Positions 1 through 64,000 of a DNA stretch of 64,000 nucleotides are shown here, piece after piece. The DNA lies in the NCBI GenBank assembly GCA_018267285.1, contig JAFDYU010000016.1:1-64000 (forward strand). Reading direction: 5' to 3'. Under the pieces are notes generated by a model that made no database searches, was not told where the DNA came from, and worked only from the letters and a program-made list of their open reading frames with translations. Source of the DNA: Bacteroidota bacterium. Lineage in GTDB: Bacteria > Bacteroidota > Bacteroidia > Cytophagales > Cyclobacteriaceae. A program made the translations under genes and the position numbers. Within the stretch, counting starts at the first letter, position 1. Each line of letters opens with the position of its first letter.

Positions 1-50
1 GCGATAGCCTTCCAAGCTATAGGTCGCGAGTTCGAACCTCGTTTCCCGCT
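1..50 (+). tRNA. tRNA-Gly(TCC), 3' part only
   Basis: The window opens inside a tRNA. The anticodon stem ATAGC/GCTAT encloses the loop CTTCCAA with anticodon TCC (Gly). The T arm GCGAG-TTCGAAC-CTCGT and the 3' acceptor strand TTCCCGC plus discriminator T follow. The 5' acceptor strand and D arm lie before base 1. CCA is not encoded. It is the first visible member of the tRNA cluster that precedes tuf in many Bacteroidota. Confidence 0.9.
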
Positions 51-54
51 CAGA

Positions 55-130
55 GACGTTGATTCGTTATAGTTATTCGTTGTTCGATTTCACGAATAAA
101 CGAGTAACGAATAACCAACAACGGTTTTTA
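55..130 (+). repeat. long imperfect inverted repeat between tRNA genes
   Basis: The spacer between tRNA-Gly and tRNA-Thr is built of reiterated words (GTTATTCGTT on one side, AACGAATAAC on the other). The two halves pair roughly as an imperfect hairpin around ATTTCA. Similar spacers occur at 6084-6155 and 34559-34622. Function unknown. Confidence 0.5.
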
Positions 131-133
131 AAA

Positions 134-205
<72 letters not shown>

Positions 206-225
206 CGGAGAGAGATGTTGATTTC

Positions 226-295
226 AATGTTGTAGAGGTTGGCAGAGCATGGCGCAGAGGCGCCAAGGTCGTGAGTTCAATCCTCATCAACAGCT
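226..295 (+). pseudogene. degenerate tRNA-Thr copy 1
   Basis: From the D-loop end (CAGAGCA) to the discriminator this segment repeats the tRNA-Thr gene, including the T arm and acceptor strand CAACAGC. The 5' acceptor strand AATGTTG pairs at only five of seven positions. The anticodon arm is replaced by TGGCG-CAGAGG-CGCCA with a six-base loop, so no normal anticodon exists. The spacer after it (GAGAGATGTTGATTT) repeats the spacer after the true gene, showing a tandem duplication. Confidence 0.7.
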
Positions 296-315
296 CGGGG
301 AGAGATGTTGATTTT

Positions 316-387
316 AAGCGAGGAAGGAATTGGTAGAGCATGGCGCAGTAGGCGCCAAGGTCGTGAGTTCAATCCTCATCAAAAGCT
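316..387 (+). pseudogene. degenerate tRNA-Thr copy 2
   Basis: A second tandem copy. The 3' half from GGTAGAGCA to the T arm is intact, but the 5' acceptor and D-stem strands no longer pair and the acceptor end reads CAAAAGC. The anticodon arm TGGCG-CAGTAGG-CGCCA has a seven-base loop, but position 33 is A instead of the invariant U. This argues against decoding. The arm differs from copy 1 by one inserted T. Confidence 0.68.
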
Positions 388-390
388 CAA

Positions 391-424
391 CCAAAAATAA
401 TTTATCAACGGGTAAATTATTTGG
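391..424 (+). terminator. possible terminator hairpin after tRNA cluster
   Basis: AAATAATTTA (395-404) pairs perfectly with TAAATTATTT (413-422) around TCAACGGG, with an outer CC/GG pair. The stem is AT-rich and lacks a clean U-run after it, so termination is only plausible. It separates the tRNA cluster from the tuf leader. Confidence 0.4.
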
Positions 425-568
425 ATGTTTCGAATTTTGAAATTTTGATTAGATGCAAATCCATCGGATACGGATGCGTAGCGACCATCCCATAAGGTAT
501 CCTAATGAATTTGCGATTTGCCATTAAGGCAAAACCTATCCGAAAGGCTCAACATGTTTAGGGTGTAT

Positions 569-587
569 GTTTCTCAGGCGGAGAAAC
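569..587 (+). other. hairpin in tuf leader
   Basis: GTTTCTC (569-575) and GAGAAAC (581-587) form a perfect 7-bp stem with loop AGGCG, 67 bases before the tuf start. The rest of 425-653 shows no gene and no convincing promoter. The hairpin may be a leader structure or mRNA 5' stabiliser; this is inference. Confidence 0.45.
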
Positions 588-653
588 TCATAGAACAGAA
601 ACTTTATTAATTAAATTTTTTATACACTTTAAACTTAACTGGGATTTTCAAAC

Positions 654-1841
654 ATGGCAAAAGAAACATTTGACCGCTCCAAACCGCACGTAAACATCGG
701 TACCATTGGTCACGTTGACCACGGTAAAACTACGTTAACGGCTGCAATCACTCAGGTTCTTTCTAAGAAAGGCCTTGCTGCAGTTCGCGACTTCTCATCC
801 ATTGATAACGCGCCCGAAGAAAAAGAACGCGGTATCACCATCAACACCTCACACGTTGAGTATTCTACAGACAAGCGTCACTACGCTCATGTTGACTGTC
901 CGGGTCACGCTGACTATGTTAAAAACATGGTTACGGGTGCTGCCCAGATGGACGGTGCTATCCTTGTGGTGGCTGCAACTGACGGCCCAATGCCACAAAC
1001 CCGCGAGCACATCCTTTTGGCTCGCCAGGTAGGTGTACCCGCTCTTGTGGTGTTCATGAATAAAGTTGACTTGGTTGACGATGCCGAATTGCTTGACCTG
1101 GTAGAAATGGAAGTTCGCGAGCTCCTTTCTTCATATCAATTCCCTGGCGATACCATGCCGGTAATCAGAGGCTCAGCCCTTGGCGCACTGAATGGCGAAG
1201 CCAAGTGGGTTGCCAAAGTTGAAGAACTGATGGATGCCGTGGATAACAACATTCCGATTCCGGTTCGTTTGATCGACAAAGATTTCTTGATGCCTGTGGA
1301 AGACGTGTTCTCGATCACTGGTCGTGGAACGGTTGCTACTGGCCGTATAGAGCGTGGTGTGATTAAAACTGGCGATCCGGTTCAAATCCTTGGCATGGGT
1401 GCTGAGAACCTCACTTCCACCATCACCGGTGTGGAGATGTTCCGCAAAATCCTTGACCGAGGCGAAGCCGGAGATAACGTAGGTTTGTTGCTCCGTGGTA
1501 TTGAAAAAGAGCAAATCTGCCGCGGTATGGTTATTTGCAAACCCGGTTCAGTAACTCCTCACGCTAAATTCAAAGCTGAAGTTTACGTATTGAGCAAAGA
1601 AGAAGGTGGTCGTCACACGCCCTTCTTCAACAAATACCGTCCTCAGTTTTATTTCCGCACCACAGACGTTACAGGCGAAGTGAAACTTCCTGCCGGTGTA
1701 GAAATGGTTATGCCTGGCGATAACGTATCAATCGAAGTAGAATTGATCAACAAAATCGCTATGGAGAAAGGCTTGCGTTTCGCTATCCGCGAAGGTGGCC
1801 GTACCGTAGGCTCAGGCCAGGTAACTGAAATTTTGGATTAA
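654..1841 (+). CDS. tuf: Elongation factor Tu
   Basis: EF-Tu is the GTPase that delivers aminoacyl-tRNA to the ribosomal A site. The 395-residue product has the family's usual length. GHVDHGKT (residues 19-26), DCPGHADY (82-89) and NKVD (137-140) are the nucleotide-binding motifs; domains 2 and 3 follow, ending in a typical glycine-rich C-terminus. The ATG fits the conserved N-terminus [20 protein letters not shown]. It follows the tRNA cluster and is closed by a strong terminator, so it is probably cotranscribed with the upstream tRNAs or has its own promoter, and is separated from secE-nusG by an opposing permease gene. Confidence 0.98.
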
Positions 1842-1865
1842 GAAGCAGTTCTTAATCAAAATGAA

Positions 1866-1897
1866 AAATCGCCCCGAATTTTCGGGGCGATTTTTTT
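1866..1897 (+). terminator. rho-independent terminator of tuf
   Basis: AAATCGCCCCGAA (1866-1878) pairs with TTCGGGGCGATTT (1881-1893), followed by a run of T to 1897. The stem core CGCCCCGA/TCGGGGCG is almost the same as that of the ilv attenuator terminator at 32515-32542. Confidence 0.9.
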
Positions 1898-1938
1898 GTA
1901 TAAACGGCAATGAGGGTAATAATTTCTAACCATTGCCT

Positions 1939-4344
1939 TTATTCGCTTTTCAATGTATCCACCGGATTGGATCGTGCAGCTCGAATCGATTGATAGCCAA
2001 CGGTCAAGATCGCCAACGACAACACCAATAATCCGGCAAGGATAAAAATATCAGCGCGCAAAAGAGTTTGAAATTCAAAATTTGCCAGCCAATGCTTCAT
2101 AATGTACCAGGCCACAGGGCACGCCAACACAAATGCCAGTATCACTTGTTTCAAAAACGAGAACGACACCATAAAAAATAAATTCAATATGCCAGCCCCC
2201 AGTATTTTGCGGATACTCAACTCTTTGGCCCTTCGTGCTATGTGGTAGTTTGCTAACCCCAACAAACCGAGACAAGCTACAATAATGCTGAGCGCACCTC
2301 CCATCGTAAAGATCTGGCCAGCCTTTACCTCAGCAACATAAAATGAATTCAATTGTTCATTGAGGAAATGATATTCGATCGGTGTTTGATGATCAAACTG
2401 TTCGTGTACGTGAGTGGCTTGTGCAATGAGCGGACGCAGATCGCCCGCAAATTTTAAAGTAAAATAATCGATCGATTGAATAGGATTATTCTGATAACCG
2501 ATTACAATAGGAGCCACTTTCTGGTGCAGAGATTGGAAATTGAAATCTTCCAGCACACCGATCACCTGCACCCTCCAAGTGCCTTTTTCTGTTCTTGTTT
2601 GTAGAAGCGCGCCAACCGGGTTATTCAGATTCATTGCTTTAGCAGCAGCAGCGTTGATCAGTACATGCATCGAGTCGGCAACATTCCCGGTAAAATAATG
2701 GCCGGCTTTAAGTTTGAACTGATACGTTTTCAACATGTCTTCATCAAAGCCCATGAAATACATCTGCGTGGAATCTGTTTGTGCGTTATTGCCTGGGGCA
2801 GTAATGTAGATCTCTTCAATATCTTTCCATTCCCCGGGCACACGCGATGAAACGGCCACGTGCTGCACCCCCGGTAGTTTGGCGTATTCATTTTTGATTG
2901 TTTGAAATTGTTGGCGTACTGCCCCACTGTTGATGTCGATGATCATCAAGTGTTGTTTGTCGAACCCAATATCTTTCGTTTCGATGAACTTAAGCTGATT
3001 GCCGATAACCAACGTAGAAATGATCAACACAATGGTAATGGTAAATTGAAATACCACCAGGCCTGTGCGTAGGTTGAACGAATTGGAATCAAACACGGGC
3101 TGACTCTTAATGATGGAGGTAGGTTTCAATCGAGCGAGATAAAATGCGGGATAGCTCCCCGCAATCCCACCAATGATCAGCGTGATGGTGAGCAGCGAAG
3201 GAATAAAGTCTTTTAGTGTATTCAGGGTTAAATCAAAATGCTTCCCGGTTATAGAGTTAAAAAAGGGGAAGCACAAATCCATTACTACGATAGCCAGCAT
3301 CATCGAAAAGAAGGCGGTGAGTAGCGCTTCAGTAAGAAACTGAAATATGAGTTGACTCTTCAGCGCGCCCGACACCTTGCGGACGCCAATCTCCTTGGCT
3401 CGCGTGGCCGCTTTAGAGGTGGCCAGATTGATGTAGTTGATGGCTGCAACGATGAGCAAGAACAACGCCATGGTAGAGAAAATGTAGATGTATGTAAGTT
3501 GCCCACGCTCCGATTCGGTCCCCAATTCAATCCCTTCCGAATGCAGGTAGATATCTTTCACTGCCTGAAACGAAATCTCAACACCGGAGGCATTGTTGCC
3601 AAGATGATCTTTAACAAAAGCAGGCATTTTACGCTCAACGTCCGTTATCGATTGGCCTTGGTGAAGCACCACATAGGTATAGGCATTGTAGCGATTCCAA
3701 CTGTTCAAATACTTTTCCCATACATCAGGATTTCGAATACTCGTAAACAACAAATCAAAATGAAGATGAGAATTAGAGGGAGGATCTGCGATCACGCCCG
3801 TAACCTTAATGGTGCCAACCCTGGCGATGGTAACAGTTTTGTTTACCGGATTCTCATCACCAAAATATCGCTTTGCCGTTGTTGCGGTAAGTACTACCGA
3901 CATAGGCTGACTCAGTGCTGTGGTTTTATCTCCGGCTACAAAATCAAATTTGAAAACAGTAAAGAAGTTGCTGTCGCTGGTAATAAAGTAGCTGCGTTCA
4001 TTGAACTTCACATCTCCCACCTCCACTATCACCTGGCCCGAAAAACGGTGCAGACGCACGGCCTCTTTTACTTCGGGAAAGGTGCTTGCCAACGCTGTGC
4101 CCACAGGAGGCACGGTAACGCCATAGCTTCTTACATTAGCCGGATTCGATCTATCGTGAGTAATAACCCGGTAGATCTGGTCGGCATGGGGGTGGTAGTC
4201 ATCATAAGAAAGTTCGTGGCGCACGTAGGTGTACAGCATGGTGCTGAACGAAATGCCCAACACAAGACCCAAAATATTGATAATTGTAAATCCCTTGTTG
4301 CGCAGCAGCGAGCGGAGAGCAATTTTGAAGTAACTACGAATCAT
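1939..4344 (-). CDS. MacB/FtsX-type ABC transporter permease
   Basis: An 801-residue membrane protein with the Bacteroidota form of the MacB_PCD/FtsX fold. An N-terminal membrane segment (about residues 20-42, after SLLRNKGFTIINILGL) is followed by a large periplasmic domain, then a core of three membrane helices near residues 280-400. A second helix with periplasmic domain and three C-terminal helices duplicate the unit. The motif ATRAKEIGVRKVSGA and the later RRAKELSIRKILGA are the repeated cytoplasmic coupling segments of this family. No ATPase gene is adjacent, so the partner is encoded elsewhere. Such proteins usually export lipids, peptides or drugs or do mechanotransmission; the substrate cannot be told. 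It interrupts the tuf to secE cluster on the opposite strand. Confidence 0.88.
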   Translation of the reverse strand: MIRSYFKIALRSLLRNKGFTIINILGLVLGISFSTMLYTYVRHELSYDDYHPHADQIYRVITHDRSNPANVRSYGVTVPPVGTALASTFPEVKEAVRLHRFSGQVIVEVGDVKFNERSYFITSDSNFFTVFKFDFVAGDKTTALSQPMSVVLTATTAKRYFGDENPVNKTVTIARVGTIKVTGVIADPPSNSHLHFDLLFTSIRNPDVWEKYLNSWNRYNAYTYVVLHQGQSITDVERKMPAFVKDHLGNNASGVEISFQAVKDIYLHSEGIELGTESERGQLTYIYIFSTMALFLLIVAAINYINLATSKAATRAKEIGVRKVSGALKSQLIFQFLTEALLTAFFSMMLAIVVMDLCFPFFNSITGKHFDLTLNTLKDFIPSLLTITLIIGGIAGSYPAFYLARLKPTSIIKSQPVFDSNSFNLRTGLVVFQFTITIVLIISTLVIGNQLKFIETKDIGFDKQHLMIIDINSGAVRQQFQTIKNEYAKLPGVQHVAVSSRVPGEWKDIEEIYITAPGNNAQTDSTQMYFMGFDEDMLKTYQFKLKAGHYFTGNVADSMHVLINAAAAKAMNLNNPVGALLQTRTEKGTWRVQVIGVLEDFNFQSLHQKVAPIVIGYQNNPIQSIDYFTLKFAGDLRPLIAQATHVHEQFDHQTPIEYHFLNEQLNSFYVAEVKAGQIFTMGGALSIIVACLGLLGLANYHIARRAKELSIRKILGAGILNLFFMVSFSFLKQVILAFVLACPVAWYIMKHWLANFEFQTLLRADIFILAGLLVLSLAILTVGYQSIRAARSNPVDTLKSE

Positions 4345-4603
4345 AGCAAATGGTTTAGAACTCCATGTAGTCGATTTTCATGCCACAAACAGAGTTGTTC
4401 CATTCAGGCAGTTAGATGCGATTAGCAAATGAACGAGCGTTCATAATCAGATACCGGTGTTCGAAAACGGGCGATTCCTCAGGTCTATTTCAAACCCATC
4501 TGCAAGCAGTTTTTAGCACCCATTCAACAGTATCGATAAACGTGAAATAGAAACTACCTGATAATCAATAAGTAGAAGTCCCTTAAAAATTCTCAATGGC
4601 GCT

Positions 4604-4640
4604 TTTGTTTTCTTGGGCATTTGCTCTACATTTGCAGTCC
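4604..4640 (+). promoter_or_regulatory. Bacteroidota sigma-70-type promoter for tRNA-Trp/secE operon
   Basis: TTTG (4604-4607), a 19-base spacer, then TACATTTG (4627-4634) match the Bacteroidota consensus TTTG-N19-21-TAnnTTTG exactly. The start of transcription would be near 4641, about 45 bases before tRNA-Trp. The rest of the 4345-4685 interval shows no gene. Confidence 0.75.
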
Positions 4641-4685
4641 TTTTGAATTTAGGGTAGAGAGTCAGGGGGAAAAGCCAAAGGTAAT

Positions 4686-4758
4686 ACGGGTGTAGCTCAA
4701 TTGGTAGAGTAGCGGTCTCCAAAACCGTTGGCTGGGAGTTCGAGTCTCTCCACCCGTG
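4686..4758 (+). tRNA. tRNA-Trp(CCA)
   Basis: Acceptor ACGGGTG/CACCCGT, D arm GCTC-GAGT, anticodon arm GCGGT-CTCCAAA-ACCGT with anticodon CCA (Trp), T arm GGGAG-TTCGAGT-CTCTC and discriminator G. It lies immediately before secE, the usual Bacteroidota place. Its last bases are repeated 95 bases downstream. Confidence 0.95.
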
Positions 4759-4763
4759 CAGAA
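4749..4763 (+). repeat. direct repeat, copy 1 (tRNA-Trp 3' end)
   Basis: TCCACCCGTGCAGAA covers the last T-stem base, 3' acceptor strand and trailer of tRNA-Trp and recurs identically at 4844-4858. Confidence 0.85.
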
Positions 4764-4843
4764 GGTTGCTTTGAAAAACACGGTTCAGAGCAGAGCCAAT
4801 AAAGTGATTATCACCCAGTTGGCTGGCCACGCGAGGCGCATGG

Positions 4844-4858
4844 TCCACCCGTGCAGAA
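4844..4858 (+). repeat. direct repeat, copy 2
   Basis: Second exact copy of the 15-base tRNA-Trp 3' end, 12 bases before secE. The preceding bases (TTGGCTGGCCACGCGAGG) faintly resemble the tRNA variable/T region, which suggests a decayed tRNA duplicate like those after tRNA-Thr. Confidence 0.8.
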
Positions 4859-4870
4859 ACAGGGAAATTG

Positions 4871-5062
4871 ATGGAAAAACTAAAGAACTATATCCTTGAT
4901 TCGATTGATGAGATCAGAAACAAGGTTACTTGGGCAAAATTCAACGAGTTGCAGAGCAGTGCCATTTTGGTATTGGTGGCTTCCTTGATTTTTGCATTGG
5001 TGATCGGGTTGATCGACTTGGGCTTCAATAATGCTTTGCATTGGTTTTACCAAGAATTTTAA
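4871..5062 (+). CDS. secE: Preprotein translocase subunit SecE
   Basis: SecE clamps SecY in the SecYEG protein-export channel of the inner membrane. The product is 63 residues with an amphipathic N-terminal helix containing the conserved EIRNKVTWAKFNEL segment and one membrane helix (about residues 30-52), the single-span form usual outside enterobacteria. The ATG at 4871 is preferred over an in-frame TTG one codon earlier. It lies between tRNA-Trp and nusG, and nusG starts only 7 bases after its stop. Confidence 0.95.
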   Translation: MEKLKNYILDSIDEIRNKVTWAKFNELQSSAILVLVASLIFALVIGLIDLGFNNALHWFYQEF

Positions 5063-5069
5063 AAAGATC

Positions 5070-5630
5070 ATGGCAGAGCTAAAGTGGTATGTATTGCGCG
5101 TAATCAGCGGCCAGGAAAAGAAGATCAAATCTTACCTGGAAACGGAGATTGAGCGTTCGAAACTGCAGGAGTTTATCCCGCAGGTGCTCATCCCTTCGGA
5201 AAAAGTGTATGAAATGCGCAACGGCAAGAAGCGGGTTCGCGAAAGAAATTTCTTTCCGGGCTATGTGCTTGTTTCAGCCGATTTATCGCACGGAGAGGCG
5301 TACCACAAAGTGAATAACATTCCCGGAGTGATCGGTTTTTTGGGCGCCAGCGGATCCAGCGCCACCAGCAAAGACCCGGTGGCTTTAAGGCAGTCGGAAG
5401 TGAACCGCATCCTCGGTAAAGTAGATGAGGTAGATCAGTTTGAGGTGAAACTCGAAACTCCGTTTATCAAAGGAGAATCGGTGAAAGTTATGGATGGACC
5501 TTTCAGCGGGTTCACGGGCAATGTGGAAGAGATTTTTGAGGACAAGAAGAAGCTGAACGTAATGGTGAAAATCTTCGGCAGGAATACGCCTGTTGAATTG
5601 AGTTATATGCAAGTAGAAAAGTTAGACTAA
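5070..5630 (+). CDS. nusG: Transcription termination/antitermination factor NusG
   Basis: NusG binds RNA polymerase, suppresses pausing and couples transcription to ribosomes or Rho. The start at 5070 gives a 186-residue protein beginning [18 protein letters not shown], the conserved NGN-domain start; the open frame extends further upstream but would overlap secE. The NGN domain (about residues 4-110, with FFPGYVLV) precedes a KOW domain (about 130-184, with [17 protein letters not shown]). It sits 7 bases from rplK. Confidence 0.96.
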
Positions 5631-5637
5631 GAATATC

Positions 5638-6081
5638 ATGGCAAAGGAAGTAACAGGTTATTTGAAGTTGCAAGTAAAGGGCGGTGCGGCCAACCCGGCA
5701 CCACCGATTGGACCTGCTTTGGGTTCTAAGGGTTTGAACATCATGGACTTCTGCAAGCAGTTCAACGCTCGCTCGCAAGATAAGCCCGGCCAGGTTCTAC
5801 CCGTTTTGATCACTATATATAATGACAAGTCGTTCGACTTTGTGATCAAGACCCCTCCGGCAGCCGTGCTGATTATGGAGGCCATTAAACTTCAAAAAGG
5901 ATCGAAAGAACCGAACCGCTCTAAAGTGGGATCGATCTCTTGGGATCAGATCAAAAAAATTGCAGAATTAAAGATGCCCGACCTCAACGCATTTAAAGTG
6001 GAGTCGGCAATGAAAATGGTGGCCGGTACCGCTCGCAGCATGGGTGTTACAGTGAGTGGTGTGGCTCCGTGGAGTAAATAA
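5638..6081 (+). CDS. rplK: 50S ribosomal protein L11
   Basis: L11 forms the GTPase-associated stalk base with 23S rRNA. The 147-residue protein has the usual length, the N-terminal glycine/proline-rich segment [20 protein letters not shown] and the RNA-binding C-terminal domain ending [11 protein letters not shown]. It follows nusG in the standard order. Confidence 0.97.
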
Positions 6082-6083
6082 AT

Positions 6084-6155
6084 TAGTTAAACGTTAATCG
6101 CTAATAGTTGAATGCTTCCTCACACTGATTACGATTAACCAATAACGAATAACGA
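6084..6155 (+). repeat. long imperfect inverted repeat between rplK and rplA
   Basis: The left arm contains GTTAAACGTTAATCGCTAAT; the reverse complement of the right arm reads GTTATTGGTTAATCGTAAT, so the spacer folds into a long imperfect hairpin ending just before the rplA start. Word reiteration (AATAACGAATAACGAA) is like 55-130. Function unknown. Confidence 0.5.
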
Positions 6156-6164
6156 AAAACAAAA

Positions 6165-6860
6165 ATGGCACGAGTATCAAAAAATAGAAAAGCAGTTCTT
6201 ACCAAGTACAACTTGGAAAAAGAATACTCTTTAACGGATGCAGCCACTATGTTGAAGGATATTACCTTCACCAAATTTGATGCATCGGTAGATGTTGACA
6301 TCCGCCTGGGTGTTGACCCTAAGAAATCGGACCAAATGGTGCGCGGAGTGGTGTCTTTGCCTCACGGCTTAGGCAAAGTTGTGCGCGTGTTGGTTCTTTG
6401 CTCGCCCGATAAAGCTCAGGAAGCAAAAGACGCAGGCGCAGAACACGTAGGCTTGGACGATTACATCCAGAAAATAGAAGGCGGCTGGACCGACATTGAT
6501 GTGATTATCACTATGCCCACGGTTATGGCAAAAGTAGGTAGGCTCGGTAAAGTGTTAGGCCCTCGCGGCTTAATGCCAAACCCTAAGTCCGGAACGGTTA
6601 CCCTTGAAGTAGGCAAAGCAGTGAAAGAAGTAAAGGCGGGTAAAGTGGACTTTAAAATCGACAAACAAGGAATCATTCACGCAAGCATAGGTAAGGCTTC
6701 CTTCAGCCCCGAGAAAATAAAAGACAACGCGGCTGAACTTATCAACGCAGTAGTAAAACTGAAACCCGCCTCATCGAAAGGAACCTACTTACAAAGTATC
6801 TGCCTTTCTACAACTATGAGCCCGGGCGTAAGGATTGATTCAAACTCGTTGGGCATTTAA
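6165..6860 (+). CDS. rplA: 50S ribosomal protein L1
   Basis: L1 forms the mobile L1 stalk at the ribosomal E site and in many bacteria represses its own operon. The 231-residue length is standard. [19 protein letters not shown] is the diagnostic L1 segment. It is separated from rplK by an 83-base spacer with an imperfect inverted repeat and is followed by rplJ after 11 bases. Confidence 0.97.
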
Positions 6861-6871
6861 TTATCAAAGAC

Positions 6872-7399
6872 ATGACCAGAGAAGAAAAAGGACAGATCAT
6901 TGATGAGTTGGCTGTGAAGTTTTCGCAGAACAACCATTTTTATATTACCGATGCCTCGGGTTTAACTGTGGCTCAGGTGAATGCGTTGCGCAGGTTGTGT
7001 TTCAATGCCGGTGTGGAATATGTGGTTTACAAAAACACGTTGATCCGCAAGGCGCTTGAAAAACAAAAGGCCGACTACAAAGATATATTCGATACTCTTA
7101 AAGGCTTTTCAGGCGTAATGTTCTCGAAAGAGGTAGGCAACGCTCCTGCAAAAGTGATTAAAGAGTACCGTAAGAAACTGGAGGGCAAACCCGGCCTAAA
7201 AGCAGCTTCCATCGAGTCTGCCCTCTTTGTTGGGGAACAACACCTCAACACGCTAACCGAACTCAAATCTAAAAATGAGCTCATTGGCGAAGTTATTTCA
7301 TTGCTGCAATCTCCTGCCAAGAATGTATTGTCTGCTCTGTTGAGCGGCAAGCAAACCGTAGCAGGCCTGGTGAAGGCTTTGGAAGAAAGGAAAAACTAA
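6872..7399 (+). CDS. rplJ: 50S ribosomal protein L10
   Basis: L10 anchors L7/L12 dimers to the ribosome. The 175-residue protein shows the N-terminal rRNA/L11-binding domain (FYITDASGLTVAQVNALRR, YVVYKNTLIRKAL) and a C-terminal helix that carries L7/L12. In the usual place before rplL; L10-L12 commonly autoregulate this pair. Confidence 0.96.
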   Translation: MTREEKGQIIDELAVKFSQNNHFYITDASGLTVAQVNALRRLCFNAGVEYVVYKNTLIRKALEKQKADYKDIFDTLKGFSGVMFSKEVGNAPAKVIKEYRKKLEGKPGLKAASIESALFVGEQHLNTLTELKSKNELIGEVISLLQSPAKNVLSALLSGKQTVAGLVKALEERKN

Positions 7400-7433
7400 A
7401 AACGAATTTTAAAATCTTAAACAATTATCAATC

Positions 7434-7811
7434 ATGGCGGATATCAAATCAATAGGCGATCAACTGGTAGAACTTACCGTAAAAGAAGTAAACGAACTGG
7501 CTTCTTATCTGAAAGAAACGTATGGCATTGAGCCTGCGGCTGCGGCTGTTGCTGTTGCGGCTCCTGCTGCCGGTGGTGGTGGCGCTGCTGCGGCTGAAAA
7601 AACCAACTTCGATGTTGTGTTGAAGAGCGCAGGTGCTAACAAACTTCAGATTGTGAAGCTTGTAAAAGAATTGACTGGTCTTGGCTTGAAAGAAGCGAAA
7701 GACGTAGTGGATGGTGCTCCTAAAACCATTAAAGAAGGCTTACCTAAGGACGAAGCCGAAAACCTCAAGAAGCAACTCGTAGAGGCCGGTGCCGAAGTTG
7801 AGTTGAAGTAA
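7434..7811 (+). CDS. rplL: 50S ribosomal protein L7/L12
   Basis: The flexible stalk protein that recruits translational GTPases. The 125-residue product has an N-terminal dimerisation domain, an Ala/Gly/Val-rich hinge (about residues 36-55) and the compact C-terminal domain with [21 protein letters not shown]. It is followed by a 152-base gap holding competing hairpins before rpoB. Confidence 0.97.
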
Positions 7812-7833
7812 TTTCTTGAAAGGCGCAGATACC

Positions 7834-7905
7834 GTCTGAAAGGATTTCAGACCCCATTCCTCTAAAACAGGGTTGGGGTCTTTCCCTATTTTATGCCGAA
7901 AGGCA
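7834..7905 (+). promoter_or_regulatory. competing hairpins between rplL and rpoB (attenuator-like)
   Basis: GTCTGAAA (7834-7841) pairs with TTTCAGAC (7845-7852). The overlapping GACCCCA (7850-7856) pairs with TGGGGTC (7874-7880), with an inner CCT/AGG, and is followed by TTTCCCTATTTT. The two share bases 7850-7852, so they exclude each other at full length. A third hairpin TGCC-GAAA-GGCA with a GNRA loop lies at 7894-7905. In E. coli this junction holds an attenuator and an RNase III site; a similar role here is inferred. Confidence 0.6.
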
Positions 7906-7963
7906 CTCGTATCTAAACAGAACTTTAGATTCTCTTGTTCGGGCAATTTAACCGCTAAGTACC

Positions 7964-10900
7964 TTGGCAAAGAAAACAGTAAACAACCGAATTGATTTTT
8001 CGTCCATCGACAAAGTGCTGGAATACCCAGACTTTTTGGACATTCAACTTCAATCGTTCAAAGACTTCTTGCAAATCGAGACCCCTGCCGAAAAAAGGCA
8101 GAACGAAGGCCTCTTTAAAGTGTTTGCAGAAAATTTTCCCATCTCCGACTCGCGCGAAAACTTCGTGCTTGAGTTTGTAGATTATACCATTGACCCTCCA
8201 AAATATAACGTTGACGAGTGCATCGACCGTGGGCTTACGTTTTCCGTTCCGCTGAAAGCGAAGCTTCGCCTCACCTGCAACGATGAAGACAACGAAGATT
8301 TTGAGACCATCGAGCAGGAAGTATTCTTGGGGAACATTCCGTACATGACCGAGAAAGGCTCGTTCGTAATCAACGGAGCCGAGCGCGTAATCGTGTCGCA
8401 ATTGCACCGCTCTCCGGGTGTGTTCTTCGCCATGAGTAAGCACACCAACGGTACAAAATTGTATTCGGCACGTATCATTCCGTTCAAAGGATCGTGGATC
8501 GAATTTGCTACCGATGTAAACGCGGTGATGTACGCGTACATCGACCGTAAGAAAAAATTTCCGGTTACTACCTTACTCCGTGCCATCGGCTACGGAACGG
8601 ATAAAGATATTTTGGATTTGTTTGGCTTGAGCGAAGAAGTTGAAGCCAGCAAAAACACCTTAAAGAAAATGGCCGGACGCAAGTTGGCTGCCCGTGTACT
8701 GAAAACATGGACCGAAGATTTTGTGGATGAAGATACCGGTGAAGTGGTTTCCATCGACCGCAACGAAGTGTTGCTGGAGCGCGATCATGTAATCACTCCG
8801 GAAGACGTAGACACCATTATTGAATCGGGGGCTAAATCGATCATCGTTCATCGTGAAGATGTGAACGTGGCCGATTTCCAGATCATATTCAATACGTTGG
8901 CGAAGGATAATTCAAATTCTGAAAAAGAAGCGGTTGAACAAATTTATCGCCAATTAAGAAACACAGAAGCCCCGGACGAACAAACAGCCCGTGATATTAT
9001 TACGAGTTTGTTCTTCAGCGAGAAGCGTTACGATCTCGGTGAGGTTGGGCGTTACCGAATCAACAAAAAACTTGGTCTTGACCTAAGCGCAGACCAACGT
9101 GTGTTGACTACCGAAGATATTATTCTTATTGTAAAATATTTGATCGGTCTGATCAACTCGAAAGCTGTGGTTGACGACATCGATCACTTGAGCAACAGAC
9201 GTGTGCGCACCGTTGGCGAACAACTTTATTCACAATTTGGTGTAGGTCTTGCGCGCATGGCAAGAACCATCAAAGAACGAATGAACGTTCGCGACAATGA
9301 AGACTTCAAACCCGTTGACTTGATCAACGCACGCACGTTGTCTTCCGTGATCAATTCGTTCTTTGGAACGAACCAGTTGTCGCAGTTCATGGATCAAACC
9401 AACCCGTTGGCAGAGATCACCCACAAACGCAGGATGTCGGCACTCGGGCCTGGCGGTCTTTCACGCGAGCGCGCGGGCTTCGAGGTACGAGACGTGCACT
9501 ATACTCACTACGGACGTTTGTGCACCATCGAAACCCCTGAAGGTCCGAACATCGGATTGATATCATCGCTTTGCGTTCATGCGAAAGTGAACAAGATGGG
9601 CTTTATCGAAACCCCTTACCGCAAAGTAGAGAACGGAAAAATTAAAGGTAAAGACGTTGTATTCCTTACTGCCGAAGAAGAAGATACACACAACATAGCA
9701 CAGGCGAATGTTAAGTTCAAGTCGAACGGTGAACTTGAAGATGTGAAAGTGAAAGCTCGCTTCGAAGGTGATTTCCCGGTAGTGGAGCCGAAAGACATCC
9801 GCTATATGGACATTGCTCCGAACCAGATTGTGTCGATTGCCGCTTCGCTGATTCCGTTCCTCGAACACGATGATGCCAACCGTGCCCTGATGGGCTCTAA
9901 CATGCAGCGCCAGGCTGTGCCGTTGATGAGGCCTGAGGCTCCTGTGGTGGGAACCGGCCTTGAAGGACGTATAGCTATGGATTCGCGCGCATTGATTTTG
10001 GCTGAAGGAAACGGTGTGGTTGAATTTGTTGACGCGAAGAAGATTGTAATTAAATACGAAGTTTCGGAAGATGAGAAACTTGTTCGTTTTGATGACGAAT
10101 TCAAAACGTACAGCCTGATTAAATTCCGCAGAACCAACCAAGATACTTGTGTTAACCTTACTCCATTGGTGAAGAAGGGCGATAAAGTTTCCAAAGGACA
10201 ACCGCTCTGCCAGGGTTATGGTACGGCTAACGGAGAATTGGCATTGGGAAGAAACTTGCTCGTGGCCTACATGCCTTGGCAGGGTTACAACTTCGAGGAT
10301 GCCATTGTAATTTCCGAACGCGTAGTTCGCGATGATGTGTACACTTCAATACACATCGAAGAATTTGAATTGGAAGTTCGCGATACCAAACGCGGAGAAG
10401 AAGAATTGACTTCTGAAATTCCGAACGTAAGCGAGGAAGCGGTGAAGCACCTTGACGAGAACGGTATCATCCGCGTAGGCGCAGAAGTGAAAGAAGGAGA
10501 TATACTCATTGGTAAGATTACCCCGAAAGGTGAAACTGATCCTACGCCTGAAGAAAAATTGCTTCGTGCCATCTTTGGCGATAAAGCCGGAGATGTGAAG
10601 GACGCATCCATGAAAGCACCGCCCTCATTGAAAGGCGTTGTGATCGATACTAAACTTTTCTCTCGACCCAAGCGTGACAAAGACATACGCAGCAAGTCGA
10701 AGAAAGAATTGGATGCATTGAAGAACAGGTACAGCAAAAACCTGACGGAACTGCGCAACGAGATGATCAAGAAATTGACTTCGTTGCTAACGGGTAAAAC
10801 AAGTCAGGGTGTGAAGCACAAATTTGGCGATGAATTGATCAGCAAAGGAGTGAAGTTCTCATCGAAAGTAATCGAGAGCAACCTGTTCCCCGATAAGAAC

Positions 10901-11833
10901 ATCTACCGAGATGAAAGCAATTATAATGTTCCGGAAGAAGTGAACTTGATTGCCGACATAAGCCTGGAAAGCTGGTCGAACGATGATTCTACCAACGACC
11001 TGATTGCAGAATTGGTGAAAAACTACCTGAACACACGAAATGTAATTGCCGGAGATTTTAAGCGCGAGCGCTTTACACTTGAGGTTGGCGATGAACTGCC
11101 TGCCGGCATTGTGCAGTTGGCAAAAGTTTATGTTGCGAAAAAACGTAAACTAAAAGTGGGCGATAAAATGGCGGGTCGACACGGTAACAAAGGTGTGGTT
11201 GCTCGTATCGTTCGTGAAGAAGATATGCCATTCCTTGAAGACGGAACCCCGGTTGACATTTGTTTGAACCCGCTGGGTGTGCCTTCGCGTATGAACCTCG
11301 GTCAGATTTACGAAACCGTGTTGGCATGGGCAGGTAAAAAACTCAACAAGAAATACGCTACTCCAATTTTTGACGGAGCTTCACTCGATCAGGTATCTAC
11401 CGAATTGAAAGAAGCCAACCTTCCGGAGTTTGGACGTACCTATTTATACGATGGTTTGACCGGCCATAAGTTCGATCAACCGGTAACGGTGGGCATAGCA
11501 TACATGCTTAAACTGGGTCACTTGGTGGACGACAAAATGCACGCACGTTCCATCGGGCCATACTCGCTCATCACACAACAACCGTTGGGTGGTAAAGCAC
11601 AGTTTGGTGGCCAACGTTTTGGAGAGATGGAAGTGTGGGCAATTGAAGCATTCGGTGCTTCGCACATTCTTCAGGAAATCCTGACGATTAAATCGGACGA
11701 TGTGATAGGTCGTGCAAAAGCGTACGAATCAATAGTGAAGGGCGAGAATATGCGTAAACCAAATATTCCCGAATCGTTCAACGTATTGGTGCATGAATTG
11801 CGCGGTCTTGCATTAGAGATTACCATGGATTAA
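7964..11833 (+). CDS. rpoB: DNA-directed RNA polymerase subunit beta
   Basis: The beta subunit forms one side of the RNA polymerase cleft and the rifampicin pocket. The 1289-residue product matches Bacteroidota length. The rifampicin region reads [20 protein letters not shown] and then [20 protein letters not shown], with wild-type residues at the usual resistance positions (D516, H526 and S531 in E. coli numbering). [14 protein letters not shown] and the C-terminal beta clamp ending are present. The start is TTG at 7964 ([11 protein letters not shown]); no in-frame ATG lies nearby, so the weak start is accepted. Cotranscribed with rplJL and rpoC, with likely attenuation upstream. Confidence 0.97.
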
Positions 11834-11842
11834 AATAGTATT

Positions 11843-11884
11843 GAGCACTGAGGCGAGAGACATAAGACTCACTACTCAGTACTC
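11843..11884 (+). other. hairpin between rpoB and rpoC
   Basis: GAGCACTGAG (11843-11852) pairs with CTCAGTACTC (11875-11884) at nine of ten positions. The loop and flank repeat the words ACTCACTACT. It has no U-run and is unlikely to terminate; it may be an mRNA processing or stabilising element. Confidence 0.45.
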
Positions 11885-11931
11885 ACTACTTGATATTTAA
11901 AAAGAGTTAGTTAACTGAAAAAACACAACAC

Positions 11932-14900
11932 ATGTCTTTCAGAAAAAATAAAAAGATCAACAACGACTTCTCGAAAATCACGATCAGCTTGGCTTCTCCC
12001 GAATCTATTTTGGAGAGCTCGCACGGTGAAATCACTCAACCGGAAACCATCAACTACAGGACCTACAAGCCCGAGATGGGCGGGTTGTTTTGCGAACGGA
12101 TTTTCGGCCCGGTAAAAGATTGGGAATGTCATTGCGGTAAATACAAACGCATCCGTTACAAAGGAATCATCTGCGATCGTTGCGGTGTAGAAGTAACCGA
12201 GAAAAAAGTAAGACGCGAGCGCATGGGGCATATTGAATTGGTGGTGCCTGTTGCACACATCTGGTATTTCCGTGCCCTGCCAAATAAGATCGGCTATTTG
12301 CTTGGGCTCCCAACCAAAAAGCTGGATCAAATTATTTATTATGAGCGCTTCGTAGTTATTCAACCCGGTATCAAAGAAGAAGATGGTGTAAATCGCCTTG
12401 ACTTCCTCACCGAAGAAGAGTACCTGGAAATTGTAGACAAGCTTCCTCGCGAAAACCAACTGTTGGACGACAACGATCCTAAAAAATTCATTGCCAAGAT
12501 GGGCGCTGATGCATTGGAAATGTTGTTGGGTCGATTGAAATTGGATGAACTATCGTATGAGCTCCGCCACCAGGCGGCCACCGATACGTCTCAGCAACGC
12601 AAAGCCGAAGCGCTGAAACGCCTTAAAGTTGTTGAAGCGTTCCGCGATGCCAATTCACGTGTGGAAAACAAACCCCAATGGATGACCATAAAGATGGTTC
12701 CGGTAATTCCACCCGAATTGCGCCCGTTAGTTCCGTTGGATGGTGGCCGTTTTGCAACCTCCGATTTGAATGACCTTTACAGGCGTGTGATCATTCGTAA
12801 CAACCGTCTGAAGCGTTTAATTGATATTAAAGCTCCTGAAGTGATCCTTCGCAATGAAAAAAGGATGCTTCAAGAAGCCGTTGACTCGTTGTTCGACAAC
12901 TCCAGAAAAGTTAATGCCGTTCGCAGCGATGGTAATCGTGCCCTGAAATCTTTGAGCGATATGCTGAAAGGTAAACAAGGACGTTTCCGCCAGAACTTGC
13001 TCGGTAAGCGCGTTGACTATTCGGGCCGTTCGGTTATCGTTGTTGGCCCCGAATTGAAATTGCACGAGTGCGGCTTGCCCAAAGATATGGCGGCCGAGTT
13101 GTTTAAGCCGTTCATTATCCGCAAGCTCATCGAAAGAGGAATTGTAAAAACCGTTAAGTCGGCTAAGAAAATTGTTGACCGTAAGGATCCGGTTGTTTGG
13201 GATATTTTGGAAAACGTATTGAAAGGACATCCTGTTCTTTTGAACCGCGCCCCAACGCTTCACCGACTTGGTATCCAAGCATTCCAACCTAAACTGATTG
13301 AAGGGAAAGCTATACAATTGCACCCGTTGGTGTGTACGGCATTCAACGCTGACTTTGACGGTGACCAAATGGCCGTTCACGTGCCACTTGGCCAGGAAGC
13401 AGTTTTGGAAGCCTCTATGTTGATGCTTTCATCGCACAATATTTTAAACCCTGCCAACGGTGCGCCTATCACGGTTCCTTCTCAGGACATGGTGCTGGGC
13501 TTGTACTACCTCACCAAAGGTAGAAAAGGCGAAAAGGGCGAAGGAAAAGTTTACTATTCTCCTGAAGAAGTGATTGTTGCGTACAACGAAGGAAGACTTT
13601 CGAAGCACGCCATCATTAAGGTGAAGATCAATTTGAAAGACAAGAAATCCGGAGAACTGTCGAAGAAAATTGTTGAGACAGTTACCGGTCGTGTTATTTT
13701 CAACCAGGTAGTTCCTGAAGAAGTAGGATTTGTGGACGAATTGCTCACGAAGAAAAAACTTCAGACCATCATTGCCGATATATTCAAATATGCCGGACAA
13801 GCGAAAACCGCAAAGTTTCTTGATGATATTAAAGAACTTGGTTTTCAAATGGCATACCGCGGAGGTTTGTCCATGGGTCTTGGCGATGTGAAAGTTCCCG
13901 CTGAGAAAAAGAAGTTGGTTGAAGAAGCTCAGAAAGAAGTTGATTCTGTTTGGAACAACTACATGATGGGCTTGATCACCGACAACGAACGTTACAACCA
14001 GGTGATTGATATTTGGACGCGTACCAATACCATGTTGACCAACACGCTGATGAAGCAGTTGGAAGAAGACCAGCATGGGTTCAACTCAATCTATATGATG
14101 ATGCACTCCGGTGCTCGTGGATCGCGTGAGCAGATTCGCCAGTTGGGTGGTATGCGCGGGTTGATGGCGAAGCCACAGAAGAACCTTGCCGGTTCAGTGG
14201 GTTCGATTATCGAAAACCCGATCCTCTCTAACTTTAAAGAAGGATTGGATGTGTTGGAGTACTTCATCTCTACGCACGGTGCACGTAAAGGTCTTGCCGA
14301 TACTGCATTGAAAACTGCCGATGCGGGCTACCTTACCCGCAGGTTGGTTGACGTTGCTCAGGATTTGGTAATCACCGAAGAAGATTGTGGCACATTGCGT
14401 GGCTTGAAAGTTACCGCATTGAAAGACAACGAAGACATCGTTGAACCTTTGTCAGAACGAATCGTTGGACGTGTGTCGGTGCACGACATCTACGACCCGA
14501 TGACGGATAAATTGATTTGTGCAGCCAACGAAGAAGTTACCGATGAAATTGCAAAACAGATTGACGATACGGCAATTGAAGAAGTTGAAATCCGTTCCGT
14601 ACTGACTTGCGAAACCAAATTTGGTGCTTGTGCAAAATGCTATGGCCGCAACCTGGCCACCGGAAAAATGGCACAGATGGGCGAAGCTGTGGGTGTAATT
14701 GCCGCACAATCCATCGGTGAACCCGGAACCCAGCTTACACTTCGTACATTCCACGTGGGTGGTACGGCATCCAACATCGCAGTTGATGCCAACATCAAAG
14801 CTAAGTTTGCCGGTACTATTGAAATGGAAGGTATCCGTACGGTTGACACAACCGACAAAGACGATAATAAAGTGAAAGTAGTAATGGGTCGTACGGGCGA

Positions 14901-16218
14901 AATCAGAATTTTAGATTCTGAAAAACGAGTACTCATTGCCAACAACGTTCCTTACGGTGCTTTCCTTCGTGTGAAGGACGGACAAAAAGTGGAAAAAGGC
15001 GAAGAGCTTTGTTACTGGGATCCATACAATGCCGTGATCATGTCAGAGTTTGATGGCGAAGTAGGTTACGAAGCCATCATTGAAGGCATCACCTTTAAAG
15101 AAGAATCGGATGAACAGACCGGCCACCGCGAGAAGGTGATTACAGATACTCGTGATAAAACGAAGAACCCGGCCATTATCATCAACGGAAAATCGGAAAC
15201 TAAAGGATACAACATTCCGGTAGGAGCTCACTTGGCGGTGGATGAAGGAGAGAAAATCAAAGCCGGTCAAGTATTGGCAAAGATACCTCGCACCATGGGC
15301 AAGTCGCGCGATATCACCGGTGGTTTGCCACGTGTAACGGAATTATTCGAAGCACGTAATCCATCAAACCCTGCTGTGGTTTCTGAGATTGACGGTGTGG
15401 TTACTTATGGCGGTATCAAACGTGGTAACCGCGAAATCTTTATCGAATCGAAAGATGGTGTGCAAAAACGTTACTTAGTACCGCTGTCGAAGCACATTCT
15501 CGTTCAGGACAATGACTTTGTAAGAGCCGGCCAGCCGTTGTCTGACGGTGCAATCACTCCTTCGGATATTCTATCGATTAAAGGCCCGACTGCCGTACAA
15601 GAATATCTGGTGAACGAAATTCAGGAAGTGTACCGTTTGCAAGGTGTGAAGATCAACGACAAACACATCGAAGCAATTGTAAGCCAGATGATGCAGAAAG
15701 TAGAGATCATCGACTCAGGCGACACTACCTTCTTGCCGGGCGAATACGTTGACAAGTTTGAATTCCGCGAAGTGAACGACACGGTTTTGGATAAAAAAGT
15801 TGTTACCGAAGCTGGAGATTCTCAACGTTTCAAAGTGGGGCAGATCATCACCGGGCGCGAGCTACGCGATGAGAACTCATCGTTGAAGAGAAAAGATCAG
15901 AAGCCGGTAGAAGTTCGCGATGCACTCGCTGCGGTTTCAAGACCTACGTTGCAAGGTATCACTCAGGCTTCGTTGAAAACCGAAAGCTGGTTGAGTGCGG
16001 CATCGTTCCAGGAAACCACAAAAGTGTTGAGCGAGGCAGCTATTCGCGGAAAAGCAGATCAACTTATGGGCTTGAAAGAGAACGTAATTGTGGGTCACTT
16101 AATCCCTGCCGGTACCGGTCAGCGTGAATTTGAAAACCTGATTGTTGGCTCCGAAGAAGAGTACCAGCAGTTGGTGAACGCCCCGGAGCGCAGACGCGAA
16201 AGAGAATTGCAAGATTAA
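11932..16218 (+). CDS. rpoC: DNA-directed RNA polymerase subunit beta'
   Basis: The beta' subunit carries the catalytic magnesium. [13 protein letters not shown] holds the three active-site aspartates. The N-terminal zinc site [20 protein letters not shown] and the second zinc site with CGTLRG and [19 protein letters not shown] are intact. The bridge-helix/trigger-loop region includes [25 protein letters not shown]. The length, 1428 residues, is usual for Bacteroidota. ATG at 11932 follows an A-rich leader. A terminator follows. Confidence 0.98.
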
Positions 16219-16241
16219 TTAGTTAATTAACCAATATGCCG

Positions 16242-16270
16242 ATTAGCCAATGAGAAATACATTGGCTAAT
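16242..16270 (+). terminator. hairpin terminator after rpoC
   Basis: ATTAGCCAATG (16242-16252) pairs perfectly with CATTGGCTAAT (16260-16270) around AGAAATA, followed by TTGCTTTATGG. The stem is strong but the T-run is weak, so partial termination into the next gene is possible. Confidence 0.65.
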
Positions 16271-16346
16271 TTGCTTTATGGATTTTCAATATTTCAGATT
16301 GAAGCATTGACTAAAATTGACACATTGATAATTGAAATTAATATTT

Positions 16347-16673
16347 ATGGCAGAAGATAAAAACATCCCGCCTCAACAAAATCAAATCAACATAGAGCTT
16401 TCGGAAGAAATTGCCGAAGGCGTTTATGCGAACCTTGCGATGATCGCACATTCCAATAGTGAATTTGTGATTGATTTTATCCGATTAATGCCCGGAGTGC
16501 CCAAGGCAAAGGTGAAATCGCGAATTGTGATCACGCCCGAACATGCCAAGCGGCTGCTCTCCGCGTTGAAAGATAATATTAGTAAATACGAGGCGAACTT
16601 CGGACCGATAAAGCAAACCAATGATGTACCTACATTCCCAATGAATTTTGGAGGAACAATGGGCGAGGCATAA
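16347..16673 (+). CDS. DUF3467 family protein
   Basis: A 108-residue protein with the DUF3467 pattern: IELSEEIAEGVYANLAMIAHSNSEFVIDFIRLMPG, then KVKSRIVITPEHAKRLLSAL. The family is small, cytosolic and widespread in Bacteroidota; its function is not known. It is often found just after rpoC, as here, which hints at a link with transcription or translation. The ATG at 16347 is preferred over an in-frame TTG at 16332. A terminator follows at 16700-16736. Confidence 0.85.
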   Translation: MAEDKNIPPQQNQINIELSEEIAEGVYANLAMIAHSNSEFVIDFIRLMPGVPKAKVKSRIVITPEHAKRLLSALKDNISKYEANFGPIKQTNDVPTFPMNFGGTMGEA

Positions 16674-16699
16674 TATATTTCTTTTCGGTAAAGAACAGG

Positions 16700-16736
16700 A
16701 TAGCTGATTCTCATTGGAGAGTCGGCTATTTTTTTT
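16700..16736 (+). terminator. rho-independent terminator after DUF3467 gene
   Basis: ATAGC-TGA-TTCTC pairs with GAGAG-TCG-GCTAT around ATTG, followed by a run of eight T. This closes the secE-rpoBC transcription unit. Confidence 0.85.
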
Positions 16737-16824
16737 GCATTGCATTTTTTTGCCTCAAAACAATTCACAAAAATTTCGTAATCACCTTTTTTTTATGCTA
16801 TTTTTAGTTTCCTGATGTTTACCC

Positions 16825-18723
16825 GTGAGAGCCGTTGTTTTTACCCTGATCTTCGTTTGCTTTACCAAAGTTGCCCTTTCCGCACCCGACATAAAACATT
16901 ACCTCTCTCAACTCCGGCAAGCCGTTACCGAAATTGAGGTAAAACGTATCATAGCCGACATTGAAGATAAAGCGAGAAAAGATAAAAAATTTATTGCCGA
17001 TGAGGACTATGCAACGTTTATTGAGATCGTTCAATCGAAGCCATTTGCAAAAAAAATATTGCCCGGAGTGTACCGATGGATTGGGCTGCGATATGCATCA
17101 GAACGAATGGGCGCAGCCGTTCAATATTTCCTTGAAAGCGCAACACTTTTTGCGCAACAACACAAAAATCTCGAACAGGCTCTTTGTTATCTTGAAGTTG
17201 CCCTGTTTCAACATAATGTTAACAATTTAAATGAAGCTAAAGAGTATTATGTCAAGGCATTAGCTCTGGCAAAAGATTCGTTGGATTATCGAACAATAAT
17301 TATTTGTTACAACGGCACAGGTTTAGTTCACCGCGAATCGAAACAATACGATTCAGCCCGGATGGATTTTAGTACAGGACTCGCAATGGCACAGGCCAAA
17401 AGCGACTTGGCATGGGTGGGTATTTTAGAAGGAAACATTGGGAGCATTTTGTTGCTTCAAAAAGAATACGACAGCAGCCTATATTACTATCAAAAAAACC
17501 TCGCAGATATCAAAAAAACCAACGAGATCGAAAATGAAGTTGAAACGTATGAGCGTATTGCACGTACTTTAATCTACAAAAAAAAGCCCAACCTGGCTCT
17601 GTCATATCTTGACAGCTGCTTACAAGTAATTAAAGAAAAGAAAATTAGCCCTCATGAATTTTTTAATCCATACGATAAAATATACGAATCGTATGCCATG
17701 GCGTATGAGCAGGTGGGCAATCGGGACAAAGCGTATGAATATTTTAAGAAATTTCATGAGGTAAATGAAGGGAAGAATATTTTTCAGAAAGCTCAAGGTC
17801 TATTGCAGTTGCAATCCGACTATAACTTTAAACAGAAACAGAGTGAGATAGACCTACTGCGGAAAATTAATGAGACAGACGCCAAAGTCATTGTACAGCA
17901 AGGCTATATTCAGCTTGCTTTTATCGTCATCATAGCGTTATTAGCTATGGTTGTTCTGGTGTTAGTATATACCGGCAAACAGAAGAAGCGAGTAAATGAT
18001 CAACTAAACAAAGCCAATGAAGAGCTCGATCGTTTAAACCAAACAAAAGATAAACTTATTTCAGTAGTGAGTCACGATTTGCGGAGCCCACTGCAAAACC
18101 TAAGCGGCATGATGACGCTGATCAACGATGGGCACATAACGCAACATCAGTTTGATGAACACCTAAGAAAAATTAATCAACAGATGAACGCCACGATCAA
18201 TGCGCTTGATTCTCTGCTTAAGTGGGCTAATGCACAATTGAGTAATGTAAAAATACACCCCGAACTACTCTTGGTGAGAAAGAAAAGCGAATTGGTTGTT
18301 AACGAACTGTACAATCAGGCGCTGAAGAAGGGGATTACATTGACGAATAAAATCCCTGAGGATTTAATGGTTGTTGCCGATGGAAGTCAACTGGAGATCA
18401 TTCTGCGTAATTTGGTTAGTAATGCAATTAAGTTTACAAAGCAACATGGAACTGTTGCAATTCAAGGAATCCAGCGTGAAGGCCGTGTAGAGATACGAGT
18501 TGAAGACAATGGCGTGGGCATCGAGGCTGAGTATAAAAATCAACTTTTTAAACCCGGCAAAAAATTCAGCCTACCGGGAACACACCAGGAAAAAGGCACC
18601 GGGATTGGGTTGACCATTACAAAAGAAATGGTTCTGGCCAACGGTGGAGATATTCATGTTGAAAGCGAGATTGGCAAGGGATCTTCTTTTATTTTTACAC
18701 TTGCTGCACCTCTCAGTACCTAA
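16825..18723 (+). CDS. TPR-containing sensor histidine kinase
   Basis: A 632-residue membrane kinase. An N-terminal signal peptide (residues 1-20, ending VALSA) leads into a periplasmic region of tetratricopeptide-like repeats (about 60-340). One membrane helix (about 362-386) is followed by a short coiled coil and the HisKA domain with SHDLRSPL (phospho-acceptor His417). The HATPase_c domain has N-box NLVSNAIKFT, G1 VEDNGVGIE and G2 GTGIGLTI. No response regulator gene is adjacent, so the partner lies elsewhere. The start is GTG at 16825; a nearby ATG is out of frame. Signal unknown. It is followed 14 bases later by the alcohol dehydrogenase gene, but a functional link is not shown. Confidence 0.9.
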   Translation: MRAVVFTLIFVCFTKVALSAPDIKHYLSQLRQAVTEIEVKRIIADIEDKARKDKKFIADEDYATFIEIVQSKPFAKKILPGVYRWIGLRYASERMGAAVQYFLESATLFAQQHKNLEQALCYLEVALFQHNVNNLNEAKEYYVKALALAKDSLDYRTIIICYNGTGLVHRESKQYDSARMDFSTGLAMAQAKSDLAWVGILEGNIGSILLLQKEYDSSLYYYQKNLADIKKTNEIENEVETYERIARTLIYKKKPNLALSYLDSCLQVIKEKKISPHEFFNPYDKIYESYAMAYEQVGNRDKAYEYFKKFHEVNEGKNIFQKAQGLLQLQSDYNFKQKQSEIDLLRKINETDAKVIVQQGYIQLAFIVIIALLAMVVLVLVYTGKQKKRVNDQLNKANEELDRLNQTKDKLISVVSHDLRSPLQNLSGMMTLINDGHITQHQFDEHLRKINQQMNATINALDSLLKWANAQLSNVKIHPELLLVRKKSELVVNELYNQALKKGITLTNKIPEDLMVVADGSQLEIILRNLVSNAIKFTKQHGTVAIQGIQREGRVEIRVEDNGVGIEAEYKNQLFKPGKKFSLPGTHQEKGTGIGLTITKEMVLANGGDIHVESEIGKGSSFIFTLAAPLST

Positions 18724-18737
18724 AGAATTATCTTTTT

Positions 18738-19886
18738 ATGACCTTCGATAAAATCTATCAATACAATTTTCCCACAACTATTCGATTTGGCTCCGGTGTA
18801 ATTGGCGAGCTTGGCGAATATCTGATCAAGAATGGCTTGTCGAATCCATTGATTGTTACGGATTCGACAGTTGCGCAACTTGGATTTTTTAAAACGATAG
18901 TCCGTGCACTTCAGAAAAAAAATTTGTCGGTAGAAATTTTTTCCGATATCCACAAAAACCCGGTGAAGTCGGATGTGTATCAAGGCACCGATGTTTTTGA
19001 TCGAACAAAACGAGACTCTATTATTGGAATTGGCGGTGGCGCAGCTTTGGATGTTGCCCGTGCCATTGTGTTGCGGGTGAATCACCGAGAAGACCTTTTC
19101 AAGTACGATGACCTGATTGGTGGCGATGTTTATGTAACGAACGATGTTCCTCATTTTATTACTGTGCCCACCACGGCAGGAACGGGAAGTGAAGTTGGCC
19201 GAAGTGCGATTATTGCCGATGATGTAACGCATCAAAAGAAAATTTTATTTTCACCCAAGTTGTTAGCGAAAATTGTTTTTGCAGACCCCATGCTAACCAT
19301 GGAATTGCCTCCGTTTATCACCGCAGCCACCGGCATGGATGCACTTACGCACAACATGGAAGCCTACTTGGCAAAGATGCCTCACCCGTTATGCGAAGGA
19401 ATTGCATTGGAAGGGATTTCGTTAATCAGCCAATCGCTGGAGAAAGCAACCAACAAACCTGATGTCGAATCGAGAAGCAAGATGTTGATCGCATCGTTAA
19501 TGGGTGCGGTCGCATTTCAAAAAGGATTGGGTGTGGTGCATTCGTTGGCGCATCCGCTGTCATCGCTATTGGATACACACCATGGGTTGGCCAATGCCGT
19601 AAACATTCCTTACGGGATGGAATTCAACATAAAAGGATTTGAACATAAATTCAAAAAAATTGCACGAGCACTTGAGCTGAATGAAGAGACAGGCGATGCA
19701 GTCGTGAAATATTTATTCGATCTTAATTCGAAAATTAACATCCCACACAAACTGCGTGAAATAGGAGTGAAACAAGAGCATGTCGAAACATTATCCGACT
19801 TGGCAATTGCAGATTTTGCACATCCGAATAATCCGAAACCTGTTACACGCGAAGATTTTAAACAACTTTATTTGAACGCGTTGTGA
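18738..19886 (+). CDS. Iron-containing alcohol dehydrogenase
   Basis: A group III, metal-dependent alcohol dehydrogenase of 382 residues, cytosolic. The NAD(P) site motif GIGGGAALDVARAI, the family segment PTTAGTGSEVGRSA and the metal ligands in AATGMDALTHNMEAY, GVVHSLAHPLSSLLDTHHGLANA are all present. It overlaps the next gene by four bases (GTGA), and the aldehyde dehydrogenase follows that, so an alcohol-to-aldehyde-to-acid sequence on a gamma-glutamylated substrate is likely (inference; see the pathway finding). By itself the substrate could also be a diol, lactaldehyde or an aldehyde reduced in reverse. Confidence 0.9.
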   Translation: MTFDKIYQYNFPTTIRFGSGVIGELGEYLIKNGLSNPLIVTDSTVAQLGFFKTIVRALQKKNLSVEIFSDIHKNPVKSDVYQGTDVFDRTKRDSIIGIGGGAALDVARAIVLRVNHREDLFKYDDLIGGDVYVTNDVPHFITVPTTAGTGSEVGRSAIIADDVTHQKKILFSPKLLAKIVFADPMLTMELPPFITAATGMDALTHNMEAYLAKMPHPLCEGIALEGISLISQSLEKATNKPDVESRSKMLIASLMGAVAFQKGLGVVHSLAHPLSSLLDTHHGLANAVNIPYGMEFNIKGFEHKFKKIARALELNEETGDAVVKYLFDLNSKINIPHKLREIGVKQEHVETLSDLAIADFAHPNNPKPVTREDFKQLYLNAL

Positions 19887-20560
19887 AAAAAACTATAGGC
19901 ATAACCGACTGCGGAGAAAAGTATCAAAATTATGAAAGATGGATATTGAGTACGTCTAATTTCGAAGTCATTAAACTTGGATCTAAAAATTTAGCTGATA
20001 TTGAAAATTGTTGCGGGATTGTAATGACGGGAGGCGATGATGTCCACCCGAAGTTTTATGGAAGTGATGTGATTAATTACCCAAACAGCCCCGAAAAATT
20101 TGCCGAAGAACGGGATGAGTTTGAAATAGAGATTTTTAACAAGGCAGTAAAAAACGATTTGCCTGTTTTAGGAATTTGCAGAGGGCTACAATTGATCAAT
20201 TGCATTTTGGGCGGAACCTTAAAACAAGATCTTGATAAATTAAACGAAACACACAGGCGAATTTCAAAAGATGATAAAATACATCTAGTTAAAATAGAAC
20301 CGAGCACCTTGTTAAGTTCTATTGCAAATATGGAAACGGGAGAAGTCAACAGCTCACATCATCAAGCGATTGATAAGCTAGGAAACGGATTAAAAGTAAA
20401 TAGTATTGCTACCGATGGAACGATCGAAGGAATTGAAACTATTGATAAAAACCGTTTTCTTCTTGCTGTGCAGTGGCATCCGGAGCGAATGGAAGACCAG
20501 AGCAGCCCGTTGTCGAAAAATATCAGAGAGAGTTTTTTGGAAGCCGCCAGAAAAATATAA
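19883..20560 (+). CDS. Gamma-glutamyl hydrolase, PuuD-like class I amidotransferase
   Basis: Peptidase C26 family, which cleaves gamma-glutamyl amides such as gamma-glutamyl-GABA to release glutamate. The 225-residue protein has the class I triad: Cys in GICRGLQLIN, His and Glu in VQWHPE; SSHHQAID is the substrate-region motif of PuuD-like enzymes. The GTG start overlaps the dehydrogenase stop (GTGA), showing translational coupling. The aldehyde dehydrogenase starts 3 bases after it. Its place between two oxidative enzymes says it removes the glutamyl tag after oxidation. Confidence 0.88.
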   Translation: MKKTIGITDCGEKYQNYERWILSTSNFEVIKLGSKNLADIENCCGIVMTGGDDVHPKFYGSDVINYPNSPEKFAEERDEFEIEIFNKAVKNDLPVLGICRGLQLINCILGGTLKQDLDKLNETHRRISKDDKIHLVKIEPSTLLSSIANMETGEVNSSHHQAIDKLGNGLKVNSIATDGTIEGIETIDKNRFLLAVQWHPERMEDQSSPLSKNIRESFLEAARKI

Positions 20561-20563
20561 TCT

Positions 20564-21928
20564 ATGCAAATATTCAATCCTGCCACCGAGGGAATCATCA
20601 ACGAGTTAAAAGAGGAGGGTGAACAATCGGTAAAAAAAAAGTTTCACGAATTGAAACAGGCTCAACCCGATTGGCACAAAGTTGCACTTGTCGATCGGGT
20701 AACCATTTTGAAAAAATTCTCTGAGCTCCTAAAAAAAAATGCCGAATCACTCTCATTGGTGTTAACCTCTGAAGTGGGGAAACCACTGCAGCAATCGCGC
20801 AATGAAATTAATGGAGCATGTGCCCGTATTCAATGGCTTACCGATAATGCATCAACCTATTTGTCGGATGAGGTGATGGTGCAAGAAAAAAATCTCACTG
20901 AAAAAATTTCTTACGAACCACTTGGTGTTGTTTGCAACATTTCGGCATGGAATTACCCCTATCTTGTGGGCGTAAATGTTTTTGTGCCGGCTCTTCTTGC
21001 GGGCAATGCGGTGATATACAAGCCATCGGAGTATTCAACGCTCACCGGATTGGAAATTGAGAAACTCCTTAAAGAAGCGGGCGTTCCGGCAAATGTGTTT
21101 CATGTAGCGATTGGCGGGAAAGGTGTTGGCGAGATGTTGCTCAACACTAGTTTCGATGGATACTTTTTCACAGGCTCATACAAAACAGGGAAATACATCT
21201 ACGAAAAAATAGCTCCAAAAATGGTGCCTTGCCAACTGGAGCTAGGCGGTAAAGATCCGCTTTATGTTGCCGATGACATTGCCGATATAAAATCAGTAGC
21301 CGCTGCAACAGCCGATGGTGCTTTCTATAATAATGGACAAAGCTGCTGCGCGGTGGAACGGATTTATGTTCACGAAAAAGTGTACGATAAATATGTGGAA
21401 GAGTTTGTGAAGGAAGTGAAGTCGTGGAAATCGGGTGATCCAACAGAGGCAGGAATTTATTTTGGCCCTCTCACTCGAAAGGATCAACTGAATGTTTTAA
21501 AAAATCAAGTAGATGAAGCCGTGCAGAAAGGAGCAAAAATTTTAACCGGAGGGAAAAGAGTAAGCTCTAAAGGATTTTATTTTGAGCCTACTGTTTTAGT
21601 AAACGTGAATCATTCGATGAAAGTGATGTGCGAAGAATCTTTTGGCCCTATAATTGGTATTATGAAAGTAAAGAACGATAAGGAAGCCATTGAACTGATG
21701 AAAGACACCGAATATGGATTGACGGCCTCCGTGTACAGTTCAAATCAAAATCGGGCGGAGAAAATTTTACAAGAAATCAATACCGGCACCGGCTATTGGA
21801 ACTGCTGCGACCGTGTGAGTGCGGCTTTGCCTTGGAGCGGAAGAAAGCATTCAGGTATCGGTGCTACGCTTTCACATGCAGGACTTCGTGCGTTTACAAA
21901 ACCAAAATCGTATCATCTACGCGGTTGA
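20564..21928 (+). CDS. NAD(P)-dependent aldehyde dehydrogenase
   Basis: A 454-residue ALDH superfamily enzyme oxidising an aldehyde to the acid. YEPLGVVCNISAWNYPYLVG and the cofactor segment KPSEYS are followed by catalytic Glu in LELGGKDPL and catalytic Cys in NNGQSCCAVERIYV (two adjacent cysteines; the second aligns with the nucleophile or its neighbour). The C-terminal SAALPWSGRKHSGIG is typical of succinate-semialdehyde-type members. Third gene of the tight cluster. Substrate probably a gamma-glutamyl-amino-aldehyde, by context only; succinate semialdehyde is the main alternative. Confidence 0.9.
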   Translation: MQIFNPATEGIINELKEEGEQSVKKKFHELKQAQPDWHKVALVDRVTILKKFSELLKKNAESLSLVLTSEVGKPLQQSRNEINGACARIQWLTDNASTYLSDEVMVQEKNLTEKISYEPLGVVCNISAWNYPYLVGVNVFVPALLAGNAVIYKPSEYSTLTGLEIEKLLKEAGVPANVFHVAIGGKGVGEMLLNTSFDGYFFTGSYKTGKYIYEKIAPKMVPCQLELGGKDPLYVADDIADIKSVAAATADGAFYNNGQSCCAVERIYVHEKVYDKYVEEFVKEVKSWKSGDPTEAGIYFGPLTRKDQLNVLKNQVDEAVQKGAKILTGGKRVSSKGFYFEPTVLVNVNHSMKVMCEESFGPIIGIMKVKNDKEAIELMKDTEYGLTASVYSSNQNRAEKILQEINTGTGYWNCCDRVSAALPWSGRKHSGIGATLSHAGLRAFTKPKSYHLRG

Positions 21929-21953
21929 ACTTAACTCAAAAATTTATTTTCAA

Positions 21954-22694
21954 ATGAAAGGAAACTCTATTACGATTTTATTCACTCTGCTTTTTTTTCA
22001 AATCGCAACAGGACAAAATTTTGAAAATAAATTAAAGATCACACCGTTGACCAAAAACTTTTATGTTTACGAAACGTACCATCTTTACAAAGACAACTTA
22101 ATATCGGCTAATGGAATGTATGTTGTTTCGAGTGCCGGAGTTATTTTGATTGATTCGCCTTGGGATACCACGCAGTTTCAGCCTTTGCTCGATAGCATTA
22201 AGATCAAGCATAATAAAAATGTTGTGATGTGCATTGCTACTCATTTTCATGACGACCGAACGGCTGGTCTTGAATATTACAAGCAAAAAGGCATTAAGAC
22301 GTATACCACCAAGAGGACCGATGGGCTTAGTAAAAAAATGGGTATGAAGAGAGCCGAATTTTTAATTGACAATGACACTTCATTTAGAGTAGGTCAATAT
22401 TCTTTTCAGACCTACTTCCCAGGTCATGGTCATGCGCCCGATAACATCGTCATTTGGTTTGAGAAAGAAAAAATACTTTATGGAGGCTGCTTAATTAAGA
22501 GTGTTGCAGACCAGGACTTGGGTAATTTAGGTGATGCCAGTATAAAGGATTATGACATTACGTTAACCAACGTTCTGAAAAAATGTAAAGACCCGAAATT
22601 TGTTATTCCCGGACATGATGTCTGGACTGATACTAGATCCTTAGCACACACCTTAGAAATGGCTCAAAAACTTAAGCAGGAAAAAAAGAAGTGA
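21954..22694 (+). CDS. Subclass B1 metallo-beta-lactamase
   Basis: A 246-residue secreted zinc hydrolase that opens beta-lactam rings, including carbapenems in this subclass. A signal peptide (residues 1-20, MKGNSITILFTLLFF...ATG|Q) precedes the alpha-beta/beta-alpha fold. All B1 zinc ligands are present: His97, His99 and His160 for site 1 and Asp101, Cys179 and His221 for site 2 (THFHDDRTAG, PGHGHAPDN, YGGCLIKS, IPGHDVW). The layout closely follows chromosomal BlaB/IND enzymes of Flavobacteriia. The ATG at 21954 gives the signal peptide; the frame opens earlier inside the ALDH gene. It ends 7 bases from a convergent gene. Activity and expression cannot be judged from sequence. Confidence 0.9.
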   Translation: MKGNSITILFTLLFFQIATGQNFENKLKITPLTKNFYVYETYHLYKDNLISANGMYVVSSAGVILIDSPWDTTQFQPLLDSIKIKHNKNVVMCIATHFHDDRTAGLEYYKQKGIKTYTTKRTDGLSKKMGMKRAEFLIDNDTSFRVGQYSFQTYFPGHGHAPDNIVIWFEKEKILYGGCLIKSVADQDLGNLGDASIKDYDITLTNVLKKCKDPKFVIPGHDVWTDTRSLAHTLEMAQKLKQEKKK

Positions 22695-22701
22695 TGGGCT
22701 A

Positions 22702-23082
22702 TTATTCTGTATAAAAATCGCGAAGCATGGCGAAGTAGGTTTCGTTCCAACCTTCTACCATGTCAGCGTAGGCTTCATCGGGAATGTTGGTGTGAAGAAG
22801 TTCCACCGAAGTTCCCTTCTTATCGGGGTGGAGCTTGATGGTGACGATGGAAGGCTCGGGCTGATCTCCGAAATACCACTGCTGCACAATTTTTTTGCCG
22901 GGTTCAAATTCAAGATTTTTCCCGGTGATGCTCCCCTCCCACAATGAAAATTCTGAACCCGGCACATCAGACATCTCTGCTTCTTCACCTGTCCAAAGAT
23001 GTAGTGTGAGCGGATGGGTGAGCGCCAAATAAATTTCCTGAGGTGTAGCCGGTATGATATAATATTTTTTGAAGTCTTTCAT
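22702..23082 (-). CDS. SRPBCC/AHSA1-family protein
   Basis: A 126-residue START-like protein of the AHSA1 (activator of Hsp90 ATPase homologue 1-like) group: N-terminal IPATPQEIYLALTHPLTLHLWTG, central VQQWYFG, C-terminal GWNETYFAMLRDFY. Such proteins bind hydrophobic ligands; the role here is unknown. The ATG at 23082 (MKDFKKYY) is preferred over an in-frame GTG two codons earlier. Convergent with the beta-lactamase gene. Confidence 0.8.
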   Translation of the reverse strand: MKDFKKYYIIPATPQEIYLALTHPLTLHLWTGEEAEMSDVPGSEFSLWEGSITGKNLEFEPGKKIVQQWYFGDQPEPSIVTIKLHPDKKGTSVELLHTNIPDEAYADMVEGWNETYFAMLRDFYTE

Positions 23083-23129
23083 CAGCACAAAGATTGCTTA
23101 AAAAATAACAAAACGAAGCTGATTCTTTT

Positions 23130-24008
23130 TTACAACGCTTTTGCCAATTCCCACCCGATCATACTTTTCTTTCTGGCCGAGCCCCATCTGTAGTCACCGA
23201 GTGCACCATCTTTTCGAATGACGCGATGGCAAGGAATTAAATAGGCGATATGGTTAGCGCCAACGGCCGTACCAACAGCCTGCAATGCCTTTGGACTGCT
23301 GATTTGTTCGGCAATAGTTTGATACGTGGTGACTTTGCCCACGCTTAAACGGAGTAGGGCTTGCCATACTTTAACTTGAAAATTAGTCCCTTTCACAAAC
23401 AGATGAAAACCATTACCTGCTGAAGACGCGGAGGACTTAAATATTTTTTCTGCAAACAATTTGGTTAGCTCCTGATTTTGATAAAAAACTGAAGCGTGCC
23501 AATGTGCTTTCATTTTTTCCATTTCTATACGCGGATCTTCATCGGTTTGCAAAAACGAAAGCCAACAAATTCCACGCTCGGTAATGCCGAATAAAGCAGA
23601 ACCGAAGGTGGTTTCATGGAATCCATATTCAATCCGCAGACCGGAGCCGTGTAGTTTGTATTCTTGCGGAGTTACCGCTTCCAATGTAGTAAACAAATCG
23701 TACACACGCGATTGAGCGGATAAGCCGGCTGCATCGGCAGCTTCGTTCAGGTTTTTTAATTCGCTTAATTTTTCTTTTAGGAAATCCACGGTTAGAAATT
23801 GCAAAAACCGTTTCGGGCTGATGCCTGCCCACTCGGTAAAGATGCGCTGAAAATGAAACGGTGAGAGATGTATAGTTTCAGCTACTTCGTCCAGGTTGGG
23901 TTGTTGCCTGAAATTTTTTTCGAGGTAATGTATTGCCTGCTCGATGCGTTGGTAATTGATGTTGTTTTCTATGGCCACAGTCATAAAGCTATTGTTTTTT
24001 TCGACCAT
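23130..24008 (-). CDS. AraC-type regulator fused to O6-methylguanine-DNA methyltransferase
   Basis: A 292-residue Ada-like fusion. The N-terminal AraC HTH domain (about residues 12-118; HFQRIFTEWAGISPKRFLQFL) is followed by the methyltransferase domain with the active-site PCHRVI (IPCHRVIRKDGALGDYRWG). It directly repairs O6-alkylguanine in DNA by self-methylation. The N-terminal zinc phosphotriester domain of E. coli Ada is missing, so the classical methyl-phosphotriester switch cannot operate; this form is common in Bacteroidota. ATG at 24008 is chosen over an in-frame TTG one codon earlier. Confidence 0.9.
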   Translation of the reverse strand: MVEKNNSFMTVAIENNINYQRIEQAIHYLEKNFRQQPNLDEVAETIHLSPFHFQRIFTEWAGISPKRFLQFLTVDFLKEKLSELKNLNEAADAAGLSAQSRVYDLFTTLEAVTPQEYKLHGSGLRIEYGFHETTFGSALFGITERGICWLSFLQTDEDPRIEMEKMKAHWHASVFYQNQELTKLFAEKIFKSSASSAGNGFHLFVKGTNFQVKVWQALLRLSVGKVTTYQTIAEQISSPKALQAVGTAVGANHIAYLIPCHRVIRKDGALGDYRWGSARKKSMIGWELAKAL

Positions 24009-24104
24009 CAAAATTCAAAGAGAAATTAATTTCTTTCAACCTGATTCTTGCTTAGTTGCCTAAGTTATTCCTTAATTTCGAGATTTTACGAAACTGTTTT
24101 GATC

Positions 24105-25415
24105 ATGCGACAACCCTTATTGAGCGAAGGCGCCAAAGAATTAAGTTATGAGATTCGCGAGATTGTGAAGAAAGCCGAAAAGATAAAAGAGGCAGGAGAA
24201 ACGATCTATTGGGAAAACATAGGAGACCCGGTTCAAAAGAAACACGTTATCCCCGACTGGATTCGGCAAATGATATCCGATCTGGCCAAGGAAAATGACT
24301 CGTATAGCTATTGCCCGTCTAAAGGGATTTTAGAAACGAGAAAATTTCTGGCTGAACAAACCAATTTGAGAGGAGGCACACAAATTTCGGCCGATGATAT
24401 TTGTTTTTTTAATGGCTTGGGCGATGCTATCGGAAAAGTATATCAATACATCACACCCACTTCGCGCGTGATCGGCCCGTCACCCGCCTACTCCACGCAC
24501 TCCAGTGCAGAGGCTGCTCATGCCGGCCACGAGCCGTTGACCTATCATCTCGACCCACACAACAAGTGGTATCCCGATCTCGATGACCTTTACAATAAAG
24601 TGAAGTATAACCCAAACGTGGTTGGCATTTTGTTGATCAATCCCGATAACCCTACCGGTATGGTCTATCCGGTGGAAACATTAAAAAAAATTGTTGCCAT
24701 TGCCCGTGAGTTCAACTTGTTTTTATTAAGCGATGAAATTTATTTGAACATCGTTTACAACGGTGCAAAGACTTTTGCCCTGTCGGATATTATTGAAGAA
24801 GTGCCGGGCATAGCCATGAAGGGGATATCCAAGGAAGTTCCCTGGCCGGGTGCGCGCTGTGGTTGGATGGAATATTACAATCGAAAACAAGATTCCGACT
24901 TTGAACGTTTGTGCATGGCTATCGACAACGCCAAGATGATTGAAGTGTGCTCCACTAAGTTGCCGCAGTTGGCTATTCCAAAAATTCTGGGCGACCCAAG
25001 ATTTAAAAATTATCGGGAAGAGACAAATCTGAAAATCGGGAAAAGAAGCAAAATCATTTCCGGTATTTTGAGTTCTGTTCCACAGCTCATGTTCAACGAA
25101 ACCTTTGGCGCGTTTTACAACACCATTATTTTTAACGCAGGTGCACTAAAACCAAATCAGAAAATTAAAATTGCAAACAAGGAAGTCGAAAAAATGGTAG
25201 AGGAGTGGGTGAGTGAACCAATTCCGTTGGATAAACGATTTGTGTATTACTTGCTGGGAGCAAAAGGAGTTTGCGTAGTTCCTATTTCATCCTTTTGTTC
25301 AACACTTCAGGGCTTCCGGGTTACTTTACTGGAGGAAGACGAAGAAATACTGTATAAAATATTCACGTCTATCCGAGAAGGGATAGAAGAATATTTAAAT
25401 TCAGAAATAAAATGA
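24105..25415 (+). CDS. PLP-dependent class I/II aminotransferase
   Basis: A fold-type I aminotransferase of 436 residues. NPDNPTGMVYPVE, SDEIYLNIVYNG and the PLP lysine in GISKEVPWPGARCGW are the family motifs. It resembles the AlaT/aspartate group but the amino-acid substrate is not certain. The frame opens at 24048; the ATG at 24105 (MRQPLLSEGAKELSYEIR) matches the family start. Convergent with ilvA, 18 bases apart; being on the opposite strand it is not part of the ilv operon, though a role in alanine/valine transamination is conceivable. Confidence 0.85.
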   Translation: MRQPLLSEGAKELSYEIREIVKKAEKIKEAGETIYWENIGDPVQKKHVIPDWIRQMISDLAKENDSYSYCPSKGILETRKFLAEQTNLRGGTQISADDICFFNGLGDAIGKVYQYITPTSRVIGPSPAYSTHSSAEAAHAGHEPLTYHLDPHNKWYPDLDDLYNKVKYNPNVVGILLINPDNPTGMVYPVETLKKIVAIAREFNLFLLSDEIYLNIVYNGAKTFALSDIIEEVPGIAMKGISKEVPWPGARCGWMEYYNRKQDSDFERLCMAIDNAKMIEVCSTKLPQLAIPKILGDPRFKNYREETNLKIGKRSKIISGILSSVPQLMFNETFGAFYNTIIFNAGALKPNQKIKIANKEVEKMVEEWVSEPIPLDKRFVYYLLGAKGVCVVPISSFCSTLQGFRVTLLEEDEEILYKIFTSIREGIEEYLNSEIK

Positions 25416-25433
25416 GGTTGGCAACGAAATCAA

Positions 25434-26699
25434 TTACACCAGGTATTCGAAAAGGTTTTCATTTTGATTGATCTCCGTGTAATTGAGCCTGAACTCGTTC
25501 ATTCGTGTAGTGAGCGAAAAATAGTCTTCTTTCGATTTCAATTCGATGCCGATGAGTGCTGGGCCACTTTCTTTGTTGTTTTTTTGAATGAACTCAAACC
25601 GAACGATGTCATCGTGCGGGCCAAGGATGTTGTTTACAAATTCTTTTAACGCCCCCGGCCGTTGTGCAAAACGCACAATAAAATAATGCTTTAGCCCTTC
25701 GTACAACAACGATCGCTCTTTAATTTCCTGCATTCGGTCAATATCATTATTGCCACCGCTTACAATGCAAACTATCTTTTTCCCTTTGAGTTGTTCGGCA
25801 TATTGATCGAGCGAAGCAATGGTGAGAGCGCCTGCCGGTTCGGCAACAATGGCATCTTCATTGTACAATTGCAAAATGGTGGAACTCACTTTTCCTTCAG
25901 GCACCAGCGCCACTTCGTGTAAAAAATCTTTACAGATATCAAATGTGAGATCGCCTACTTTTTTTACTGAGGCACCATCTACAAATCGTTGTATTTTTTC
26001 TAAAACTACCGGATGCCCGGATTTTAATGCAGCCGTCATGGAAGGTGCACCTTGTGGCTCTACACCAATTATTTTTGTTTGCGGAGAATACGTTTTGAAA
26101 TAAGACCCAACGCCCGCACATAAGCCACCGCCACCTATCGGCACAAATAAATAATCGATACCGGAGAGGTCGTCAATAATTTCTTTCCCTACGGTTCCCT
26201 GGCCTTCGATTACTTTGATGTGATCGAAGGGCGGAATGAACGTCATCTGTTTTTCTTGAGCGTGTTCAAGAGCTTTAACCTGGCATTCGTCAAACGTATC
26301 TCCGGTGAGAACGATGTCAACGAAACCGTTGCCAAACATTTTTACTTGATTTATTTTTTGATTGGGCGTGATCACCGGCATGTAGATTACACCTTTGATG
26401 TGCAACATTTTGCAAGAAAGAGCAACGCCCTGTGCGTGGTTACCGGCACTGGCACAAACAACGCCACAATCTCGCTGTTCTTTACTCAGGCTTTGGATGA
26501 GGTTGTACGCCCCCCGAATTTTGTAAGAACGCACCACTTGTAGATCCTCGCGTTTTAAATAAACCTCAGCCTGAAATTTTTCGGATAGCTTAGGGTGGTG
26601 TTGTAGTGGTGTTTTAAGCACCACATTTTTAAGGGCAAGGTGCGCCCGGTTGATGTCGATGGTTTGCTGTTGTACGGAAATCATTTTTAAATAGGACAT
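25434..26699 (-). CDS. ilvA: Threonine ammonia-lyase (threonine deaminase)
   Basis: Converts threonine to 2-oxobutanoate, the first step to isoleucine. The 421-residue protein has a fold-type II PLP domain with RSYKIRGAYN (PLP lysine), SAGNHAQGVA and the phosphate-binding PIGGGGLCAG, then one ACT-like regulatory domain (about 335-421) rather than the two of E. coli IlvA, the short biosynthetic form. Last gene of the ilv operon, 75 bases after ilvC. Start ATG at 26699, with an alternative ATG five codons on. Confidence 0.93.
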   Translation of the reverse strand: MSYLKMISVQQQTIDINRAHLALKNVVLKTPLQHHPKLSEKFQAEVYLKREDLQVVRSYKIRGAYNLIQSLSKEQRDCGVVCASAGNHAQGVALSCKMLHIKGVIYMPVITPNQKINQVKMFGNGFVDIVLTGDTFDECQVKALEHAQEKQMTFIPPFDHIKVIEGQGTVGKEIIDDLSGIDYLFVPIGGGGLCAGVGSYFKTYSPQTKIIGVEPQGAPSMTAALKSGHPVVLEKIQRFVDGASVKKVGDLTFDICKDFLHEVALVPEGKVSSTILQLYNEDAIVAEPAGALTIASLDQYAEQLKGKKIVCIVSGGNNDIDRMQEIKERSLLYEGLKHYFIVRFAQRPGALKEFVNNILGPHDDIVRFEFIQKNNKESGPALIGIELKSKEDYFSLTTRMNEFRLNYTEINQNENLFEYLV

Positions 26700-26774
26700 G
26701 AGAAATAAAACACAAGCATGAGTAGATTTTTAAATCAACTATTCGGCTTGTGTCTTAGATCTGCAAACGTTGTT

Positions 26775-27845
26775 TCAGTTAATCATGCTAGCTTCTACTT
26801 TATCTTTTTCGGGGCGCAAAGAGCGTACGGCTGCTCCGGCTTGCCACAGTTCGCTTGTGCGAAGTTCTTTTAATTCGTCTGCAAGTTTTTCCCGATAATT
26901 AGGTTGGCTGCACGTGTCGATGGTGCGCTTGGCTTCCGTTCCGCTGGCCACACTTTCGTAGAGTTCCTGGAACACCGGAAGCGTTGCCGCTTTAAATTTT
27001 TTCTTCCAGTCTAAAGCTCCGCGCTGTGCCGTGGTAGAGCAGTTTGCGTACATCCAGTCCATTCCATTTTCGGCTACGAGCGGCATCAAGCTTTGTGTAA
27101 GCTCTTCAACGGTTTCGTTAAAGGCTTCGGAAGGCGAATGACCTTTCGACCGCAATACTTCATATTGTGCTTCAAAAATTCCGGCAATGGCGCCCATCAA
27201 CGTTCCTCGTTCTCCGGTTAAATCCGAATAGACTTCTTTTTTGAAATCGGTTTTGAAAAGATAGCCCGAGCCCACGCCAATACCCAGTGCTATCGCTTTT
27301 GTTTCTGCATGGCCGGTTGCATCTTGAAATACGGCATAGCTTGAATTAATTCCTTTGCCTTGCAAAAATAATCTGCGAACGGAAGTGCCGGAACCTTTGG
27401 GAGCTGCGAGAACAACATCCACATCCGGAGGCGGAACAATGCCTGTCTGTTCTTTGAATGTAACACCAAAGCCATGCGAAAAATAAAGTGTCTTGCCTTT
27501 GGTCAGATGAGGTTTAATTGTTGGCCAGGAAGCAATTTGCCCGGCATCGGATAATAAATATTGAATGATGGTTCCTTGTTTTGCTGCTTCCTCAATTTCG
27601 AATAAAGTTTCGCCCGGTACCCATCCGTGTTGGATTGCTTTTTCCCAGGTTTTGCCACCCGAACGTTGTCCGATGATAATGTTAAATCCATTGTCGCGCA
27701 GGTTGAGTGCCTGAGCCGGGCCTTGTACGCCATAACCAACGATCGCGATGGTTTCGTGTTTTAAAACTTCCAGCGCTTTTTCCATCGGAAACTCTGCGCG
27801 CGTTACCACTTCTTCAAGGGTTCCTCCAAAATTAATCTTTGCCAT
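26775..27845 (-). CDS. ilvC: Ketol-acid reductoisomerase
   Basis: Isomerises and reduces acetolactate/acetohydroxybutyrate with NAD(P)H and Mg. The Rossmann motif GYGVQGPAQALNLRDNG and the knotted C-terminal domain with DLTGERGTLMGAIAGIFEAQYEVL (metal-binding Asp/Glu) are present in a 356-residue class I length protein. It follows ilvN after 11 bases in the operon. Confidence 0.95.
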   Translation of the reverse strand: MAKINFGGTLEEVVTRAEFPMEKALEVLKHETIAIVGYGVQGPAQALNLRDNGFNIIIGQRSGGKTWEKAIQHGWVPGETLFEIEEAAKQGTIIQYLLSDAGQIASWPTIKPHLTKGKTLYFSHGFGVTFKEQTGIVPPPDVDVVLAAPKGSGTSVRRLFLQGKGINSSYAVFQDATGHAETKAIALGIGVGSGYLFKTDFKKEVYSDLTGERGTLMGAIAGIFEAQYEVLRSKGHSPSEAFNETVEELTQSLMPLVAENGMDWMYANCSTTAQRGALDWKKKFKAATLPVFQELYESVASGTEAKRTIDTCSQPNYREKLADELKELRTSELWQAGAAVRSLRPEKDKVEASMIN

Positions 27846-27856
27846 TTTTTTAATTG

Positions 27857-28159
27857 TTAGTATGTTACTAGTTGATTTAATTCTTTTTGTTCTTGTACAG
27901 ATTGAAAGTGCAATGTTTCTTCAAGTACTTTTACTTCTTCCACTTCAATCAGTTTTTCCAATTGATGTTTTACCCGTTCAACCAGATCGATCGTAGTGTA
28001 AACACGCATGATCACACGCCCTGTGCGGAAATCGGTTGCATCTTCAAAGCAGGTTAATTTTTTAATTCGCACACGCCTGCGGTTCAGAATATTGATGATC
28101 CGGTTGAGCACCGAAAAATTATTGTCGGCTGCCAGTTCGAGGATGTAATCTTTTTTCAT
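27857..28159 (-). CDS. ilvN: Acetolactate synthase small subunit
   Basis: A 100-residue ACT-domain regulatory subunit that activates IlvB and confers feedback inhibition by valine/isoleucine in this family. Residues 1-75 form one ACT domain (LNRIINILNRRRVRIKKLTCFED), and the short tail gives an IlvM-like length, much shorter than the about 160-residue IlvH/IlvN. It sits 16 bases after ilvB. Confidence 0.88.
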   Translation of the reverse strand: MKKDYILELAADNNFSVLNRIINILNRRRVRIKKLTCFEDATDFRTGRVIMRVYTTIDLVERVKHQLEKLIEVEEVKVLEETLHFQSVQEQKELNQLVTY

Positions 28160-28175
28160 TTGATTTTATGTTATA

Positions 28176-29918
28176 TCAAGAAGTAGGAGCTTCCAGCAGC
28201 ATGTCGCTCACCGCGGCACCCGCAGGAATCATAGGAAAAACATTATCTTCTTTGCCAACGACTACTTCGAGAAAATACGATGTTTTTGAGTTTAACATTT
28301 CTTTCAGTGCCGGTATTAAATCTTCTCGCTCCACCACTTTTTGTGCTTGGATGTTGTAGGATTTGGCAACCATTACAAAATCAGGATTTTCCATTTCAGT
28401 AAATGAGTAGCGCTTGTTGTGGAACAACTGCTGCCACTGACGCACCATGCCGAGAAAATTATTATTAAGCACTAAAATTTTTACAGGTATTTTGTATTGC
28501 ATGATGGTGCCCAGTTCTTGCATTGTCATTTGATACCCACCATCGCCAATCACTGCAATTACAGGCACGGAAGGAGTACCCAATTTTGCACCAATAGCTG
28601 CAGGCAATGCAAAGCCCATAGTGCCCGCCCCGCCCGAAGTGATGTTTGTGTTTGGATTTTTGTATTGATAATAGCGCGAGGTAACCATCTGGTGTTGGCC
28701 AACATCCGTAACGATTACAGCCTCACCCTGAGTAAGCTCCGACAGATGATGAATTACTTCGCCCATCATCAGCTTGCCCGAAGAAGACAGTTCCTTTTGT
28801 GTTACTTTTTCTTTTTCTACTTTATTGAGGCCGTGGAATTTATGCACCCAACCTGAGTGATCTTTTTTATGGCATTGTTCTACAAGCGCAGTCAATGCTT
28901 CGCGCGCATCGGCATGGATGGCGGCCTCCACCGGAATGATTTTACCTATCTCTGCTTTGTCGATATCGATGTGAACGACTTTGGCTTGTTTGGCATATTT
29001 GCTCACGTTGCTCGTCACCCGATCATCGAAGCGCATCCCGATCCCGATCAGCACATCGCATTCGTTGGTTAGCACATTAGGGCCATAGTTGCCGTGCATA
29101 CCGAGGAAGCCCACATAGTTTGGGTGATCGGCAGGGAAGCAACCCAACCCAAGCAAGGTGCAGGCAACGGGTATTCCTGTTTTTTCTGAAAAAGCCACCA
29201 ACTCTTTTGAGGCATTGGATAAAAGTACACCTTGGCCGGCCAGTATGTAAGGCTTCTTCGAGTCATTAATCAGCTGCGCAGCTTTTGTTATTTGAAGCGG
29301 CTGCACAGTTGGCTTGGGTTTGTACGTACGGATGTTCTCGCATTTTTTATACTCACCAAGTTCAATCGTTTCGTTTTGAGCATTCTTGGTAATGTCGATC
29401 AACACGGGGCCGGGTCTTCCGGTGCGGGCAATGTAAAAAGCTTTGGCAATGGCTGGTGCAATGTCTTTGGCTTCGGTCACTTGTACATTCCATTTGGTAA
29501 CCGGAAGTGTTGTGTTGATCACATCAATTTCCTGAAACGCATCGGTGCCGAGTAAGTGCGCAAACACCTGGCCGGTGATGCAAACAATAGGAGTGGAGTC
29601 GATCAGTGCATCGGCCAGCCCGGTAATTAAATTAGTAGCACCCGGCCCGGAGGTGGCAAAAACTACTCCCGGTTTTCCGGAAACGCGCGCAAACCCCTGT
29701 GCAGCATGAATGGCACCTTGTTCATGGCGCACTAAAATATGTTTTAGCTTATCCGGATAGTGGTAGAGTGCATCGTACACCGGCATGATGGCACCTCCAG
29801 GGTAACCGAAAATAGTTTCCACACTTTCAGCCAAGAGGCACCGAAGCAACATTTCGGCTCCGGAAATTTTTAGTTCTGATTTTCGTACAGGCTCAGTCTT
29901 CGTCAGTAACGCATCCAT
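28176..29918 (-). CDS. ilvB: Acetolactate synthase large subunit
   Basis: Thiamine-diphosphate enzyme joining pyruvate with pyruvate or 2-oxobutanoate. The 580-residue protein has the catalytic Glu in [23 protein letters not shown]-binding GMHG and the ThDP motif [13 protein letters not shown]...LNNNFLGMV. Its ATG at 29918 lies inside ilvD, overlapping by 26 bases, so translation is coupled. Followed by its own small subunit. Confidence 0.96.
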
Positions 29919-31572
29919 CGGCAGCAGTTTTTACTTGTTTTGCATATTTGAAAAGCACTCCATTTTTTACTTTTAATGTTGGAGCTATGTGTTTTGATCT
30001 GCGCAGCACCAGTGTTTTTTCTTCCACCAGTAAATTGAGCTGATGATTTTTTATGTCGATTTCAATCCAGTCTCCATCTTCAACCAGCGCCAGCAGTCCG
30101 CCATCGAAAGCTTCGGGTGTAATGTGGCCAACCACAAAGCCGTGCGTGCCTCCCGAAAACCTTCCATCGGTGATGAGCGCAACTTTTTTGCCTAAGCCTG
30201 CACCCATAATCATAGAAGTAGGTTTCAACATTTCGGGCATGCCGGGTGCGCCCCTTGGCCCAACGTAACGGATCACCACCACATCTCCTTCTTTTATTTT
30301 ACCCGAACGGATGCCGTCCACCAACTCAAACTCACCATTAAATACACGAGCCGTGCCACGAAATTTTTCGCCTTCTTTGCCAGTGATTTTTGCCACCGCA
30401 CCTTTACTGGCCAGGTTTCCATACAAAATCTGAATGTGCCCGGTTTTTTTGATCGGCTTTTCGATGGGGTGAATAATATCTTGCTTTTCAAAATCAAGTA
30501 GGGAAATGTCTTTTAAATTTTCGGCTATCGTTTTTCCGGTTACGGTTATACAATCACCATGTAAATAGTTTTTATCCAAAAGATATTTCATCACGGCCGG
30601 GGTGCCTCCAATTTTGTGCAGATCTTCCATCAGGTATTTTCCGCTGGGTTTAAGATCGGCCAGCAACGGAGTCTTATCCGAGATTCGCTGAAAATCTTCT
30701 TGTGTGATTTTTATGCCTGCACATTTTGCCATGGCGATCAGGTGGATCACAGCATTGGTAGATCCGCCCAGAGCCATCACTATCGTCAGTGCATTTTCGA
30801 ATGCCCGAAACGTCATGATATCACAGGGCTTCAAATCTTTTTCCAACAAATGGCGGATGGCAATGGCTGCCTCCGCACATTCTTTTGATTTTTCTTTACT
30901 CAAGGCGGGGTTAGAAGAAGAGTAGGGCAACGCCATGCCCAATGCTTCAATGGCAGAAGCCATCGTGTTGGCGGTGTACATGCCACCACAAGCACCCGCA
31001 CCGGGGCAAGAATTTTGAACGATGCCTTTGTAATCTTCATCCGAAAGTTTGTTCGCCAACTTTTCACCGAGTGCTTCGAATGCCGAAACAATGTTCAGCG
31101 ATTTTCCTTTCCAGTGGCCGCCTGCAATGGTTCCACCGTAAACCATTATTGACGGGCGGTTCAGCCGCGCCATGGCCATCAAAGACCCCGGCATGTTTTT
31201 GTCGCAACCCACCACGGCAATGAGCGCATCGTAGTATTGAGCGCCACAAATGGTTTCTATCGAATCGGCAATTACTTCACGGCTTACGAGCGAGTAGCGC
31301 ATCCCTTCGGTGCCGTTGCTCATGCCATCGCTAACGCCAATGGTATTGAAGATTAAGCCAACTAAATCCTGTGCCCACACGGCTTGTTTAACTTCAGTGG
31401 CAAGTGCATTGAGGTGCATGTTGCAGGAGTTGCCTTCAAAACCGGTGCTCGCAATACCCACCTGTGCTTTTTTCAAATCATCCTCGTTCAAACCGATTGC
31501 GTAAAGCATGGCTTGTGCTCCCGGCAGGGTTGGATCTTGCGTAAGTGTTTTGCTGTGTTTATTTATTTCCAT
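29893..31572 (-). CDS. ilvD: Dihydroxy-acid dehydratase
   Basis: Iron-sulphur enzyme making 2-oxoisovalerate and 2-oxo-3-methylvalerate. 559 residues, usual length. Cluster/metal ligands are in [11 protein letters not shown] and [17 protein letters not shown]; the C-terminal domain has [20 protein letters not shown]. It starts 6 bases after ilvE and overlaps ilvB. Confidence 0.96.
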
Positions 31573-31578
31573 GTGTGC

Positions 31579-32469
31579 TTAAACAATACAGTAGGCGTAG
31601 CTTTTTTCTAAAACCATATTGCGATAGGCTTCTTGCACAACAGCGCCCATGGATGTTATCCACGGCTTATTGAGTGTATGGCCTTCAACCGAATGGATTC
31701 CGGTAATACCCACGGCTGTGCCACAAAAGAAAGCGCTGTCGGCTTGGTGCAGCTCTTCGGGTAAAAAATACTTTTCTTTAACGGGCAGGTCGAGGGTATG
31801 GCAAATGTCGAGAACGGTTTGGCGGGTAATGCCGGGCAAAATATTTCCCACTGGAGCGGTGTAGAGCACTCCGTCTTTTTCGAAAAAGAAATTAGCCGCG
31901 GGTCCTTCGGTTACAAATCCATTGGCATCCAGCATCAGCGCTTCATCAAAACCGTGTTGCCGTGCTTCGGTAGACGCGAGGATTGAGTTCACAAAATGGC
32001 CACAGACTTTCGCCTCGATAATCATTGACTTGGGGCTGAGGTGTTGATGCGTGGAAATACACACCGACAATAATTTGTTATCGAAATATTTTTTCCACGG
32101 CCATGCGCAGATCATAACCGATGATTGTTGCGGAGCGGAGAGCGTCATGTTTTCACCTGCCATTACCAACGGCCTGATGTACGCGTTTGATAGATTGTTT
32201 TTTTCGAGCACCTGATAGCTGAGTTGCACCAATTCTTCCACACTGTAATCAAACGGGATGTTCATCAGGCGGCAGCTTTTTATCATTCGCTCGAAGTGCT
32301 CGTAAGGCTTGAATATTTTTGTGCCGTTAACCGTGTGGAACGACCGCAACCCTTCAAATACCCCAAAGCCATAGTGCAGGGTCTGATTGTACACATTGGT
32401 ATGTGCATCTTTCGCTTTTACAAATTGCCCGTCCAGAAAAAGTACGGAGTCTTTAAATTGAGGATTCAT
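31579..32469 (-). CDS. ilvE: Branched-chain amino acid aminotransferase
   Basis: Fold-type IV PLP aminotransferase for the final step to Val, Ile and Leu. The 296-residue product has FGVFEGLRSF, the PLP-lysine region IIEAKVCGHFVNS and the C-terminal FFCGTAVGITGIHSVEGH. The ATG at 32469 (MNPQFKDSVLFLDGQ) is preferred over an upstream in-frame TTG at 32484. First structural gene of the ilv operon, directly behind the attenuator. Confidence 0.94.
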   Translation of the reverse strand: MNPQFKDSVLFLDGQFVKAKDAHTNVYNQTLHYGFGVFEGLRSFHTVNGTKIFKPYEHFERMIKSCRLMNIPFDYSVEELVQLSYQVLEKNNLSNAYIRPLVMAGENMTLSAPQQSSVMICAWPWKKYFDNKLLSVCISTHQHLSPKSMIIEAKVCGHFVNSILASTEARQHGFDEALMLDANGFVTEGPAANFFFEKDGVLYTAPVGNILPGITRQTVLDICHTLDLPVKEKYFLPEELHQADSAFFCGTAVGITGIHSVEGHTLNKPWITSMGAVVQEAYRNMVLEKSYAYCIV

Positions 32470-32506
32470 GTGTTGTTGAAACAATCGTTAGTTTGTGTTT
32501 ACTCAT

Positions 32507-32542
32507 ATAAAACAAAACCGCCCCGAGTTCTCGGGGCGGTTT
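32507..32542 (-). terminator. ilv operon attenuator terminator
   Basis: Read on the minus strand, AAACCGCCCCGAG and CTCGGGGCGGTTT form a 13-bp stem with loop AA (32515-32542), followed by TTTTGTTTTAT. It stands between the leader peptide and ilvE. The 5' arm base run CCGCCCC (32533-32539) can instead pair with GGGGTGG in the end of the leader peptide coding region (32571-32577), one G-U pair included, which gives an antiterminator. Confidence 0.85.
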
Positions 32543-32567
32543 ATCAATTTTTTTTTTGACAAAATCA

Positions 32568-32642
32568 TTACCACCCCGGGTGTCCAAGAATAATAATGAC
32601 AATAATTATTGTGGTTAAACTATGCAGTTTTCCAGATAACAT
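32568..32642 (-). CDS. ilv operon leader peptide (branched-chain attenuator)
   Basis: A 24-codon open frame beginning ATG TTA TCT and ending GGG TGG TAA. Codons 10-19 read TTIIIVIIIL: two Thr, six Ile, one Val, one Leu, exactly the amino acids made or used by the operon that follows. The codon run lies just before GGGGTGG, which can sequester the 5' arm of the terminator. A ribosome stalled on Ile/Val codons would leave GGGGTGG free and allow readthrough into ilvE; one reaching the stop would cover it and allow termination. The frame was too short for routine gene finding. Sequence features are seen directly; the mechanism is inferred from ribosome-mediated attenuation in other bacteria. Confidence 0.88.
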   Translation of the reverse strand: MLSGKLHSLTTIIIVIIILGHPGW

Positions 32643-32675
32643 TTTGATTCGGTTGCTGATCGATAAAGTCATTCG

Positions 32676-32714
32676 CTCTAAACTATAGTGCAAGGATAGA
32701 GAAAAAAATTCAAG
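32676..32714 (-). promoter_or_regulatory. candidate promoter of ilv leader
   Basis: On the minus strand CTTGAA (32709-32714) and TATAGTTTAG (32678-32687) lie about 21 bases apart and roughly resemble TTTG/TAnnTTTG. Transcription would start near 32670, about 28 bases before the leader peptide. The match is imperfect. Confidence 0.3.
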
Positions 32715-32771
32715 CCGTACTAATCCTTACTAAAAAATATTTTTTGAAAAGCTTGCGTTGGGTAGAGAAAT

Positions 32772-32915
32772 TCAAATTTCTCTTTTAGAGATATTGGCAC
32801 ATTTGCCACAGCCAGTCTCGCATTCCCCCGAAGATTGAAACGATCTGTAGATCATTCTCCCCAGGTATACTGCGGCTCCACCAACGGCTAACAAAAGAAG
32901 AAGGTTCTGAATCAT
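32772..32915 (-). CDS. Small Cys-rich membrane protein, FeoB-associated type
   Basis: A 47-residue frame, too short for usual cut-offs. Residues 1-24 form one membrane helix (MIQNLLLLLAVGGAAVYLGR); the tail has SGECETGCGKCAN with four cysteines. This matches the pattern of the FeoB-associated Cys-rich membrane proteins common in Bacteroidota, which may act in iron or metal handling. No feoB is visible nearby. It runs in the ilv direction but lies upstream of the ilv leader, in the gap between the divergent ilv and leu operons. Confidence 0.65.
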   Translation of the reverse strand: MIQNLLLLLAVGGAAVYLGRMIYRSFQSSGECETGCGKCANISKREI

Positions 32916-33015
32916 CGATACAAAAATACAAAATTAACTTGGGCTTTGCATCCTCAATTTTCCTAGTTTAATCTGTTTAGAACTCACTAACACTTGTGAG
33001 TAATTGAAAATAATT

Positions 33016-33047
33016 TTTGGTCAATCGTATTCTAAGTTCTATAATTT
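33016..33047 (+). promoter_or_regulatory. candidate leu operon promoter
   Basis: TTTG (33016-33019) and TATAATTT (33040-33047) are 20 bases apart, close to the Bacteroidota promoter layout. The transcript would begin near 33055, just before the leader hairpin at 33075-33110. Confidence 0.35.
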
Positions 33048-33074
33048 TTTTCACCTTCGTGCCCACATAACACA

Positions 33075-33110
33075 GTCGCCCTGTCAGCACAAAAATGCCG
33101 GCAGGGCGAC
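33075..33110 (+). promoter_or_regulatory. leader hairpin of leu operon
   Basis: GTCGCCCTG (33075-33083) pairs with CAGGGCGAC (33102-33110), extended inside by GCA/TGC across AAAAA. TTGCATTTTAA follows, a weak U-rich tail. It lies 39 bases before leuC. It may be an attenuator or RNA-protein site, but unlike the ilv leader no Leu-rich leader peptide is seen before it. Confidence 0.5.
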
Positions 33111-33148
33111 TTGCATTTTAACGTATTCAGAACAAACGAACACTTGTT

Positions 33149-34558
33149 GTGAGCAAAAAACCCAAAACAATTTTTGAAAAAATCTGGGATGCCCATGTGG
33201 TGAAAGGATCATCCGGCTACCCCGATGCACTTTTTATCGATCGGCATTTTATTCATGAGGTCACCAGCCCGCAGGCTTTTGATGGCCTTCGTAAAAAAGG
33301 GCTTCAGGTTTTCAACACGGCAAGAACTACAGCCACCGCAGACCACAATGTGCCTACAAAAAATCAGCACCTTCCCATAAAAGAAACATTGTCACGGCAT
33401 CAGGTGGAAACACTTCGAAAAAATTGCGCTGAATTTGGCGTTGAGCTTTACGACCTGGGCCATCCGTTTCAGGGAATAGTCCACATCATCGGCCCTGAGT
33501 TGGGTTTGACTTTGCCCGGAATGACGATTGTGTGCGGAGACAGCCACACCTCAACCCACGGAGCGTTTGGAAACATTGCTTTTGGAATCGGCACAAGCGA
33601 AGTAGAACAAGTGCTCGCTACACAATGTGTGTTGCAATACAAGCCCAAGACTATGAAAATAGAAATCAACGGACAACTTGGCAAAGGTGTGCTGAGCAAG
33701 GATATTATTCTTTATATCATTTCAAAAATATCGGCAAGTGGGGCAACCGGATTTTTTGTGGAATATACCGGAGAAGCAATTCGAAGTCTGTCGATGGAAG
33801 CCCGGATGACGATCTGCAACATGAGTATTGAAATGGGTGCGCGTGGTGGCCTCATTGCACCCGATGAAACTACGTTCAACTATATCAACGGAAGAAAATT
33901 TGCACCTCAGGGTAAACGGTTTGAAGAAGCTGTAACGAGATGGAAGCAATTGAAAACAGATGAGGGTGTAGCATACGATACAGAGTTGGTCTTTGATGCC
34001 GCAGACATTGAACCCATGATAACCTACGGCACCAATCCGGGCATGGGCATGAAAGTTACGGATCGGATTCCAACCGTGGCGGAGTTAAAGGAGATTGGGC
34101 AGCAAACCTCTTTTCAAAAATCGCTGGAGTACATGGGGCTTGAGTCGGGCACATCCTTGCTGCACAAACCTATTGATTATGTCTTCATTGGGAGTTGCAC
34201 AAATGCCCGCATTGAAGATTTGAGATTGGTAGCCGATTTGGTGAAAGGAAAAAGTAAGGCGCCCGATGTGGAAGTTTGGGTGATTCCGGGCTCGAAGCAA
34301 GTGGAAGCACAAGCTAAGCTCGAAGGCCTCGATAAAATTTTTGAACGTGCCGGCTTTGAATTACGCCAGCCGGGATGTTCGGCATGCCTCGGCATGAACG
34401 AAGACAAAGTGCCCGAGGGCAAATATTGCGTGAGCACAAGCAACCGAAATTTTGAAGGAAGACAAGGCCCGAAGTCGCGAACCTTTTTAGCGAGCCCGCT
34501 TACGGCCGCAGCCGTTGCCATAACGGGTAAGGTAACGGATGTGAGGGAACTAATATAA
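33149..34558 (+). CDS. leuC: 3-isopropylmalate dehydratase large subunit
   Basis: Aconitase-family subunit isomerising 2- to 3-isopropylmalate with LeuD. The 469-residue product has the 4Fe-4S cysteines in [13 protein letters not shown] and [14 protein letters not shown] and the segment [26 protein letters not shown]. The start is GTG at 33149 ([18 protein letters not shown]). First gene of leuC-leuD-leuB-leuA. Confidence 0.96.
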
Positions 34559-34622
34559 TAGTTGTTGGTTGATTGCTGGTCGTATTTCGATCTGGCGAAC
34601 AACCAATAACCAATAACTAACA
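34559..34622 (+). repeat. long imperfect inverted repeat between leuC and leuD
   Basis: The left arm TAGTTGTTGGTTGATTG and the right arm AACCAATAACCAATAACTA pair imperfectly around a CGTATTTCG loop. It fills the whole leuC-leuD gap while the other leu gaps are 4-12 bases. Similar word-repeat spacers occur at 55-130 and 6084-6155. Confidence 0.5.
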
Positions 34623-35228
34623 ATGATGAGTAAAGACAAATTTATAAAACTGACTTCAACAGTAGTTCCGATTCAAATCGAAAATATTGATACGGATCAG
34701 ATTATCCCTGCCCGCTTTTTGAAAGCCACCACACGAGATGGTTTTGGCGATAACCTGTTTCGCGATTGGAGATTTGATTCGAACGGTGAGCCCATCAAAG
34801 ATTTTGTTCTGAATACTTCGGTGTATGCCGGAAAGATTTTGGTTGCGGCTAAAAATTTTGGTTGCGGCAGCAGCCGCGAACATGCCGCCTGGGCTATTCA
34901 TGATTTCGGCTTTCGGGTAGTAGTATCCAGTTTCTTTGCCGATATTTTTAAAAACAACGCGCTCAACAACGGCCTTTTGCCGGTTACGGTGAGTGAATCC
35001 TTCTTGAAGAAATTATTTCTGGTAATAGAAAAAAATCCTAAAACGGAAGTTGTAGTAGATCTCGAAAATCAAAGTATAGCTTTTAATTCCGAACAAGAAA
35101 GTTTTGAAATCAATGCCTACAAAAAAACCTGTTTGATGAACGGCTACGATGACATTGATTTTTTGCTCAGCATAAAAGACGATATCAGAATCTTTGATCG
35201 ACTGCAGACTGCGGCTTCTCAACTGTAA
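34623..35228 (+). CDS. leuD: 3-isopropylmalate dehydratase small subunit
   Basis: The swivelling subunit partner of LeuC, 201 residues. [13 protein letters not shown] and the conserved [20 protein letters not shown] are diagnostic. Two adjacent ATG codons can start it (34623, 34626). leuB follows after 12 bases. Confidence 0.95.
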
Positions 35229-35240
35229 CGTAAAACGAAC

Positions 35241-36353
35241 ATGAAACGAAAAATTGTTTTATTGCCCGGAGACGGCATCGGCAAGGAAGTAACCACGGAA
35301 GGAAAAAAAATTCTGCTGGCGATTGCCGAACACTTCAATCATGAATTTGTATTTGAAGAAGCTTTAATCGGTCATGAAGCCATTGCAGCAACCGGAAATT
35401 CGCTGCCCGATGAAACGTTATCAAAGCTAAGGGTCTGCGATGCCATTTTGTTTGGAGCCGTGGGGCACCCAAAATACGACAACGACCCTTCGTTGAAAGT
35501 GAGGCCGGAGCAGGGCTTGTTGAAGATGCGAAAAGAATTGGGGCTTTACGCAAACCTTCGCCCCATCAAATTGTTTGACGAACTGCTCGGAGCATCGAGC
35601 ATCAAACCGGAGATACTTAAAGGATCTGATATTTTGTTTTTTAGAGAACTTACCGGTGATGTTTATTTTGGTGAGAAAGGGAGAAAAGAGAACGGAGCAA
35701 CCGCTTTTGACTTGATGATCTACCACCGTTTTGAGGTGGAGCGCATCGCACATAAAGCATTTAAGGCCGCACAAACCAGAAAGAAAAAAGTTACCTCGGT
35801 AGATAAAGCCAATGTGTTGGAGAGCTCGCGCCTGTGGCGTGAAACCGTACAGCAGGTGGGCAAGCACTATCCCGATGTTGAGCTTGAGCATTTGTTTGTC
35901 GATACGGCCGCTATGAAGTTGATTCACAACCCACGCAGCTTCGATGTGGTACTTACCGGAAATTTATTTGGCGACATACTTACAGACGAAGCATCTCAAG
36001 TTGCGGGCTCTATGGGCATGCTGGCATCGGCTTCAATTGGAGATACGATTGGTTTGTACGAACCCATTCACGGAAGCGCACACGACATAACCGGCAAGGG
36101 AATAGCCAACCCGCTTGCATCGATTTTGTCCGTAGCACTGATGCTCGATATTTCTTTTGGATTGAAACAAGAAGCCGAAACTGTACTTCATGCTGTTGAA
36201 CAAACATTGAAAAACGGATTTAGAACTGCTGACATCGCAGACTCTACTATTTCAAAAAGTAAAATTTTAAGCACTCATCAAATGGGCGACCAGGTCTTGG
36301 ATCAACTTAATCAAATCGTGATAACTCAATTAATCAGTAACGTTAACCAGTAA
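35241..36353 (+). CDS. leuB: 3-isopropylmalate dehydrogenase
   Basis: NAD-dependent oxidative decarboxylation of 3-isopropylmalate. The 370-residue protein starts [17 protein letters not shown] and has [16 protein letters not shown] and [26 protein letters not shown] with metal-binding Asp residues, and [18 protein letters not shown]. It is 4 bases from leuA. Confidence 0.96.
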
Positions 36354-36357
36354 AGCA

Positions 36358-37518
36358 ATGAATCAAAGAATACAAATATTTGATACTACTCTTCGCGATG
36401 GCGAGCAAGTTCCGGGTTGCCAACTGAAGACGGAAGAAAAAATAGTTATTGCCCGCGAACTCGAATTGTTGGGTGTAGATGTTATTGAAGCAGGGTTTCC
36501 GATATCAAGCCCCGGAGATTTTTTGTCGGTTGTAGAAATTTCAAAAACAGTGAAAGAGCCGATAGTATGCGGCCTAACTCGTGCAAAAAAAGAAGATATT
36601 GATGTGGCTGCCGAAGCGTTGCGTTACGCCAGGCGAGGGCGCATCCACACCGGCATTGGCTCAAGCGATGTGCACATCAAACACAAATTCAAGTCCACCC
36701 GAGAGCAGGTGTTGGAGCAAGCGGTGTGGGCGGTGAAGTATGCCAAGGGCAAAGGTTTTGAAGTAGAGTTTTATGCGGAAGATGCCGGCCGGGCCGATCT
36801 GGAGTTTCTCGCACAGATGACCGAAGCCGTGATTGGTGCCGGGGCAGACGTTGTGAATATCCCCGATACCACCGGGTATTGCTTGCCGCATCTTTATGGA
36901 AAGCGGATTAAATTCCTGGTGGACAACGTAAAAAATATTGATAAGGCTGTGCTGTCGGTACATTGCCACAACGATTTGGGTCTGGCCACCGCAAATACGG
37001 TAAGTGGTGTTCTCAACGGTGCGCGGCAAGTAGAGGTAACCATCAACGGCATTGGCGAACGTGCCGGCAACACATCGCTCGAAGAAGTAGCCATGATTTT
37101 TCAAGTACATAAGGACTTGTGTTTTGAAACGAACATCAAGCCACAAAAAATTTATGGTCTAAGCAAATTGGTTTCGGGTATGATGCGCATGCCGGTGCAG
37201 GCCAACAAAGCTATTGTGGGGGCCAATGCGTTTGCACATTCCTCGGGCATTCACCAGGACGGTTTTTTAAAACATGCAGAAAATTATGAGATCATGAACC
37301 CGGCCCAAGTTGGAGTTCCGTCTTCATCCATTGTGTTAACAGCGCGCAGTGGCCGGGCTGCTTTAAAACATCGGTTGGAATTGCTCGGCCACCGTTTTGA
37401 AGGAGAAGAATTAAATGTGTTTTACGAAAACTTCTTGCTGGTAGCAGATGAAAAAAAAGAAGTGAAAGACGAAGACCTGATGCTGCTCATGGCCAACATT
37501 CCGGTGTTAACAAAATAG
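36358..37518 (+). CDS. leuA: 2-isopropylmalate synthase, short form
   Basis: Condenses acetyl-CoA with 2-oxoisovalerate, the first committed step to leucine. The 386-residue protein has the DRE-TIM barrel: [12 protein letters not shown] at the start, [18 protein letters not shown] and [16 protein letters not shown], then the [13 protein letters not shown] subdomain. It stops about 130 residues before the end of a full LeuA and lacks the C-terminal allosteric LeuA_dimer domain, so classical leucine feedback inhibition is unlikely. A related acyl-transfer synthase (citramalate or homocitrate type) is possible, but the operon favours LeuA. Confidence 0.9.
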
Positions 37519-37529
37519 AGGAGCAAATT

Positions 37530-38252
37530 TTAGTTGCAACCGGCATACGTATAAATGCCAATCACTCCATAGCCCGGAATTGATTTCTCTACGGGGAATC
37601 CGTTTTCATTGTACTTGTATGTGTAGGCGGTTGTCTGAGGTGAGCCCCCCGCCACCGTAAAAGTATGTTGAATGGCATTGTTAGTTGGTGGTGGCTCGTT
37701 AATGAAAAAAGGATTGTTCAGGTATGGATTGGGGTGAGTATCCCAAAGAAATTCTTCCGTGTAGATAAGTGCATTGGTGCCGGCATCGAAGGTTTCGCGT
37801 TTGGAAAAATTGCGATTGTTGGCCTTGTAAGTTAAACGGGTGTACTGCCACAAGTAGTAGTTGTTGGTGGAATCATCAAACCTGAAATATTGAATCAACG
37901 TGTCTTGCCCGACAGAATTATAGAAAAATTTGGATTGTAAGTTGTAGTACGAAGTGCCTTGTGCGGTTTGTGCCCAGAGGGTTAATTGACCGACAGTATT
38001 GTAGGTATAGGTAATTGTAAAAAAATCGTTATCAACTTCTGAAATTATTTTTCCGGCATTATCGTAGGTAAGTACGGACGAATATATTCCTGATGAAGAG
38101 TAGGTTGTCATCCTATTGTTATTGTCGTATAGATAAGTGAGCTGATTAGAGGTAGTGTTTTCCATAGCTAGATAACACGTGCGTTTAATTACGTCATCGT
38201 AGCGGCAGGAGATTGCCTGGGCAAGTACAAAAACAAAAATTAGTTTTTTCAT
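37530..38252 (-). CDS. Lipoprotein with YD/RHS-like repeats
   Basis: A 240-residue protein of unknown function. A lipoprotein signal (VFVLAQAIS|C, Cys at about 16) places it in the outer envelope. The body has short Tyr/Asp/Asn-rich beta repeats (LTYLYDNNNRMTTY, VLTYDNAGKIISEV, TYTYNTVGQLTLWAQ) like the YD repeats of RHS proteins but with no RHS core or toxin end. The ATG at 38252 is preferred over a TTG at 38261. Convergent with leuA, 11 bases apart. Confidence 0.7.
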   Translation of the reverse strand: MKKLIFVFVLAQAISCRYDDVIKRTCYLAMENTTSNQLTYLYDNNNRMTTYSSSGIYSSVLTYDNAGKIISEVDNDFFTITYTYNTVGQLTLWAQTAQGTSYYNLQSKFFYNSVGQDTLIQYFRFDDSTNNYYLWQYTRLTYKANNRNFSKRETFDAGTNALIYTEEFLWDTHPNPYLNNPFFINEPPPTNNAIQHTFTVAGGSPQTTAYTYKYNENGFPVEKSIPGYGVIGIYTYAGCN

Positions 38253-38343
38253 TTTACTCAATTAGGAAAATAGGCTACACGTTTCCAACTATAAAAATGC
38301 AATTCCTGTAGTTTGGGGGATGAAAATCCAACCGAAGAGGCAA

Positions 38344-38601
38344 TTACTTTCGATTGGAAAACTTGCGGCTCCAAGCATTGGCCTGTTGCTGGAGTTTGAT
38401 TTTGCCACTTGCTATTTGTTCAGCCAATTTACGGTTCATTGGCCCTTTGCTTGTAAAATGAAAATAACCACACGAATCGCATTTATAAATTGCTATCGGC
38501 CCGGAACCTGAATAATTATTTCTGCCGTGCGCATCGATCAATGCTTCTTCGGCAAGTACCTCGGTTTCGTAAACTCGCTTCCCGGTGTTGCAGGTGAGCA
38601 T
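38344..38601 (-). CDS. Small conserved zinc-ribbon-like protein
   Basis: An 85-residue protein with one N-terminal Cys (MLTCNTGKRVY) and a later CDSCGYFHFTSKG, spaced like a one-knuckle zinc ribbon. Not assigned to a function. It starts 2 bases after the stop of the ligase gene, so it is likely cotranscribed with it. Confidence 0.6.
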   Translation of the reverse strand: MLTCNTGKRVYETEVLAEEALIDAHGRNNYSGSGPIAIYKCDSCGYFHFTSKGPMNRKLAEQIASGKIKLQQQANAWSRKFSNRK

Positions 38602-38603
38602 GT

Positions 38604-39959
38604 CTAAATGATTTCAAAATATCGTTTCAACTCCCAGTCGGTAACGGGTTTGAGGTGTTGCCGCCATTCCCACTCGCGGGTTTGAACAAAATGGTCAATA
38701 AATTTTTCACCGAGAATTTCTTTTGCAACAACTGATTTTTTCATGGAAAGCGTAGCCTCGTACAAGGTGGTGGGCAAAGTGCCGTGTGTAAAATCTTTAT
38801 AGCCATTTCCGGTGGTTGCCGATTGAAGCTTCAGTTTCTTTTTAATGCCGTACAACCCGGAAGCAAGTGCAGCTCCCATGGCCAAATAAGGATTTACATC
38901 CGAGCCAACCACACGTGTTTCAAGTCGTGTAGATTTTGCGCTGGTGTTCAACACCCGCAATGCAACGGTTCTGTTGTCTATCCCCCACGTTAGTGTGGTG
39001 GGTGCCCAAGCACCTTCTACCAATCGCTTGTAACTGTTTACCGTTGGCGCATACAGAGGCAAGATGTGTGGCAGACAAAACAACTGCCCGGCAACATATT
39101 GTTTCATCACATCGCTCATTTTGTTTTTGTCTCTGTCGCTGTGAAAAACATTTTTCTTAACCGACTTATCCCACAAACTTTGATGCACATGGCCACCGCA
39201 GCCCGGCAGTGTTTCGCTGATCTTTGCCATAAACGTGGCAATTATGTTGTGCCGATAGGCAATCTCTTTCACTGCAGTTTTAAAAAGTACAGCACGATCG
39301 GCTGCTTCTAAAATTTCAGCGTGCACAATCGCGGCTTCCAAAACACCGGGGCCGGTTTCGGTATGCAAACCTTCGAGGGGCACATTGAATTTCTTCAACA
39401 AATCGAATAAATCCGAAAAGAATGGATTTTGGAGCGAGCTCCTTAAAATAGAATAACCAAACATGCCCGGACTTATCGGATCGAGATTCTGATACTTTTT
39501 ATGGCGTGCGCTTTGTGGTGTTTCGGCAAAGTTGAACCATTCAAATTCTTGCGAAAACATGGGAGTGAAGCCCGCTCGCTCGGCATCGGCCAAAACTTTT
39601 TTCAGTAACTGCCTTGGGCAAACGTGCAAGGGCTTTCCCGGCTCATCGAGGAGTTCTCCCAAAAAGAACGGCAAATTGTTTTCCCAAGGAATTTTTCTAA
39701 ACGTGTTTAGGTCAAGACGGGCTTGTGCATCGGGGTAACCGGAATGCCAACCTGTGTAACTCGTATTGTCGTAAGCTGCATCGGCACAGTCCCAGCCGAA
39801 AATCACATCGCAAAAGGAAGTATTGTGCTCAACTGCCGATAAAAATTTTTCTGCCGAAATATATTTTCCGCGAAGGATGCCATCAATATCGGTATAGGCA
39901 ATCTTTACTTTGCCTGCCGGATGTTTTTTTACATACTCAATGATGGAACGGGATGGCAT
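38604..39959 (-). CDS. Glutamine-synthetase-family gamma-glutamyl ligase
   Basis: A 451-residue ligase joining glutamate to an amine with ATP. Catalytic-domain motifs are HTETGPGVLEAAI, GCGGHVHQSLW and NSYKRLVEGAWAPTTLTWGIDNRTVALR, the PuuA/GlnA3/GlnA4 type rather than the ammonia-specific GlnA, and no adenylylation-loop tyrosine pattern is evident. It is transcribed after the ethanolamine-type permease (24-base gap) and before a small protein. The likely substrate is therefore ethanolamine, or a polyamine or other amine; substrate is inferred from context. The hydrolase and two dehydrogenases that would finish the route lie at 18738-21928. Confidence 0.88.
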   Translation of the reverse strand: MPSRSIIEYVKKHPAGKVKIAYTDIDGILRGKYISAEKFLSAVEHNTSFCDVIFGWDCADAAYDNTSYTGWHSGYPDAQARLDLNTFRKIPWENNLPFFLGELLDEPGKPLHVCPRQLLKKVLADAERAGFTPMFSQEFEWFNFAETPQSARHKKYQNLDPISPGMFGYSILRSSLQNPFFSDLFDLLKKFNVPLEGLHTETGPGVLEAAIVHAEILEAADRAVLFKTAVKEIAYRHNIIATFMAKISETLPGCGGHVHQSLWDKSVKKNVFHSDRDKNKMSDVMKQYVAGQLFCLPHILPLYAPTVNSYKRLVEGAWAPTTLTWGIDNRTVALRVLNTSAKSTRLETRVVGSDVNPYLAMGAALASGLYGIKKKLKLQSATTGNGYKDFTHGTLPTTLYEATLSMKKSVVAKEILGEKFIDHFVQTREWEWRQHLKPVTDWELKRYFEII

Positions 39960-39983
39960 ATTCTTCGGGTTATGATTTACAAG

Positions 39984-41288
39984 TTACAAATTACGGTGGA
40001 TGATTTTATACAACGCAAAACTTCCTCCCAAAATCAAAAAGTAAATCAACGCCAGTTGGTTATTATAGTATGACATAGCCACTAACGAAACCAATGCAAT
40101 GACTAAAGCGATAATTGGAAATACCGGATACAACGGAACACGAAACGGACGGGGAAGCCCAGGCTCTTTCTTTCGTAATTTTAATAATGAGACCATTGAT
40201 ATGATGTAGAGCGTGAGTGCACCAAATACTGAGATCGTGATGATCTCACCTGTTTTTCCGGTAAGCAATGCAGCGATGCCGAAAATCATATTCGCAAAAA
40301 GTGCGTTGGCAGGAGTTTGGAAACGCGAATGAATTTTTCCGAGAAACGCAGGGCCATACTTATTTTTACCAAATTCCATAGTAGATCTCCCCGCGGCCAA
40401 CATCAATCCATGAAACGATGCGATCAGGCCTAGCAACCCAACCATTACCAACGCTTTGTACTGCCACTGACTTTCGTTAACAATATGTGCCATCGCCAGG
40501 GGGAGTGGCGAATCGGATGTTGTGCCATCGGCTTTAAATACGATGGCTTCCCAGCCTGCAATTCCGATGGAACTTGAAAAGGTGAGCAAACACAAAATTA
40601 CCAACGTAGTTATGGCTGAACCAAACCCAAGCATAATGGTACGTTTGGGGTTAATGGCTTCCTCAGCAAGATTGGCCACGCCTTCAATTCCAAGAAAAAA
40701 CCAAATGGCAAAAGGTATGGCCGCAAAAACTCCATTCCATCCAAAAGGAAAAGTATTTTGCCTGAGATGGCTCACATCAAAATGTTGAAACGAAACAACA
40801 GAAAAAAATAAAATTCCAAAAACAGCCAACGCGGTCACCACCAGTTCAAGCGATGCCGCAAGTTGCACTCCGATTACGTTGATAGAAAAAAAAATAAGAT
40901 AGGCAACGATAGCTATGAAAATTACAGAAAGCGAAGGAAAGAAGATATTGAAATACGTGCCGATGGCAAAGGCAATTGCCGGGGGGGCAAAAATAAATTC
41001 TATACTCTGTGCCATGCCGGTAATAAACCCGATGTCATTACCAAGTGCACGTTTGGCATAATCAAACGCGCCACCCGATTTCGGAATAGCGCAAGCCAGT
41101 TCTGTGTAGCTGAATGTAAAGGTTATGTATAGAATGATGATAAAAAAAAGAGCGATGCCCATGCCGAGCGTACCGCCTTTTTCAAGTCCTAAATTCCATC
41201 CAAAATAATTTCCGGAGATGACATAGCCCACACCCAATCCCCAAACCATAAGCGGTGAAAGTGTGCGCTTGAGTTCTGACTTGGCCAT
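39984..41288 (-). CDS. APC-superfamily permease, ethanolamine type
   Basis: A 434-residue transporter with about 12 membrane helices. VWGLGVGYVISGNYFGWNLG, then FSYTELACAIPKSGGAFDYA and MAQSIEFIFAPPAIAFAIG, are segments I associate with the ethanolamine permease group of the APC superfamily. The ATG at 41288 (MAKSELKRTLS) is chosen; the open frame runs into the upstream permease gene. Direct neighbour of the gamma-glutamyl ligase. Other small amines cannot be excluded. Confidence 0.83.
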   Translation of the reverse strand: MAKSELKRTLSPLMVWGLGVGYVISGNYFGWNLGLEKGGTLGMGIALFFIIILYITFTFSYTELACAIPKSGGAFDYAKRALGNDIGFITGMAQSIEFIFAPPAIAFAIGTYFNIFFPSLSVIFIAIVAYLIFFSINVIGVQLAASLELVVTALAVFGILFFSVVSFQHFDVSHLRQNTFPFGWNGVFAAIPFAIWFFLGIEGVANLAEEAINPKRTIMLGFGSAITTLVILCLLTFSSSIGIAGWEAIVFKADGTTSDSPLPLAMAHIVNESQWQYKALVMVGLLGLIASFHGLMLAAGRSTMEFGKNKYGPAFLGKIHSRFQTPANALFANMIFGIAALLTGKTGEIITISVFGALTLYIISMVSLLKLRKKEPGLPRPFRVPLYPVFPIIALVIALVSLVAMSYYNNQLALIYFLILGGSFALYKIIHRNL

Positions 41289-41307
41289 GTCTTTAACAGA
41301 ATAACTT

Positions 41308-42723
41308 TTAATTTTTAACTTCTCGATTCCAATAAAAATAGAACGGAATTCCTGTTGTGATGAGTACAAGGCCCATGGTGGCCTCGCGCGGTTTGCTCAT
41401 AAACGTGATCACGAGTAGCGCAACGCAAAACAACACAAAAATAGCGGGCACAACCGGGTAGCCCCAGGCTTTGTACGGCCGTGGGGTATCGGGCATTTTA
41501 ATTCTTAAAATAAAAACACCAAGTGCCGTGGCTCCGTAAAAAATAAACGAGCCGAAGATCATCATGTCGGTGAGTTGTTCAAAACTCCCGCTGATCACCA
41601 GGAGGCTTACAATCACAGCCTGAAATACAAAAGCTTTTGATGGCGTGTTGTATTTAGGATGTATCTCCGAAGCACTCTTAAAAAACAATCCTTCGTTGGC
41701 CATGGCAAAATACAGCCGAGGTGCAGCAAGTACGGTAGTATTGGTAGCGCCCAGGGTAGTCAATAATATTAATAACGACATAAAGAGTGCCCCCCCATTT
41801 CCAAACATGTATTCCATCACCGCCACAGCCGCAATGGTGTTACTTGATTTTGATCCAGCAATCAGCTCGTCAATCGGCATCACGTAGAGGTACGTGAAGT
41901 TAATCCCCAGATAAACCACCATAACAATTAGAATACCGAAGATTAACCCTAAGGGCAAATTGCGTTGAGGATTTTTTATTTCGCCCCCCAAATACCCGAT
42001 GGTGCTCCAGCCTTCGTACGCCCAGAAGGCTCCCAGCAAAGCGGCAAAAAGATTTTTTATGAAAACCGAATCGAACCACGAATAGGAAACATAGTTCGAG
42101 GCTTGGGTGGTAATGTTATGGAGACTTCCGGTGTCCGAGAAAAAACCCAGAACAATAATCATCGCGATGGTACCGATTACAACATAAAGTACCCATTTAC
42201 TGAAATTCCCTCCTGATTTTAACCCTATAAAATTGATGTACGTAAGAACAACAATGAGCACTATGGTAAAAACTTTTACGCCAAAGTTGTCGAACGGAGT
42301 TAAAAAACCGAACACGGTAATTGACGACCACGCTGCAGGCAATGTGGGCAGGGGCACCAACGAATGAAAGGATTGTGCAAACACATAGGCAATGGAAGCG
42401 ATGGAGGCCGAGCGAATGGCTGTGAAGTTGGCCCAGCCGTACAAAAATGCAAAGAAGCGATTGTAAATTTTTTTATAGTACACAAACTCCGCGCCCGAGT
42501 CGGCCAACATGCTGGCAATTTCTGCGTTACTCAGCGCTCCGAACAACGAGAGTACGCCACCCAACGCCCACGCCAGCAATACAAGCCCAGGTGACTGAAG
42601 AGATTCGGCCATGGGTGCTACTTTTTTGTACACACCCGAGCCGATCACCGAACTGGCCACTAAAAAAATGACAGAAAATAAACCGAGTGAACGAACGAGG
42701 TGGCCTTGCGGATTGGATTTCAA
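41308..42723 (-). CDS. APC-superfamily amino acid permease
   Basis: A 471-residue transporter with about 12 helices, of the LAT/SteT-like group: VASSVIGSGVYKKVAP in helix 1, GALSNAEIASMLADSGAEFVYY, and WAYEGWSTIGYLGGEIKNPQRNLP. Substrate likely a neutral amino acid; not determinable. It starts the likely transcription unit permease-permease-ligase, with a 19-base gap to the next gene. Confidence 0.85.
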   Translation of the reverse strand: MKSNPQGHLVRSLGLFSVIFLVASSVIGSGVYKKVAPMAESLQSPGLVLLAWALGGVLSLFGALSNAEIASMLADSGAEFVYYKKIYNRFFAFLYGWANFTAIRSASIASIAYVFAQSFHSLVPLPTLPAAWSSITVFGFLTPFDNFGVKVFTIVLIVVLTYINFIGLKSGGNFSKWVLYVVIGTIAMIIVLGFFSDTGSLHNITTQASNYVSYSWFDSVFIKNLFAALLGAFWAYEGWSTIGYLGGEIKNPQRNLPLGLIFGILIVMVVYLGINFTYLYVMPIDELIAGSKSSNTIAAVAVMEYMFGNGGALFMSLLILLTTLGATNTTVLAAPRLYFAMANEGLFFKSASEIHPKYNTPSKAFVFQAVIVSLLVISGSFEQLTDMMIFGSFIFYGATALGVFILRIKMPDTPRPYKAWGYPVVPAIFVLFCVALLVITFMSKPREATMGLVLITTGIPFYFYWNREVKN

Positions 42724-42760
42724 AGTCTACAATTTTGAACTCAAGATAACGAGATAAAAT

Positions 42761-43672
42761 TCAATACCCCCACTTTTTCATCACCTCAAAATCTTTTTGT
42801 GCACACCGTACGGGATCAATACCCTGGTAGGCTTCTTGCTCAACAATAAAAACCTGCGTAGCGGTTGAGTGCGCGAGCACTTCTTTTATTTGGGCGATGC
42901 CCGTTCCTAAAATGGTACTCTCGTATTTCTCGCTGCTGTCGGCAACTTCAATTTCATCTTTTACGTGAAGCAACTCAAACCGATCGGGATATTTATTTAT
43001 TACCTCTATGGCGTTTGTACCTCCGTTAAAAAGATTGCCCGTATCTAATTGTTGTACTACCAGATTTCGATCGGTGTTTTCAAGAATCAATTCGTATAAT
43101 CTTTTTGTTCCGATTTTCCGGCTGAACTCAAAATCGTGGTTGTGGTAACCGAATTTCATACCGGCTTTTTTACAGAGTTCACCGCTTTTGTTAAACACCT
43201 CAAACAAATGCCTCAACGAATCTTCGGTTGGAAAATCGTTGGCATTAAAAGAAGGGCTCACCACATAGTGCTGCCCAACCTCGGCCGCATCGTCAACCAA
43301 CTTTTTCCATACATCGGTAAAATCTTTTTTCGATTCATTCCAGTGTACTTTTAAGTCAAGCCCGGTGTGGCCGCTCGGCATTTTTAAATCCAGATCGGCT
43401 AATATTTCTTTGAATTCTTTGGCAGTATATCCATAGAATTTTTGGTTTACATAATTGGCGTGCTCCACATTTTTATAACCGATGGCCGCCACTTGTTTTA
43501 AGGTGTCCAGCGGGTTGTTGCGCATGGCATCGCGCACGGTATAAAGTTGTAACGCCAATGTCTTAGGTTTAGCCAATGAAAACAGAGGGTTGCTGGCGAG
43601 AGAAAGAGTGGCCAACGTTATCCCCGATTTTTTAAGAAACGAACGCCTGGAGTGTATCATCTTTGAAGCCAT
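42761..43672 (-). CDS. Exported sugar phosphate isomerase/epimerase-like TIM barrel
   Basis: A 303-residue xylose-isomerase-like (AP endonuclease 2 fold) protein. The N-terminus SRRSFLKKSGITLATLSLAS is a twin-arginine signal. LALQLYTVRDAMRNNPLDTLKQVA opens the barrel, and GYHNHDFEF and QLDTGNLFNGG carry the expected metal ligands. Likely acts on a sugar in the periplasm; substrate unknown. A start four codons later (43660) is equally possible. Confidence 0.82.
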   Translation of the reverse strand: MASKMIHSRRSFLKKSGITLATLSLASNPLFSLAKPKTLALQLYTVRDAMRNNPLDTLKQVAAIGYKNVEHANYVNQKFYGYTAKEFKEILADLDLKMPSGHTGLDLKVHWNESKKDFTDVWKKLVDDAAEVGQHYVVSPSFNANDFPTEDSLRHLFEVFNKSGELCKKAGMKFGYHNHDFEFSRKIGTKRLYELILENTDRNLVVQQLDTGNLFNGGTNAIEVINKYPDRFELLHVKDEIEVADSSEKYESTILGTGIAQIKEVLAHSTATQVFIVEQEAYQGIDPVRCAQKDFEVMKKWGY

Positions 43673-43768
43673 TGATTTGGGCGAAAAGATACTTTTTTCA
43701 ACCGAATTAATATGAAAATAATTCGATAAAGGATTGTGAATCCATGCCCCATGCCATCGACTTGCCAG

Positions 43769-44821
43769 TTAATTTTTCAATGAACCCATATCCACTACAA
43801 ACCGGTATTTCACATCTCCTTTTTGGAGACGGTCAAATGCTTCGTTGATTTGATTTACACGAATGAGTTCGATGTCTGCTGTAATGCGGTGTACTGCACA
43901 AAAGTCTAACACTTCCTGTGTTTCACGAATGCCACCAATGTTGGAACCCGAAAAACTTTTTCGGCCGTGCACCACATTGAATGCACCAACGGGTAAGGGA
44001 TCAACGGGCAAACCCACCAACACCAACGAACCGTCCACTTTCAGAATTCTCAGGTAGTCGTTTACATTGTGCTTAGCCGAGACAGTATCTAAAATCATAT
44101 CAAATTTTGATTGGGCTTTCATTTGTTGCTTGTCGGTAGAAAGTACCACCTCATCAGCACCCAAACGTTTGGCATCATCCGCTTTTGAATTGGATGTTGT
44201 AAATACGGTAACATAAGCACGCATTGCTTTTGCTATTTTGATGGCTATATGTCCGAGGCCGCCAATGCCAATGATTCCTACTTTTTTTCCTGGCCCAACC
44301 TTCCAGTGTTTGAATGGCGAATAAACCGTAATACCGGCACAAAGTATGGGCGCGGCACTTGCCAGGTCTAATGTTTCTGGAATGTGCACGCCATAATTTT
44401 TATCCACCACAATAGTTTCGGAAAAACCTCCGTAGGTAACACCGCCAGAAATTTTATCAGGCGAATTAAATACAATAGTATTTCCGTTTTCGCAAAATTG
44501 CTCTTCACCTGCTTTGCAATAATCACATTCGTGGCAGCTATCAACAATACAACCTACACCCGCTAAATCACCAACTTTGAAATTTTTTACTTGGTTACCA
44601 ACTGCAGTAACCCTGCCTACAATTTCATGTCCGGGAACAATCGGGTACTTTGTTCCGCCCCATTCGTCTCGTACAGCATGCAAATCGGAATGGCAGATAC
44701 CGCAGTACAAAATTTCAATTTGTATATCGTGGGGCGTAACGCTTCTGCGTTGAATATTCAAATGCTTTAGTGGCGCTTCGGCTGCGTCTGTGCCAAATGC
44801 TTTGATGTTAGGCGTATTCAT
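43769..44821 (-). CDS. Zinc-dependent NAD(P) alcohol dehydrogenase (cinnamyl/YahK type)
   Basis: A 350-residue MDR enzyme. Catalytic zinc: Cys in GICHSDLH and GHE in VPGHEIVG; structural zinc: CHECDYCKAGEEQFC; cofactor: GIGGLGHIAIKIAKA. It resembles E. coli YahK and reduces a broad range of aldehydes with NADPH. It lies 9 bases after a cupin lipoprotein gene in an accessory redox cluster. Confidence 0.92.
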   Translation of the reverse strand: MNTPNIKAFGTDAAEAPLKHLNIQRRSVTPHDIQIEILYCGICHSDLHAVRDEWGGTKYPIVPGHEIVGRVTAVGNQVKNFKVGDLAGVGCIVDSCHECDYCKAGEEQFCENGNTIVFNSPDKISGGVTYGGFSETIVVDKNYGVHIPETLDLASAAPILCAGITVYSPFKHWKVGPGKKVGIIGIGGLGHIAIKIAKAMRAYVTVFTTSNSKADDAKRLGADEVVLSTDKQQMKAQSKFDMILDTVSAKHNVNDYLRILKVDGSLVLVGLPVDPLPVGAFNVVHGRKSFSGSNIGGIRETQEVLDFCAVHRITADIELIRVNQINEAFDRLQKGDVKYRFVVDMGSLKN

Positions 44822-44830
44822 TTTATCAAT

Positions 44831-45331
44831 TTATTTTTGATTAATAGCTGCTGCATATTCTTCATTAGAAACAGGCTCCAGCCAGGTGTTTTTATTTATT
44901 TGGGGGTTGCCAATTATGGCCAAATGCGAAAACCAACTGTCGGGTGCAGCGCCATGCCAGTGTTCTGTGTTAGGAGCAATTTCAACAACGGTACCTTCCG
45001 TCATTCGTACCGCAGCTTTTCCACGTTCCTGATAGTAACCAACCCCACCTACGCCAATCAATATTTGTCCGCTTGTATGACTATGCCAGTTGTTGCGGCA
45101 GCCCGGTTCAAAGGTTACATTCGATACGGGCACATTCAAATCTTTGTTGCTGGTGAGCGGTGCCACCCATGATTTGCCGGAGAAGTATTGGGCATACGCA
45201 GTATTAGCTTCCCCCACGGGGAAACCGCTGATTTTTGGGACTGTTGTTTTCATATTTTGATTGTTGGTACATGCTGCAAACAGAATGGTTGCCAGCAGTA
45301 AGATTAAATTATACTTCATTACTTTTTGCAT
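44831..45331 (-). CDS. Cupin-domain lipoprotein
   Basis: A 166-residue protein with a lipoprotein signal (LLATILFAA|C) and one cupin barrel: WHSHTSGQILIGVGGVGYYQE holds two His, and APNTEHWHGAAPDSWFSHLAI the later His. The barrel resembles the manganese cupins related to (R)-mandelonitrile lyase; the substrate is unknown. ATG at 45331 or 45319 are both possible; an upstream GTG is less so. Confidence 0.78.
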   Translation of the reverse strand: MQKVMKYNLILLLATILFAACTNNQNMKTTVPKISGFPVGEANTAYAQYFSGKSWVAPLTSNKDLNVPVSNVTFEPGCRNNWHSHTSGQILIGVGGVGYYQERGKAAVRMTEGTVVEIAPNTEHWHGAAPDSWFSHLAIIGNPQINKNTWLEPVSNEEYAAAINQK

Positions 45332-45396
45332 TGATGGCACGACCCGTTAAATGATTTCGATTTTGCCTTCTGGTAAAAAGTACTAGAGCTTTTTTA

Positions 45397-45837
45397 CTAC
45401 TTGTTAGGCGTAAGCAGCCGTGTAAACGACATCGAACCAAGTTTCCAGTCAGTGCCTTCTTTAACATACACTTCGGTTACCACGAACGGATTGGTTACTT
45501 CGTTGCCGCCCACTACGGCTAACAGCGTAATTCGGTTTAACAGAATGGCGGTGGAGCCAATAATATTTACCGACACATCATGAATATCTGTTTTTTTGTA
45601 ATGGATTTCTCCCGTTTTAATTACGTTGAGTTCATGCTCACGGTTCATGTTTCCGCCCATGTGAACAAAAACTGCCTTGTCGTGAAAGAGATCAGCCAGC
45701 GCATCTGTTTTTTTGTCGGCCATCCATTGCCATTTCTCTTTGGAGAGCTTGATGATCTCCTGTTCGGCAGCCGTTTGGGCAAGGGTGAATTGCACACCCA
45801 ACATCATTAGTAGTATTCCGAAAATTGCTTTTTGCAT
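45397..45837 (-). CDS. Secreted NTF2-like (DUF4440/SnoaL-type) protein
   Basis: A 146-residue protein with a signal peptide (GILLMMLGVQFTLA|Q) and an NTF2-like cone: KEKWQWMADKKTDALADLFHDKAVFVHMGG, HDVSVNIIGSTAILLNRITL, VTEVYVKEGTDWKLGSMSFTRL. Binding or enzymatic role unknown. Part of the aldo/keto reductase cluster. Confidence 0.8.
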   Translation of the reverse strand: MQKAIFGILLMMLGVQFTLAQTAAEQEIIKLSKEKWQWMADKKTDALADLFHDKAVFVHMGGNMNREHELNVIKTGEIHYKKTDIHDVSVNIIGSTAILLNRITLLAVVGGNEVTNPFVVTEVYVKEGTDWKLGSMSFTRLLTPNK

Positions 45838-45890
45838 AATCTTGTTTTTAGTGTTGATAGTGCTTCTTAATCCAGTTTCTTTTCCGTTTT

Positions 45891-46796
<906 letters not shown>

Positions 46797-46899
46797 TTAT
46801 ACATATTACGGTTTTACTTACCAATATTACGGATTGTGCTTTTTAATGAGAATTAGGGGATTTGATTGCATAAATTTGTGACAACTTAAAATTTAGGCG

Positions 46900-47464
46900 A
46901 TGGACGATATTCTCAATTTCAGCTCTATTAAAGAATACAACACCTTTAATAACAGCGAGACGCTGCATCCCTTAGTGAGCGTGGTTGATTTGCAAAAAGC
47001 CGACCCGAGAAAACTTAAAAAAATGCGTTATGGTTTTTATACCGTTTTTCTGAAACAAATTTATTGTGGCGATTTGCGTTACGGATTGGGTAATTACGAC
47101 TACGAAGAAGGCACCTTGATATTCCTTGCGCCCGGTCAGGTCATTGGCGAAAATAAAAATGAACAGTATCAGCCACAAGGCACGGCATTGGTGTTTCACC
47201 CCGATTTTATAATCGGCACATCTCTGGGAAAACATATAAGCGAGTATCATTTTTTCTCGTATGCTGCCGTATCTGGGCAGCAGTACATGAATGCGAATGA
47301 CTCCAACCCTAAAAATATGAGTTGGATGAAAGGCTTTCCACCAAAAAAGGACAGTATTCTGTCTGCTGTTGATGGCAGCTTCTTTGTTTTTCCTGCGTTG
47401 CGATGTGCAGACCGTTGGCGAACAATTAAATACTGTGATGAACAATTTTGTCTACCATTCGTAA
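46900..47464 (+). pseudogene. Broken AraC regulator joined to a serine-hydrolase remnant
   Basis: Residues 1-122 of the frame look like the sensor domain of an AraC regulator (GTLIFLAPGQVIGENKNEQY, TALVFHPDFIIGTSLGKHIS, EYHFFSY), but the DNA-binding half never follows. From about 47275 the frame changes to SWMKGFPPKKDSILS and DGSFFVFPALR, which I recognise as the N-terminal signature of Bacteroidota beta-lactamase-family serine hydrolases. At 47402-47464 a shifted frame reads DVQTVGEQLNTVMNNFVYHS and stop, perhaps that hydrolase's C-terminus. A formal frame runs on to 47616 but overlaps dps by 80 bases. Divergent from the aldo/keto reductase, whose regulator it probably was. The hydrolase assignment is from memory of the motif. 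Confidence 0.6.
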
Positions 47465-47536
47465 CTCCTTTCTCAAATTATTTTTTATTAACTTTAGAAT
47501 CAGACAAACAAAATATAATCTTTAAAAATTTATATT

Positions 47537-48016
47537 ATGGCAAAAGCAGATATTGGCCTTACGCCAAAACAAACCGAAATCATTGCGAAAATGCTCACAC
47601 CACTTTTGGCCGATGAATTTTTGCTGTATTTAAAAACAAGAAATGCCCACTGGAATATAGAGGGCCCCGACTTTCATACCGTTCATGTGTATTTTGAACA
47701 GTTATATACCGAACTCGAAGATGTAGTGGATGGAGTGGCCGAACGAATTAGAAAAATAGGCCACTACGCGCCCGCAACCATGAAAGAATATCTTCAGCTT
47801 ACACATCTTTCCGAGAAAAGAGCGGATAAAAATAACAGCCTGAGTTTTATGAAAGATTTGCTTGCCGATCATGACGCCATCATCCTATATCTGCGAGAAA
47901 GTATTGTAGGGCTTGGAAAAGAAGTGGAGCTTGCCTACGGTACAAGCGACTACCTCACCACGCTTATGGAACAACACGAAACAACAGCCTGGAAGTTACG
48001 TTCCCATTTAAAATAA
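47537..48016 (+). CDS. dps: Dps-family ferritin-like DNA-protection protein
   Basis: A 159-residue member of the Dps/mini-ferritin family, which forms dodecamers that oxidise and store iron and protect DNA in starvation or peroxide stress. The inter-subunit ferroxidase site is in NAHWNIEGPDFHTVHVYFEQLYTELEDVVDGVAERI (His, His, Asp, Glu). Start ATG at 47537. It lies downstream of the AraC remnant. Little else in the gap to the next gene. Confidence 0.92.
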   Translation: MAKADIGLTPKQTEIIAKMLTPLLADEFLLYLKTRNAHWNIEGPDFHTVHVYFEQLYTELEDVVDGVAERIRKIGHYAPATMKEYLQLTHLSEKRADKNNSLSFMKDLLADHDAIILYLRESIVGLGKEVELAYGTSDYLTTLMEQHETTAWKLRSHLK

Positions 48017-48247
48017 TGAGTGGAGTCAGGCATTTGATGAGATAGATTGGATTGTAAAAATTAGTTTCAGGAAATTTAAATAATACCCGACTGAAAACCA
48101 GTTTGTACTAGTAAAACCTCTTCCGTGATCTTGGTTAATCGCTGAATCATTTTTTGCTTTCTGTATTTTTTGTTTAACGGGGTAGCACGTAACTCAAGCG
48201 CCTCGCAGAAAACAGCGATAACTCCAACACAATTTAAAGTGTAGAAA

Positions 48248-49693
48248 ATGACTTTTATTCTTTTTATCGAAGTCGCATACACGCTGATGGTTGCAGCGGT
48301 AATAGCCAAGGTGATTATGGACACGGACGATTCGGTAAAGGCCGCGGCTTACATCTTGTTGGTAATTGTTGTGCCGGTAGTCGGAATCGGAGTTTATTTT
48401 ACAGTAGGACTGAATTACCGGAAAAAATCACTGTACTCCAGAAAACTCTTGCTGAATAAAAGCCAGAGCGAAGAGGTGAAACTATTTATAGCCGCTTATC
48501 GGCATCAAGGCAACGTAAGCCTTGAAGATTCGTTTCCACATTTTCATAAAATCAATCGCTTGTTTCCACATGTTCCGTTGTGCTTTGCCACGCAGGTAAA
48601 TGAGATAACACTGTTAAAAAATGGAGAAGAAAAATTTCCGGAGTTATTGAAAAGCCTGAAGGCAGCGCGGCACCACATTCATCTGGAATACTATATTTAT
48701 GAAAGCGACAACATAGGCCATGCCGTTGCCGATGTACTCATACAAAAAGCAAAGGAAGGTGTACAGGTTCGATTTATCTACGATGATTTTGGAAGCCGTT
48801 CTATTCACAAATCAATCGTGCCGAGGCTTCGGGAAAATGGGGTGAAAGTATTTCCATTTTATAAGTTCAAGCTTTTTCGCGTTGCTAACCGGCTCAATTA
48901 TAGAAACCACCGCAAGATTGTTATTATAGACGGAGAAACTGCTTTTGTTGGCGGCATAAACATTTCAGATAAGTATGATAACTCCAGGCAAAACAAATTG
49001 TATTGGCGCGATGCACACATCAAAATACAAGGCGAAGCAATCTGGAGTTTACAGAATATTTTTATTGCCGACTGGAATTTTTGTTCAGGCGAAAACCTGG
49101 GGGTTGATGCTTCGTTTTTCAAAAGGCATTTTACTATCAGCAGTCGCCAGTGGACGCAGGTTGTCAGCAGTGGGCCCGACTTCGAACGACCCGATGTGCT
49201 GCACGGTTATTTACAAGCGATTGAAAGTGCTACTGAAAATATTTTTATAACTACGCCTTATTTTATTCCCCCCAAGGAAATACTCACTTCCCTTAAAATG
49301 GCCGCTATAAGCGGAGTAGATGTGCGCTTATTGGTTCCGGGTATTTCTGATTCCTATATCGTTAATGCGGTTTCAAAATCCTATTTTGAAGATATGCTTG
49401 TATGTGGAGTTAAGATATACCTGTACGAAAAAGGATTTATACATGCCAAAACCATCGTGTGCGACCAGCAACTGGCGATTATTGGTACAACCAATTTGGA
49501 TCACCGGAGCTTTGAACTAAACTTTGAAGTGAATGCCATCCTCTACGATCATCTAATTGCGGAAAGGTTGAAGCATCTTTTTTTTGATGATCTGAAGTTT
49601 GCTAAAGAACTGGATGCTGAAAAGTGGATGCAGCGTTCGAAACTCGCCCGGTTACTTGAAAAGACTATCCGCCTGTTTGGGCCGTTGATGTGA
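48248..49693 (+). CDS. cls: Cardiolipin synthase
   Basis: A 481-residue phospholipase-D-family membrane enzyme that joins phosphatidylglycerol molecules to cardiolipin. Two N-terminal membrane helices (about 2-22 and 32-52) precede two PLD domains with HKD motifs: NHRKIVIIDGETAFVGGINI and IHAKTIVCDQQLAIIGTTNLDHRSF. Length fits the ClsA type. The 231-base gap before it holds no supported gene. Confidence 0.93.
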   Translation: MTFILFIEVAYTLMVAAVIAKVIMDTDDSVKAAAYILLVIVVPVVGIGVYFTVGLNYRKKSLYSRKLLLNKSQSEEVKLFIAAYRHQGNVSLEDSFPHFHKINRLFPHVPLCFATQVNEITLLKNGEEKFPELLKSLKAARHHIHLEYYIYESDNIGHAVADVLIQKAKEGVQVRFIYDDFGSRSIHKSIVPRLRENGVKVFPFYKFKLFRVANRLNYRNHRKIVIIDGETAFVGGINISDKYDNSRQNKLYWRDAHIKIQGEAIWSLQNIFIADWNFCSGENLGVDASFFKRHFTISSRQWTQVVSSGPDFERPDVLHGYLQAIESATENIFITTPYFIPPKEILTSLKMAAISGVDVRLLVPGISDSYIVNAVSKSYFEDMLVCGVKIYLYEKGFIHAKTIVCDQQLAIIGTTNLDHRSFELNFEVNAILYDHLIAERLKHLFFDDLKFAKELDAEKWMQRSKLARLLEKTIRLFGPLM

Positions 49694-49848
49694 TGGAATT
49701 GAAATAGCACGACTAAAAGTCCGCCAAAAATAGTTTATCTTATGTGATGAATCATTTACAATGAAATTAGGTAAATGGGTTTCCCTTTCTTTGTTTGCAT
49801 TGTCTATGTAAAACTGGGAATTGCCGGGAGCATATAAACTGAAATAAA

Positions 49849-51882
49849 ATGAAAGACGAACATCTTCACCATCATGATCACCAACATTCGGCAAAGATCA
49901 ATCACAACCATCATCTAGAACAAAGCCAGCATGGACACGACAAACATGCAGAACATAACGTTTCTGATTTCTGGAAACGTTTTATAATTTCCTCTCTTGT
50001 ATCCATTCCTGTCTTGCTACTTTCTCACATGATACAGCTGTGGCTGGGGTTTGAAATCAGGTTTACTGACGATCGTTATGTGTTATTTGCTCTTTCTACA
50101 TTCATTTTTATTTATGGCGGTTATCCTTTTTTAAAAGGATTGTACGATGAAGTAAAACACAACGCCATCGGCATGATGACCTTAATCGGTGTGGCCATAA
50201 CCGTTGCATGGGCATACAGTGTTGCGGTTACCTTCGGATTACAGGGCATGGATTTCTATTGGGAGATGGCAACCCTGATAGATATCATGCTTATTGGTCA
50301 TTATTTCGAAATGAAGTCCGTAATGGGCGCGTCACGTTCACTTGAGCTATTGGTAAAAATGATGCCTTCAACAGCCCATCACCTTGTAGACGGAATGGTT
50401 CACGATATGCCGGTAAACCATTTGAAAATTGGAGACTTTGTATTGATAAAGCCAGGCGAAAAAGTTCCGGTGGATGGCTTGGTTATTGAAGGGGAAAGTT
50501 ATGTTGACGAGAGTATGCTCACCGGTGAAAGTAAACCGGTTAAGAAAGAAAAGAATAACAAAGTTATTGGCGGAGCAGTGAATAGTCAGGGTTCGCTCAC
50601 CATCAAGGTAGAAAGTACGGGCAAGGAAAGTTACCTGAATAAAGTAGTGAAGTTGGTAGAGGATGCCCAGAAAGTAAAATCCAAAACACAAAATTTTGCT
50701 GACCGGGCCGCAAAAATTCTCACTTTTGTTGCCTTGGGTGGTGGCGTCATTACTCTTATCGTTTGGTTGTCGCTGGGTTTCCCGTTTCTGTTTGCATTAG
50801 AAAGAATGGTTACGGTAATGGTTATTTCTTGTCCTCATGCATTAGGGTTAGCAGTACCATTAGTGGTGGCCATTTCAACTTTAATCGCAGCACAAAAGGG
50901 TTTGCTCATTCGCAACAGAACTGCTTTTGAAAATGCTCGCCTGATCACCACCATTATTTTTGATAAAACCGGTACACTCACAAAAGGTTCACACGAATTA
51001 CAAGAAGTGAAAGTATTGAATCCAAAATTTGACGATCGAGAATTACTTCGGCTTGCAGCAGGTGTTGAACAACACTCGGAACATTACATTGCAGCAGGCC
51101 TGATGCGTAGAGTAAAAGAATTGAGTATTGCAATACCAAAATCAGAATGGTTTAACGCGATGCCTGGCAAGGGACTCGAGGGGATTGTGGAAGGAAAAGA
51201 AATTAAAGTTGTTGGGCCCAATTACCTGAAAGAGTACAACATCGGCTTCACTGAAACAAAGGATGATTTTGCAGGAACAGTGGTGTATGTTCTTGTAGAT
51301 AAATCAGTAGCCGGGTATTTTACTTTTTCGGATCAGATAAGAGAAACTTCTCTCGAAGCTATTCAAACGCTCAAAAAAGCGGGTATAAAGAATCTCTTGC
51401 TCACGGGCGACAATGAAAAAGTGGCAAAGAAAGTAAGCGATGAACTAAACATGGATGGGTTTTTAGCCAATGTGTTGCCTCACGATAAATTAGAGAAAGT
51501 AAAAGCTCTTCAGGAAAAAGGTGAGTATGTTGCCATGACAGGCGATGGCGTGAACGATGCACCAGCACTAGCCCAAGCTGATGTTGGTATTGCGGTCGGG
51601 TCAGGAACGGATGTAGCAGCCGAAACAGCGGACATCATTTTGGTAAACTCAGAGCCTAAGGATATTGCTAACCTGATTTTATTCGGCAAAGCCACATACA
51701 ACAAAATGATACAAAACCTTTGGTGGGCTGCTGGCTATAATATTATTGCTATTCCACTCGCAGCCGGAGTGTTGTACAAGTGGGGTATCATGTTAAGTCC
51801 CGCAGTTGGAGCGGTGCTGATGAGTTTGAGTACTATTATAGTGGCAGTAAATGCGCAGCTTCTAAAAACGAAACTAAAATGA
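49849..51882 (+). CDS. copB: Copper-exporting P1B-type ATPase (CopB-like)
   Basis: A 677-residue heavy-metal ATPase. The N-terminus is very His-rich (HHHDHQHSAKINHNHH...) in place of a CxxC domain, and the membrane metal site is SCPHALGLAVPL (CPH), the P1B-3 hallmark of CopB-type copper/silver exporters. LTGESKPVKKE, the phosphorylation site DKTGTLTKGS, and TGDGVNDAPALAQADVGIAVG are intact. Eight membrane helices are expected. No copper regulator or CopZ is visible nearby. Confidence 0.92.
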   Translation: MKDEHLHHHDHQHSAKINHNHHLEQSQHGHDKHAEHNVSDFWKRFIISSLVSIPVLLLSHMIQLWLGFEIRFTDDRYVLFALSTFIFIYGGYPFLKGLYDEVKHNAIGMMTLIGVAITVAWAYSVAVTFGLQGMDFYWEMATLIDIMLIGHYFEMKSVMGASRSLELLVKMMPSTAHHLVDGMVHDMPVNHLKIGDFVLIKPGEKVPVDGLVIEGESYVDESMLTGESKPVKKEKNNKVIGGAVNSQGSLTIKVESTGKESYLNKVVKLVEDAQKVKSKTQNFADRAAKILTFVALGGGVITLIVWLSLGFPFLFALERMVTVMVISCPHALGLAVPLVVAISTLIAAQKGLLIRNRTAFENARLITTIIFDKTGTLTKGSHELQEVKVLNPKFDDRELLRLAAGVEQHSEHYIAAGLMRRVKELSIAIPKSEWFNAMPGKGLEGIVEGKEIKVVGPNYLKEYNIGFTETKDDFAGTVVYVLVDKSVAGYFTFSDQIRETSLEAIQTLKKAGIKNLLLTGDNEKVAKKVSDELNMDGFLANVLPHDKLEKVKALQEKGEYVAMTGDGVNDAPALAQADVGIAVGSGTDVAAETADIILVNSEPKDIANLILFGKATYNKMIQNLWWAAGYNIIAIPLAAGVLYKWGIMLSPAVGAVLMSLSTIIVAVNAQLLKTKLK

Positions 51883-51988
51883 GATAAATAAACAATTTGA
51901 GTGATTTATACTGATGCTCTAATTTACAAGCGTTGCTTATTAAATTTGTTTAAAACAATGCGGCATATCATCAACTAACTTTTTTAGC

Positions 51989-52648
51989 ATGACTGAGATT
52001 ACCACCAAGCAAAACCAGCCGTTAAAAATTCTTGTGTTCTCTGCTTCGCTGAGGAAAGATTCGTTGAACACACAACTTGCAAAACTTGCAGTAAGAGTGA
52101 TTGAAAAAGGAGGAGGCATTGCCTACTATGCTCACATGAGCGACTTTGACTGCCCTTCGTTCAATCAGGATTTAGAAGTAAGTGCTGTCCACCCGAAAGG
52201 CGCAGAAGAATTTAACAAACGCATCTTGGCAAGTGATGCCTTTGTGATTGCTTCACCCGAATACAACGGCTCAATGCCCGGCCTGTTGAAAAATGCCATT
52301 GACTGGGTTTCACGATTTCGCCCGCAACCATTTAATGAACACCATGCTATGTTGATGTCAGCATCTCCATCAATGGCAGGAGGTAACCGTGCATTGTGGT
52401 CATTGCGCATGCCGTTGGAACATTTGGGAACAAGGGTTTATCCCAACATGTTTTCGCTAGCCATGGCGCACAAAGCATTTACTCAAGAAGGAAATATTGC
52501 GGACGGAACGTTGCAGCAGCGTTTTGAAGCGAACCTTGTTGCTTTCATGAATCTTGTGGAAGCCGCGAAGAATTATCCCTGCATAAAAAAAGCTTGGGTT
52601 GAGTTTTTAGGAGAGCAAACAGATGCAGTTACTGATAGGGTTGAATAA
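51989..52648 (+). CDS. NAD(P)H-dependent FMN reductase
   Basis: A 219-residue flavodoxin-like reductase: LVFSASLRKDSLNTQLAKLA (phosphate loop) and ASPEYNGSMPGLLKNAIDWVSR (the NADPH/FMN signature of the chromate/quinone reductase family ChrR/YieF). Could reduce quinones, chromate or flavins. It follows copB after 106 bases, possibly linked to redox stress. Confidence 0.88.
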   Translation: MTEITTKQNQPLKILVFSASLRKDSLNTQLAKLAVRVIEKGGGIAYYAHMSDFDCPSFNQDLEVSAVHPKGAEEFNKRILASDAFVIASPEYNGSMPGLLKNAIDWVSRFRPQPFNEHHAMLMSASPSMAGGNRALWSLRMPLEHLGTRVYPNMFSLAMAHKAFTQEGNIADGTLQQRFEANLVAFMNLVEAAKNYPCIKKAWVEFLGEQTDAVTDRVE

Positions 52649-52802
52649 AGAGAGAAGTTCATGAGCCAAAACTTTTTGTTTAATTCAAACGCAAATACTT
52701 GGAAGGTGTCGTATTGCATATCTGTTTTTCATTTTTATTTGATATTTCATATTTCCTCTTGCTTGAAAGCCCGAAAGCATTTACTCAAACTATAGTTTAG
52801 CA

Positions 52803-52839
52803 GTCAGGTTGTCCAAAGGACTCCTTTGGATAGGCTGAC
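52803..52839. terminator. hairpin between convergent genes
   Basis: TCCAAAGG-ACT-CCTTTGGA (52812-52830) is a perfect stem, extended by GTCAG/CTGAC (52803-52807, 52835-52839) across a 4x4 internal loop. It lies between the convergent FMN reductase and glycosidase genes and could end transcription from either side; there is no strong U-run. Confidence 0.45.
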
Positions 52840-52855
52840 AATGTTTTGAATAGCG

Positions 52856-52873
52856 TGCGTAACATCAGTTACT
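52856..52873 (+). repeat. 18-base repeat, copy of palindromic element end
   Basis: TGCGTAACATCAGTTACT is identical to the right end of the palindromic element at 59067-59084. It overlaps the stop codon of the glycosidase gene. Confidence 0.7.
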
Positions 52874-55325
52874 CTAGCAGTTCATCAATTCGTTTGAATT
52901 GATATCCTTTCGCCTTCAGCCCCTCAATTAAATCCGATAACTTATTGTAGAGTTTATCCTTTCTTCTGGGATCGGTACCAATGTGCAGCAGCAGGATGGC
53001 ACCGTTGATGTTTTCGCCCGATTCCTTTTCAAAAAGTTTTGTTAGAATGGTATTGCTTGATTTGTAGCTTGTACCCATCTCCGGATAGGTGTAGTCGGCA
53101 TTGGTTGGAATACCGGGAGTAAAACTAAGTAAACGGACTGCCCTTTCCGTGCACCAGGTTGCCACTTCGTTATTCCACCATTCGTACGGTGGAATGAAAA
53201 ATTTCTGGTTATGGTGTATTCCAAATTCTTCCATTTTTTTGTAGTTGTTGTCGAGGTCCTTCATCAGTGAATCTTTCGACACCAAGGTTTTGTTGCGATT
53301 CTTCCAATCATTGTAGAGTATATGCTTATCCGAATGAGGCCCCAGGTAATGCCCCTCGGCTACGAGTTTTTTGATGGCACTCCGGGCATTTTTATTTTCA
53401 TACATTCTGCCGGTTAGAAAAAAACCAGCCTTAACATTGTGGCTTGCTAAAGTTTTGGTGATGGCGGATAGACCTTCAAAGTACTCGTCTCCGGTAAACA
53501 CAACAGCTATTTGTTTTTTAGTCTCATCACCGCGTGTAATTGCTCCATGTTCGGTTGTTAGCGCAGCTCGTGGTTCTCCTTGCTTTGCCGCCATCAGATA
53601 AATGAGCGAAGCAGTTCCATCCATGGTTGGCTCGTTGGTGCTGTAGTCGCCATAGTCATCATGGTAAACGGCCAGGTCGCTTTGAAACGGGGCATACTCA
53701 TCGGCATCGTTAAGTTTGATTCCAATAAGCTTTTTGTAGATCGAGGTGTACACGGGGCCATCCACCAACCCCCCGTCTATGGGGTAATTTTTTAGATGCG
53801 TAAATGCCGAATGCGGATCAACCGGTGTATCTCCTTGGGCGGGCAAACCAAATACCATAGAAGTTCCCCAGGGATTGCACCCCAAGAGCCAATCAACATT
53901 GGCTTGTTCCAGTTTCTTGTAGCGATCGTCACCGGTAAGTTGCCGGTACCAATAGCATTGAAGGGCAAATGAAGTAGTCAGGTTGTTGCTGCACCAAATA
54001 AAAGGCACTCCTCTGCCGAAAGCGTTTTTCGCAGCTTTGACTGATACGTTGTCAATTCCTCTTTTGTAATAGTTAATAATGGTATCGCGGTCATTCCCCT
54101 TTAATTGCGCGGCCAGTTCATAGTGACCTATATTCACAAACGGATACCATTGATAATGGCTGGCGGTATCAGCACCTAACCAGGGCGTAACGGGCTCCTG
54201 ATGTGCATACGTTACCGCTTCCGTCAATAATTGGTTCGATGCTGCCGCCAGTTCCAGGTCATCTACCCAGTTTTCTTCAGCATAGATATAAGGCGATCGT
54301 ACGGAAACAGTTTGTGTTACACCCGGTTTTTTTAGAGCGTAGCGATAGGCAGTAGAGGATTTGATCCGCAGTTTTTTACTGAAGGTGCTATCAAAGGAAG
54401 AAAAAATTTTTGCACCCAAAGCAAAGGCGCTGCTAAACTTGGCGGCAGTAGAAGAAGTTCCTGTGGTATTGTTTAAAAATTTTCCACGCTGTTGCTTTTC
54501 GCCATCTATAAAATAAACCGGACGTTCATAGCCGCGTCCATATGCGCTGTCCATTCTGGGAATGCGCATGGAAATATGATCGCGGTCGTCAGCGATTTGG
54601 TTAAACATAATATGTTCCTCGGGGTGCATTTTTAATAACCAATCGAGTCCCCAGTTTGCTTCATCGAGCACATCGGCACGGCCATTCTTACCATCGAGTC
54701 CGTTAGCGAGTTGGTGGTCTGCAAATACGTTTGGGAAATCGCGGTAGGCGGCCAGCAAGTGGTAGGTGGCATTAGCCGAAGTGGTTGCGTATTGCAGATA
54801 GTCGCTGGCATCGTGCCACCCACCCACCACATCGAAGTGTGTGCTGTCTTTGAGGTTAGCTTTTTTTCCATACAGCACGTAACCGTCTTGCGTGTGGCAA
54901 CTGTCTTTTAGAAATGGATTGAAGCCCGTGCGCTGTTGGAGCATGTAGCGCAAGCAAAAGTCAGCGGCTCCATCGTACACATGTTCCCCTATGGCAAACT
55001 CGGGCGAAGTTGCCCCACCCGCCTGCACAACAAATCGCCCGGCTTTTTTAAAAATTGAAAAATCCAGACGATAGGTTTGAGTAAACGGACCATAGGCTCC
55101 AAACGATTGACCGGCTTTTCCGGTGTAGATCACTTGTTGTGTTGCTGCATCGAGTATGGCGAATGTTTCAACGGTTTGATTTGTTGCCGAACACCATACG
55201 GCAACCTTAGAGTTATCGGGTCTATAGCCGAGCAGATTTATTCTTATCCATGCTGCGGGTTCGGCTTTCTGCGCATTTGCCGTGAACAGACAGCACAACA
55301 TTGAAAGAAGCTGAACGATTCTCAT
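52869..55325 (-). CDS. GH9 glycosidase fused to CE4-like polysaccharide deacetylase domain
   Basis: An 818-residue secreted protein. A signal peptide (about 1-18) is followed by an Ig-like CelD_N domain (about 25-112; INLLGYRPDNSKVAVW), the GH9 catalytic barrel (about 115-582) with GGWHDASDY (Asp172 and Asp175) and YSTNEPTMDG (acid Glu565), a short linker, and a CE4/NodB-like domain (about 605-815). In the latter motif 1 is TGDE instead of TFDD, motif 2 HSDKH is intact, and the end motif LLLHIG is present; the usual Arg motif is altered. GH9 includes endoglucanases and exo-glucosaminidases; CE4 removes N-acetyl groups. Both on one chain suggest an amino-sugar polymer (chitin/chitosan or peptidoglycan). 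NamZ-type muramidase next door favours cell wall. Substrate is inference. Confidence 0.85.
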   Translation of the reverse strand: MRIVQLLSMLCCLFTANAQKAEPAAWIRINLLGYRPDNSKVAVWCSATNQTVETFAILDAATQQVIYTGKAGQSFGAYGPFTQTYRLDFSIFKKAGRFVVQAGGATSPEFAIGEHVYDGAADFCLRYMLQQRTGFNPFLKDSCHTQDGYVLYGKKANLKDSTHFDVVGGWHDASDYLQYATTSANATYHLLAAYRDFPNVFADHQLANGLDGKNGRADVLDEANWGLDWLLKMHPEEHIMFNQIADDRDHISMRIPRMDSAYGRGYERPVYFIDGEKQQRGKFLNNTTGTSSTAAKFSSAFALGAKIFSSFDSTFSKKLRIKSSTAYRYALKKPGVTQTVSVRSPYIYAEENWVDDLELAAASNQLLTEAVTYAHQEPVTPWLGADTASHYQWYPFVNIGHYELAAQLKGNDRDTIINYYKRGIDNVSVKAAKNAFGRGVPFIWCSNNLTTSFALQCYWYRQLTGDDRYKKLEQANVDWLLGCNPWGTSMVFGLPAQGDTPVDPHSAFTHLKNYPIDGGLVDGPVYTSIYKKLIGIKLNDADEYAPFQSDLAVYHDDYGDYSTNEPTMDGTASLIYLMAAKQGEPRAALTTEHGAITRGDETKKQIAVVFTGDEYFEGLSAITKTLASHNVKAGFFLTGRMYENKNARSAIKKLVAEGHYLGPHSDKHILYNDWKNRNKTLVSKDSLMKDLDNNYKKMEEFGIHHNQKFFIPPYEWWNNEVATWCTERAVRLLSFTPGIPTNADYTYPEMGTSYKSSNTILTKLFEKESGENINGAILLLHIGTDPRRKDKLYNKLSDLIEGLKAKGYQFKRIDELLE

Positions 55326-55346
55326 ACGTACCTGTATTGATTTTGT

Positions 55347-56561
55347 CTATTTGTACAGCAAGTACTTTTTACGCATTTTTTTATAGCGGCTCAAGCCCGG
55401 CTCCCAGCTTGCGCGTATCTCTGCTTCCGATTTCCCATTTATAATTTGCTGCCTGAAGGAGGCTACACCAATAAGTTTTTCGATCGAGCCCATTTCTTTA
55501 CTCAACTTGGAATCGAAAAATTTTTCTTTGAATGGATAAGCTTTATAAAGTTCCATAATCCACTGAATATTAATTTGCCTTCGTTCACGAAGTTGATTTA
55601 CATCATATTGCCGAAGGTCAAGCCCATAGCAGACCTGATCCATATGTAGAGGTGTTTCGGCCATACCTTTGATGCTGGTGGGAGTAAATGAAAAGTCGTA
55701 AATACCTTTCAATTCCGGGCTTCCCAAAACAGTAAACGGAAAATGTGTGCCCCGCCCAAGATTGAGGTAGGTTCCTTCGAACATGCAGACAGATGGATAG
55801 AGTAGCACAGCTTGTTGGGTATTTAAATTTGGTGAAGGACTTACCGGTAGCGTGTAGGGCGTGTCGTGTGTATAGTTGGCTACTGTAACAATTTTTAATT
55901 CACACTTCACTTTATTGGAGAGCCATCCTTCACCGTTTGCCATCAGCGCAAATTCGGCCACCGTTAACCCGTGCGCCATCGGAATAGGGAACATGCCAAT
56001 GCCTGATTTGAATTGCATGTCCAGCACGGGCCCATCGATCAGGTAACCATTTGGATTGGGCCTGTCCAGAATAAGCAGGGTTTTTCCATTTTCTTGGCAG
56101 GCCTCCATGAGCCGCACCAAGGCATTGATGTTGGTATAAAACCGGCAGCCCACATCCTGCAGATCATAAATTACGACATCAACGTCTGCCAGATCTTCTC
56201 TTGTTGGCTTGTGCTTTTTTCCATACAAAGAAATAATGGGAATGCCCGTACGCGCATCTACCTCGTCATCAACTTTTGCACCTGCGCTGGCGTTACCTCG
56301 AAATCCATGTTCTGGGCCAAACACTTTTACTATGTTTATGCCCCGGCTTTTCAGGCTATCTACCAAATGTGTTTTATCAATGATAGAAGTTGGGTTGGCG
56401 AGCACGGCAACGCGTTTCCCTTTCAGCCAGGGCAAATATTGATCGACCTGCTCCGCTCCGGTAATAATTTTCTTTTTGGAAATTACATTTTCAACCACCG
56501 AGCTGGCTGATAAAAAAACAGCAGATGAAATAAATAGTATCAATCGTTGGTAGCTACGCAT
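55347..56561 (-). CDS. namZ: DUF1343 exo-beta-N-acetylmuramidase (NamZ, GH171)
   Basis: DUF1343 proteins such as NamZ release MurNAc from the non-reducing ends of peptidoglycan fragments. This 404-residue protein has a signal/anchor (about 1-25), then KGKRVAVLANPTSI, KVFGPEHGFRGNASAGAKV, VVIYDLQDVGCRFYTNI, LDRPNPN and GTYLNLGRGTHFPF, the conserved DUF1343 blocks including the catalytic-region Glu/His of GPEHG and the lipid of the muramyl site. It is 21 bases upstream of the GH9-CE4 gene, so both are likely cotranscribed with namZ first. Confidence 0.88.
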   Translation of the reverse strand: MRSYQRLILFISSAVFLSASSVVENVISKKKIITGAEQVDQYLPWLKGKRVAVLANPTSIIDKTHLVDSLKSRGINIVKVFGPEHGFRGNASAGAKVDDEVDARTGIPIISLYGKKHKPTREDLADVDVVIYDLQDVGCRFYTNINALVRLMEACQENGKTLLILDRPNPNGYLIDGPVLDMQFKSGIGMFPIPMAHGLTVAEFALMANGEGWLSNKVKCELKIVTVANYTHDTPYTLPVSPSPNLNTQQAVLLYPSVCMFEGTYLNLGRGTHFPFTVLGSPELKGIYDFSFTPTSIKGMAETPLHMDQVCYGLDLRQYDVNQLRERRQINIQWIMELYKAYPFKEKFFDSKLSKEMGSIEKLIGVASFRQQIINGKSEAEIRASWEPGLSRYKKMRKKYLLYK

Positions 56562-56630
56562 AAAAAATAATTCAGCACTAAGTTAGCACCCCAGATTGTA
56601 TTTCATATTTATTTTTTATCCCACGGAACA

Positions 56631-56978
56631 CTAAGTTTGTTTCTTAGAAGATTTTGCTTTGTCGTTAAAGTCAAGACATAGGTTGATCCAAAACTCAAAG
56701 TCTTTGTTATTTTTAAACCCTGTCGGTTCAACGTAGCAATAACCTTTATATTCTTTCCCCTTCATAATCATTGGCAAAAAACCTTTTCGGGTTACAATTT
56801 CTTCCGTTAAGCCAGGATCAAAACGGCACATTAAATTATCGCCACTTACATTGATGCACATTTTTTCGTTTATGATAAACGCAAGCCCGCGAAACATTTT
56901 CTTTTCTTGAATTTTGAGCTTTGGGAATTGCATTAAGTACGCTCTGATTCTGTCGGCAAGTGATGTATCGTAAGCCAT
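56631..56978 (-). CDS. TfoX N-terminal domain family protein
   Basis: A 115-residue protein with the TfoX/Sxy N-terminal pattern: LADRIRAYLMQF, KKMFRGLAFIINEKMCINVSGDNLMCRF, then KGYCYVEPTGFKNNKDFEFWINLCLDF. The competence-regulator C-terminal domain is absent. Function in Bacteroidota unknown; not to be equated with competence control. Confidence 0.8.
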   Translation of the reverse strand: MAYDTSLADRIRAYLMQFPKLKIQEKKMFRGLAFIINEKMCINVSGDNLMCRFDPGLTEEIVTRKGFLPMIMKGKEYKGYCYVEPTGFKNNKDFEFWINLCLDFNDKAKSSKKQT

Positions 56979-57091
56979 TATCTTTTTGTGTTATTGGCGA
57001 GGGTCAATGTGTTAAGATCGATTCAAATTTCTGCGATATATAAACATTTTATCTTGCGTTTCGTAAAGTTAGTCCAAGTCCAAAACTCAAC

Positions 57092-57131
57092 ACCGCCATT
57101 GCACAAACACATTGATGGCGGTTCGTGCAAT
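57092..57131. other. interlocking inverted repeats (possible pseudoknot)
   Basis: ACCGCCAT (57092-57099) pairs with ATGGCGGT (57115-57122), and the overlapping ATTGCAC (57098-57104) pairs with GTGCAAT (57125-57131). The interleaved order fits either alternative hairpins or an H-type pseudoknot. It lies in the 272-base gap upstream of the TfoX-like gene; no gene is supported in that gap. Confidence 0.45.
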
Positions 57132-57250
57132 TTCTCCCTTCTCGTAAGTCAGAGGTCTATAACCTTCCCCCAGTTCTCCCCAGCGGAAACGACAATATCG
57201 ACATTGCCTCCATGTACTGAAAAGTTGTCAGTCTTGATAGGTATTGAGGT

Positions 57251-57958
57251 CTAGAAAGTTGTTGCAATTGCTCCAGCAATGGCCAGCCACCAGTCCGACA
57301 TTCTGTTGAAGTAAGTTACATATATCCCAGTCGTTAAGCCCACGACAACTAGATAAGGTTTGTAAGGTCTATTTTTCATCAGGTCGTAAGCAATTAGTCC
57401 AACACCGATCCCTGCGCAAATAATGAAGGTGTACAGTGCCACAATTGGGAATTTAATATCACCGAAGATTTCATAGACAGCTATTATCCGCATAACGCCC
57501 GGACCCATAATAATAAGAGCAGTACCCACCATATACCGCATATGTAGTTCAGTATTTTTCCTGTTTATTATGGCGAGTATATAACATACTACAAAGGATA
57601 TCATGCTAGTGATATCCCATGCAAGTCCAGCAAGGCTTTCGTCCTTTGTCTGATATGTAGTATCAAGGTAATATTCATGCTGGGTCGCCAAGAAAATAGA
57701 GTAGGCTACTACTGGAGCGATAACATATGAAGCTTTTCCCAATGTCCGATGAATCTTATACTTTTTGTAGCTGATAAGAAAGGGTTGAATGATTAGTAAC
57801 AAAAACCAAATCATCATCATGGCTCCATGAAAATGATGCACATTAGTGATATCCTCAAATGTGGGAAATTTACTGATGTAGGTAGGGTAGAATCCTACCA
57901 ATGTCAGTAGCATCAGAGCGATAATAAGAAAAGCAACGTTTTTATGACTTGTAGTCAT
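57251..57958 (-). CDS. Multi-spanning membrane protein of unknown function
   Basis: A 235-residue protein with about seven membrane helices. Conserved-looking features are VHHFHGAMMMIWFLLLIIQP (two His at a membrane entry), HRTLGKASYVIAP and LHMRYMVGTAL. These resemble DUF2306-like or heme-binding-like membrane families, but I cannot assign it. After its TAG stop the same frame stays open for 33 more codons. Confidence 0.7.
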   Translation of the reverse strand: MTTSHKNVAFLIIALMLLTLVGFYPTYISKFPTFEDITNVHHFHGAMMMIWFLLLIIQPFLISYKKYKIHRTLGKASYVIAPVVAYSIFLATQHEYYLDTTYQTKDESLAGLAWDITSMISFVVCYILAIINRKNTELHMRYMVGTALIIMGPGVMRIIAVYEIFGDIKFPIVALYTFIICAGIGVGLIAYDLMKNRPYKPYLVVVGLTTGIYVTYFNRMSDWWLAIAGAIATTF

Positions 57959-58143
57959 CTGATTCTAACCTTTAAGAGTATACATTGTCCGTTTATTTGC
58001 ACTTATTTTATGTCCGATCGCCTTGCCGCCAACGACCGAATATACGCAATTAAGGTATTATGAAATATACATCATCACTGTTTGGGGCGATAGTCTAAAC
58101 CCACGGTCATTTCGAGCAACGTGGTAAACCGGAACAAAAATTG

Positions 58144-58151
58144 TACTTTTG
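58144..58151 (+). promoter_or_regulatory. candidate -7 promoter element
   Basis: TACTTTTG matches TAnnTTTG and lies 50 bases before the small basic protein gene; no clear TTTG is found at the right distance upstream. Confidence 0.35.
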
Positions 58152-58200
58152 CGGTTGTTTTTAAAAACAGGCCTTAAATGGCCACAAAATCAAACAAATT

Positions 58201-58443
58201 ATGGGAAGACCTCCGATTTTACCGAAAAAAAAGAAAGACGGCTGGTACATTGAAGTGCGCAACAAAGGCGCAAAATCTGGCCTCATCCTCATCCGCGACA
58301 GCTATGAGGCGATGATGCAAGCTGCCCGTCAGTATCAAACTACAAAAGATATTATCTTGTTGGGCGAGCACCGCAACGGCAAGAAAGTAGAAGACAGCAT
58401 GAAAAAAGAAAAAGCTGCCAAAGCAAAAAAAGTTAAGGCGTAA
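58201..58443 (+). CDS. Small basic conserved hypothetical protein
   Basis: An 80-residue, Lys-rich protein (MGRPPILPKKKKDGWYIEVRN..., ending in KEKAAKAKKVKA). The basic N- and C-terminal tails suggest nucleic-acid or ribosome binding. I have seen similar short proteins in Bacteroidota but know no function. Convergent with tadA. Confidence 0.7.
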   Translation: MGRPPILPKKKKDGWYIEVRNKGAKSGLILIRDSYEAMMQAARQYQTTKDIILLGEHRNGKKVEDSMKKEKAAKAKKVKA

Positions 58444-58452
58444 GCATCTAAA

Positions 58453-58896
58453 TCATTCCCGGATCCTTCTGAAGAACGTATCGATCAATTCTTTGGAAGG
58501 ATCTTTTTTTATACCCCTCACAACCTCGGTTTTGGGGTGAAGCAACGGAGTCTTCACCAACGAAAAACCTCGCTGCACATCGTCAGCACCATAAACCAGT
58601 TTTTGAAGTTGCACCCAGTGCAGGGCACCTGCACACATGGCACACGGCTCGAGTGTAACATACAACGTGCACTCTCTTAAATATTTCGAACCGAGTGCAT
58701 GTGCGGCAGCGGTTACGGCCAGCATCTCGGCATGGGCCGTGGCATCGGTGAGCTGTTCGGTTTGGTTATGTGCACGCGCAATGATTTTGTTTTGGCAAAC
58801 CACAACTGCACCTACGGGCACTTCGCCTTTGTCGAAAGCTTTTCGGGCTTCTTTCAACGCTTCGGTCATGAAATAATCGGGTGAAGAGAAATCCAT
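58453..58896 (-). CDS. tadA: tRNA-specific adenosine deaminase
   Basis: Zinc deaminase making inosine at the wobble position of tRNA-Arg(ACG). The 147-residue protein has HAE in DATAHAEMLAV (zinc His and catalytic Glu) and PCAMCAGALHWVQL (two zinc Cys). GAVVV and YGADDVQRGF follow the TadA pattern. A guanine or other nucleoside deaminase is a weaker alternative. Confidence 0.9.
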   Translation of the reverse strand: MDFSSPDYFMTEALKEARKAFDKGEVPVGAVVVCQNKIIARAHNQTEQLTDATAHAEMLAVTAAAHALGSKYLRECTLYVTLEPCAMCAGALHWVQLQKLVYGADDVQRGFSLVKTPLLHPKTEVVRGIKKDPSKELIDTFFRRIRE

Positions 58897-58947
58897 GGGA
58901 GGAAGATAATGGTTAAAAATTAAAATTAATCGTTGCGGTTACTTAAT

Positions 58948-59078
58948 TGATGTTACGCAAAACAATAAATAATACGTCATTGCGAGGGAGGGCACGACCG
59001 AACAATCCCATTTCTGCACTGTAAATCGGGATTGCTTCGCTGCGCTCGCAATGACGAATCCTATCTTGCGTAACATCA
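58948..59078. repeat. 131-bp palindromic interspersed element (REP/MITE-like)
   Basis: Outer inverted ends TGATGTTACGCAA (58948-58960) and TTGCGTAACATCA (59066-59078) match perfectly. Inner arms CGTCATTGCGAG (58975-58986) and CTCGCAATGACG (59045-59056) match, as do CAATCCC (59003-59009) and GGGATTG (59028-59034). The CGTCATTGCGAG...GCTTCGCTGCGCTCGCAATGACG type is a palindrome found in many bacterial genomes. No coding capacity. Its right end recurs at 52856-52873. Confidence 0.85.
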
Positions 59079-59128
59079 GTTACTTAATTATTGAGGGTAC
59101 ACAAATTTTTAGGAGCACACGAATAAGG

Positions 59129-60004
59129 CTAATTCTTTCCCATCAAATATTTTTTGGGCGTAACTCCAAATTTTTTCTTGAAGGCAGCAATGAAATGGCT
59201 TGGGTTGGTGTAGCCCGTTTGATACGCCACTTCGTTAACTTGGAATTTCTGTGTGTCGAGCATCACGCGGGCGTGGTCGAGTTTGTGATCGAGCAAAAAA
59301 GCAAACACACTGTTGCCGTAAATTTCTTTGAACCCCGCCTTTAGCTGATACTCGTTTAAGCCCACTATTTTTGCCAGTGCTTTTAAGCCGGGAGGTGTGT
59401 CCATGTGGTTGAGCAAATGCTCTTTGGCATTTTTTATTTTGCGCACAATTTCCTGATCGTTTAAGAAAGGACAGGTCTCCGTGTCGGGTTTTTTGTCTGA
59501 AAAATATAAACTCAATAACTCCAAAGTTTTTCCTTCATAATAAAGCGGGGCGGCATTGTCGCTCAGGGTTGCCGTAAAAAGCTGATTGAGAACAAGAAGC
59601 AGGCTGGGCGGAATTTCGCGTTCATCGTAAAATTTACGGTTGGCATTTTCCGAGTTGAGCGGCAGGGAGTCGTGTACAAAAAGTTTGTGCAAGGTTTGCA
59701 GCGAGATGGTCATCAACGCCATTTTAGTGTTGGCAGCCAACCGGATTTGAAAAGGCAAATTCTTTTCAGGATTGTAGAAAAAATAATTTTTGTGTTTGGC
59801 AATCTCGCGGCTGTACTGCGGCCCAAAGGCAAACACCGCACTTCCCTCAATACAAAAATAAAAGTGAATAACACCTTGCCGAAGCGAGCTCTCCATTGTT
59901 TTTATTTTACCAGAGTCGTTCTTTGCAATGGAAAGCGACAAGTCGCCCCGCTCGAAGAGTGTTGAATAAAGCGATACTGTTTTTTCTTTGGTTGATTTCA
60001 TCAT
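59129..60004 (-). CDS. AraC-family transcriptional regulator
   Basis: A 291-residue regulator with an N-terminal sensor region and a C-terminal AraC HTH pair: GLKALAKIVGLNEYQLKAGFKEIYGNSVFAFL and VNEVAYQTGYTNPSHFIAAFKKKFGVTPKKYL. The ATG directly follows the hemH stop codon with no gap (a second ATG is next), so it is cotranscribed with ferrochelatase. The sensor part resembles PchR-like regulators of iron/siderophore genes, which suggests iron or heme response; this is inferred. Confidence 0.88.
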   Translation of the reverse strand: MMKSTKEKTVSLYSTLFERGDLSLSIAKNDSGKIKTMESSLRQGVIHFYFCIEGSAVFAFGPQYSREIAKHKNYFFYNPEKNLPFQIRLAANTKMALMTISLQTLHKLFVHDSLPLNSENANRKFYDEREIPPSLLLVLNQLFTATLSDNAAPLYYEGKTLELLSLYFSDKKPDTETCPFLNDQEIVRKIKNAKEHLLNHMDTPPGLKALAKIVGLNEYQLKAGFKEIYGNSVFAFLLDHKLDHARVMLDTQKFQVNEVAYQTGYTNPSHFIAAFKKKFGVTPKKYLMGKN

Positions 60005-61066
60005 TTAAGCAGTCATGTCTTCCCAGAGGTGTTGATAACTATTTTCGCGCTGATTGCAGTAGCCAGCAAAAGTTTCTACCCACTCCAGGTTGGCATTTAA
60101 ACACGGAATGGCTGTGAAGGTCTCTCCACCAGCTTCTAAAAAAATTTCCCGACCACGGATGGCAATTTCTTCCAGAGTTTCAAGGCAGTCGGAAACAAAT
60201 GCCGGACAAACAACAAGCAGCTTCTTAACGCCCAGACTCGGAAATTTTTTTAACTGCTGATCGGTGAAGGGCCTGATCCACTCGTCTTGGCCAAGCCGCG
60301 ACTGAAACGAGTAACTATATTTTTCGACAGGGATTTTTAATTGAGCAGCGACCAGTTTTGTGGTTTGCATTACTTGGTGCTTGTAGCAAAATTTCCAGGC
60401 ATCCGATTTTACATCGCAGCAATCGTGTGTGAAATAGCAATGTTTTTTTGTTGGATCCGATTTTTTTAAATGCCGCACAGGCAATCCATGATAGCTGAAT
60501 AGAATGTGATCGTAATTTTTTTCAAGATGGGGTGCGATGGAACAACTCAACGCATTGATGTACTCTTCGTCCTTGTAAAAAGGTTGGAGAATTTTAAATT
60601 TCAATTCAGGGTTACTTGATTTTATTTTTTCAACCACATGCAGGTAGGCCGTTTCAAAAGACGACATGGCGTAGTGCGGATACAGTGGGGCGATCAGAAT
60701 TTCTTCAAGGTCGTTTTCTTGCGCGAGCAAATCGGCTAAGGCAGCTTCGGGAGTTGGGTTGCCATAACGCATGGCCACCGCAAGCGGCAAATCAATCAAA
60801 GGTCGTAAGGTGTTTCTGAAATTTTCGGTGTATACTTTTAGCGGTGCTCCGGGTGCTTCGTTCATCCAAACCGTTTTGTAGGCTTCGGCAGATTTTTTCG
60901 GTCGGAAGGGAAGCACAAATCCCTCCACAATCATTTTACGAATAAGGTAAGGCGCATCAATCACTCGTTCGTCCATTAAAAATTGGCGCAAGTATTTTCG
61001 TAGATCTTTCAACCGATAGCTATCGGGCGAACCCAGGTTCACCAAAATCAAACCGACTTTACTCAT
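60005..61066 (-). CDS. hemH: Ferrochelatase
   Basis: Inserts Fe(II) into protoporphyrin IX, the last step of heme synthesis, at the inner membrane face. 353 residues. VLILVNLGSPDS-type start (VGLILVNLGSPDSYRLKDLRKYL), FSYHGLPVRHLKKSDP with the catalytic His, and the CWE/E region CLETLEEIAIRGREIF are present. It heads a minus-strand unit with the AraC regulator and is divergent from hemA across 126 bases. Confidence 0.95.
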   Translation of the reverse strand: MSKVGLILVNLGSPDSYRLKDLRKYLRQFLMDERVIDAPYLIRKMIVEGFVLPFRPKKSAEAYKTVWMNEAPGAPLKVYTENFRNTLRPLIDLPLAVAMRYGNPTPEAALADLLAQENDLEEILIAPLYPHYAMSSFETAYLHVVEKIKSSNPELKFKILQPFYKDEEYINALSCSIAPHLEKNYDHILFSYHGLPVRHLKKSDPTKKHCYFTHDCCDVKSDAWKFCYKHQVMQTTKLVAAQLKIPVEKYSYSFQSRLGQDEWIRPFTDQQLKKFPSLGVKKLLVVCPAFVSDCLETLEEIAIRGREIFLEAGGETFTAIPCLNANLEWVETFAGYCNQRENSYQHLWEDMTA

Positions 61067-61192
61067 TTGGGTGAAATCATTTTTTTTTGCGCAAGTTACT
61101 TCGAATAAGAATCAGGAAAAATTCATTAAATGGGTATTTTTTTTTCAGATTGAGGTATTTTGCTATTATTTGGCCAATTATATTTGCCCGCT

Positions 61193-62380
61193 ATGGGTAT
61201 TTTATCAGGCGGTGGTGCCTCTTCTTTCATCAAAAAATTTTATGTGGTGGGCGTTAACTTTCACAAAACAGATGCCCGGCTTCGCAGCAAATTTTCCGTC
61301 ACTTCTTCCGATACCGAAAGGGCATACGCCCAATCTTCGCCTTGCCTGGAACATTATTTTATACTTTCTACATGCAACCGCACTGAAATTTATGGATTCG
61401 CGCCCTGCGAGTATGTAATGCTTTCATTTTTAAAATCGTTGAGCGGAACTTCACACGATGAAATCAAAGCAAACACCTATATTAAAGTAGGCGATGAAGC
61501 CGTAAAACATTTGCTCGTAGTTGCCTCGGGGCTCGATTCTCAAATCCCGGGCGATTACGAAGTCGTTGGCCAGATTAGAAATGCGTTCCAGTTTTCAAAA
61601 AAATCAAGCAGGGCCAATGGGTTTATAGAAAAAGTGGTGAACCAGGCCATCCTCGTTTCGAAGACAATAAAAAACAGTACGGCTTTTTCCGATGGCACCG
61701 TTTCGGTTTCGTACGCAGTTGTTCAACAAATAAAAAAAATAATCGGCCTCGAAGGCTTGCGCAAGATTTGTGTAGTAGGCTTGGGCAAGATGGGCTTGGG
61801 CACTTTAAAATATCTGCAACAACATATCCCCGAAGCGGAAATCATTATCGTAAATCGCAACGAAGATAAGTTGAATCAGACGGCCACACTTCGCGGTGTA
61901 CGGGCAATGCCGCTAACCCTGTTAGGTGAGGCTATTAATAAAAGCGAAATTGTAATTGTGGCCACCGGAGGTGCACAGCCTGTTTTATTTTTGAATCATA
62001 TATTGGACACTCGGGTAAAATACATTTTCGATTTGGCCATGCCCAGAAATGTGGATGCCGAAGTGTATGCATACCAAGGCGTGAATGTTTTAGATGTTGA
62101 TCTGATATCAAAATCCGTAAACGAAACCATCGACAAACGGCTGGCCGAAATACCCCAGGTGGAAGCCATTGTACATACCAAAGCACAAGAATTTTTTGAT
62201 TGGCAGCAACGAAGGAAAAAACATACTTCGGCACCTGCCGCTTACGAACAATTACCGCATCATGTCATCTCCGATTTTACGAATAGCCACACGCGACAGC
62301 ACACTTGCTTTATGGCAAACCAATGCTGTGATGGCAAGCCTGCAGAAGCTTGGCCACGCGTGCAAGCTTATTCCGCTTAA
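61193..62380 (+). CDS. hemA: Glutamyl-tRNA reductase with shortened, altered C-terminus
   Basis: Reduces Glu-tRNA to glutamate-1-semialdehyde, first step of C5 tetrapyrrole synthesis. 395 residues from ATG 61193 (MGILSGGGASSFIKKFYVVG). HFILSTCNRTEIYGF carries the catalytic Cys; the NADPH domain has VVGLGKMGLGTLKYL. After EFFDWQQRRKK the expected C-terminal dimerisation helices are missing; the last 39 residues are read from within the hemC start region in another frame (119-base overlap, rich in Cys, His, Arg). This looks like loss of the original end. The catalytic part is complete. Confidence 0.9.
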   Translation: MGILSGGGASSFIKKFYVVGVNFHKTDARLRSKFSVTSSDTERAYAQSSPCLEHYFILSTCNRTEIYGFAPCEYVMLSFLKSLSGTSHDEIKANTYIKVGDEAVKHLLVVASGLDSQIPGDYEVVGQIRNAFQFSKKSSRANGFIEKVVNQAILVSKTIKNSTAFSDGTVSVSYAVVQQIKKIIGLEGLRKICVVGLGKMGLGTLKYLQQHIPEAEIIIVNRNEDKLNQTATLRGVRAMPLTLLGEAINKSEIVIVATGGAQPVLFLNHILDTRVKYIFDLAMPRNVDAEVYAYQGVNVLDVDLISKSVNETIDKRLAEIPQVEAIVHTKAQEFFDWQQRRKKHTSAPAAYEQLPHHVISDFTNSHTRQHTCFMANQCCDGKPAEAWPRVQAYSA

Positions 62381-63218
62381 AACGCTGGGCGATATTGACT
62401 TGGTGAAACCCATTTACGACTTGGGTGTGCAAGGTGTGTTTACCAAAGAACTGGATACCGCGTTGTTGAATCAGCAAGCCGACCTTGCTGTTCATTCACT
62501 AAAAGATGTTCCCACAATTTTGCCAAAGGGGTTAACCATTGCAGCCGTGCTGGAACGTGCGAGTAATCTGGACATACTGGTGCACCGAGAAAATTTCAAC
62601 CCGCACAAAAAAGAAAAAACAATTATTGCTACCAGCAGCATCCGCAGGAGAAGCCAATGGCTTAACCGTTACCCCAACCACGAGATGGTAAATGTGCGGG
62701 GCAACGTAGAGACTCGTTTGAAAAAATTTGAAACGGAAGGATGGGATGGTATTATTTTCGCCAAAGCCGGACTGGAAAGGTTGGGTTTGCTCCCGCCACA
62801 TTTTACAACTTTAGATTGGATGCTGTCAGCGCCCGCACAAGGAGCGATTGCCGTGATCTGTAGGGAAGAAGATGAACCGGTATTTCAGGCCTGTAAAAAA
62901 ATCAATCACAAACCAACGGAAATATGCGTGAACGTAGAGCGCGATTTTCTGTATCACCTCGAGGGTGGCTGTTCGGTGCCGATCAGCGCGTGGGCAAAGA
63001 TCGAGTACAACCGCGTACATTTTCAAGGGCTTGTCTCCAGCCTGGACGGAACGAAGGAAATGAAAACCATAAAAAATTTCCAGATCAGCGAATGCAAAAA
63101 AATAGGATGTGAAGCAGCCGAAGAAATCCGTAAATCCGAACAAGGAAACATAATTCTGGAAGAATTTAGAAAATTGAATCGCCCGCCTCAGCCGGGGCGC
63201 ACAGTTGAGGGTGTATGA
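62262..63218 (+). CDS. hemC: Porphobilinogen deaminase (hydroxymethylbilane synthase)
   Basis: Polymerises four porphobilinogens using a dipyrromethane cofactor. The start ATG at 62262 (MSSPILRIATRDSTLALWQ) matches the family and gives 318 residues; the frame opens further upstream inside hemA. DVPTILPKGL, SSIRRRSQWLNRYP, VRGNVETRL and the cofactor Cys in LEGGCSVPISAW are present. Overlaps hemA by 119 bases and hemD by 4. Confidence 0.95.
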   Translation: MSSPILRIATRDSTLALWQTNAVMASLQKLGHACKLIPLKTLGDIDLVKPIYDLGVQGVFTKELDTALLNQQADLAVHSLKDVPTILPKGLTIAAVLERASNLDILVHRENFNPHKKEKTIIATSSIRRRSQWLNRYPNHEMVNVRGNVETRLKKFETEGWDGIIFAKAGLERLGLLPPHFTTLDWMLSAPAQGAIAVICREEDEPVFQACKKINHKPTEICVNVERDFLYHLEGGCSVPISAWAKIEYNRVHFQGLVSSLDGTKEMKTIKNFQISECKKIGCEAAEEIRKSEQGNIILEEFRKLNRPPQPGRTVEGV

Positions 63219-63871
63219 AAATATTGTTCACCAAAAGGCTTACCGAGGAAACACTCTATCAAATAAAATTATGGAGATGGAATTTTGATACAGTAGAAAC
63301 TTTAAAGATAACGTTGAACGATGTTAGTGAAATCCCGCACGATGCCGATGTGTGGATTGCCTCCAGCAGAAATTCGTTCGAGATAATTAAAAAATTTATT
63401 GCCGATGCACCTAAAACTTTTTTTTGTGTAGGCAATTGGTTGAAAAGCGAAATAGAAAAACTAAGAAAGGATATTGCCGTGAACAGTTTCTCAAACATGA
63501 AATCACTCGCAACGGAACTTTCAAAACAAAAATTGGCAAAAGCAACCTACTTCTGCGGAGAACAACATCGCCAAGAATTAGAAAGTGAATTGAAAAGTTT
63601 AAACATTTCTATTTCTAAAGTAATTACCCACCAAAGCGAAATGACATTCCCCAAGCTGAAGACCGATTATGATGCCGTTTTTGTTTTTAGCCCTCGGTCA
63701 GCCGAAAGCTTATTGGCAAACAATTTATTTCCTGCAAAAACTATGTTTGGTTGTATAGGCAGTACTACGGCAGATTATTTAAAGACACGTGGCTTCGACA
63801 ATCTTTTTATTGCTTCTTACCCCGACACCAATAAACTGATGGAAGAATTTCATAACGCAAAGAACCATTAA
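63215..63871 (+). CDS. hemD: Uroporphyrinogen-III synthase
   Basis: Closes hydroxymethylbilane to uroporphyrinogen III. The 218-residue protein has the divergent HemD fold: ILFTKRL start, [40 protein letters not shown] and [13 protein letters not shown]. Sequence is poorly conserved in this family, so context counts: it overlaps hemC by ATGA and precedes hemE. Recognised mainly by context plus these motifs. Confidence 0.85.
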
Positions 63872-63881
63872 CGAACAAACT

Positions 63882-64000
63882 TTGAACTCAATTAAAAACG
63901 ATCTCTTACTCAGAACACTCCGCAAAGAAAAAACCGAACGCATCCCCGTGTGGTTTATGCGGCAGGCCGGCAGGTATTTGCCCGATTACATCAAGCTACG
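63882..64000 (+). CDS. hemE: Uroporphyrinogen decarboxylase, N-terminal part (cut by window end)
   Basis: The last 119 bases encode [20 protein letters not shown] and [14 protein letters not shown], the diagnostic HemE start with the substrate-binding MRQAGRYLP. The only common start codon in frame after the upstream stop is TTG at 63882, ten bases after the hemD stop; ATT at 63867 is a less likely alternative. The gene continues past the window. Confidence 0.9.

Follow-up and report, generated by a model that had tools for sequence, protein, structure and literature searches.

The window, that is, the whole stretch of 64,000 nucleotides analyzed here, carries on its minus strand a short leader frame, a terminator hairpin with a U-rich tail and then ilvE, as the first-pass annotation had described. 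The gene ilvE, encoding a branched-chain aminotransferase (31579–32469; TIGR01122, above cut-off), is the first gene of the operon and is taken to start at ATG 32469, TTG 32484 being the start of the longest open reading frame (ORF). It is followed by ilvD (29893–31572), ilvB (28176–29918), a short gene for an ilvN/H-like small subunit (27857–28159), ilvC (26775–27845) and ilvA, for threonine ammonia-lyase (25434–26699). NCBIfam models matched all six genes, the small subunit weakly (30.9 bits, below the family cut-off of 56.9), in agreement with the gene order ilvEDBNCA proposed earlier.

The leader peptide gene (32568–32642), which encodes MLSGKLHSLTTIIIVIIILGHPGW* and has counterparts in relatives, runs from ATG at 32642 to TAA at 32570–32568, with 24 sense codons of which codons 10–19 read TTIIIVIIIL. 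Codons 12–19 (Ile Ile Ile Val Ile Ile Ile Leu; 32586–32609) are regarded as the control codons from the frame itself, the stall folding and the placement of I/L/V residues in relatives. Segment 1, the predicted protector arm (codons 15–20; 32584–32600), is assigned from the fold and is not individually significant; its predicted partner in the minimum-energy fold lies at 32564–32579. Segment 2, the antiterminator arm CCGGGGTGGTA (32569–32579), consists of the last codons and the TA of the stop codon, and is defined by its duplex, the stall folding and an arm-swap test. It pairs with segment 3, the 5' arm of the terminator (32531–32542), found by stem scan, folding and the duplex. Scanning and folding place the intrinsic terminator hairpin, segments 3:4, in the 28 nt at 32515–32542, and the scan places the T-rich tail TGTTTTATAT at 32505–32514.

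Two other features lie nearby. The gene leuC is divergent to the ilv operon, and directly upstream of it there is a strong inverted repeat (GTCGCCCTGTCAGCA...TGCCGGCAGGGCGAC; window 33075–33110); a leucine leader for leuC was looked for and rejected, as there is no Leu-rich frame among the 11 listed ORFs of at least 20 residues in 32640–33148. A small minus-strand ORF (32772–32915) weakly matches the FeoB-associated Cys-rich membrane protein family PF12669 (24.6 bits, cut-off 27).

Folding of the leader RNA

The terminator stem comprises 12 pairs, eight of them G-C, and folds with -22.7 kcal/mol (z = -5.4), so that the GC-rich hairpin and its T tail stand as first described, the length being 12 pairs and not 13. 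A terminator scan of 30000–35000 gave six sites, the ilv stem being the longest, versus 6.5 expected, and 11 promoter-like sites versus 8.3; because the terminator count is at chance level, the scan alone proves nothing. The end of the leader, GGGGTGG, had been noted as complementary to the 5' arm of the terminator, and indeed CGGGGUGGU and ACCGCCCCG form nine pairs, including one G-U, in a duplex of -19.6 kcal/mol, against a mean of -6.9 kcal/mol for mononucleotide shuffles (p = 0.005).

Both alternative structures were folded. The full leader (-43.7 kcal/mol, z = -4.0) contains small 5' helices, a hairpin from GUCAUUAUUAUU to the leader end, an A-rich hairpin and the terminator. In this minimum-energy fold codons 15–20 pair with the end of the leader (1:2) alongside 3:4, the helix being made by GUCAUUAUUAUU (codons 15–18) and two further bases. 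The RNA ending before the 3' arm of the terminator pairs GGGGUGG with CCGCCCC instead (-26.8 kcal/mol, z = -2.5), and an equally stable fold was obtained in three of 200 shuffles. The full leader therefore gives the terminator and the shortened RNA the antiterminator 2:3, as expected earlier, and by sequence and folding the two are mutually exclusive. As modeled, the leader follows a four-segment scheme of 1:2, 2:3 and 3:4, the earlier proposal having comprised 2:3 and 3:4 without 1:2.

At gathering scores of Rfam 15 the window yields tRNAs only, with neither a T-box nor another family matched, and the ilv leader has no match. Membership in an Rfam family was rejected, the matches on the attenuator strand being below threshold (for example, Phe_leader, 32.3 bits for a threshold of 55; RcsR1, 30.7 for a threshold of 60).

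The leader–terminator module in relatives

Regions upstream of ilvD were compared from the same order, family and class. A module was defined as a leader with at least seven I/L/V in 10 residues and, 10–60 nt downstream, a T-tailed stem of at least eight pairs. The first detector, which allowed terminator loops of up to 9 and overlooked relatives with longer loops (for example, with MLKKTQNIVLIIINTIVVLLKGR), found the module in 35 of 91 order regions versus 0 of 91 reverse complements, five dinucleotide shuffles giving 0, 2, 0, 1 and 0 of 91, and this combined test of leader and terminator, unlike the scan, is evidence against chance; the figures were 41/65 for the family (reverse complement, 1) and 6/22 for the class (reverse complement, 0). 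With loops of up to 16 the module was found in 41/90, 43/65 and 9/22 regions of the order, family and class (reverse complements 0, 1 and 0). The conserved hydrophobic leader frame that had been predicted for relatives thus occurs, with a terminator, in 84 of the 155 order and family regions, the own locus included, versus one of 155 reverse complements; 71 of the 155 show no module match at the thresholds used. Among close relatives, 11 of 12 regions contain it, again counting the own locus, and in the twelfth (G314) no module was detected. IlvE is 66–67% identical in four relatives; in a four-sequence DNA alignment the terminator alone aligned well, and this alignment was kept out of the pair counts.

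These counts cover 88 of 95 places (30 loci and 58 fetched regions; G118, G079, G092, G051, G105, G117 and the second G082 place were left out) and 65 of 70 further places (left out: G299, G336, two G302 pieces and the second G317 place). L004 is absent from all counts and L003 from the 90-region counts, while L056 and L090, being longer copies, were excluded. Regions clipped by contig ends include L036, L091, L109, L139 and L163. The first hit in L171 is an artefact (inside a gene-length frame, p = 0.721) that is still counted among the 80, 86 and 90 attenuators.

When the stop-codon region of each attenuator was paired with its own terminator arm, 72 of the 80 order and family attenuators did better than mononucleotide shuffles at p ≤ 0.05 (order, 34/37; family, 38/43), and the corresponding figure for class-level attenuators from outside the order is only 1/6. 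These p-values are too small because related sequences are not independent, and the main evidence of the arm test is in the contrasts with swapped arms and upstream windows. Own arms average -16.5 kcal/mol versus -10.8 kcal/mol for swapped arms, the own arm being better in 79/86 (Wilcoxon p = 2 × 10-14). For the 80 attenuators, 20-nt windows that begin at -20, -10 and 0 relative to the stop codon give an excess of own over swapped pairing of -1.7, -4.2 and -2.9 kcal/mol, respectively; for windows between -140 and -30 it differs from zero by at most 0.4 kcal/mol. The position of segment 2 varies: in 58 of the 80 it overlaps the stop codon, in 14 it is contained entirely in the frame and in eight it comes after the frame. 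The proposal that the antiterminator is built from the last codons of the leader accordingly holds at this locus, with the addition of the UA of the stop codon, and fails as a general placement.

Ribosome position and the proposed mechanism

For each possible position of the A site, the RNA that a stalled ribosome leaves free on its downstream side was folded, with footprints of 12 and 15 nt, the 2:3 score being the summed pair probability over ten at equilibrium. The score is 0.86–0.88 for A sites up to Ile17 with both footprints, and is unchanged at Ile18 with the shorter one; it falls to 0.25–0.68 at Leu19, to 0–0.25 at Gly20 and to zero from His21 onward. The end of the Ile/Val run thus falls at the position that the switch requires, and the position of the stall, as computed, would decide which hairpin can form. 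This agrees with the idea, put forward in the first-pass annotation, that stalling at Ile/Val frees the end of the leader and finished translation masks segment 2. Stalls ahead of the Ile run also give 0.86–0.88, so the stall model is an equilibrium argument in which 1:2 would need a kinetic override.

In 90 attenuators the I/L/V fraction is 0.80–0.93 at five to eight codons before segment 2, 0.53 at four codons and 0.06–0.17 in the last three; that is, the Ile/Val/Leu codons stop three to four codons ahead of the antiterminator segment, as the footprint of a ribosome would require. Relative to the last permissive stall, also computed, the fraction is 0.87 at -2, 0.64 at -1, 0.33 at 0 and 0.11 at +1, and climbs again beyond +5, where at most 17 leaders reach. 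The drop near segment 2 may partly come from base composition. Threonine, which had been named among the sensed amino acids, was rejected for this role, constituting 5.7% of the residues in 80 leaders, with no enrichment, compared with 22.4% for Ile, 15.3% for Val and 15.0% for Leu.

A protector hairpin had been thought dispensable. In 37 order-level attenuators, the own locus included, the leader up to segment 2 was compared with controls in which the upstream part was shuffled (mononucleotide): the mean z is -1.10, 11 of the 37 fold better at p ≤ 0.05, and in 34 no fewer than 5 nt of segment 2 are paired with upstream sequence. Together with the 1:2 helix in the minimum-energy fold, these values do not support its absence and suggest that a 1:2 protector is likely to be general among the order-level attenuators; at the own locus (z = -1.23, p = 0.129) the predicted protector is unproven. 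In RNA short of the 3' arm of the terminator, 2:3 beats 1:2 at equilibrium (segment 1–2 pairing, 0–0.3 nt), and hence the protector would be confined to a kinetic role or to a role in the completed leader.

We consider it highly probable that the leader controls the ilvEDBNCA operon by ribosome-mediated transcription attenuation. Transcription would start upstream of 32642, and RNA polymerase would transcribe the leader with a ribosome translating the 24-codon peptide at the same time. When charged tRNA-Ile (or that for Val or Leu) is scarce, the ribosome would stall in codons 12–19 and leave segment 2 free to capture segment 3 as it emerges, so that no terminator forms and the operon is read. 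When charged tRNA is plentiful, the ribosome would reach the stop codon and cover segment 2; 3:4 would then form, and transcription would end near 32505. Computation shows the elements of this model, the mutual exclusion of 2:3 and 3:4, the geometry relative to the ribosome footprint and the recurrence in relatives. The model further supposes that the 1:2 protector works and that the operon is regulated in this way in vivo.

If the hairpin were a mere terminator of the small upstream gene at 32772–32915, for which a FeoB_associated match (24.6 bits, cut-off 27) could be cited, the short frame would be there by chance; the leader–terminator pair nevertheless precedes ilv genes in 84/155 regions, and its 2:3 pairing is genome-specific in the comparison of own and swapped arms, which makes this explanation very improbable. 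Even less credit is given to a functional small hydrophobic peptide with incidental RNA structure. The peptide has a very hydrophobic middle part, but the listed peptides are dissimilar by eye outside the I/L/V run, the leader has no Pfam match, the spacing between the last I/L/V codons and the antiterminator is steady, and trpE carries Trp leaders instead.

The two-state switch without protector, as first annotated, is a variant of attenuation in which an untranslated leader would antiterminate by default. It gains from the equilibrium advantage of 2:3 in the shortened RNA and from the lack of significance of 1:2 in this genome alone, and loses from the completion of 1:2 before segment 3 is synthesized, the full-length minimum-energy fold (1:2 with 3:4) and the upstream pairing of segment 2 in 34/37 leaders (mean z = -1.10); on balance it appears unlikely, though clearly less so than the two explanations above. 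Recurrence, 2:3 pairing and stall folding support the ribosome-mediated attenuation first suggested, stripped of Thr sensing and of the absence of a protector. Very probably it is a working, conserved and classic attenuator of the ordinary kind.

Related leaders and known attenuators

Similar modules precede other amino acid operons. The scans for trpE and hisG covered the 30 best loci of the 41 and 39 family genomes with a match, and required a terminator together with a leader that has two or more Trp in six residues or four or more His in eight. A Trp leader with terminator precedes the trpE match in 29 of these 30 best loci (reverse complements, 1/30), the name trpE resting on best match because all matches score below the curated cut-off of TIGR00564; for hisG, only nine of the 30 best loci have such a module with a His-rich leader (reverse complements, 0). 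The own genome has both, namely a Trp-Trp-Trp leader MNKISANAWWWYRSFFDRCPAMP at its trpE-like locus (L232) and a His-rich leader MNQFQNIHHHHLFHTSGRCSVLI at its hisG locus (L211), each with a terminator. Pairing 2:3 is present in 24 of the 29 trp leaders and absent in five; among the 24, Trp codons lie past the predicted boundary in three, and an overlap between segment 2 and the stop codon is seen in only 11. Of nine his leaders, four have a His codon past the boundary and two show stop overlap. Overlap with the stop codon is therefore a habit of the ilv attenuators and not of all.

In five relatives (G128, G047, G101, G342 and G335; loci L022, L030, L031, L127 and L147) two modules, both Ile/Val/Leu-rich, stand in series before the ilv genes. 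Pairing is significant in both modules in G128, G047 and G101; the first module has p = 0.174, not significant, in G342 and p = 0.010 in G335.

A palindrome-like motif, CTAACAnTTGTTAG, occurs with one to three mismatches near the ilv and leu genes (window 32478–32491, 32987–33000, 33137–33150 and 34617–34630), its matches in the entire window numbering 20 against 20.6 expected. With at most two mismatches, it has 10 hits upstream of the leader in six of 11 close-relative regions and lies between terminator and gene in eight of the 11 (mononucleotide shuffles, 0.0 in both cases), an enrichment that is post hoc because the motif was picked from the same sequences. In 73 other regions it was found once upstream of the leader and never between terminator and gene, and genome-wide in three genomes it did not exceed a backwards-pattern control (6 vs 8, 1 vs 8 and 9 vs 14). 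It is a candidate operator. The motif TANNTTTG, the Bacteroidota -7 promoter motif, is commoner in relatives (19/80) than in mononucleotide shuffles (5/80), and was rejected as promoter of the own leader, no exact copy being found within 110 nt upstream.

A broader reading, which we hold tentatively and at slightly less than even odds, is that in this Bacteroidota group attenuation is general for ilv and trp and partly for his, that the ilv stop codon usually belongs to the antiterminator, so that the arrival and stay of the ribosome at the stop would be the switch, and that in some lineages two attenuators in tandem with the same signal deepen control. Ribosome-mediated attenuation requires a ribosome close behind RNA polymerase, and its spread thus bears on transcription–translation coupling, which would be close in this phylum if the general reading is true. 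A textbook mechanism would be extended to a large Bacteroidota group with strong comparative evidence, and the many natural variants could serve for testing how ribosome position sets the switch.

The leader attenuators of E. coli ilvGMEDA, trp and his represent the classic four-segment model. With these the present attenuator shares a leader rich in the end product, an exclusive antiterminator and terminator, and a 1:2 protector, here predicted; it differs from them in its phylum and in that segment 2 of the Bacteroidota attenuators usually overlaps the leader stop codon, kinship having been compared via Rfam only. A comparative study of 2010 by Lopatovskaya and others may already list Bacteroidota. 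That study is cited in PMC4833913. In searches of the open-licence literature no title or abstract start was found that describes an ilv attenuator of this group. Ribosome-mediated attenuation has been described mainly in Proteobacteria and Actinobacteria (PMC2965389, PMC1262725), and a 2010 survey states that no leader peptide system was known outside these phyla before its own find in Firmicutes (PMC2965389). In Bacteroidota, leader-peptide attenuation has already been suggested for Flavobacterium psychrophilum, a member of the same phylum as the present host, with strong clues ahead of amino acid operons and with structured 5' elements preceding hisG and pheA, the term ilv being absent from the main text of that paper (PMC9723704); in B. 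thetaiotaomicron, long 5' UTRs contain short ORFs that resemble leader peptides (PMC7366714). The ilvBNC attenuator of Corynebacterium glutamicum, with terminator, antiterminator and antiantiterminator hairpins, resembles the present one in its short leader with I, V and L codons (MTIIRLVVVTARRLP) and differs in phylum and operon order (PMC11857589). The tandems resemble Salmonella mgtCBR, in which two leader-ORF attenuators in series answer two different signals, whereas both leaders of the tandems here are rich in the same amino acids (PMC3641672).
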